Assembly: GCA_013215385.1 (NCBI GenBank)
Contig: JABSOY010000031.1
Location: forward strand, 1 to 32,678
Direction of reading: 5' to 3'
DNA: 32,678 nucleotides
DNA from: Colwellia sp.
GTDB lineage: Bacteria; Pseudomonadota; Gammaproteobacteria; Enterobacterales; Alteromonadaceae
A program made the translations under genes and the position numbers. Of this stretch, positions 1-32,678 are shown in pieces (the first letter of the stretch is position 1; each line of letters opens with the position of its first letter). The notes below the pieces were generated by a model, which was not told the DNA's origin, ran no database searches, and worked only from the letters and a program-made list of their open reading frames with translations.

Positions 1-158
1 ATTTTACGTGCTCTTTCCCAAGCCCTACTTCTGGCACTGACATTAACTTCGGCTAAAGGAAGAATATGATCTACCGCAATATTTTCATCTATACGATAAA
101 ATTTGCGAATGTTCTGACGAATTGGACAATCAGTGTTAAACGAATCATTAAAAAGCAT
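1..158 (-). CDS. putA: PutA-like proline dehydrogenase / P5C dehydrogenase, 5' end only
   Basis: This is the N-terminal 52 codons of a minus-strand gene that runs off the left edge of the window. The peptide starts MLFNDSFNTDCPIRQ and continues with IRKFYRIDENIAVDHILPLA and a RSRAWERARK stretch. From memory this matches the N-terminus of Alteromonadales-type bifunctional PutA, which oxidises proline to glutamate through P5C at the inner membrane. Only the N-terminal region is visible, so neither the FAD-binding proline dehydrogenase domain nor the aldehyde dehydrogenase domain can be checked. An AGGT Shine-Dalgarno lies 8 nt before the ATG. A LysR-type regulator gene lies upstream on the same strand, 242 nt away. 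The family call rests on a short segment and is moderately sure. Confidence 0.6.
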   Translation of the reverse strand, partial: MLFNDSFNTDCPIRQNIRKFYRIDENIAVDHILPLAEVNVSARSRAWERARK

Positions 159-180
159 GGGCTTGACCTAAAAAATTATT

Positions 181-200
181 AAATAGTGTTTTCACTATTT
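181..200 (-). terminator. Hairpin between the LysR gene and putA, possible terminator or leader structure
   Basis: A perfect 8-bp stem (AAATAGTG / CACTATTT) with a 4-nt loop. On the minus strand a T6 tract follows the stem after a few bases. It lies about 22 nt before the putA start codon, so it could end the LysR transcript or sit in the putA leader. The stem is AT-rich and weak. The rest of 159-400 is AT-rich spacer in which I see no gene. Confidence 0.3.
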
Positions 201-400
201 TGAGTTAAATACAATAAAATTTATTAGTGGAAATTAATCCAATCACGTAAAAAACGGATAATCTATGTTTTTGGCTGAGAAGAAAAGCAAAATATTTTTA
301 AGTTAACGATAAAAATATTTTACTTTTAGTATTAGGTTTAAAATTGTATACAATAAATATAGTATAAATTTTGGGTATTATTGAGGGCTAGTTGCTGGCT

Positions 401-1276
401 TTATTGAGGTGTCATAATAGCTGGAGCTTCGGGATCATCTTTTCTAAGTAAGTTTTTAATTTCAAGAATACGCTCTTCATTTTCATTGTCTTTATGAAAA
501 GCACTGAATAATTCACGTTCAAATACCGGTAATTCTTTTATTTCAAAAAGAGTCCCCTGTTCAATAAAAGGTTTAACTAACATATCTGGTAAATACGCAC
601 TACCGCCACATTGCAGCATCAAATCTAAAGCGATTCGCGCAGTACTGGTTCGAATCGCCGGAATTGATATTCCTTTAACTTCTTTAGCATGCCAATTAAT
701 AAAGCTGATTCCCCAATCGATCATAATATAGCGTTTAACATCGGATGGACTTTTTATCTCATTTTGAAAAGTGGTTACCGGTACTAAATTGAACATATGC
801 AAGGATTCTATTTTTAACTCTTCAACTTTGGGAGGATCAAATAGAATAGCAACATCTAATGTTCGTTCCAGTAATTGTCTGGTTAATTGTTCACGAGATA
901 ATATTTCAGCGACCAAACTGACATGCGGTTGGCTTAAATATATTTTTGATATCGCATCATGAATATATACATCCCATGTATTAGGTGTACCTGCTATAGA
1001 TATTTGTGCAACCTGTTCAGAAGCTAAAGCGACATCTTGTTTAGCCATTCTCAAGGTATTAAGCATATTTTCGGCATGCGGTACTAACCTTTCTCCAGCT
1101 AGGGTCAGCTGGATATTATTTCTTGCACGGTGAAATAATGTTACACCAAAATACCTTTCAAGCTGTCGTACTCTGGTACTAACTGCGGCTTGTGTTAGGT
1201 ATAGATTTTCAGCTGCTTTACCAAAGTGCCGACAATCTTTAACTTCTAAAAAAGTCTTAATTAACTCAACATCCAT
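401..1276 (-). CDS. LysR-family transcriptional regulator, HdfR-like
   Basis: A DNA-binding regulator of 291 residues. The N-terminus (MDVELIKTFLEVKDCRHFGK, then AAENLYLTQAAVSTRVRQLE) is a LysR winged helix-turn-helix over about residues 1-60. It closely resembles E. coli HdfR (MDTELLKTFLEV...RHFGRAAESLYLTQSAVS). Residues about 85-280 form the usual effector-binding domain. The frame is open 30 codons further upstream, but the family begins at MDxELxKTFLEV and an AAGAGA Shine-Dalgarno-like run sits before this ATG, so I start there. The gene points toward putA, which makes control of proline catabolism possible but unproven. HdfR itself is known for flagellar (flhDC) control in enterics. The effector cannot be told from sequence. 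Confidence 0.85.
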   Translation of the reverse strand: MDVELIKTFLEVKDCRHFGKAAENLYLTQAAVSTRVRQLERYFGVTLFHRARNNIQLTLAGERLVPHAENMLNTLRMAKQDVALASEQVAQISIAGTPNTWDVYIHDAISKIYLSQPHVSLVAEILSREQLTRQLLERTLDVAILFDPPKVEELKIESLHMFNLVPVTTFQNEIKSPSDVKRYIMIDWGISFINWHAKEVKGISIPAIRTSTARIALDLMLQCGGSAYLPDMLVKPFIEQGTLFEIKELPVFERELFSAFHKDNENEERILEIKNLLRKDDPEAPAIMTPQ

Positions 1277-1288
1277 TACGTTTTCTCT

Positions 1289-1301
1289 TATCGATACGAT
1301 A
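1289..1301. promoter_or_regulatory. T-N11-A dyad in front of the LysR gene
   Basis: TATCG-ATA-CGATA is a 13-bp inverted repeat that fits the LysR-type T-N11-A operator pattern. It lies 13-25 nt before the LysR start codon, next to the Shine-Dalgarno. An autorepressor site would fit this place. The motif is short and the region is AT-rich, so a chance match is possible. Confidence 0.35.
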
Positions 1302-1508
1302 ATTATTATTTGTTTTAAACCACAGCCAGTTAGCCGCATAATCCGCGAAAAAAAATACTCTGTCAACAGCGGTGAGTATGGATGTGTGGTTTGATTTTTA
1401 TATCAAAATTATGAACTTCACTGCAAAAAGAGTTTTCGAACGTTGTTGATTCTATTATTACCTGAAGTTTGGCCAAGATAACTCATGTTAAAGAAGGCTT
1501 TAATAAAC

Positions 1509-1649
1509 TTAAAGACCGATGAGGTAAGGCAAAGGTAAACCTATATTAATGTCAATTATTACTTCAGCCCCTTTAGGAACATTATAACTAGAGCCAATTA
1601 GAAGACATTTACCTTGTACGGCAGCTGATATTACAGCGTCAAATAAATA
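1509..1649 (-). pseudogene. Coding-like fragment without a start codon
   Basis: Within the gene-free stretch 1302-1710 one minus-strand frame reads 46 residues to a TAA stop with a protein-like composition. It begins YLFDAVISAAVQGKC and contains LLIGSSYNVPKGAEV and an ending LPLPYLIGL. There is no ATG, GTG or TTG start with a Shine-Dalgarno, and a stop codon lies directly upstream. It may be the 3' end of a decayed gene. I cannot name the family. A chance frame of this length is also possible, though the Gly, Pro, Val and Asp content is richer than expected in AT-rich spacer. I see nothing else in the rest of this gap. Confidence 0.25.
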
Positions 1650-1710
1650 TTATGTTTCATTAATCGCGCTAATAAGAAATTAACGGTTATACCTTACTTT
1701 ACTCGATATT

Positions 1711-2514
1711 TTAACAACGTATATTTTGTTGCGATATAAAGTCTAAAGAGTGTTGATTAAAGACTTCAGGGTTTTCAACATTGCATACATGACCACATTT
1801 ATGAATAGTTCTTAATAAACTATTCTTGTGTTGTTTAACCATCTCTTTTACTGGGCCCAGAAACATATGATCTTCCTTACCCATAATATAAAGAATAGGT
1901 ATGTCTATCTCTTTCTCTTTGAAATAACGCATTAATGGGTTAACGTCCATGGCTAATTTGAACCAACGAATAAATTCTTTCTGACACAAACGTTTAGCTT
2001 CGCGAACAAATAAATTACGGGATTCTTTATGACGCCTTTTGGGCATCATAATAAAAGCAAATAAACGGTATAGCCACATATAAGGTAAACAATGTTTAAA
2101 GGCGTTGCCCAAATAAACCAAGGTATTACTGCGCGCATTGAAACGAGTAATCGCACCGCCTAAAACCATACTCGATACGTATTTTGGTGCAAGCTCTGCG
2201 ATGTTGCGAATAATGATCGTGCCTAAAGAGATACCAACAAAGTGTGCACAAGCAATATCATTGTGATCTAACACATCAATAATATCTTCAGAAACCTTAT
2301 TAAATGAGTAATTACTATCAACAAAGGTTTTCACTAGGTGACTTGATTTTCCGTGACCACGAAGATCCAGTAAAAGAACATTGTATTCTTTCTGATAAGC
2401 TCTGATTTGACGAAACCATATTGCTGAACTTCCACCAGCACCATGGACAAAAACAACCCATACTTTACTGCTTTCATGTGGATAGATAGTATGAAAAAGA
2501 ATTGGTTCTTTCAT
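1711..2514 (-). CDS. Alpha/beta-fold hydrolase
   Basis: A 267-residue soluble hydrolase of the alpha/beta fold. The triad is visible: nucleophile Ser96 in the elbow GISLG, acid Asp215 in MGKEDHMF, and base His242 in KCGHVCNVENP. HGAGGSSAIW near residue 24 forms the oxyanion loop, and DLRGHGKSS follows at residues 50-58. Residues about 120-195 make a basic cap domain. The substrate cannot be read from the sequence. Esterase, thioesterase or lactonase activity are all possible. An AGG-type Shine-Dalgarno is visible 14 nt upstream. It is divergent from the HMG-CoA reductase gene across 326 nt, but that alone does not link their functions. Confidence 0.85.
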   Translation of the reverse strand: MKEPILFHTIYPHESSKVWVVFVHGAGGSSAIWFRQIRAYQKEYNVLLLDLRGHGKSSHLVKTFVDSNYSFNKVSEDIIDVLDHNDIACAHFVGISLGTIIIRNIAELAPKYVSSMVLGGAITRFNARSNTLVYLGNAFKHCLPYMWLYRLFAFIMMPKRRHKESRNLFVREAKRLCQKEFIRWFKLAMDVNPLMRYFKEKEIDIPILYIMGKEDHMFLGPVKEMVKQHKNSLLRTIHKCGHVCNVENPEVFNQHSLDFISQQNIRC

Positions 2515-2840
2515 TTTTTTAAGATACCTACTGCACTTGTTTATATAAACTTAAGAGCAGCGAGTATAGACTAAATCAAAGAATAATTTCCTAATAAGTT
2601 AGTTTAAACATTCCTTTGTCAACGATATTGCATAATTAACATAAATATTTAAAGATTTATCAGTCCATTGCGGTGCAAATCCCATATCCATAAAAATCTA
2701 TGTGCTGGTCAATCTAATCACAAAGCAACCTTTTAAAAACTTACTTATAATTACTTGCTAAGCTCCTTACTGAAACGATAGAATTGTCCGATGACGACCA
2801 AATTTAAAGATTTTCTCTCAAATTGATTACTAGCTAAAAG
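2515..2840. other. Divergent intergenic region, hydrolase / HMG-CoA reductase
   Basis: 326 nt of AT-rich DNA that should hold the promoters of both divergent genes. A TTGTCC around 2785 could be a weak -35 for the plus-strand gene, but no convincing -10 partners it. No reading frame with a start and a Shine-Dalgarno, and no strong hairpin, was found. Confidence 0.4.
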
Positions 2841-4109
2841 ATGATGACATACGTGAATAAAAACAAACATTTTTCCGATGATTTATTAAAAGATAAAACT
2901 GCCCAGAACTTGTACAGCGCACTATCTTCCGACATTAAAGCCCCATATATAAAGTTTCCTAATGGCAGTGGCTGCGATGTAGTTGCGGTTAATAAGCGGT
3001 GGGATCACTTACTTAAAGATAAGAACAATAAAAAACATGCTGCGAGTTTATATTCAGGTGAGGACTTAAGCGCATATGCATCTAATATCGAAAATTGTAT
3101 AGGTACTGTAAAAGTTCCCGTAGGCGTTGCTGGCCCTATCAGAGTTAAAGGAACATATGCCCAAGGTGATTTTTTATTACCTATGGCTACGACTGAAGCA
3201 GCCCTTATAGCCAGTTATCATCGAGGTTCGGTACTAATTTCTAAAGCAGGCGGTTGCTCGGCGATATTAATATCAGAAGGGGTCAGTCGTTCACCAGCGT
3301 TTGCATTTAATTCTATTGAAAATTTAGCTATTTTTTCTCATTGGGTTTTGCTCAATAAAGATAAACTGAGTGATGCCGCTAAACAAACCAGTAATTATTG
3401 TCGATTAATCGACATTAGCATTGCCTCGGAAGGAAATCACCTGTATTTATTATGCGACTTCACTACAGGCGATGCCGCTGGTCAGAATATGGTAACCATA
3501 GCAACACAGGCTATTTGCGAATATATTATCGCCAATACACCAGTACAGCCCGAGTATTGGTTTGTCGAAGCAAATTGTTCTGGAGATAAAAAGTCAACAG
3601 CGCAATCCTATACCAGTGTTAGGGGTAAAAAGGTCTCTGTTGAAGTTAATATACCTGAAAAATTAGTTAAACGTTTCTTGCATACAACCCCTCAACGTAT
3701 GGTCGATTGCTGGCGAATGTCTGCACTAGGTGGTGTTATGAGTGGCACAATGGGTGTACAAGGGCATTATGCTAATAGTCTTGCGGCAATGTTTATCGCT
3801 TGTGGTCAAGATGCTGCTTGTGTTGCTGAAGCGGCCGTAGGTATCACTCGCTTTGAATTACGCGCGGATGGCTCTTTATATTGTGCGGTAACTTTACCCA
3901 ATTTAATTGTCGGCACCGTTGGCGGTGGCACAAAATTACCTAGCCAGAGAGCTTGCCTAGAAATGATGAATTTACCGAAAGAAAACCAGGCCAGAGCCTT
4001 TGCTGAAGTTTGTGCCGCCGCCGCATTAGCAGGAGAAATATCGATCATTGGCTCACTTGCCGCTGGCGATTTTACTTCAGCCCATAAAAGCTTGGCACGT
4101 GACCGATAA
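2841..4109 (+). CDS. Hydroxymethylglutaryl-CoA reductase, class I type
   Basis: Reduces HMG-CoA to mevalonate with NAD(P)H, the entry step of the mevalonate route to isoprenoids. At 422 residues it is about the length of a soluble HMGR catalytic domain, with no membrane anchor. Family motifs appear in order: ENCIGTVKVPVGVAGP (84-99), ATTEAALIAS with catalytic Glu119, TGDAAGQNM (209-217, in place of the usual MGDAMGMNM), GDKKS with catalytic Lys at 250/251, GQD with Asp324, VGTVGGGTKLPSQ (358-369), and SAHKS with catalytic His415. The catalytic residues are all present. The GDAAGQNM and SGDKK segments differ slightly from textbook forms. No other mevalonate-pathway gene is in the window. An AAAAG Shine-Dalgarno precedes the ATG pair. 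Confidence 0.92.
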   Translation: MMTYVNKNKHFSDDLLKDKTAQNLYSALSSDIKAPYIKFPNGSGCDVVAVNKRWDHLLKDKNNKKHAASLYSGEDLSAYASNIENCIGTVKVPVGVAGPIRVKGTYAQGDFLLPMATTEAALIASYHRGSVLISKAGGCSAILISEGVSRSPAFAFNSIENLAIFSHWVLLNKDKLSDAAKQTSNYCRLIDISIASEGNHLYLLCDFTTGDAAGQNMVTIATQAICEYIIANTPVQPEYWFVEANCSGDKKSTAQSYTSVRGKKVSVEVNIPEKLVKRFLHTTPQRMVDCWRMSALGGVMSGTMGVQGHYANSLAAMFIACGQDAACVAEAAVGITRFELRADGSLYCAVTLPNLIVGTVGGGTKLPSQRACLEMMNLPKENQARAFAEVCAAAALAGEISIIGSLAAGDFTSAHKSLARDR

Positions 4110-4133
4110 TTGAGCTAATTTCAGCTTAATTAT
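4106..4133 (+). terminator. Possible terminator after HMG-CoA reductase
   Basis: An 11-bp AT-rich hairpin with one G-T pair (ATAATTGAGCT / AGCTTAATTAT) overlaps the stop codon and is followed by a short CTTTAAG. The U tract is poor, so this is a weak call. Confidence 0.3.
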
Positions 4134-4576
4134 CTTTAAGCGGAGATAAATAAGTTTAATTTTTAGGGGGTATCGAATCAGTTAATTAATACTGAATCAG
4201 CGTATATATTGGATTTACGTCAACAGGCATACCTCAACAATGACCAAATCCTGCTTGCTTGTACTTGTCAATATCGTGCACCATAACATTGACTATTTAC
4301 GTTTGCTTCAAAAACAACTTAGTGTGCTTTCTCAATTCTGTTATATTTAATGGACACCCTATCGAAAGCGCAACTAAAGTATCTATCGATGAAATGGTTA
4401 ATTTTAATATTTTAGTTTCTTTGCATTGAATTTAGAGCTTTTGAAAAGATAAAATAGGCTGCAGTTGTTTTTTTTCCATAATAAAACCTGTTATTTTTAT
4501 CTTGTTTTTAAAAGTCTTTTTATTGAGATATCAATAAAATACTTCAAAAATCCGTTAAATTTATCTAGGCTAAATA
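4134..4576 (+). other. 443-nt gap with overlapping short coding-like frames, possibly a decayed gene
   Basis: No intact gene. Three consecutive plus-strand segments in three frames read as protein-like peptides. 4167-4286 contains AYILDLRQQAYLNNDQILLA. 4240-4350 begins with ATG and contains YLRLLQKQLSVLSQF. 4322-4429 contains NGHPIESATKVSIDEMV. Read together they could be one gene broken by frameshifts. I do not recognise the family, and none has a convincing Shine-Dalgarno. Chance frames of 35-40 codons are common in AT-rich spacer, so confidence is low. Confidence 0.2.
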
Positions 4577-4855
4577 ATGAAAAAAGATATCGCAAAAAAT
4601 CTCCTCAAAAAACATGACAAACTGATTCATAGTGAGAATGTTACTGTGGTTTCTCATATACAACGCGAGCAAGACGATTGGTTTATTAATACGGTCATGA
4701 TAAAAGACTGCGATGCACCTTTTAAGTACAAGCGTAAAAAGGCTTATAAGTCACTCACCAAGCAACAAGTAAATATCACCTATTATCCAAGTACGGAATC
4801 AATTGCCGGTTTTGAAATAGAAACGATGAATATCGTTAGAATTAAAGTCGCTTAA
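4577..4855 (+). CDS. Small hypothetical protein, 92 residues
   Basis: I do not recognise a family. The product is soluble and basic, with no signal peptide or membrane segment. An N-terminal Lys-rich helix-like part (MKKDIAKNLLKKHDKLIHSE) is followed by alternating hydrophobic and charged residues that suggest a small beta-rich fold, ending in GFEIETMNIVRIKVA. A TAGG Shine-Dalgarno lies at a workable distance from the ATG. It stands alone, 467 nt after the HMGR gene and 271 nt before the Yip1-family gene. The length and sound start make a real gene likely. Confidence 0.6.
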   Translation: MKKDIAKNLLKKHDKLIHSENVTVVSHIQREQDDWFINTVMIKDCDAPFKYKRKKAYKSLTKQQVNITYYPSTESIAGFEIETMNIVRIKVA

Positions 4856-5126
4856 TTTTAGAACAATCGTCAAGTTTATCCATTCCATGACTTCATCTTT
4901 AAATAACAAAATAATATATCAGCATATAGATATAAGTTATTTTGGATATAAACAGAACTTATTTACCCTTAATTTAGCTTAATTTCTCTTCACCTCTTGA
5001 CGAAAGCTTCGCCATCTTACATAAATATGGTATCAATAATAAAAAATATTGATCGATTCAGGCATTTATTAATAAATAATAATAAATATATAAATGTAAA
5101 TTTGGGGACAGCGAGAGGATTTTATT

Positions 5127-5726
5127 ATGATATTAAATCATATTTGGGGATTATATACTGACCCTAAGAAAGAGTGGCAAACGATTGAAAAGCGTCACGA
5201 GAGCTTAATGTATAGCATGATTCATATCATTACGATTGCGTTAATACCTGCAATTTGTAGTTATTATGCTGCCGCACATATTGGCTGGACGATAGGCGCA
5301 GGAGACCCAATAAAATTAACACAGCAAAGTGCTATGATAATGTCAATTGGAATGTATTTTGGACTGATTTTAGGCGTGATAGTTTTAGCTTATTTAATTC
5401 AGTGGATGGCAAAGACTTTCGATTCAACTCCTGACTTTACTCAGTCATTAGAATTGGCTGCTTATACGGCAACCCCTTTACTTATGGTTGGACTTACCGC
5501 CCTATTTCCAGTGCTTTGGTTTGTAACCTTAGCGGGATTAGCTGCCTTATGTTATTCGGTTTATTTATTGTATTCTGGCGTGCCGATCATGATGAACATC
5601 CCAGAAGAGAAGGGCTTTATTTATGCAAGTTCGGTAGTTACCTGTGGTTTGGTCTTATTAGTCTCTTTAATGGCATTTAGCGCCATTATGTTAGGCATGG
5701 GCTTTGGCTCTGAGTATATTGCCTAA
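5127..5726 (+). CDS. Yip1-family membrane protein
   Basis: A 199-residue inner-membrane protein with about five hydrophobic segments, near residues 29-50, 70-92, 115-127, 128-150 and 165-192. The N-terminus (ILNHIWGLYTDPKKEWQTIE) is the typical opening of bacterial Yip1-domain proteins, where a short helix with a DPKKEW-like motif precedes the membrane part. The molecular role of bacterial members is not established. The AGAGG Shine-Dalgarno is well placed 8 nt before the ATG. A strong hairpin terminator follows and is shared with the convergent purF. Confidence 0.8.
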   Translation: MILNHIWGLYTDPKKEWQTIEKRHESLMYSMIHIITIALIPAICSYYAAAHIGWTIGAGDPIKLTQQSAMIMSIGMYFGLILGVIVLAYLIQWMAKTFDSTPDFTQSLELAAYTATPLLMVGLTALFPVLWFVTLAGLAALCYSVYLLYSGVPIMMNIPEEKGFIYASSVVTCGLVLLVSLMAFSAIMLGMGFGSEYIA

Positions 5727-5742
5727 TATTTAGCTGAACCTG

Positions 5743-5782
5743 AAAAAAAGCCCGTTTAACTTTTAGCTAAACGGGCTTTTTT
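5743..5782. terminator. Bidirectional terminator between the Yip1-family gene and purF
   Basis: The stem AAAAAAGCCCGTTTA pairs with TAAACGGGCTTTTTT around a short loop. It has A and T tracts on both flanks, so it can end transcripts from both strands. It sits 17 nt after the plus-strand gene and 20 nt beyond the purF stop. Confidence 0.9.
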
Positions 5783-5801
5783 ATCAACAAAAAGTACTAA
5801 A

Positions 5802-7319
5802 CTATTCAGCACCTTCATTATGCATATCTATAATTGAATCTGCATCTTTATCAGAATCTTCTTTAGTGTCATTATTTCTCAAGGCATCTAACCTGTCTAA
5901 ATAAGCTTGGTCGATATCATTAGTAATATATTCACCGTTGAATACTGATGTTTCAAATTGTTTGATCTCAGGGTTAGCATCCCCCACGGCAGTCACTAAA
6001 TCTTCTAATGTTTGGAAAATAAGTTTATCAGCACCAATCAATTCGCATATATCATCTAATTCACGACCATGGGCAATTAATTCATTAGCACTTGGCATAT
6101 CGATACCATATACATTAGGGAAACGAATTTCAGGGGCTGCAGAGGCAAAGTAAACATTTTTTGCGCCAGCGGCTCTAGCCATTTGAATAATTTGTCCAGA
6201 AGTGGTGCCACGTACAATAGAGTCGTCAACCAACAATACATTTTTTCCGGCAAATTCTGTCGTTATCGCATTAAGCTTACGACGTACTGACTTTTTACGC
6301 TGCTCTTGACCAGGCATAATAAAAGTACGACCAATATAACGGTTTTTCACAAAACCTTGACGGTATGGAATGTTTAAATGTCGTGCAATTTCAAGCGCTG
6401 TATCACACGATGTTTCTGGAATTGGAATAACAACATCAATATCGATGTCTTCCCATTCTTTCGCTATTTTATCACCGAGCTTTTTCCCCATTGCAACGCG
6501 TGAGGCATAAACTGAAATCTTATCGATTGCAGAATCTGGGCGAGCAAAATAAACATACTCAAAAATACATGGATTGAAGGTTGGGTTCTCAGCACATTGT
6601 TGGCTATGAATTTGACCATCGTTAGTGAAGTAAATGGCCTCACCTGGCGCTACGTCACGAACAAAATTAAACTCATTGGCATCAAGTGCAACAGATTCAG
6701 AGGCGATCATGTATTCAACACCTTTTTCAGTTTCACGTTTCCCAAAAACGAGTGGACGAATACCATTAGGATCACGAAATGCAACCATGCCATGACCAAC
6801 AATGACAGCAACCGTTGCATACGCACCACGAATACGCTTATGCACCTGACCAATTGCAGTAAAAATGTCATCTGGTGTCAACTTTAAATTTGCTGATAAC
6901 TGTAATTCATGACCCAAGATATTGAGTAATAATTCAGAGTCAGATGTAGTGTTAACATGACGACGAGCGACGTTATATAACCATTCTTTTAATTCAACCG
7001 CATTGGTTAAGTTACCATTATGCGCAAGAGAAATACCAAAAGGTGAATTTGCATAAAAAGGTTGAGCTTCTGATGAACTTGAAGTACCTGCAGTTGGGTA
7101 TCGAATATGACCAATACCTATATTGCCTTGCAAACGCAACATATGACGCGTATGAAACACATCTTTTACTAAACCATTACCTTTACGTAGTCTTAAGGTA
7201 TTATTGTGAATAGTCACAATACCTGCAGCGTCTTGACCACGATGTTGAAGTACAGTTAATCCGTCATACAATGCCTGACCAACAGGTGTTTTACCAACAA
7301 TGCCAACAATACCACACAT
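5802..7319 (-). CDS. purF: Amidophosphoribosyltransferase
   Basis: Catalyses the first committed step of purine synthesis, PRPP + glutamine to phosphoribosylamine, in the cytosol. It has 505 residues, as in E. coli. MCGIVGIVG puts the nucleophile Cys at position 2, exposed after Met removal. The N-terminal glutamine amidotransferase domain (about 1-235) is followed by a phosphoribosyltransferase domain with the PRPP loop [15 protein letters not shown]. The frame opens 5 codons earlier at a GTG, but that GTG-GAG is the Shine-Dalgarno (GGAG, 9 nt before this ATG), so I start at MCG. cvpA lies 112 nt upstream on the same strand, the usual cvpA-purF pair. Confidence 0.97.
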
Positions 7320-7431
7320 GAATTTATTCTCCACAGAACTAAAAATTAAAATGTTTTAAATACAAAACACTCTAGTAAATAAAATTTGTAACCATTAACA
7401 ACAGCCCCATCTTATGTGGCACTGTAAAAAT

Positions 7432-7914
7432 TTATTTTAAAAAGCTTGATGAGTTTTTTAAATACTCGAAAAACCACTCAACAATTAAAGTGAACTCGGG
7501 GATCAGCTGAGACTTTATCCACCAATTACTTGACGACACGGGTGTAAATGCGTCCATAAAAAATAAAATTGCACTTGTAATAAGTACACCACGTAATGCA
7601 CCGAATACTAAACCAAGCACTCTATCGGTGCCGGATAAGCCCGTTTTACTGACTAACTGACCAATTAAGTAATTTACTAGAGCACCAATAATCAAAGTGG
7701 TTATAAAAAGAATAGCAATAGCAGCAGCATTGCGCAGAGTTTGATCGGAAATACTTGTGAGTAAATTTGCAAGGTTTTCATAAAATTTGCTGGCAATGAA
7801 GAAGGCACTGATCCAGATAACCAGAGATACTGCTTCTTTGACAAAGCCGCGAACCAGACTAATTAAGGTTGATATGCCTACAACTGCCAAAATGGCATAA
7901 TCTATCCAAACCAT
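7432..7914 (-). CDS. cvpA: CvpA family inner-membrane protein
   Basis: A 160-residue membrane protein, close to the 162 of E. coli CvpA. It has four predicted membrane segments: about 5-20 (AILAVVGISTLISLVRG), 28-45, 62-90 and 102-122. The family signature GFVKEAVSLVIWISAF follows the first segment. CvpA is needed for colicin V production in E. coli, and its basic function is linked to envelope integrity. The pairing with purF is conserved. Upstream, dedD ends 97 nt away, which leaves room for an own promoter. Confidence 0.93.
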   Translation of the reverse strand: MVWIDYAILAVVGISTLISLVRGFVKEAVSLVIWISAFFIASKFYENLANLLTSISDQTLRNAAAIAILFITTLIIGALVNYLIGQLVSKTGLSGTDRVLGLVFGALRGVLITSAILFFMDAFTPVSSSNWWIKSQLIPEFTLIVEWFFEYLKNSSSFLK

Positions 7915-7960
7915 AAATTAAACGTTACCAATGATTGCTTGCCATTAAGTAGAGGCGCGC

Positions 7961-7991
7961 ATTCTAACAGGAAGACACTATATTGTGCCAA
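7961..7991 (-). promoter_or_regulatory. Possible cvpA-purF promoter
   Basis: On the minus strand TTGGCA (-35-like) and TAGAAT (-10-like) are separated by 19 nt, which is longer than ideal. They lie between dedD and cvpA. I looked for a PurR operator here and found only a partial match, which is not claimed. Confidence 0.3.
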
Positions 7992-8011
7992 TCTTTTTAT
8001 TAAAACCTATT

Positions 8012-8641
8012 TCATTTTGTCGGAGAAAACCTAGCGATCTTCCCCTCTACGTTAGTCAGTTTTTTTAATGCTGGTATTTTTTTATTCAGTGTCGACTTGA
8101 TCAACTCAGGACCAATAAAGACTTTGATTAACGTACCATTCTTGGTTTTTATTGGCTTAGTAAAAGCGGTATAGCCATTATCTTTCAATTTGAGTAAAAG
8201 TTGAGCAACATTCTTTTTATGTCGAAAACTACCTAATTGAATAACCCATGCTTGTTTTAAAACCGATTTTTCTGGTGAAAGTTTTTTGGGGGTATTATCT
8301 GATGAAGGCTTTTTAGTCGCTTGCTCAGTAATAGCCGTTTCTTTATTTAAGCTATTAATTTTAAGGCTGGTATCCGTTTTTTCACGTTCGCTTCGCTCTT
8401 TTGTTAATGCATCATCCAATGCTGGCTCATCACTCAATTTCTCTTGTGCTGTTTTAGCCAATTTTTCTTGAGGAAAATGAATAGGCGTTTTAACAAAGTC
8501 AACTTTAGGAGCCTGTGGGATTTTTTCAAACTCATCTTGATAGGTTTTCTTAGTGCCATCGAGTAGGTCTGGCAAAACAATAATGGCAACTGCGGCAACA
8601 ATAATAGTACCGACTAAGCGATTTTGAAAAGGTGTAGACAA
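8012..8641 (-). CDS. dedD: DedD, SPOR-domain cell division protein
   Basis: An inner-membrane anchored septal protein of 209 residues whose C-terminal SPOR domain binds denuded peptidoglycan. The order is: N-terminal membrane helix (FQNRLVGTIIVAAVAIIVLP), a LLDGTKKTYQDEFEKIP segment as in E. coli DedD, a Lys/Glu/Ser/Thr-rich linker, and a SPOR domain over the last 75 residues (WVIQLGSFRHKKNVAQLL). The start is a TTG: GGAG lies 6 nt before it, and the product then begins STPFQNRLVGT, aligned with E. coli MASKFQNRLVGT. A frame-opening TTG four codons earlier overlaps the Shine-Dalgarno. It is the last gene of the accD-folC-dedD operon. Confidence 0.93.
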   Translation of the reverse strand: MSTPFQNRLVGTIIVAAVAIIVLPDLLDGTKKTYQDEFEKIPQAPKVDFVKTPIHFPQEKLAKTAQEKLSDEPALDDALTKERSEREKTDTSLKINSLNKETAITEQATKKPSSDNTPKKLSPEKSVLKQAWVIQLGSFRHKKNVAQLLLKLKDNGYTAFTKPIKTKNGTLIKVFIGPELIKSTLNKKIPALKKLTNVEGKIARFSPTK

Positions 8642-8681
8642 GTGAAACTCCAAAGTTAAAATTTAACAATAAAAGAGAGTA

Positions 8682-9983
8682 TTATACGAATAAACGTCTG
8701 ACTTCTGCGACGGTATAAAATGATCCAAAGACTAAAATCAAATCACCAGCCATTGAGTTATCGTTAGCCAGTGTAAATGCCTGAGTAATATTGTCAAAAC
8801 AATTAACTGAATCTTTATTTAAGGACAATTGTTCAACAAGCTCATTCGCACTAGCACCACGAGGAATCGACAAACCACCTAGATACCAATGATCTACTAA
8901 TGATATTAAGGGCTGAAAAGTGTTGATAATATCTTTGTCCTTTAGCATTCCCGTCACCGCATAAAGCTTGTTATATTTTAAGGTCTGTAAATAACGAGCT
9001 AAATAACGTGCCGCTTGTGGATTATGCCCCACATCGAGTAAGACTGAACCTTTGAAACTTTCATCGTAAATGAGCTCTGTACGCCCAGCTACTTTTGTTT
9101 TTTCAATTAAGCTATTGATGTTTTCGTGAGTAAAATCAAACGAAAAATCAGTTAATAGCGCTAATACTGTTAACGCTGTTGCTACATTATCTTGCGGTAT
9201 ATAAGGTTTGATCAAGCCATTAACTTGCTGTTGCCCATATTGCCACGACCATACACCTTGCCGACTATCGTCAACTATAGACGCTTGCTGTTCAACAAAA
9301 AAATCATCTTCTCTTAAGCTAACTTTGGCATTGAGATGTTTAGCGTGTGCAAGAACCGAATTGGGGCAATCGGTATCACCAATAACTACCTTGCGATTAG
9401 CCCGCATAATACCTGCTTTCTCAAAACCAATGCTTTCTCGATTATCACCTAAGTAAGCTTGATGATCTAAATCTATGGTAGTAATCACGGCTATATCAGC
9501 ATCAATTAAATTAGTGGCATCTAAGCGTCCACCTAGGCCTACTTCGAGAATGATCACCTCAGGTTTTTTAACCATTAAGACTAGGAATGCCGCTAATGTG
9601 GTGTATTCATAATAGGTCAGTGAAATATCATTACGATGTAACTCTATTTGCTCAAAAGCGTCAATAAGTGATTGATCGTTAACATCAGTATTATTAATGC
9701 GTAAACGCTCATTAAAGCGTTCAATATGAGGTGAAGAATAAACCGCTACCGTGTTGTTATTTTCTAGCAGAGCATTTTCAATAAAAGCGCAGGTAGTGCC
9801 TTTGCCATTCGTACCGGCTACGGTAATCACTTGAGCAAAACTGAAATCAATATTTAATAACTTAGCCACTTGCGATATACGAGTAAGACCAAGATCAATT
9901 TCTGTTAAATGAAGTGTTTCTAAATAAGAAAGCCACTGTGCTAGAGATTTTCTAACAAAATGGCTTTTGTTGTTTTTTGACAT
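8682..9983 (-). CDS. folC: Bifunctional dihydrofolate synthase / folylpolyglutamate synthase
   Basis: Adds glutamate to dihydropteroate and extends the polyglutamate tail of folates. It has 433 residues, a usual length. The Mur-ligase type ATP loop GTNGKGTT is at 57-64, the metal and substrate motif YSSPHIERFNERLRI follows, and ILEVGLGGRLDATN is the family signature around 145-158. The C-terminal glutamate ligase domain contains LLDVGHNPQAARYL. The start lies 7 nt after the accD stop, so the two are co-transcribed and probably translationally coupled. Confidence 0.96.
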   Translation of the reverse strand: MSKNNKSHFVRKSLAQWLSYLETLHLTEIDLGLTRISQVAKLLNIDFSFAQVITVAGTNGKGTTCAFIENALLENNNTVAVYSSPHIERFNERLRINNTDVNDQSLIDAFEQIELHRNDISLTYYEYTTLAAFLVLMVKKPEVIILEVGLGGRLDATNLIDADIAVITTIDLDHQAYLGDNRESIGFEKAGIMRANRKVVIGDTDCPNSVLAHAKHLNAKVSLREDDFFVEQQASIVDDSRQGVWSWQYGQQQVNGLIKPYIPQDNVATALTVLALLTDFSFDFTHENINSLIEKTKVAGRTELIYDESFKGSVLLDVGHNPQAARYLARYLQTLKYNKLYAVTGMLKDKDIINTFQPLISLVDHWYLGGLSIPRGASANELVEQLSLNKDSVNCFDNITQAFTLANDNSMAGDLILVFGSFYTVAEVRRLFV

Positions 9984-9990
9984 AGTATTT

Positions 9991-10851
9991 TTATGATACG
10001 TTTAGGCTTGGTAGCCCCATAAACTTTGCCAACATTCGAGACAATGTGCTACGCATTTCACGGCGATCAACAATAATATCGATAGCGCCCTTTTCTTTTA
10101 AGAATTCACTGCGCTGAAAGCCCTCTGGTAATTTTTCACGGACAGTTTGTTCGATAACACGTGGGCCAGCAAAGCCAATTAAAGCTTTCGGCTCAGCAAC
10201 GTTTATATCCCCTAACATAGCTAAACTCGCCGATACGCCTCCCATAGTAGGATCAGTAAGTACTGAAACATAAGGTAGGCCTTTCTCACTCATTTTTGCT
10301 AATGCTGCGCTAGTTTTAGCCATTTGCATTAAAGAAAATAAGGCTTCTTGCATGCGGGCGCCACCACTAGCGGAAAAACAAATAAAAGGAATATTATGTT
10401 CAAGACAGTATTCAACACCTTTAACAAAACGAGCACCGACAACCGAAGCCATTGAGCCACCTAAAAATGCAAATTCAAATGCAGCTGCAACGACAGGCAT
10501 ACCATTTAGTTCACCTTTCATAACAACTAATGCATCTTTTTCACCGGTGTTTTTCTGTGCGGCACTTAAACGGTCTTTATACCGTTTTGAATCTTTAAAC
10601 TTTAAGATATCTTGTGCTTCAAACTCTTCGCCTAATTCCATTCGGTTATTTTGATCTAAAAAGCAATCAATGCGCTTACGTGCAGAAATACGCATGTGAT
10701 GATCACACTTTGGACATACAGACAGTTGTCTATCAAGTTCAGCTTTATAAAGTACAGCGTTACAGGAAGCACACTTACTCCAAACACCTTCGGGAATATT
10801 GCGCTTTTGCGTAGTTTTTGCTTTCGGGAGAATTTTTTCTATCCAGCTCAT
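9991..10851 (-). CDS. accD: Acetyl-CoA carboxylase carboxyltransferase subunit beta
   Basis: The beta subunit of the carboxyltransferase that makes malonyl-CoA with AccA. It has 286 residues (304 in E. coli), the difference being a shorter C-terminus. A four-cysteine zinc ribbon is at the N-terminus (Cys27, Cys30, Cys46, Cys49), followed by the crotonase-fold carboxyltransferase domain with [20 protein letters not shown] and [13 protein letters not shown]. It is the first gene of the accD-folC-dedD operon. A perfect TATAAT sits on the minus strand at 10971-10976, with a FadR-like sequence about 50 nt further upstream. Confidence 0.97.
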
Positions 10852-10970
10852 AATGTTTTTGCCTTCTTTTATCGCTAATACTTAGAGAAACATTAGCCGA
10901 TATATATGAGAAAATTTGCCAGCATTCACTTAAATATTGCTAACAAATTATTAATTTTTTGATAATTTCA

Positions 10971-10976
10971 ATTATA
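10971..10976 (-). promoter_or_regulatory. Probable -10 of the accD promoter
   Basis: A perfect TATAAT on the minus strand, 119 nt before the accD start codon. The -35 region around 10995 is poor (GTCAAA-like), which would fit an activator-dependent or weak promoter. It is the best -10 hexamer in the 238-nt accD upstream region. Confidence 0.45.
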
Positions 10977-11018
10977 ACCGCAGATTAGAACATATTTTGA
11001 CCCTTGATGAATAGAAAA

Positions 11019-11035
11019 AACTGGTCTGTTTTGTT
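11019..11035. promoter_or_regulatory. FadR-like half-conserved box upstream of accD
   Basis: AACTGGTCTGTTTTGTT has a perfect left half and an intact end of the E. coli FadR consensus AACTGGTCNGACCAGTT (12 of 16 informative positions by eye). The same left half occurs at the fabB promoter in this window. Its centre lies about 63 nt upstream of the expected start of transcription, further than the -40 position used for FadR activation in E. coli. Confidence 0.35.
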
Positions 11036-11089
11036 TGTTTTTTGGGACAAGCAAACTTTCTATCCTAACGGTATAAAAAATATTATCCA

Positions 11090-11872
11090 CTACTGAAGAA
11101 ATAAAGGACCTAGTGGTGGCTTAGGAATAGCAAACTCTTCAGGGTAATCAACACCGACAAAATATAGACCTGCAGCAGAAGCCATCATTCCGGCAACACA
11201 ACGATTTTTAGCACCAAGCACCTCATCTAGCCACTCAACAGTTTCGATTCCCTGCCCGATACGCATTAAGCTACCGGCAATGTTTCTGACCATATGATGT
11301 AGAAAAGCATTCCCCTTAACATCAATAATAACAAAGCTACCTTGACGTGTAACATTGCACTGATAAAGCGTACGAACGGGAGAGTGAGATTGACAGTGCA
11401 CCGTTCGAAATGAAGTAAAATCATGCTTACCAACTAGGGACTGAGCAGCTTGATGCATTAAGTTTTCATCTAACGGATAATGACAAAAAGTAATACCATT
11501 GCTTAAAATAGCCGATCTCAAACGATTATTATTAATGATATAACGGTAATGTCTTGCCGTTGCACTAAAGCGAGCATGGAATTCGCTACTCACTTGTTGT
11601 ACCCACGAAACAGCAATATCACGAGGCAAATTGGTATTTACCCCTAAGGTCCATGCTACATCTTTACGAACCTTGTTGGTTTCAAAGTGCACAACTTGAT
11701 TGGTAGCACTAACGCCTGTATCGGTGCGCCCAGCACAAATCACTTCAATTTTTTCATTGGCAATTTTGGATAAAGCTTTTTCTAAAAATTGCTGAACACT
11801 GACCGCATTTTTTTGTCGTTGCCAACCGTGATAACGACTTCCATCGTATTCAATACCTAAAGCGTAACGCAT
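11090..11872 (-). CDS. truA: tRNA pseudouridine(38-40) synthase
   Basis: Converts uridines 38-40 of the tRNA anticodon arm to pseudouridine. It has 260 residues. The catalytic Asp51 lies in [12 protein letters not shown]. The opening [20 protein letters not shown] and the later [14 protein letters not shown] and [17 protein letters not shown] are TruA signatures. The Shine-Dalgarno AGGAG is 7 nt before the ATG. A terminator after fimV separates it from the upstream gene, so it needs its own promoter in the short 11873-11955 region. Confidence 0.97.
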
Positions 11873-11955
11873 CGATAACTCCTAATAATAAGGTCGCGCA
11901 TTATCCAATATTTTAACGATGATGCCAATGAGATTATCACTTTACATAAAAAGAA

Positions 11956-11976
11956 AAAGCCACAGTATGTGGCTTT
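11956..11976 (-). terminator. Terminator after fimV
   Basis: A 9-bp stem (AAAGCCACA / TGTGGCTTT) with a 3-nt loop, followed on the minus strand by a T-rich CTTTTTCTTTTT tail. It lies 26 nt beyond the fimV stop. Confidence 0.85.
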
Positions 11977-12001
11977 ATAGAAAAAGTGAGGGTTACAACT
12001 A

Positions 12002-14896
12002 TTACTTAATATTATCTAATAGTTGCTGAGCATCAAACTGCTGTTGTGCATCACCTTTTTCGACAACGTCTTGCAAAATAACTTCTGCATTTTCACTGTC
12101 ACCTATTTCTATATACACCTTAGCTAAATCTAGCTTTGCTGCAATGCCATTATCGTCATCGTCTTCTGTTAACTCATCACCTGAAAATTCTGGAAATTCA
12201 TTCAAGCCAACATCAAAGTTTGTTTTATCATAAGGTTCTTCATCTGTAGATGAGTCTAAGCTATCAGATAATAATGATTCCACTGAGACGAAATCATCTT
12301 CATCACTTTCAAGGTTAACGGATAAATTATTATCTGTATCCAGATCATCACCAATGTCTAAGAAATCGTTTGAGTCAACGTTGTCGAGATCAATATCGTC
12401 AGTATTAAAATCATCAGATAAATCAAGGTCGTTTGAAGACGCCTGAGTGTCTTCTTCGATAGTTGCCAAGAGTTCATCAAAATCAACATTGTCTAATTCT
12501 TCAATAACCTCAATTTCATTATTTGCATTGTCCGTTTGGTTACTGTGTTGATCATCATCCAATAAATCAGCAAAATCATCGGTGAGCGCAGATAGCGTTT
12601 CATCATCAATATTAGCTGTTTCAGAGTGTTCTTCGTTATTTGTCACTGGCGACTCTAAATCACTATCACCAAGTTCATTTACTTGACCATCGATGAGTAT
12701 GTCATCGCCAATATCTAAATCGTTTATTTCTGAATTACGGCTTTCGTTAACTTCAGCCAATAAGGCATCAATATCGATATCATCTGAAAGATCAATATTA
12801 TTGCTGTCATCATCAGTAACGTCATTATCTTCAGCATTTTCATTCAATAATTCACTGAAATCCATGGATAAAAATGGCGCTACATATTCTGGGGTAAAGT
12901 TATCAATAAGAGCTTTATTTTTTTCTTTGTCATCGAGCTCTTCCTTTGCTTCAGTTTGCGTTTCAGATTCGCTTGAATGACCTTGTATGTCACCTAATAA
13001 GCTGTCTATGTCATCGGGGTCACTAATTTCAGAATTTTCATTAAGTTTATCAGCATCTAGAGGATCAAAAATATCATCTGAGGTGATCGGTTCAGGCGTA
13101 CTAGGACCCATTGATTCCAGTAAAGCATCAATGTCATCAGGATCTGAAATTTCAACGTTATCTGGTTTTTCATTTAATTCTACCGAAGCGCTTTCTTTAA
13201 CCATAGAATCCATTAACGCGTCGATATCGTCAGGGTCGGTTAATTCTGCCGGTTCTTCTTTTATTGCTGCGGGTGCTGCTGGTTGGGCCGCCAGTGAATC
13301 CATTAACGCGTCGATATCGTCAGGGTCGGTTAATTCTGCTGGTGCTTCTTCTTGATCACTTTCTATTTCATCTAAAATGCTATCTACATCAAGTAAGTCA
13401 TCATTGCTTGCTGGTTGCTCTTCTTCCACCGTATCAAGTAATAAATCATTTAATAAATCTTGATCTAATAATCCACCCTCTAGTGCTTCACCTGACTCTT
13501 CGTTTAATTCACTGTCAGCATCATCATCTAAACCCGAAAGTAAAGAATCTAAATCACTTTGATCTAACTCACCACCTTCTAACGCTTCACTGTCACTGTC
13601 AGCATCATCATCTAAACCTGAAAGTAAAGAGTCTAAATCACCTTGATCTAACTCGCCACCGTCTAATTCTTCACTGTCAAGAGAGATATCCTCTAGGTCA
13701 TCAAGATCACCCAAATCCCCCAAGTCATCTAAATCGTCTAATTCGTCATCTAAATGAATAACATCGTCATCTAACGAGTCCAAGCTTTCGTCATCTGCGA
13801 ATAAAGAATCGTTCACGTCTTCAATTAAATCCATCGATAATTCGTCATCAAGTGACAGCTCGTCATCCAGTGACAGCTCATCATCAAGAGAGAGTTCATC
13901 ATCAAGTGAAAGTTCGTCGTTAAGCGATATAGTCTCATCAACCTCGGCTTTCTTTTCGATTACTTTTTCACTTTCCTTTGTCGATTTCTTGGACTTTTTA
14001 TTTTTAGTTACTTCATCCGGTTTTTTTCGACGCATAAACCAAGCAAGAATACTGAGTACAAAAATGGCAGGTAGTGTCGCCATGAGTACAACAAACCAAC
14101 GTTGATTTGTTAACCCTTGGTTTTCAAGTTCTGCTTTTTGTTTTTCTAATAAAAGCTCTTGCTCTCTTGCTTGCGCTCTTCTTAATAGTTCTTGCTGAAG
14201 TGAGATAACATCATCAAGTTGAATTTTAATTTCTTTGCCTTTTGCCACTTCATTTTGCATAACATCAAGCTGTTCATTGAAATGACTTAAACGAGAATTT
14301 AAGTTTTCATTTTCTTTTAATATGGCTTGTAAGCCATCGATAGAATCTAAAACATCATTTTGAATAGTTTCTAATCTAGCTGTTTGTTTACTATCAATTT
14401 CATTAATCTGCTGATTGATTGCTGCTTTAGTAGCATCTAAGTCTTTTTTTCTAACTGATAATTCAGCTGGAACTATAGTTTTTTTCTTGACTATTTTAGC
14501 CACTTTCTTTTGCCAGGCTTTGTCATCGGCGCTTGATTTGTTTTTTGCTGATTCAGGGCTTATAGCGCGCATCTCTTCAATCGACGGTAATTTTAAATAC
14601 TGACCATTAATAAGATGATTTAAATTATTTTCTTTGAATGCTTGAGGATTTTTTTGATAAAGCGCGTGCATCACTTGATAAACAGACAAGGTGATTTCTG
14701 GACGAACTTTTAAGGCTATATTCCACAACGTATCTTTTGACGTGATGGGGCCATATTGGTCATAAGGGAACATATCCGTTGATTTCGGACCACGAATACG
14801 GATACCACCTTCTTCGAAAGCGAATAATGAAACACTGAACGTGGTAATGCTAATAAATATTACCTGCCACAGGCACAGGCGCAATAGTCGATGCAT
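12002..14896 (-). CDS. fimV: FimV-like polar hub protein, LysM plus acidic repeat region
   Basis: A large inner-membrane protein of 964 residues that organises the cell pole and type IV pilus or flagellar machinery in relatives (FimV/HubP). In order: signal peptide (1-27), FimV N-terminal region and LysM-like peptidoglycan-binding motif (about 50-105, TSKDTLWNIALKVRPE), coiled coil (about 150-260), a membrane helix (about 270-288, VVLMATLPAIFVLSILAWFM), a Lys-rich stretch, then about 550 very acidic residues with SLDDEL, LDQxDLDSLLSGLDDDAD and DPDDIDALM repeats. The C-terminal FimV/TPR-like motif is LDLAKVYIEIGDSENAEVIL. The start is the ATG with AGGA 7 nt upstream, not the TTG one codon earlier. 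Confidence 0.93.
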   Translation of the reverse strand: MHRLLRLCLWQVIFISITTFSVSLFAFEEGGIRIRGPKSTDMFPYDQYGPITSKDTLWNIALKVRPEITLSVYQVMHALYQKNPQAFKENNLNHLINGQYLKLPSIEEMRAISPESAKNKSSADDKAWQKKVAKIVKKKTIVPAELSVRKKDLDATKAAINQQINEIDSKQTARLETIQNDVLDSIDGLQAILKENENLNSRLSHFNEQLDVMQNEVAKGKEIKIQLDDVISLQQELLRRAQAREQELLLEKQKAELENQGLTNQRWFVVLMATLPAIFVLSILAWFMRRKKPDEVTKNKKSKKSTKESEKVIEKKAEVDETISLNDELSLDDELSLDDELSLDDELSLDDELSMDLIEDVNDSLFADDESLDSLDDDVIHLDDELDDLDDLGDLGDLDDLEDISLDSEELDGGELDQGDLDSLLSGLDDDADSDSEALEGGELDQSDLDSLLSGLDDDADSELNEESGEALEGGLLDQDLLNDLLLDTVEEEQPASNDDLLDVDSILDEIESDQEEAPAELTDPDDIDALMDSLAAQPAAPAAIKEEPAELTDPDDIDALMDSMVKESASVELNEKPDNVEISDPDDIDALLESMGPSTPEPITSDDIFDPLDADKLNENSEISDPDDIDSLLGDIQGHSSESETQTEAKEELDDKEKNKALIDNFTPEYVAPFLSMDFSELLNENAEDNDVTDDDSNNIDLSDDIDIDALLAEVNESRNSEINDLDIGDDILIDGQVNELGDSDLESPVTNNEEHSETANIDDETLSALTDDFADLLDDDQHSNQTDNANNEIEVIEELDNVDFDELLATIEEDTQASSNDLDLSDDFNTDDIDLDNVDSNDFLDIGDDLDTDNNLSVNLESDEDDFVSVESLLSDSLDSSTDEEPYDKTNFDVGLNEFPEFSGDELTEDDDDNGIAAKLDLAKVYIEIGDSENAEVILQDVVEKGDAQQQFDAQQLLDNIK
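13206..13339. repeat. 90-bp tandem duplication inside fimV
   Basis: A 44-nt block (13206-13249) recurs without mismatch at 13296-13339, a period of 90 bp. Each copy encodes the ELTDPDDIDALMDS motif. Two more diverged copies of DPDDIDxLL lie further toward the C-terminus. Identity at synonymous positions suggests a recent duplication or gene conversion. Confidence 0.85.
13839..13925. repeat. 18-bp tandem repeats encoding SLDDEL in fimV
   Basis: Four to five units of 18 bp, slightly diverged in third positions, encode consecutive SLDDEL hexapeptides just after the Lys-rich juxtamembrane stretch. Such repeats can gain or lose units by slippage without breaking the frame. Confidence 0.8.
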
Positions 14897-15041
14897 CAAG
14901 TTTTCCTAATTATTTTTATTTGTTGCCAATAGTTTGGCACTTCTAACCTTTCAGAATCAAAGCAAAAAGTATTCCAATATTGCTTTACTATTTTGTATCA
15001 TAGCAAGTTAGTACCGATAGTTTTACTAAAAACAAAACAAA

Positions 15042-15073
15042 AAAACTCGTCGTTAACTATAACGACGAGTTTT
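15042..15073 (-). terminator. Terminator after asd
   Basis: A perfect 14-bp stem (AAAACTCGTCGTTA / TAACGACGAGTTTT) with a 4-nt loop. On the minus strand a T-rich tract follows. It is 65 nt past the asd stop codon and separates asd from fimV. Confidence 0.88.
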
Positions 15074-15137
15074 CATTTTTCTTTAACAAATCTTAACGTT
15101 AACGGCTATTTAAACGAATGCCGTAAACAATTAGTTA

Positions 15138-16157
15138 TTATGAAAGATAATCACTAACTAAAAGCTCGGCAATTTGCACACTATTCGTTGCTGCGCCTTT
15201 ACGAACGTTATCAGCAACAATCCACATGTTAATACCACTGCTATGGCTAATATCTTCACGAATACGGCCAACAAAAGTCGCATCTTTACCGCTAGCATCA
15301 CCAATTTGAGTTGGGAAGTCTGCGTCATCACGACAAACCACAATACCTGGTGCTTGCTCTAGTAAATCTTTAACTTCTTCCGCAGAAATCGGCGAACCCG
15401 TTTCAATATGTAAAGATTCACCATGGCCGAAAAACACCGGTACACGAACCGCAGTTGGGTTCACCAGTACATTTTCATCACCAAGAATCTTTTTAGTTTC
15501 CCACACCATTTTCATTTCTTCTTTGGTGTAGCCATTATCCATAAACACATCAATTTGTGGGATAACGTTAAATGCAATTTGACGAGAAAAGTTCTTCGTT
15601 TCAACAGGCTTGCCGCCTAATAAGTCTGCGGTTTGCTTCGCTAACTCGTCCATTGCAGCTTTACCGCCACCAGAAACTGACTGGTAAGTAGAAACATTAA
15701 CACGAGTAATACCCACAGCATCATAAATAGGCTTAAGCGCCACCATCATTTGAATGGTTGAACAATTTGGGTTCGCTATGATATTACGGTTACGATAATC
15801 TGCTAATGCACCAGGGTTAACTTCAGGCACGATTAATGGAACATCGTCATCGTAACGAAATTCAGAAGTATTATCGATAACAATACAACCCGCTTCGCCA
15901 GCGATAGGCGCAAACTTAGCTGATATTGAACCACCTGCTGAGAAGAAACCGATTTGGGCTTGGCTAAAATCAAAATGATCAGCGTCAAGTACTTCAATAC
16001 TTTCACCATTAAAGTCAATAAATTCACCTGCAGAGCGTGAGCTTGCTAATGGGTATAGTTTATTAATAGGGAAATCACGTTCTTCTAATATTTCTATGAT
16101 AGTTTTACCTACCAAACCTGTAGCGCCTAATACGCAAACATCAAATTTCTGTGCCAT
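15138..16157 (-). CDS. asd: Aspartate-semialdehyde dehydrogenase
   Basis: Reduces aspartyl phosphate to aspartate semialdehyde with NADPH, feeding lysine, threonine, methionine and diaminopimelate synthesis. It has 339 residues. The NADP-binding motif GATGLVGKTI is at 11-20 and the active-site Cys132 lies in IIANPNCSTIQMM. Further motifs are SVSGGGKAAMDEL and VRVPVFFGHGESL. Because Cys132 is present, this looks like a true Asd and not the inactive Usg paralogue found at this locus in some relatives. It follows pdxB by 41 nt, so both are likely on one transcript. An AGAGAG Shine-Dalgarno precedes the ATG. Confidence 0.93.
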   Translation of the reverse strand: MAQKFDVCVLGATGLVGKTIIEILEERDFPINKLYPLASSRSAGEFIDFNGESIEVLDADHFDFSQAQIGFFSAGGSISAKFAPIAGEAGCIVIDNTSEFRYDDDVPLIVPEVNPGALADYRNRNIIANPNCSTIQMMVALKPIYDAVGITRVNVSTYQSVSGGGKAAMDELAKQTADLLGGKPVETKNFSRQIAFNVIPQIDVFMDNGYTKEEMKMVWETKKILGDENVLVNPTAVRVPVFFGHGESLHIETGSPISAEEVKDLLEQAPGIVVCRDDADFPTQIGDASGKDATFVGRIREDISHSSGINMWIVADNVRKGAATNSVQIAELLVSDYLS

Positions 16158-16198
16158 TTTACTCTCTCTTTACTTTGAACAACGTTGCTTTTAGCAAG

Positions 16199-17329
16199 TT
16201 ACTTTTTAAGAAAACCAAGATGATGTGGCACATCACTCTTGGCTTGATTAGTCATACTGACCTTAACTGAAGAAAACTCCCTGCGAGCCGGATAAGTTTT
16301 TCTTATATGGTCAAAGCCATGACTTAAAATTATTTGTCTGAAAATTCCATCATCGCGACGCACATCGTAAACCATTTTGACTAACTGGCTTAGTAGTATT
16401 TGCCCAAATGGCTGATTAATTTTAACATCAGTAATTGATGCCTGCGGTAAAAAATCGCTTAACTGCTTATTTACGGGTATTTTCAGCTGTTGACATAATG
16501 CCTGATAGAGCATTTCTGTACCACGAGCTTTTCCTTCTAAGCTATAACCGGCAATGTGCGCAGAAGAAATCTCGGTGTGTTCAATAAGCTCATGTAGTAT
16601 ATTCGGTTCATTTTCCCAAACATCTAAAACAAGCTTTAAACCGTGTCCTTGTTTTTTCATAACAAGCAAGGCCTTATTATCTATCACTTCACCACGACAA
16701 GCATTGATAAGAATTTGCTTTTCATTGAGTTGCTTTAATCTTTGCTCATTTAATAGATGAAAGGTTGGATGCTCACCACTTTCAATAATAGGCACATGCA
16801 ATGAGATAACATCGCAAGCTAACACGTCTTCAAGTGAGGCATACTTTCTGCCATCATTGTTATTTATTTGCTGAGCTTCAAGTAGTGGGTCACAAATTAA
16901 ATATTTTATGCCTAATGCGGTTAATTTTTCACTTAAACGTGTCCCAGTATTTCCACCACCAACAATACCTATGGTTAAAGAGAACAAATCAATAAGATAG
17001 CGTTCAGCTAAAACCACCAAAGTACTGATCACATATTCGGCAACTGAAATCGCGTTGCAACCTGGCGCCGAGGTAAAAGTAATATCGCGCTTAGCTAAAT
17101 ATGCTTGGTCGATATGGTCAACACCTATGGTTGCGGTACCGACAAGCTGACAGCGTTGATTATTGGCTAGTAAGGTTTGATTGACCTTAGTGATTGAACG
17201 TACTAACAAAATATCAGCATTTCCTGCTTGAACTGCAGTTAACTCACGGCCAACAAAAGGGTGCAACTGCCCTAAATCACCAAAAAATTCTTCGGCAAAA
17301 GGCATGTTTTCATCGTAAAAAATATTCAT
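16199..17329 (-). CDS. pdxB: 4-phosphoerythronate dehydrogenase
   Basis: Second step of the DXP-dependent pyridoxal phosphate pathway, oxidising 4-phosphoerythronate. It has 376 residues (378 in E. coli). The order is: NIFYDENMPFAEEFF, the substrate-binding VGTATIGVDHID, SAPGCNAISVAEYV, the NAD-binding GIVGGGNTGTRL, and INACRGEVIDNKALL. The C-terminal PdxB dimerisation domain carries NQPFGQILLSQLV. The frame opens 8 codons earlier, but the family begins MKILVDENMPYA, so I start at MNIFYDENMP. Neither start has a strong Shine-Dalgarno, so this choice is made on homology. asd follows on the same strand. Confidence 0.95.
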   Translation of the reverse strand: MNIFYDENMPFAEEFFGDLGQLHPFVGRELTAVQAGNADILLVRSITKVNQTLLANNQRCQLVGTATIGVDHIDQAYLAKRDITFTSAPGCNAISVAEYVISTLVVLAERYLIDLFSLTIGIVGGGNTGTRLSEKLTALGIKYLICDPLLEAQQINNNDGRKYASLEDVLACDVISLHVPIIESGEHPTFHLLNEQRLKQLNEKQILINACRGEVIDNKALLVMKKQGHGLKLVLDVWENEPNILHELIEHTEISSAHIAGYSLEGKARGTEMLYQALCQQLKIPVNKQLSDFLPQASITDVKINQPFGQILLSQLVKMVYDVRRDDGIFRQIILSHGFDHIRKTYPARREFSSVKVSMTNQAKSDVPHHLGFLKK

Positions 17330-17389
17330 TTTTTTATCGATAGACTCATTCATATAAATATAGTGGGATTATTTTCTTTTCTGCATAAA

Positions 17390-17413
17390 AAAGCCACTAA
17401 TAAAAGTGGCTTT
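17390..17413 (-). terminator. Terminator after fabB
   Basis: A 9-bp stem (AAAGCCACT / AGTGGCTTT) with a 6-nt loop, followed on the minus strand by T6 counting from the stem end. It lies between the fabB stop and pdxB, so pdxB-asd must start from its own promoter. Confidence 0.8.
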
Positions 17414-17500
17414 AAGTATATTTTTTTAATTAGTTAACTTGAGACTTATACCAATCCCATTAAGTTATTGCTATTACTCAAATTAATTAACACAAAATTT

Positions 17501-18712
17501 TTATTTGTATTTTTGCATCACTAAAGTAGCGTTAGTGCCACCGAAACCAAAGCTGTTAGACATGATCAAATTAAGTTCAACATCACGCTTTTCAGTAACG
17601 ATATCTAAGCCTTCAGCTTTTTCATCTAAGTTATCAACATTGATAGACGGAGCAACAAAGCTGTTTTCCATCATTAATAATGAGTAAATAGCTTCATGAA
17701 CACCTGCCGCACCTAATGCATGGCCAGTCATCGCTTTTGTTGCGCTAATTGCTGGTGAGTCTTCACCAAATAATTCTTGAATCGCGCCAAGCTCTTTAAC
17801 ATCGCCAACCGGTGTAGAAGTACCGTGGGTATTTAAGTAATCAATTTTACCTTCAACACCTTGCATTGCTTGTTGCATACAACGTACTGCGCCTTCGCCA
17901 CTTGGAGCAACCATATCGAAGCCGTCAGATGTCGCGCCATAGCCGACAATTTCAGCATAAATATGCGCGCCACGAGCTAAGGCATGCTCAAGCTCTTCAA
18001 CAACAACCATACCGCCGCCGCCAGATATAACAAAACCGTCACGATCGCTATCGTAAGTACGTGAAGCAAGTTCTGGCGTATCGTTACGACCCGCAGATAA
18101 AGCGCCCATACCGTCAAACATCATGGCTAAAGACCAATGAACTTCTTCACCACCACCAGCAAAAACAATATCTTGCTTGCCTAATTGAATAAGCTCCATG
18201 GCGTTACCGATACAATGTGCGCTTGTTGCACAAGCTGAACTAATTGAATAGTTAACGCCTTTAATTTTAAATGGTGTCGCTAAACAAGCTGAAACGGTAC
18301 TACCCATTGTTTTAGGAACCGCATAAGGTCCAACACGACGAATACCACGATTACGTAAAGTATCGGTTGAAGTTACGATGTTTTCTGATGAAGCACCACC
18401 AGAGCCAGCAACAATACCCGTACGAAAATTTGATACTTGATCGTCAGTTAATTTTGCATCCTTGATTGCTTGATCCATCGCAATGTACGCATAACCTGCC
18501 GCATCACCCATAAAACGAAATGCTTTACGATCAATATGTTCTTTAGGTTCAATCGTTGGCTTGCCCCAAACATGGCTTTTTAAACCCGCTTCTTCAAAGC
18601 TATCCGATTTACTAATACCTGAACGGCCTGCTTTAAGAGATGATAAAACTTCTTCCGCATTGTTACCGATACTCGATACAATGCCTAATCCGGTGATCAC
18701 TACACGTTTCAT
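17501..18712 (-). CDS. fabB: Beta-ketoacyl-ACP synthase I
   Basis: Condenses malonyl-ACP with acyl-ACP. FabB is the isoform required for unsaturated fatty acid elongation. It has 403 residues (406 in E. coli). [20 protein letters not shown] is nearly the same as the E. coli N-terminus. The catalytic Cys161 is in [12 protein letters not shown], and the two His residues are in [11 protein letters not shown] and [14 protein letters not shown]. The glycine-rich end [14 protein letters not shown] is intact. The frame opens four codons upstream, but the family starts at MKR. The promoter carries FadR-like and FabR-like sites. Confidence 0.97.
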
Positions 18713-18747
18713 TTGAATAACCATTTAAAAATTGAAAAATCAGGCAT

Positions 18748-18753
18748 ATCATA
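18748..18753 (-). promoter_or_regulatory. Probable fabB -10 element
   Basis: TATGAT on the minus strand, 35 nt before the fabB ATG. The position of the -35, about 17 nt upstream, is occupied by ACCAGT inside the FadR-like box. That arrangement fits a promoter that needs an activator bound near -40. Confidence 0.6.
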
Positions 18754-18769
18754 CAGATTTTTGCCCAAG

Positions 18770-18786
18770 AACTGGTCTGCTCAGTG
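18770..18786. promoter_or_regulatory. FadR-like operator at the fabB promoter
   Basis: AACTGGTCTGCTCAGTG matches 13 of 16 informative positions of the E. coli FadR consensus AACTGGTCNGACCAGTT, with a perfect left half. Its centre is near -37 relative to the start expected from the TATGAT -10. E. coli FadR activates fabA and fabB from about -40. It overlaps the FabR-like palindrome by 4 bp. Confidence 0.65.
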
Positions 18787-18800
18787 TACACGTGTACTCT
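18783..18800. promoter_or_regulatory. FabR-like palindromic operator at the fabB promoter
   Basis: AGTGTACACGTGTACTCT is an 18-bp dyad with 8 of 9 pairs complementary and a perfect 12-bp core GTACACGTGTAC. It resembles the TACACGTGT-type operator of the TetR-family repressor FabR, which controls fabA and fabB in enterics. Its centre lies near -51. It is also within reach of the divergent mnmC promoter. Confidence 0.65.
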
Positions 18801-18815
18801 GATATTTACAATTTA

Positions 18816-18845
18816 ATGACAGACTCTTTTAATTTGCGCTAAAAT
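18816..18845 (+). promoter_or_regulatory. Possible mnmC promoter
   Basis: ATGACA (-35-like) and TAAAAT (-10-like) on the plus strand with an 18-nt spacer, ending 43 nt before the GTG start of mnmC. It lies 16 nt from the FabR-like site. Confidence 0.45.
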
Positions 18846-18888
18846 ACACGCTTTAATGCCTGATAACCAATGGATTTAAGTAAAACTT

Positions 18889-20181
18889 GTGATTGATCAA
18901 CCTAAGCATAAAAATTATCAACTTGAAAGCAAAGGCTACCAAATCAGACCATCGATAAAACAGCCCGAGAGTGTCGCTATTATTGGTGGTGGCATCGCTT
19001 CTGCATGTCTAGCTTATGCTCTGACAAAAAAACAAATAGCCGTAACACTATATTGTAAAGATGCTGAAATAGCACAAGGGGCATCAAGTAATCATGTTGG
19101 CGCCTTATTTCCACTGATTCACCAACAAGTTGACGAAATAAGTTTGTTTTATCAGCAAGCCTTTTGGCATGCACTTAAATGCTATCAAGGATTACATAAC
19201 AAAGGATATACTTTTAGTCATGATTGGTGTGGTTTACTTGAAATATCTTACAAAATAGTTTTAGAAAAAAGGCAGGGAATATTCGAACAATCGAGTCCTT
19301 GGCCAGAAGAATTAATCACTAGTGTAAATGCAGAGCAAGCATCGGTATTAGCCGGCATCACACTTAAACATGGTGGTTTATTTATGCCAAATGCCGGTTG
19401 GATAGCTCCCGCTGAATTAGTACAACAACTGTTTAGCGCCGCAGCAGCAACACAATATTTAACCATAAAAAACCGAACAGATGTAACAGCACTCCATCAA
19501 CAAAGCGATCGTAGTTGGCAATTAGAAACCACTAAGGGGCCGATAAATGAAGAAGTGGTGATTTTCTGCGGCGGTGCCGAGTCTATTAAGCTCAATATCA
19601 TTGATGAATTACCGCTGACGTCTGTTCGCGGACAAATAACGACTATGGCAACAAACGACCATATAAAAAATTTATCAACGGTAATTTGCCACAAAGGTTA
19701 TCTAACGCCTGCACATCAGCAACAACATTGTATTGGCGCCACGTTCGAAAAGAACAGTTTCGATATCACAGCGACAAACGCTGGAGATCAATATAATTTA
19801 ACCATGTTAGAAAAATGTCTGCCGAAATTAATACCGTGGAGCGAACAAGATATAACGTCTAGTAAAGCACGCCTGCGTTGTATGACACCTGATCATTTAC
19901 CTATGGTGGGTGCTATGCCAAATATAACGAAACATAAAAAAGTTTATGCGCATTTAGCAAAAGACAAGAACTGGCGTTATCAAGAGCCCGCTCCGGTGAT
20001 CAAAAACTTATATATATTAACCGGATTAGGCGCAAGAGGGTTATGCTCTGCGCCACTATTAGCCGACATTCTGGCCGCCGATTTAACCGGCGGAGAATAC
20101 CCAATAGGGAAGCAAGAGCTCTTTAATTTATCACCGAACAGATTTATTATTCGCGATATTATTCGTCGTAAATTCCTTTAG
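18889..20181 (+). CDS. mnmC: MnmC oxidoreductase domain only (tRNA cmnm5(s2)U34 FAD-dependent demodification)
   Basis: FAD-dependent enzyme that removes the carboxymethyl group from cmnm5(s2)U34 in tRNA wobble positions. Motifs: Rossmann [17 protein letters not shown] (29-45), the MnmC signature [41 protein letters not shown], and the C-terminal [20 protein letters not shown] and [14 protein letters not shown]. It has 430 residues, against about 670 in E. coli MnmC. The whole N-terminal methyltransferase (MnmD) half is absent. A TAA stop lies in frame four codons before the GTG start, and the 176 nt up to fabB hold promoters but no methyltransferase sequence. The start is weakly supported. 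The second reaction (nm5 to mnm5) would need a separate MnmD. Confidence 0.9.
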
Positions 20182-20208
20182 TTTTCAACAAAAAAATTAA
20201 AACTAAGG

Positions 20209-20496
20209 TTATACAAAAACTTCTTTTAGCTCTAACCAATAGTCTTGTACTATTTGTCGGTCTTGTGGGCTTAACTCGGTACGAGCCGCTTGTAGTTTTT
20301 CATCGATACTTGTTGCAAGGGCTGGAGAAAGCGCTTGTGACTCGTCACCAAATTCAATAACTGAAATGCTAATAAAGCCACGTAAATAACTACTAGCAAA
20401 TAGCTGGTCGTCACTATTATCTTGGTCAAATAAACTATCTAGATACAGATAAAGTTCGGCGATATTTTCAAATGATTTTTTTTCTTCAATTGGCAT
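20209..20496 (-). CDS. yfcL: YfcL family protein
   Basis: A small acidic soluble protein of 95 residues (92 in E. coli). Recognisable family features are AELYLYLDSLFDQDNSDDQL near the start, SSYLRGFISISV, and the ending IVQDYWLELKEVF. Its function is unknown. In enterics it also lies between mnmC and epmC, so the position supports the call. It is convergent with mnmC (27-nt gap), and the upstream ATP-NAD-kinase-like gene ends 66 nt before its start. Confidence 0.88.
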   Translation of the reverse strand: MPIEEKKSFENIAELYLYLDSLFDQDNSDDQLFASSYLRGFISISVIEFGDESQALSPALATSIDEKLQAARTELSPQDRQIVQDYWLELKEVFV

Positions 20497-20562
20497 AATT
20501 TTACTTACTTTTAAATGTTAGGAATTGTTATTTTTAGTTTCCAAATAGAACTGCGAAAACTA

Positions 20563-21699
20563 TTATTGTGGACTGGCAACAGGGTATAAGACCTGATCCT
20601 TGTAGCCAGTTATTACCGGTAAATATCCAGAGAGTTCTACATCTAAAGCGCTATCACCGGTATCCGTAATTAATGGTCTCGATGCTAAAGCCGTTAATTT
20701 TGCTTTGGTGGCTATAATGAAAATATTTTCTTTGCCAATGGCGCGAATAATTCTCGGGCTGAGTTGCTGATTACCACGGCCAAATATATGCCCTTGCCCA
20801 CCAATTAACGTGATCACCAATTTAATCTTGTGTTTCTCTTTCTGAGCGAGTTCAAGCGCCTGCCATAATTGAGGCTCAGTGACATCACTGGCGATTAACG
20901 CTTGCTGTTGAACAAGGTCAACACCGAGTAAGGTATTATCGAGTGCTAATTCTTCCATTAAAAATGCAGTGGTTGAACCTGAACCAATCACAAATAGCTC
21001 ATCCTCCATTTCATTAATCACATGAGCAGCAATGTCTTGTAGCACCAGTTCATCAAGCTCTTTACCACCCGACTTTACCGCCTGAACATAACGTAACTCA
21101 GCGGGAATTTTCATTTCACCATAGCGTTTAGCTTTAACAATGCCCTCGCGAAAAAGTGACTCGTCAATATCCATCACATCGGCTTCGGTAAGTGTTACTA
21201 ATTGATTAGTGATCATCATTTCTACCACACGCCCAGCGGCTTTTGGTGTAACGGCGTAAACGCCAGAATGAATCTTACAACCGGCAGGAATACCTAACAC
21301 AGGGAAAGTATCTCCGACGACCTTACAAACGTTTCTTGCCGTACCATCGCCGCCAGCAAATACTAACATATCAACATTTTCAGCCAATAATGCTTCGACC
21401 ATGTTTTCTGTATCGGTGGCGGTAGTATGCTCAGGATCACTCGTTTGATAAATAACTTCGGTGGTAAAACCTAATGATTTAGCGGTGTTCTCTCCCATCA
21501 AGTGATCAGCACAATAAATAGTCATTTGATCTTTGTAAGGGAGTAATAACTCAAGCGCTAAACCCGCACGTTGATTCGCTTTTGCTGTAGCACCAAGTGC
21601 TAACGCTTGTTCAGCAATGCCCTCTCCGTCGCTACCTTTTAAGGCGACACTACCGCCAATGCCGGCAATAGGGTTTATGATCAAGCCAAGTTTAAACAT
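20563..21699 (-). CDS. ATP-NAD kinase family protein (COG3199 type)
   Basis: A cytosolic protein of 378 residues with the NAD kinase / diacylglycerol kinase-like fold. GLIINPIAGIGGSVALKGSDG opens the protein, and the key phosphate-binding motif FAGGDGTARNVCKVV is at about 114-128. LGIPAGCKIHSGVYAVTPKAAG follows, where NAD kinases have a similar GTLGFL region. A later IGSGSTTAFLMEEL motif and the two-domain layout match the AcoX-like or COG3199 group, not NadK itself. Its substrate is not established. The ATG overlaps the end of epmC by 8 nt, which indicates translational coupling with that gene. Confidence 0.85.
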   Translation of the reverse strand: MFKLGLIINPIAGIGGSVALKGSDGEGIAEQALALGATAKANQRAGLALELLLPYKDQMTIYCADHLMGENTAKSLGFTTEVIYQTSDPEHTTATDTENMVEALLAENVDMLVFAGGDGTARNVCKVVGDTFPVLGIPAGCKIHSGVYAVTPKAAGRVVEMMITNQLVTLTEADVMDIDESLFREGIVKAKRYGEMKIPAELRYVQAVKSGGKELDELVLQDIAAHVINEMEDELFVIGSGSTTAFLMEELALDNTLLGVDLVQQQALIASDVTEPQLWQALELAQKEKHKIKLVITLIGGQGHIFGRGNQQLSPRIIRAIGKENIFIIATKAKLTALASRPLITDTGDSALDVELSGYLPVITGYKDQVLYPVASPQ

Positions 21700-22258
21700 C
21701 GGTTAAAACCTCTTCGTCGGTTAACGGCACAGTAAAGGGAAATTGATTAATATTCAAAGGAAGTGTTACCTGGTAAAAGCGTGCCAGCGCATCAATAAAT
21801 TGTTGGGCTCTTTGAGGAAAACCATGAGTCAAATACTGCTGTATTTGCTGATAAACATTTTCTTTAAAAGCAATAGTGTCTGGCGTTGCACCATTAAGGT
21901 TGTCAGCTGAAACATTAAATTTTTTGCCCGCAGCGACACAAAAAGCCCATTCGATTGCTTGTGGTTTAATCTCAACTTGTTCAAATGTTTTTTGTTGCTG
22001 TGCATCTCTGCCATCTGGCAGATACCAGTAGCCAAAATCTTCTAACAATCGTCTCGCACTTCCTGCCATGCACCAGTGAGCTATTTCATGTAAAGCGCTG
22101 GCGTAATAGCCATGAGCAAATATCACCTGATGGCAAGTACTTTTGTCATCAGCAGGTGAATACAAAGGTTCATCGCCGCCTTTGATCAACTTAGTATTGA
22201 AGCTTTGATAAAAACACTGTTCAAATATAGAGATTAGGTCTTGGTAGTCGTGTTGCAT
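21692..22258 (-). CDS. epmC: Elongation factor P hydroxylase
   Basis: Hydroxylates the beta-lysyl-lysine of elongation factor P, the last step of that modification. It has 188 residues. The iron-binding region is clear: FAHGYYASALHEIAHWC with HExxH ligands His57, Glu58 and His61. ARRLLEDFGYWYLPDGRDAQ and EIKPQAIEWAFCVAAG match E. coli EpmC (YfcM) almost word for word. It is the first gene of a short operon with the ATP-NAD-kinase-like gene, which overlaps it by 8 nt, and then yfcL. The EpmA and EpmB partners are not in the window. Confidence 0.95.
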   Translation of the reverse strand: MQHDYQDLISIFEQCFYQSFNTKLIKGGDEPLYSPADDKSTCHQVIFAHGYYASALHEIAHWCMAGSARRLLEDFGYWYLPDGRDAQQQKTFEQVEIKPQAIEWAFCVAAGKKFNVSADNLNGATPDTIAFKENVYQQIQQYLTHGFPQRAQQFIDALARFYQVTLPLNINQFPFTVPLTDEEVLTDV

Positions 22259-22298
22259 AAGGCTAAAGTAAGGGAATATTTTCCGCTATTCTAACGAA

Positions 22299-22326
22299 AA
22301 AATGACGATAATTATATCGTCATTTT
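22299..22326 (-). terminator. Terminator after nhaA
   Basis: A perfect 12-bp stem (AAAATGACGATA / TATCGTCATTTT) with a 4-nt loop. On the minus strand it ends in T6. It lies about 31 nt past the nhaA stop and 41 nt before epmC. Confidence 0.85.
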
Positions 22327-22356
22327 ACTTTTTATTTTTCACTATAAATAGATGGG

Positions 22357-23529
22357 TTAAGGTAGTTTTTTTACCGCCCTATTTATCAAGTAAAACCCTA
22401 GCACACCAGAAATTAAAGAACCGATAACAATACCTAACCTGTCTTGAAATATCGGGCTAGTAGAATTTTGCTCAAAGGCTAATGAGCCAACAAACAAACT
22501 CATGGTAAAGCCGACACCACATAAAGTTGCCACACCATATAATAAGGTCCAATTTACATTTTTAGGCATTTGAGCAAAACCCATTTTTATAGCGATAAAA
22601 CAAAAACCAAAAACACCCAGCTGTTTACCAACCACTAAACCGAGAATTATACCCAACGGGACTGGTGCCACAATCTGTTCAAAGCCAATTCCAGCAAAGC
22701 TTATGCCTGCATTGGCAAAAGCAAATATGGGTAACACAATAAAGGCGACTAAAGCATGTAAGTTATGCTCTAACTCTTTTAATGGCGAAGGTTGCCCAGG
22801 AGCACCCTTCATAGGAATAAACAAAGCAAGCACAACACCAGCTAAGGTTGCATGTACACCTGATTTTAAAACGGCAACCCATAAAATAATACCAACAAAA
22901 ATATAAGGTGCAGTACTAACGATGCCTTGGCGGTTAAAGATAAATAATAAAACTAACATAGCGGCAGATACGGTTAACGACAGCATAGATAACTGATCTG
23001 TATAAAATGCAGCGATAACGATAATCGCACCTAAATCATCAAAAATAGCTAACGATGTTAAAAAGACTTTTAATTGTAAAGGAACTCTCGAACCAATAAT
23101 GGCTAGTATCCCTAATGCAAAAGCAATGTCTGTTGCTGTAGGTATTGCCCAACCGTTTAATGCGTCAGGGTTATCATAATTCAACGCAGCATAACAAAGT
23201 GCTGGTACTAACATACCGCCAACGGCACCAATTGCAGGTAAAGTGACTTGTCCTGGTTGTGATAAGTCACCTTCAAGAAATTCTCGTTTTAATTCTAGGC
23301 CAATCAAAAAGAAAAATAACGCCATCAGACCATCGTTTATCCACAATAATAATGGCTTAGCAATTTCAAATGTGCCTACTGCGATAACGACCGGAATTTC
23401 GAGAAGTAGATCATACCAAGGGGCAAATGGTGAGTTAGCAATAATCATTGCGGCAACAGCCGTCAGCATCAAAATAATACCACTAGCGGCTTCGAGCTTA
23501 AGGAAATCTTGAATCATTTTTACAGGCAT
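22357..23529 (-). CDS. nhaA: Na+/H+ antiporter NhaA
   Basis: Exports Na+ in exchange for H+ across the inner membrane, for salt and pH tolerance. It has 390 residues and about 12 membrane helices. Family motifs: IQDFLKLEAASGIILMLTAV, FFLIGLELKREFLEG, PTATDIAFALG (ion-site Asp), and SLAIFDDLGAIIVIA with the paired ion-binding Asp residues. The second ATG of the frame is chosen because AGGAT lies 5 nt before it but overlaps the first ATG. It is divergent from an Lrp-type regulator. A 13-bp palindrome sits in the likely promoter spacer. Confidence 0.95.
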   Translation of the reverse strand: MPVKMIQDFLKLEAASGIILMLTAVAAMIIANSPFAPWYDLLLEIPVVIAVGTFEIAKPLLLWINDGLMALFFFLIGLELKREFLEGDLSQPGQVTLPAIGAVGGMLVPALCYAALNYDNPDALNGWAIPTATDIAFALGILAIIGSRVPLQLKVFLTSLAIFDDLGAIIVIAAFYTDQLSMLSLTVSAAMLVLLFIFNRQGIVSTAPYIFVGIILWVAVLKSGVHATLAGVVLALFIPMKGAPGQPSPLKELEHNLHALVAFIVLPIFAFANAGISFAGIGFEQIVAPVPLGIILGLVVGKQLGVFGFCFIAIKMGFAQMPKNVNWTLLYGVATLCGVGFTMSLFVGSLAFEQNSTSPIFQDRLGIVIGSLISGVLGFYLINRAVKKLP

Positions 23530-23571
23530 AAACATCCTACTGGTTTTTTAATAGATAACTTACATACTATG

Positions 23572-23584
23572 GACATAATATGTC
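23572..23584. promoter_or_regulatory. 13-bp palindrome in the nhaA promoter region
   Basis: GACATA-A-TATGTC is a perfect inverted repeat centred about 49 nt before the nhaA start. On the minus strand it falls between a TTGCGA (-35-like) and a TATGTA (-10-like) spaced 16 nt apart, so it could be an operator. It is AT-rich and short, so the call is tentative. Confidence 0.35.
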
Positions 23585-23799
23585 GCAATAGCACTTTTAA
23601 CAATAGTTCTGCTGTATAAAAGTGTAATTCAAAATATTGAAAATGCATGTATTTTAACTTGTTAGTAATTTGTTTGATAAAAATTCGGAAAACAATACTT
23701 TTATCGACAATTATTTGCTTATTTATGCCTAGTTATTGGTTATCAAGACAATAGTCGGTATAGTACTGTTGTTAATTTAATACGGAAAGGCACATTATA

Positions 23800-24270
23800 A
23801 TGAAAAAATTAGATGATATAGATTTACGCATTTTAACTATTTTATATCGAGATGCCGATATCACTAATAAGGAGCTTGCTGCACAAATTGGCGTTGCACC
23901 ATCAACATGTTTAGAGCGTGTTAAACGGATGAAGAATAAAAAAATAATCAATGGCGCTTACATTGATATTAACTTCAAAAGCTTAGGTGGAAATATTGAA
24001 GCAATTGCCGCGATTCGTTTGCAGCCGTATTCAGAAGAAATAGTGAATAGCCTAAGAAACGACCTATTGAAATTACCTGAAATTGTTAGTTTGTATCATA
24101 TGGGTGGTAGCTACGATTACTTTATTCATATGTCTGTTAAAGATAGTGAGCATTTACGCCAATTTGTTTTTAATGCAATTACGTCTCGAGAAGAAGTAAC
24201 AACAGTTGAAACATCATTAATTTTTGAGCATAGCCGAAGTGGTGTATTGCCCAATTTCGAAGATGATTAA
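23800..24270 (+). CDS. Lrp/AsnC family transcriptional regulator
   Basis: A 156-residue amino-acid-responsive regulator. The N-terminal helix-turn-helix is at about 1-55 (DDIDLRILTILYRDADITNK, then ELAAQIGVAPSTCLERVKRM). The C-terminal ligand-binding RAM domain is at about 65-145 and contains VSLYHMGGSYDYFIHMSV. The target is not known. The gene is divergent from nhaA across 270 nt with no other candidate target adjacent. A GGAAAGG Shine-Dalgarno precedes the ATG. It is not E. coli Lrp itself, and specificity cannot be told from sequence. Confidence 0.9.
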   Translation: MKKLDDIDLRILTILYRDADITNKELAAQIGVAPSTCLERVKRMKNKKIINGAYIDINFKSLGGNIEAIAAIRLQPYSEEIVNSLRNDLLKLPEIVSLYHMGGSYDYFIHMSVKDSEHLRQFVFNAITSREEVTTVETSLIFEHSRSGVLPNFEDD

Positions 24271-24279
24271 TAACAAAAA

Positions 24280-24311
24280 GTTGAGATAAATACTATGCTA
24301 TTTCTCTCAAC
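24280..24311 (-). terminator. Weak hairpin between the convergent lrp-type gene and the exported-protein gene
   Basis: GTTGAGA pairs with TCTCAAC, extended by an imperfect AT part. On the minus strand it is followed by T5, so it could end the long 3' region of the exported-protein gene. The rest of 24312-24545 shows no gene. Confidence 0.3.
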
Positions 24312-24545
24312 ACTATAGATTAAAAGCGATAGGTAATAGATAAAGGACTTGATGCTGTAGTAACATCGTCACTGTTTTGATAAACATGCTGTTAAATGGC
24401 CGAAATTTGGCGGCGCGTAATCTAGCACATCAAGGTATATGTCCAATATTTAATTTATAAAACTCCATTTAAGCACTTAAATTTCAAGATAAAAGTTTAA
24501 TTTCAATAAAGTTCTCGTCTAAAACAAGGCAGAGGAAAAACTATG

Positions 24546-25211
24546 TTATTTAAAGTCTTCAGTTTCAAAATACATAGGTTTCATGGTGCCACAATTTAAG
24601 AATTTATATTGTAATTCTGTTTCTTTCGGCACTGCGGAGGAAGTTCGAAAACGCAATAAACAACCTGCTTCTAAGTCAATATGGAGTAAATGAGAAAAAC
24701 TCGGTTTTTGTTGAAGTTTATGGATATAAACTTTGTAGTTTTTATTTAAATTCACTACATCATATTCTTGTAGGCTACTCGACTCTTTAATATCATCAAG
24801 TTCACGTACATATAATTTTTTAGCAAAAGTAAGGGGAATGTTCTCATAAACCAACATACCTTGACGATCAAAATGCCCTGCATATAAATCGGCCATAACA
24901 ACCATTTTTTCACCGCGCATAAGGCGTTGTAAATTAAAGGGCTTGGTTTTTATAGTCGTTAATCGACCATCACGTACTGTTTGTAATAAGGCTAAATCTT
25001 TATTTTCTATTTTATAAAACAATTGTACATTGCTTGGTCTGTCATAAGTTGTCATCACAGTAGCGTAAATGGTAGAACTGTGGCTAACGAGCGCCATATT
25101 ATGTGATCCCATAAAAGTAGGATCTAACGGGGGTAATTCCTTCACATCGGCCTTAGCGTAACAACTAAAACTAAAAAAAGTACATAAAACAAAAAGTAAT
25201 AATTTTTTCAT
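24546..25211 (-). CDS. Hypothetical exported protein, 221 residues
   Basis: I do not recognise a family. A clear signal peptide (MKKLLLFVLCTFFSFSCYA, cleavage after CYA) indicates export to the periplasm. The mature part is beta-strand rich, with few repeats. It contains two cysteines near the C-terminus (in EAGCLLRF and LNCGTMKP) that could form a disulfide. There is no lipobox and no membrane segment beyond the signal. The ATG is used in place of the TTG just before it. A 14-bp palindrome lies 82 nt upstream. It stands between the lrp-type gene and the DUF3300 gene, with no operon partner. Confidence 0.75.
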   Translation of the reverse strand: MKKLLLFVLCTFFSFSCYAKADVKELPPLDPTFMGSHNMALVSHSSTIYATVMTTYDRPSNVQLFYKIENKDLALLQTVRDGRLTTIKTKPFNLQRLMRGEKMVVMADLYAGHFDRQGMLVYENIPLTFAKKLYVRELDDIKESSSLQEYDVVNLNKNYKVYIHKLQQKPSFSHLLHIDLEAGCLLRFRTSSAVPKETELQYKFLNCGTMKPMYFETEDFK

Positions 25212-25292
25212 CAAAAGTAACTCGATAAACCTACCAATTTCAAAGCCTAAGTATAAACCATAATCCTAATTCTATTAATAAAAAAGGTAAAA

Positions 25293-25306
25293 TGAATGAT
25301 CATTCA
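25293..25306. promoter_or_regulatory. Perfect 14-bp palindrome TGAATGATCATTCA
   Basis: A perfect inverted repeat 82 nt upstream of the exported-protein gene. The TGAATG...CATTCA form is typical of operators of TetR-family repressors. No TetR gene is present in the window. It lies 46 nt before a coding-like fragment on the other strand. Confidence 0.45.
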
Positions 25307-25351
25307 ACCCATTTTTATGATTTACTGATAAAGACCATATTAACTTTTTAG

Positions 25352-25444
25352 CAACATCAAAGCTCCCCACACATTGAAGCTAAGCTTGAATACGCTATAG
25401 CCGTTTATCACTTAACAGACCTAATTGAACAGCTTGAAAAATAA
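25352..25444 (+). pseudogene. Coding-like 30-residue fragment, possible gene remnant
   Basis: A plus-strand frame without a start codon ends at a TAA and reads SSPHIEAKLEYAIAVYHL, then TDLIEQLEK. This is a helical, protein-like composition unlike AT-rich spacer. A TAG lies directly upstream. It could be the 3' end of a deleted gene, and I cannot assign a family. The rest of 25215-25507 shows only the palindrome at 25293. Confidence 0.25.
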
Positions 25445-25507
25445 ATAGCCCATATTTCTAATACAATTACTTGCATCCCTAGTGTTCAATTACGCCGAAA
25501 AACTAGC

Positions 25508-26818
25508 TTAATTATGGCGCTTTTTCACAGACTTCGAATGATTACGTTTCACTAACGTACTTCGATGGCTTTGTTTGCGACTCGAATTATATTTATGCTT
25601 ACTTGACGAAGCTCTAGTAGCTTTAGCGCTAGACTTACTTGAGCTTTTTTTGTAGATTTTAGATACCACCTTTGTTGTATTTTCCTTTTTAGCACGGCTG
25701 TTCGAATGTTGCACCTTATGAGACTTAATATTTTTATATTTATCAGTAACTACATACTGCTTAGATTTAGGCTTTATGCTGCGATTACTTAATGACTTAT
25801 CTCTACTTGTAGTTATTTTATTCGATTTATTTGACACAAAATGTGAATTATTTTTAACATTACGCTTTAGCTTTTGTTGTAGTGCATAGTGAGAATTATG
25901 ACTAGTTTCACGCACCAGAACTTGCTTATGATTATATTTCGAACGTGTCTGTTTGGTTCGGTAAGCAACACCTTTTCTATGAACTGGTTGGTGTTGCCAA
26001 TGCTTTGCATAACCACCGTTAACAATTAAACGACGCGGACGCTGTTCGTAATAACGATGTTTATAGTGGTGAGTATTCACCACAACCACATGACGATTGC
26101 TCCAATGAAAAGCACTAAAGAAATAATTGAACGAGATATGAATGCCTGAATGATAATAGAAAGGGTTATAATGACTTACATAAACACTATGATGAGGCTT
26201 CCAGTAAACAGGTGGATAAGAAACTGAATGCCAAGTGCCATAAACCATTCGCGTATCATAATAAGGAACATAAACAATTTCCTTTTCTATGGGTTCAATA
26301 ACAATATTATTGTCTTCATAACTAACATCCATGTTATCCATTTTCTGAAGATTACCTGCAAGCTGAGCTTGTTTCCTAAGTTCTTGAATGCTTTCTAATA
26401 ATCTTGACTCATCTTGTAAAAAAGCATCTCCAAGTTGCTGAGTCCACGTTAAGTCTTCACTAAGTCGACTAAGAATACGTTCAAAAGGCACTAGCGCCTT
26501 AACACTGGCGTCCCAATTAAAGTCTTTAACCGATTGTGCAGCGTTCTCTGTACTTAAGCCTTTATTTTTCTTCAACCACCGGTGAGCTTCCACTATTTCA
26601 ATAGGATAAGTAGAAGCAATTAAAATATGGGTCAATAGACTGTCGGGATATAGTGCAATAGGCGCTAGCATTTGAGCTAATTCGTCTTCACTAAATGGCT
26701 GAGTCTCAGCCTGAACTTGCTGCTGTTGATTCGACAGCCTAGGCGTTTGCTCGGCTAATAAATTGAAACTGACCAAAGAACTGGCTATAAAACTGAATAG
26801 AAAAATGAAGTTTTTCAT
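25508..26818 (-). CDS. DUF3300 domain exported protein with long cationic tail
   Basis: Exported protein of 436 residues with an N-terminal signal peptide (cleavage near LLAEQ). The DUF3300 domain spans about 40-255 and is recognisable by FSEDELAQMLAPIALYPDSL, LTHILIASTYPIEIVEAHRW, DFNWDASVKALVPFERIL and IEPIEKEIVYVPYYDTRMVYG, followed by an aromatic and His-rich segment. About 170 C-terminal residues are very rich in Lys, Arg, His and Ser, so the mature protein should be strongly basic. The domain's function is not known. The Shine-Dalgarno AGGA is well placed. A TTCAG-N6-TTCAG box and -10 lie 34-66 nt upstream, matching those of the adjacent two-component operon. Confidence 0.88.
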   Translation of the reverse strand: MKNFIFLFSFIASSLVSFNLLAEQTPRLSNQQQQVQAETQPFSEDELAQMLAPIALYPDSLLTHILIASTYPIEIVEAHRWLKKNKGLSTENAAQSVKDFNWDASVKALVPFERILSRLSEDLTWTQQLGDAFLQDESRLLESIQELRKQAQLAGNLQKMDNMDVSYEDNNIVIEPIEKEIVYVPYYDTRMVYGTWHSVSYPPVYWKPHHSVYVSHYNPFYYHSGIHISFNYFFSAFHWSNRHVVVVNTHHYKHRYYEQRPRRLIVNGGYAKHWQHQPVHRKGVAYRTKQTRSKYNHKQVLVRETSHNSHYALQQKLKRNVKNNSHFVSNKSNKITTSRDKSLSNRSIKPKSKQYVVTDKYKNIKSHKVQHSNSRAKKENTTKVVSKIYKKSSSKSSAKATRASSSKHKYNSSRKQSHRSTLVKRNHSKSVKKRHN

Positions 26819-26851
26819 CGTAATAATCCTTATGACTAATGCTAGAAAATA

Positions 26852-26884
26852 AGGATAACAAGACTAAACTGAACGTAAGCTGAA
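26852..26884 (-). promoter_or_regulatory. Direct-repeat activator box and -10 of the DUF3300 gene
   Basis: On the minus strand TTCAGCTTACGTTCAG (26869-26884) is an 11-bp-period direct repeat of TTCAG. The hexamer TATCCT (26852-26857) begins exactly 11 nt after the second repeat. Sequence, period and -10 distance match the two boxes at 29321-29410. Confidence 0.7.
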
Positions 26885-26888
26885 TAAC

Positions 26889-26917
26889 TTTATACACTCA
26901 GTTCTTTTATACACTCA
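26889..26917. repeat. 12-bp direct repeat, period 17
   Basis: TTTATACACTCA occurs at 26889-26900 and again at 26906-26917, between the kinase stop codon and the DUF3300 promoter box. It may be a second regulator site or a small duplication. Confidence 0.5.
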
Positions 26918-26940
26918 CTTTTAATTCAAATTAGCTAAAA

Positions 26941-28290
26941 TTAGCTGAAGGGGTCAAAGCTAATAATAAAAGCAGCACCGGAGAGTGTCGCTGAGTTAGT
27001 GATAATTAACTGACCTTGATAACTACTTACTAAGTCATTCACAATGGCTAAACCAATACCGTGTCCTGCTAGGTAGGTGTCTGCCCTACCGCCACGAGAT
27101 AAAATAATGTCTTTCTGTGATTCTTTAATGCCATCACCGTCATCGGCTATTTCAATGGTTAACCTTTTGCCACTGATAAGCACCTTTACCGAAACCTTGT
27201 TCTTGGCGGCTTTACAGGCGTTATCTAGCACGTTGCCCAATATCTCCATTAAATCAGCTTCATCACCTTTGAATATCGCATCGGGGTCAACATCAACAGC
27301 AAAAGTTATTTTTTTATCATGGTAAATTTTGGCTAAGGTTAATATAAGCTTGTTAACAACCGGGTTTACTTGCACACCTAAATGCCATGAGGATTGCCCC
27401 GCACTTTGCGCTCTTTTCAGTTGATGCTCGATAATCTGATTTATTAACTGTAATTGCTCACTCGCATTAGCTGGCATATCCGTATTACTTTGAATAACCG
27501 CCAGGGGGTTTTTAAGGCTATGAGCTAAATCAGACAATGCGTTACGATAGCGTTGCCGTTGATTTTCTTCCGTCGCCAGCAAGGTATTTAATTGCTGAGT
27601 AACTTGTTGTAATTCGACTGGATAGATTGCATCTAGGGCTTTTTTTTGCCCTTTCTCTATTTGCTCAAGTTCAAGAGATAAGACGTTAAGTGGTTTTAAT
27701 GTCCATAACAGCCATACAATTTGTACAAAAACAAACACCACCATTAAGACCAATAACCAAGCCCATAATTTCTGCTTAAAATCATTGAGTGCAGTTAAAA
27801 ATTCTTGCTGATCTTTAATAAGATGAAGCGTTATATCAAAGGGTTGACCATTCTCAGAGAAACTGGCACTAAAGCTATAAAGTAAATGACTATTACCTGC
27901 CAAGTTTATTTTTGAATAAATGGTTTGCCCAACCTCAGGCGATGGTAATAATGATGGCAATGATAATGTTAGCAAAGACAATGACTGCCATAATGGCTTA
28001 CTGTTGCTATCTTTTAGTTGTTTATCTTTAGGTAGGGTTTTTATTAATGCATACAGGCCAGATTTACTGACATTAAATTGATTTTCTAACAGAAATTCAG
28101 GCATCAATAATTGCTTATTTTCAACTTCTGCTACCGTAAAAATTGAGTAACTGTAAGCTTTCAGTTCATTCTTCATCGCTAAGTTTAACTGTCGTTCAAA
28201 CGCATTAGTTAAGGTTAAACCGATAATAGGCAACATCACTACCGTCATAACTAAAGTGCTTAATAATAACCGAACTTTTAACGAGTTCAT
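26941..28290 (-). CDS. Sensor histidine kinase, PhoQ-like
   Basis: Membrane sensor kinase of 449 residues. TM1 is at about 8-28, a periplasmic sensor region at about 29-176, TM2 at about 177-197, and a short HAMP-like linker follows. The H-box DLAHSLKNPLAVIQ has phospho-acceptor His257 and resembles PhoQ (DLTHSLKTPLAVLQ). The ATPase domain has N-box EILGNVLDNACKAA, G1 IADDGDGI and G2 GHGIGLAIV, all intact. The periplasmic part differs from PhoQ and its signal is unknown. The start overlaps the response regulator stop (ATGA), so the two are translationally coupled. It phosphorylates the adjacent regulator by inference. Confidence 0.93.
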   Translation of the reverse strand: MNSLKVRLLLSTLVMTVVMLPIIGLTLTNAFERQLNLAMKNELKAYSYSIFTVAEVENKQLLMPEFLLENQFNVSKSGLYALIKTLPKDKQLKDSNSKPLWQSLSLLTLSLPSLLPSPEVGQTIYSKINLAGNSHLLYSFSASFSENGQPFDITLHLIKDQQEFLTALNDFKQKLWAWLLVLMVVFVFVQIVWLLWTLKPLNVLSLELEQIEKGQKKALDAIYPVELQQVTQQLNTLLATEENQRQRYRNALSDLAHSLKNPLAVIQSNTDMPANASEQLQLINQIIEHQLKRAQSAGQSSWHLGVQVNPVVNKLILTLAKIYHDKKITFAVDVDPDAIFKGDEADLMEILGNVLDNACKAAKNKVSVKVLISGKRLTIEIADDGDGIKESQKDIILSRGGRADTYLAGHGIGLAIVNDLVSSYQGQLIITNSATLSGAAFIISFDPFS

Positions 28291-28967
28291 TGGTGATTTA
28301 GTCGCTTTAACTTATAACCATGGCCACGGAGTGTTTCGATAAAGCCGTATTGATTATTGGGATCTAATTTTTTTCTTAGTCGTCTTATAAAGACTTCAAT
28401 TACATTAGAGTCAAGATCAAAATCTTGATCGTAAATATGCTCGGTTAAGGTCGCTTTTGAAGTTACTTCATCAAGATGATACATCATATATTCAAGCAAT
28501 TTATATTCTGAACTACTTAATTTTATTGCTTGCTTATTAACTTCAACCTGAAGGCTTTTGGTATTAATACTTAACGGACCGTTCTTTATCAGCGGGCTCG
28601 CTTTCCCAGCAGAACGTCTGATAAGTGCATTTAAGCGGGCAAGTAACTCTTCGGCTTGAAAAGGTTTTGTTAAATAATCATCGGCCCCAGCATCTAGACC
28701 TTCAACTTTATCTTGCCAGCTATTTCTCGCCGTCAACACGAGAATGGGGAAGTCGATATTTTTTTCGCGCAGTAACCTAATAACACTAATGCCGTCCAAA
28801 AGGGGTAAACCGACATCAATAATAGCTGCATCGTATGGATATTCTTGCCCTTGAAATAAACCTGTTTCACCATCACTTGCTAAATCAACTAAATAATTAG
28901 CCGCGACTAAGTGAGCATTTAAATTTGTTTGCAAAGCAATATCGTCTTCAATTAAAAGTAAGCGCAT
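28287..28967 (-). CDS. OmpR/PhoP-family response regulator
   Basis: DNA-binding response regulator of 226 residues. The receiver domain has the acidic pair in LLLIEDDIA, phospho-acceptor Asp51 (IIDVGLPLLDG), Thr79 and Lys101 (YLTKPF). The C-terminal winged helix (about 125-222) contains LSSSEYKLLEYMMYHLDEVT and SNVIEVFIRRLRKKLDP, with RGHGYKL in the wing. It resembles PhoP and QseB. Proteins of this family bind direct repeats with an 11-bp period, which is what lies before this operon, the DUF3300 gene and the choice-anchor H gene. The PepSY gene ends 2 nt upstream. Confidence 0.95.
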   Translation of the reverse strand: MRLLLIEDDIALQTNLNAHLVAANYLVDLASDGETGLFQGQEYPYDAAIIDVGLPLLDGISVIRLLREKNIDFPILVLTARNSWQDKVEGLDAGADDYLTKPFQAEELLARLNALIRRSAGKASPLIKNGPLSINTKSLQVEVNKQAIKLSSSEYKLLEYMMYHLDEVTSKATLTEHIYDQDFDLDSNVIEVFIRRLRKKLDPNNQYGFIETLRGHGYKLKRLNHQ

Positions 28968-28969
28968 AA

Positions 28970-29269
28970 TTAATGTTTACCCTGAATTTTTCCTGATTTG
29001 GCATCGACATAAACAGAGATTATATGACCATCCGTTTTAATTAATTTAACCCGATAGCCAGATTTACTCTTTTTTACCTTAAGCACTTTCCCACCAAAGC
29101 GAGCTTTCACTATTTTAGCTGCTTGTTTACTACTTTTTACCTTTAACTGTTGATTGCTTTGCTTATTAGATTTAATCGTATTACTTGCAGATACAAAATT
29201 TCCTTGAGCTATAACATCAAGAGAAAATGTGAAAGCAAAAAGAAAAACTAAAGATAAAGCAAGTTTCAT
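28970..29269 (-). CDS. PepSY domain exported protein
   Basis: Small basic periplasmic protein of 99 residues. The signal peptide is at about 1-21 (ALSLVFLFAFTFSLDVIAQG). A Lys/Ser-rich linker follows, then a single PepSY domain at about 47-99 (KQAAKIVKARFGGKVLKVKK, then DGHIISVYVDAKSGKIQG). PepSY domains are thought to inhibit proteases or bind ligands in the envelope. It is the first gene of the PepSY-regulator-kinase operon, 2 nt before the regulator, so a role as accessory sensor or feedback protein for the kinase is a reasonable inference. Its own promoter carries the TTCAG box. Confidence 0.88.
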   Translation of the reverse strand: MKLALSLVFLFAFTFSLDVIAQGNFVSASNTIKSNKQSNQQLKVKSSKQAAKIVKARFGGKVLKVKKSKSGYRVKLIKTDGHIISVYVDAKSGKIQGKH

Positions 29270-29320
29270 TGTTATTCCATGTATCAGGGTAATGGTGTTA
29301 GTCGCTATAGCTTATTTAAA

Positions 29321-29353
29321 ATCATAGATCTTAGCAACTGAATATAAGCTGAA
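29321..29353 (-). promoter_or_regulatory. Direct-repeat activator box and -10 of the PepSY-regulator-kinase operon
   Basis: On the minus strand TTCAGCTTATATTCAG (29338-29353) repeats TTCAG with an 11-bp period. TATGAT (29321-29326) begins exactly 11 nt after the second repeat, 52 nt before the PepSY ATG. This implies autoregulation of the two-component operon. Confidence 0.75.
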
Positions 29354-29377
29354 CAGTTTTAAAAGCGAAATAAAGTG

Positions 29378-29410
29378 TTCAGCTAACATTCAGCTTCATT
29401 GCGTTTTAAT
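29378..29410 (+). promoter_or_regulatory. Direct-repeat activator box and -10 of the choice-anchor H gene
   Basis: On the plus strand TTCAGCTAACATTCAG (29378-29393) repeats TTCAG with an 11-bp period. TTTAAT (29405-29410) begins exactly 11 nt after it, 33 nt before the ATG. This box and the one at 29338-29353 point away from each other in the 173-nt divergent region. Confidence 0.72.
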
Positions 29411-29442
29411 AGCAACACTAAATAAAGCCAGTAGGAAATATT

Positions 29443-30279
29443 ATGTTGATGAATAATAACGTAACTAAAACAGTTAATTCAAATTCGCTTAAACAATTAT
29501 TGCTCTTGTTCACCTTGAGCTTATTGCCATTTACCCAAGTTACGGCCGGTGAGTTAACCACTGATCGGTATACGGTTTCACATGGTGTAGTCAAAAATAG
29601 TATCAACGAGCAACAACGCATAGATATAATTGAAAAAAACAAACTCAAAGAGCTGCCCAATCAACTAAACGCAAAAGCGAGCGGCAAAACAAGGGCTGAT
29701 ATATTAAAAAATAATACAAAGCCGCTTAATATAATTAACAAAAGTAACGGGGCTAAAAACTTAAACAGTGATCATTACGCAGACTTCGTTATTTATAGTG
29801 CAACCAGCTTTTTGCATGAAGATTACGATGGCGATGGTTATTATCAAACGTTCAGTGTGACTTTTGATGCTGATATATATAGTTATACAGACAATCAATT
29901 GGGCGAAGTTTATGCATTGCTCTATCTAAGCAAGAATGGCGGTCCTTGGCTACACTACTTCACCACAGATACATTCCTTATCGAAGGGGATTCTGATTTA
30001 GATGAATATGAAGTTATTACAACTTTTGTCTCGGGTTATAGAAGTGATCACTACGATGTTTTGATAGATTTATACCAAGTAGGCTATAACGATATTGTTG
30101 CCAGTTTAAGTTCAGATGACAGTGGCGCTTTATACGCTTTACCGATAGAAAGTGCCGAATATGACGAACCTTACGTTGAAGTGGTGGAAGTCGTTGAGGT
30201 TAGCGGTGGCAGCATGCACTGGTTAATATTGATATTATTAAGTATTTTATTTCTTCGTGTAAAAACTAAAACTATTTAA
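29443..30279 (+). CDS. Choice-anchor H family protein with GlyGly-CTERM-like tail
   Basis: Exported protein of 278 residues. The signal peptide is at about 16-36 (LKQLLLLFTLSLLPFTQVTA). The core at about 112-240 contains YSATSFLHEDYDGDGYYQTF, SVTFDADIYSYTD, NGGPWLHYFTTDTFLIEGDS and DHYDVLIDLYQVGY, which I recognise as the choice-anchor H family. The Asp/Gly-rich DYDGDGYY loop could bind Ca2+. The C-terminus is SGGSMHWLILILLSILFLRV followed by a basic end: a GlyGly-CTERM-type sorting signal, normally cut by a rhombosortase with release by type II secretion. The Shine-Dalgarno AGGA is well placed. Divergent from the PepSY operon with its own TTCAG box. Confidence 0.85.
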   Translation: MLMNNNVTKTVNSNSLKQLLLLFTLSLLPFTQVTAGELTTDRYTVSHGVVKNSINEQQRIDIIEKNKLKELPNQLNAKASGKTRADILKNNTKPLNIINKSNGAKNLNSDHYADFVIYSATSFLHEDYDGDGYYQTFSVTFDADIYSYTDNQLGEVYALLYLSKNGGPWLHYFTTDTFLIEGDSDLDEYEVITTFVSGYRSDHYDVLIDLYQVGYNDIVASLSSDDSGALYALPIESAEYDEPYVEVVEVVEVSGGSMHWLILILLSILFLRVKTKTI

Positions 30280-30291
30280 TCGTTATAAAAC

Positions 30292-30323
30292 AAAAAACCA
30301 CAAAATACTTTTTGTGGTTTTTT
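30292..30323. terminator. Terminator after the choice-anchor H gene
   Basis: A 14-bp stem (AAAAAACCACAAAA / TTTTGTGGTTTTTT) with a 4-nt loop and a T tract on the plus strand. The A tract on the other side lets it also act for the convergent dnaJ, which ends 70 nt away. Confidence 0.85.
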
Positions 30324-30392
30324 TAATTTTCTACAGTATAGAAATAACTCATTCCTATATTAGGCAAATATGTAACCTTGCCTACAAGTCAT

Positions 30393-31520
30393 CTAGCTTT
30401 TCAAGTCGTCAAAAAAGTTCTTAACGCCATCAAAAAAACCTGTTTCTTTAGGGCTATGTTTTACTGTGCTTTTGCCCATTTTTTCATCTAACTGACGTAA
30501 CAAGTCAGCTTGATCGCCAGATAAGTTAACTGGAGTTTCCAAGACAACTTTACACATTAAGTCACCCGTTGAGTGACTACGTACTGACTTAACACCCTTG
30601 CCACGTAAACGGAACATCTTCCCACTTTGCGTTTCTTTAGGTATTTTAAGCTTAACTTTACCTGCAAGTGTTGGTACTTCAATATCGCCACCCAATGCTG
30701 CGGTAGTAAAGCTAATAGGAACTTCACAATAAAGGTTGTTTTCGTCACGAACAAATATTTTATGGTCGCGAACATTCGCTTGAACATATAAATCACCAGC
30801 TGGAGCACCATGTTCTCCGGCTTCGCCTTCACCCGCTAAACGAATGCGGTCACCGGTATCAACGCCAGGTGGAATTTTCACAGAAAGTGTTTTATTTTTC
30901 TCAACACGACCTTGACCACGACATGAAGTACAAGGAGTCGCAATAACTTTGCCTTTACCACTACAAGTAGGACATGTTTGTTGGACGGCAAACAAACCTT
31001 GACGCATTTGAACCTGACCATGACCATGACAAGTAGAACATGTTTTTGCGCTGGTACCTTTTTTAGCACCAGAGCCGTCACACGGTTCACAACTAACATA
31101 GGTTGGCACTTTAATTTCTAAAGTTTTACCTTTAACCGCTTCTTCAAGTGTTAAATCAAGGTTATAACGAAGGTCTGATCCGCGTTGTTGACGTTGTTGA
31201 CGCCCACCACGACCACCACCAAAGATATCACCAAAAATATCACCAAAATCTTGACCGAAACCGCCGCCATGACCGCCGCCACCCTGACCACCTTGTTCGA
31301 ATGCAGCATGACCATATTGGTCAAAAGCAGCACGCTTTTGGTCGTCATTTAGAATTTCATAAGCTTCTTTAACTTCTTTAAATTGCTCTTCTTTATCTTT
31401 ATCACCGGCATTACGATCAGGATGAAGTTTCATCGCTAAACGTTTGTAGGCTTTTTTGATATCACGCTCAGAAGCATCTTTTGATACTCCTAGCACTTCA
31501 TAGTAATCGCGTTTTGACAT
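30393..31520 (-). CDS. dnaJ: Chaperone protein DnaJ
   Basis: Co-chaperone that delivers clients to DnaK and stimulates its ATPase. It has 375 residues. The J domain is at 1-70 with His33-Pro34-Asp35, followed by a Gly/Phe-rich linker (about 75-110) and a zinc-binding domain with four CxxCxGxG repeats ([32 protein letters not shown]). The substrate-binding C-terminal domains follow. All key residues are present. It follows dnaK by 164 nt with a long hairpin between them. A Shine-Dalgarno AGAAG is visible. I saw no sigma-32 type promoter directly before it. Confidence 0.98.
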
Positions 31521-31619
31521 AGTGACTTCTTTTGACTGATGTTTAATTTTTCAGGTATAAATTTAGTAAAATGACATTATAAATAGTTAGCTATTTTCAA
31601 TGGCATTTTATGACGATTT

Positions 31620-31672
31620 TTAACGTAAGAAGCGCTGGTGTTTAAACCAGCGCTTATATTGTCGTACGTTAA
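31620..31672 (-). terminator. Long hairpin between dnaK and dnaJ
   Basis: A 10-bp GC-rich inner stem (AAGCGCTGGT / ACCAGCGCTT) is flanked by a matching outer pair (TTAACGTA / TACGTTAA), giving an imperfect 53-nt hairpin 12 nt past the dnaK stop. On the minus strand no clean T tract follows, so it may attenuate or stabilise the dnaK 3' end and need not fully terminate. Confidence 0.55.
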
Positions 31673-31684
31673 GTTAACTAAAGA

Positions 31685-32678
31685 CTATTTGTCTTCTTTA
31701 ACTTCTTCAAACTCAGCATCAACAACATCGTCAGCTGGCGCAGCGCCGTCTGATTCTGGTGCTCCACCTTCTGGTGCGTTTGCTTGAGCTTTAGCTTGAG
31801 CAATTTCCATTAACTTAGCAGAAGCTTCAACAACTGCTTGAGATTTTGCATCAATTGCGTCTTTATCGTCGCCTTTAACTGCGTCTTCAAGCTCAGTTAA
31901 TGCGGCTTCAAGTTTTTCTTTATCTTCACCAGCAAATTCATCGCCTGCTTCTTCAATTTGCTTGCGAGTTGCGTGAATCATACCGTCAGCTTGGTTACGT
32001 GCGCCAACTAATTCTTCAAATTTAGCATCAGCATCAGCATTTGCTTCTGCGTCACGTACCATTTGCTCTACCTCTTCTTCAGATAAACCCGAAGAGGCTT
32101 TAATGGTAATTTTTTGCTCTTTACCTGTGTTCTTATCTTTAGCGGTAACATGTAAAATACCATCAGCATCGATATCGAAAGTTACTTCGATTTGTGGCGT
32201 GCCACGTGGTGCTGCGTCGATACCTTCAAGGTTAAATTGACCTAAAGATTTATTTGCGGAAGCTTGCTTACGCTCACCTTGACAAACATGAACAGTAACA
32301 GCAGATTGGTTGTCGTCAGCTGTTGAGAATGTTTGAGATTGCTTAGTAGGGATAGTGGTGTTTTTGTCGATAACTTTAGTCATCACGCCACCCATAGTCT
32401 CAATACCTAATGATAAAGGCGTAACGTCTAATAAAAGAACGTCAGTTACTTCACCAGAAAGAACACCCGCTTGAATTGCTGCGCCCGCGGCAACGGCTTC
32501 ATCAGGGTTAACGTCTTTACGTGGCTCTTTACCAAAGAAATCTGTAACCGCTTTTTGTACCATTGGCATACGTGATTGACCACCAACCATGATAACATCA
32601 TCGATGTCACTTACTGATAAATCTGCATCTTTCAGAGCAACTTTAAGTGGCTCTAACGTCGCTTTAACCATGTCTTCA
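31685..32678 (-). CDS. dnaK: Chaperone protein DnaK, C-terminal part
   Basis: The C-terminal about 330 residues of Hsp70. The 5' part lies beyond the right edge, and the frame is open through the last bases. Visible are the end of the nucleotide-binding domain ([38 protein letters not shown]), the [19 protein letters not shown] linker, the substrate-binding beta domain ([20 protein letters not shown]) and the helical lid. The acidic EFEEVKEDK-type C-terminus binds co-chaperones. It is upstream of dnaJ on the same strand, the usual order. Confidence 0.98.

Follow-up and report, generated by a model that had tools for sequence, protein, structure and literature searches.

A conserved TTCAG repeat suggests that a sensor–regulator operon and two surface-protein genes form one membrane-protection switch in Colwellia, Shewanella and marine relatives

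Three boxes at one locus

Do transcription units that lie side by side and begin with the same direct repeat answer to the regulator encoded among them? This question was raised by a Colwellia locus in the window, i.e., the whole stretch of 32,678 nucleotides that was analyzed. The gene of a small PepSY protein (28970..29269, minus strand; 99 aa; PF03413, 32.2 bits) opens an operon and lies directly upstream of the genes for an OmpR-family response regulator (RR; 28287..28967, minus strand; 226 aa) and a sensor histidine kinase (HK; 26941..28290, minus strand; 449 aa; HATPase_c above cutoff), all in one direction. A DUF3300 gene is found at 25508..26818 (minus strand; 436 aa, pI 10.0; PF11737, 294.2 bits, cutoff 25), while the gene of a choice-of-anchor H protein (AnchH; 29443..30279, plus strand; 278 aa, pI 4.6; NF038116, 134.7 bits, cutoff 53) is divergent from the operon. 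Each of these two genes is the sole match to its family in the genome. An exact TTCAG-N6-TTCAG box precedes each unit: TTCAGCTTACGTTCAG (26869..26884, minus strand) ahead of DUF3300, TTCAGCTTATATTCAG (29338..29353, minus strand) ahead of the PepSY-RR-HK operon, a position suggestive of autoregulation, and TTCAGCTAACATTCAG (29378..29393, plus strand) ahead of AnchH. The corresponding –10 hexamers are TATCCT (26852..26857, minus strand), TATGAT (29321..29326, minus strand) and TTTAAT (29405..29410, plus strand). The sequence-only reading had described these boxes and hexamers, and both their positions and the distance of 11 nt from box to hexamer proved exact in all three cases. No recognisable –35 element was present in the three promoters, which carry GCTTAC, GCTTAT and GCTAAC at its place.

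Counts within a single genome were of limited weight. The 16-mer TTCAGCTWAyrTTCAG, proposed earlier as a consensus, had three exact matches in the window; at up to three mismatches there were four (shuffle mean 2.31), a number reached by 24 of 100 shuffles and therefore not significant. TTCAG-N6-TTCAG at up to one mismatch matched six times in the window (shuffle mean 2.21), with one of 100 shuffles equally high. Across the full 5.10-Mb genome, the exact repeat without a –10 requirement occurred at 13 sites versus nine for the reversed control, and three of the 13 lie within 2.5 kb at the locus. With TWNNNT required at 11 nt, four exact sites were found, three of them the locus boxes; one-mismatch sites added 24 more versus 18 in the control (≤1 mismatch), which is near background. 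The fourth exact site (C17:71700) is weak, with TTGATT at 11 nt followed by only a 60-aa ORF, and no wider regulon was found beyond it in the window's own genome. It is conservation, as judged by sequence comparison, that marks the boxes as real.

Conservation at orthologous loci

We compared 52 loci with an RR at ≥65% identity (the high group), all 52 of which held PepSY, RR and HK matches together. The tally counted a box (≤1 mismatch) plus a –10, with permuted pentamers as control. Box and –10 preceded DUF3300 at all 44 loci holding this gene, AnchH at 44 of 47 (missing at three) and the operon at 45 of 52 within 1,100 nt (missing at seven) or 38 of 52 within 450 nt (missing at 14), whereas the control averaged 0.02–0.05. 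As the genomes are related, these counts do not represent independent events; at the genus level they amount to 16/16 for DUF3300, 16/16 for AnchH and 17/18 for the operon. Absence of the motif from orthologous loci would have spoken against the sequence-only reading; by these counts, its conservation is far beyond chance. Exact boxes with a spacer of six were found ahead of PepSY in 40/52, DUF3300 in 39/44 and AnchH in 31/47 cases, while nine other spacers yielded one DUF3300 case (1/44, spacer 2), one PepSY case (1/52, spacer 11) and otherwise zero. The –10 lay exactly 11 nt past the exact box in 36/40 (PepSY), 39/39 (DUF3300) and 28/31 (AnchH) promoters, and TT[TA]AAT occupied this place in 28 of the 31 exact-box AnchH promoters. 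Shewanella-like operons showed box plus –10 in 2/18 and the box alone in 14/18 cases, with GATAAT at 11 nt in seven. Among wider relatives, 79 regions upstream of RR were scanned with a relaxed box pattern, which matched in 57 (mean of permuted controls, 0.18), and some more distant relatives carry mixed TTCAG/TTAAG pentamers. Of the proposed consensus, the TTCAG pentamers, the 6-nt spacer and the 11-nt distance were kept; the CTWAYR core holds at the genus level only, and the 16-mer was rejected because N6 varies widely between genera.

Boxes at genes moved away from the operon

Among close relatives, genes moved away from the operon were found in three genera. A box preceded six of six moved DUF3300 genes (G013, G044 and four g14 genomes), those of G013 and G044 having first been spotted via their boxes, as well as the moved sole AnchH copies of the four g14 genomes (4/4). 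The second AnchH of G004 had no box. In G079, DUF3300 lies on another contig than the operon and carries a box; it was left out of the count because the operon contig ends inside HK. Unlinked genes of more distant (low-group) relatives showed the box at ≤1 mismatch in 26/26 DUF3300 (permuted mean 1.1) and 24/24 AnchH cases (permuted mean 1.3). None of them (0/26 and 0/24) passed the high-group –10 filter, which requires a final T and thus hides low-group promoters. TATAA[ACG] stood at 11 nt in 19 of the 26 DUF3300 promoters; the AnchH promoters had poor –10s at this place, namely CACACT or CACAAT in 12 of 24 and similar hexamers besides. The box of L289 may be a chance match.

The regulator, the sensor and described systems

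The RR contains D8, D9, D51 and K101, the same numbers as the positions given for VC1638. H257 of the HK was invariant in a sequence alignment and has its counterpart in H254 of VC1639; the HisKA match (24.7 bits) fell below the cutoff of 26.9. Searched apart, the RR parts had CarR-named chains as best solved matches, 8gc6 for the receiver and 9yfa for the DNA-binding part. For the receiver, CarR and PhoP matches were nearly equal (114.3 and 114.0 bits), and when the whole RR was compared with solved structures, full-length prrA ranked first. The recognition helix DSNVIEVF[IV]RRLRKK was found in 51 of 52 high-group RRs; in the low group a single residue is changed, from R to G, L or K (29/29). 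The small PepSY protein has a hydrophobic N-terminus that resembles a signal peptide. The Shewanella vesiculosa PepSY gene hm502 was dropped as a candidate for the same gene, as the available part of its description gives an inner-membrane protein.

Like enterobacterial PhoPQ, the system pairs an OmpR-family RR with an HK for whose catalytic domain PhoQ is the nearest solved match, and PhoPQ promoters likewise have a direct-repeat architecture. However, their half-site differs from TTCAG, a PepSY gene adjoins the system here, and RR and HK scored below the PhoP and PhoQ cutoffs (196.3 bits, cutoff 336; 202.8 bits, cutoff 497). The earlier designation of the HK as a PhoQ-like sensor thus applies in a broad sense only, the closest described architecture being PepSY-RR-HK.

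This architecture is known from Vibrio cholerae and Pseudomonas aeruginosa, with the likeness drawn here from published descriptions. DbfQRS of V. cholerae shares the gene order and the numbering of the four RR residues, and the evidence for its positive autoregulation is matched by the box before the operon here. In the accounts consulted (PMC12714742, PMC5636140), it responds to envelope signals (LPS defects, polymyxin B, thymol), dbfQRS promoter output rises about 40-fold in mutants with phosphorylated DbfR, and its output is either broad (540 genes in a dbfS deletion) or vca0732/visP. DUF3300 is absent from the main text of PMC12714742, and neither choice-of-anchor H nor an operator was seen in the consulted portions of the two accounts. 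In P. aeruginosa, PepSY genes adjoin BqsRS/CarRS according to PMC12714742, as they adjoin the two-component system here, and both RR parts had best solved matches bearing the name CarR. PMC4682146 and PMC12666569 describe BqsRS as sensing Fe2+ and BqsR as an activator with a TTAAG-N6-TTAAG box; in the promoters they treat, its downstream pentamer covers the –35. Both systems have in common two pentamers repeated directly around an N6 spacer in the –35 region, while the pentamers, TTAAG there and TTCAG here, are one base apart. The regulator class is already known; for the TTCAG operator and the DUF3300/AnchH effector pair our literature searches found no published account. Escherichia coli YacH is also a DUF3300 protein, but no box was found before yacH in K-12 MG1655 (≥3 pentamer mismatches across 355 nt upstream), and yacH was rejected as a further target.

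Distribution and alternative explanations

A scan of related genomes, as the sequence-only reading had proposed, yielded 299 sites of box plus –10 versus 37 in the control across 147 genomes, so that the motif is not randomly distributed. This excess, together with the conservation at linked and unlinked genes, makes the chance that the boxes are functionless chance or composition repeats practically nil in our judgment, even though the bare repeat is near background in the window's own genome (13 vs 9). The motif also tracks the presence of the regulator, and it tracks the target genes even when these are unlinked. In co-occurrence counts of box, RR and target genes that ignore phylogeny, 51 high-RR genomes held 154 sites versus 13 in the control (111 of the 154 inside locus blocks of at most ~12.7 kb), while 21 genomes without RR held nine versus four; AnchH was present in 106/126 genomes with and 1/21 without RR, and DUF3300 in 103/126 and 4/21, respectively.

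The four exceptions for DUF3300, genomes of one genus that have no RR at the threshold used, could indicate that a different OmpR-family regulator binds the boxes and that the neighbouring RR is merely another target. Genomes of the kind compared here carry many OmpR-family regulators, several with 11-bp direct-repeat operators. We nevertheless consider this explanation improbable, since box plus –10 is scarce without RR and frequent with it. Moreover, 17 of the 18 genera in the high group have box plus –10 ahead of the operon that encodes the RR, and the recognition helix is near-constant in this group. Alternatively, the RR might bind as a repressor, the site covering the –35 region and blocking the polymerase. 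The box indeed overlaps the –35 place, but these promoters lack a recognisable –35 that could be blocked, and box and –10 keep a constant distance, which is typical of class II activation. Moreover, BqsR is described as an activator and phosphorylated DbfR accompanies a more active dbfQRS promoter. Repression thus appears very improbable.

Proposed mechanism and wider reading

On this sequence evidence, the locus very probably encodes a two-component system of the DbfQRS/BqsRS type whose RR activates its own operon and two envelope effectors. In the periplasm, the small PepSY protein would probably hold the HK in check, in such a module by binding its sensor and shifting it to phosphatase activity. 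A disturbance of the outer membrane or of its cations would lead the HK to phosphorylate the RR. RR~P could then occupy both TTCAG half-sites, arranged head to tail along one helix face (11-bp period), substitute for the absent –35 and recruit sigma-70 RNA polymerase 11 nt from the –10, in the manner of class II activation. It would raise its own PepSY-RR-HK operon, a positive feedback in which extra PepSY may act as a brake, as well as DUF3300, probably a secreted cationic protein, and AnchH, a putative surface protein processed by rhombosortase. We infer that the three units share one envelope response.

The evidence appears evenly balanced on a broader conjecture, in which the TTCAG box belongs to an old, class-wide PepSY-RR-HK envelope-stress regulon of Gammaproteobacteria and some Betaproteobacteria with a Cpx-like role. 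The operon and box geometry would be constant and the effectors swapped. Colwellia, Shewanella and their relatives would use DUF3300 and choice-of-anchor H; elsewhere a glycine-zipper protein would head the operon, and some lineages would have OmpA, Slp, DsbA and BamA. If so, two families without known function would be dedicated outer-membrane protection factors. The box provides a precise candidate operator for two-component systems of a class that is widespread yet has been little mapped, and its conservation at unlinked loci ties both families to one regulator. Effector sets should be predictable in other genomes from the box and the 11-nt rule, and the PepSY-RR-HK response could be tested in harmless marine bacteria via just three or four promoters.

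The target proteins

The DUF3300 protein ends in a cationic tail of 160 aa with a net charge of +41. Its structure model comprises a helical N-terminal part, with pLDDT <50 for most of the remainder (mean 52.7). For AnchH, a beta-sandwich was predicted; the fold search gave 11 matches at E ≤0.001, all generic beta-sandwich folds with query TM-scores ≤0.28, from which no function was inferred. AnchH carries a C-terminal GlyGly-CTERM sorting signal (TIGR03501, 18.7 bits, cutoff 15.5), while AnchH of three relatives scanned was below this cutoff or had no listed match. A rhombosortase is encoded in the same genome at G000:C26:17032-17487 (TIGR03902, 161.7 bits, cutoff 84).

Results and discussion

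The genes for a small PepSY protein (28970–29269), an OmpR-family response regulator (RR; 28287–28967) and a sensor histidine kinase (HK; 26941–28290) lie on the minus strand of the window, which is contig C25 of a 5.10-Mb genome. A DUF3300 gene (25508–26818) occupies the same strand, and a choice-of-anchor H (AnchH) gene (29443–30279, plus strand) is divergent from all four. The sequence-only reading had placed a TTCAG-N6-TTCAG box and a –10 hexamer before the PepSY-RR-HK operon, DUF3300 and AnchH; these positions were confirmed, with a box-to-hexamer gap of 11 nt in each case. The consensus –35 element is TTGACA. At a 17-bp spacer, its place is taken by GCTTAC, GCTTAT and GCTAAC at the three promoters, and since none of these comes near the consensus, the promoters would fit activator dependence.

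The window on its own would not prove the case, because its matches to the 16-mer at up to three mismatches do not exceed chance (four against a shuffle mean of 2.31, with 24 of 100 shuffles equalling that number). The bare repeat is not rare, occurring 13 times in the genome versus 9 times for a reversed control. Three of the 13 cluster within 2.5 kb at the window locus, and with TWNNNT 11 nt further on only four genomic sites are left, three of them at this locus.

A family search over 147 genomes detected the RR in 126 of them, and 80 loci were fetched: L020–L070 (high group) and L071–L099, the latter being 29 of 75 loci with weaker RR matches (low group; blocks of the remaining 46 are not part of the set). 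The high group, defined by an RR identity of at least 65% in this search plus the separately found genome G003, comprises 52 loci with the window, and its blocks contain PepSY in 52/52, DUF3300 in 44/52 and AnchH in 47/52 cases. An exact box on the gene strand, at most 450 nt upstream of the match, preceded PepSY in 40/52, DUF3300 in 39/44 and AnchH in 31/47 loci, and spacers of 2–5 and 7–11 instead of 6 gave 0 or 1 hit each in the same upstream regions. The –10 began exactly 11 nt after the exact box in 36/40, 39/39 and 28/31 of these, respectively; inside the operon, upstream of HK, an exact box was found in 0/52 loci. At up to one mismatch, box and –10 at 11 nt were present at 44/44 DUF3300 loci (16/16 genera), 44/47 AnchH loci (16/16 genera) and 45/52 operons within 1,100 nt (17/18 genera; 38/52 within 450 nt), versus means of 0.02, 0.02, 0.05 and 0.04 for 57 permuted pentamers. 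The proposed motif is thus conserved at orthologous loci. In genus g14 (L043–L046), an extra gene heads the operon and the box precedes that gene, whose product in genome G126 (L346) has a glycine-zipper domain. Among the 27 low-group loci with a PepSY match, the box alone stood within 1,100 nt before 26 and box plus –10 before 18.

An order-level search found the HK in 80 of 247 genomes, and families f6 and f11 contributed 18 of the 40 loci fetched. Here, box (at most one mismatch) plus –10 preceded DUF3300 in 11/13, AnchH in 15/16 and PepSY in only 2/18 loci; when the –10 was not required, PepSY had a box in 14/18, with GATAAT at 11 nt in seven. The two f11 loci (L101, L104) showed no box, no DUF3300 and no AnchH within the fetched block. 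TTCAG-N6-TTCAT is the predominant half-site pair in f6. We infer that f6 is Shewanella; the same five genes occur in the named Shewanella loci L146, L151, L154–L156 and L159. In nine of 22 further fetched loci (L118–L139, with L139 in the window's family and L132 and L133 as second copies), an exact box followed at 11 nt by TANNNT preceded the operon or its head gene. A further gene lies between box and PepSY in six of the nine (L119, L120, L130, L136–L138), which belong to other families of the order-level set, and the two such products scanned (L120, L130) contain glycine-zipper domains. The named set comprised the best 80 loci listed when scored for HK similarity to the window, drawn from Gamma- and some Betaproteobacteria, 79 with an RR anchor. 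Two copies of TT[CA]A[GT] with a –10 at 10–12 nt (relaxed pattern) lay within 1.6 kb upstream of RR in 57/79, versus a mean of 0.18 (maximum 2) for 57 permuted pentamers; the strict pattern occurred in 27/79 versus 0. Rheinheimera and Alishewanella relatives (L180, L183, L185) combine the recognition helix VLRLRKK with mixed TTCAG-N6-TTAAG boxes, possibly a natural step between TTCAG and TTAAG operators.

Unlinked targets are the strongest test of the box. In six high-group genomes the sole DUF3300 gene lies away from the block, and exact box plus –10 preceded it in 6/6. Two of them, G013 and G044, came to attention through these very boxes; the others are G018, G065, G098 and G126 of g14. The sole AnchH gene of the four g14 genomes also lies elsewhere and has an exact box with TTAAAT in 4/4; the second AnchH gene of G004 has no box. 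In the low group we examined a subset of the listed upstream regions, namely 26 of DUF3300 (8 genera) and 24 of AnchH (11 genera; tallied by hand), located on another contig than RR or far away on the same one, a distance that these fragmented assemblies do not prove. All 50 contained the box at up to one mismatch, versus 0–4 for other spacers and means of 1.1 (DUF3300) and 1.3 (AnchH) for permuted pentamers; the match in L289 may be due to chance. None of the 26 and 24 passed the initial –10 filter, a count that depends on the filter: 11 nt after the box, DUF3300 had TATAAC, TATAAG or TATAAA in 19/26, and AnchH had CACACT or CACAAT in 12/24, with similar elements in most others. At the unlinked AnchH promoters L285–L288 and L309–L328, CACACT or CACAAT often replaces a normal –10, and 19 of the 24 contain three half-sites at an 11-bp period. 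At DUF3300 and AnchH genes located elsewhere, the box is thus kept where gene order is not. AnchH genes that match the domain twice (L265 in G027, G033:C234, G076:C605), far from RR or on a different contig, each have a TTCAG box with TTTAAT or TTAAAT at 11 nt.

A random distribution of box and –10 across genomes did not hold up: TTCAGN6TTCAGN11TWNNNT gave 299 sites in 147 genomes versus 37 for the reversed control. The 51 high genomes accounted for 154 (control 13), and 21 genomes without RR (judged at E 1e-60) for 9 (control 4). As 111 of the 154 fall in the blocks (window stretch and L020–L070 minus L023), most exact sites of the high genomes are block-located. AnchH was found in 106/126 genomes with RR versus 1/21 without (Fisher p 1e-12, not corrected for phylogeny), the sole exception being G109, which is 80% complete; DUF3300 was found in 103/126 versus 4/21 (p 3e-8, likewise uncorrected), all four belonging to genus g26. 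No box precedes yacH of E. coli K-12, a DUF3300 gene from another lineage. Exact sites in chosen low-group genomes also precede OmpA, Slp, DsbA, POTRA (BamA-type), porin and lipoprotein genes; at a control rate of about 0.25 per genome, a share of these will be chance. Exact box plus –10 before crystallin-like, porin, OmpA, Slp, DsbA and POTRA (BamA-type) genes was seen at L251, L259, L264, L332, L334, L337 and L354, and the envelope set behind boxes is broader in some low-group genomes than in the window's genome. Of the high-group RRs, 51/52 share the recognition-helix stretch DSNVIEVF[IV]RRLRKK. At the second variable position of this stretch, R is present in 52/52 high-group RRs and in 17/18 from f6/f11, and G, L or K in 29/29 low-group RRs, where the box is kept nonetheless.

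This kind of two-component PepSY-RR-HK system is already known. In P. aeruginosa, BqsR is an activator acting from TTAAG-N6-TTAAG, the downstream pentamer overlying the –35 at the promoters described (PMC4682146). The V. cholerae PepSY protein DbfQ is described as binding the sensor and favouring its phosphatase activity; dbfQRS promoter activity is about 40-fold higher in the mutants with phosphorylated DbfR, and the system is activated by LPS defects, polymyxin B and thymol (PMC12714742). vca0732 is reported to be under VC1638/VC1639 control on polymyxin B (PMC5636140). The phospho-site numbering of the window's RR equals that of V. cholerae VC1638. By analogy, the RR would activate its own operon, DUF3300 and AnchH. 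In the open-licence literature searched, which leaves out most subscription-journal papers, we found no description of the TTCAG operator and the 11-nt rule that goes with it, none of DUF3300 and AnchH as dedicated effectors, and no paper on choice-of-anchor H. The DUF3300 model is helical in its N-terminal part and largely of low confidence in the remainder; the tail has a net charge of +41, and binding of LPS or other polyanions would be a guess. For AnchH, a beta-sandwich was predicted (mean pLDDT 73.1), and a fold search with this model gave no informative match. The protein is likely delivered to the surface, as it carries a GlyGly-CTERM signal and rhombosortase is present in the window's genome.
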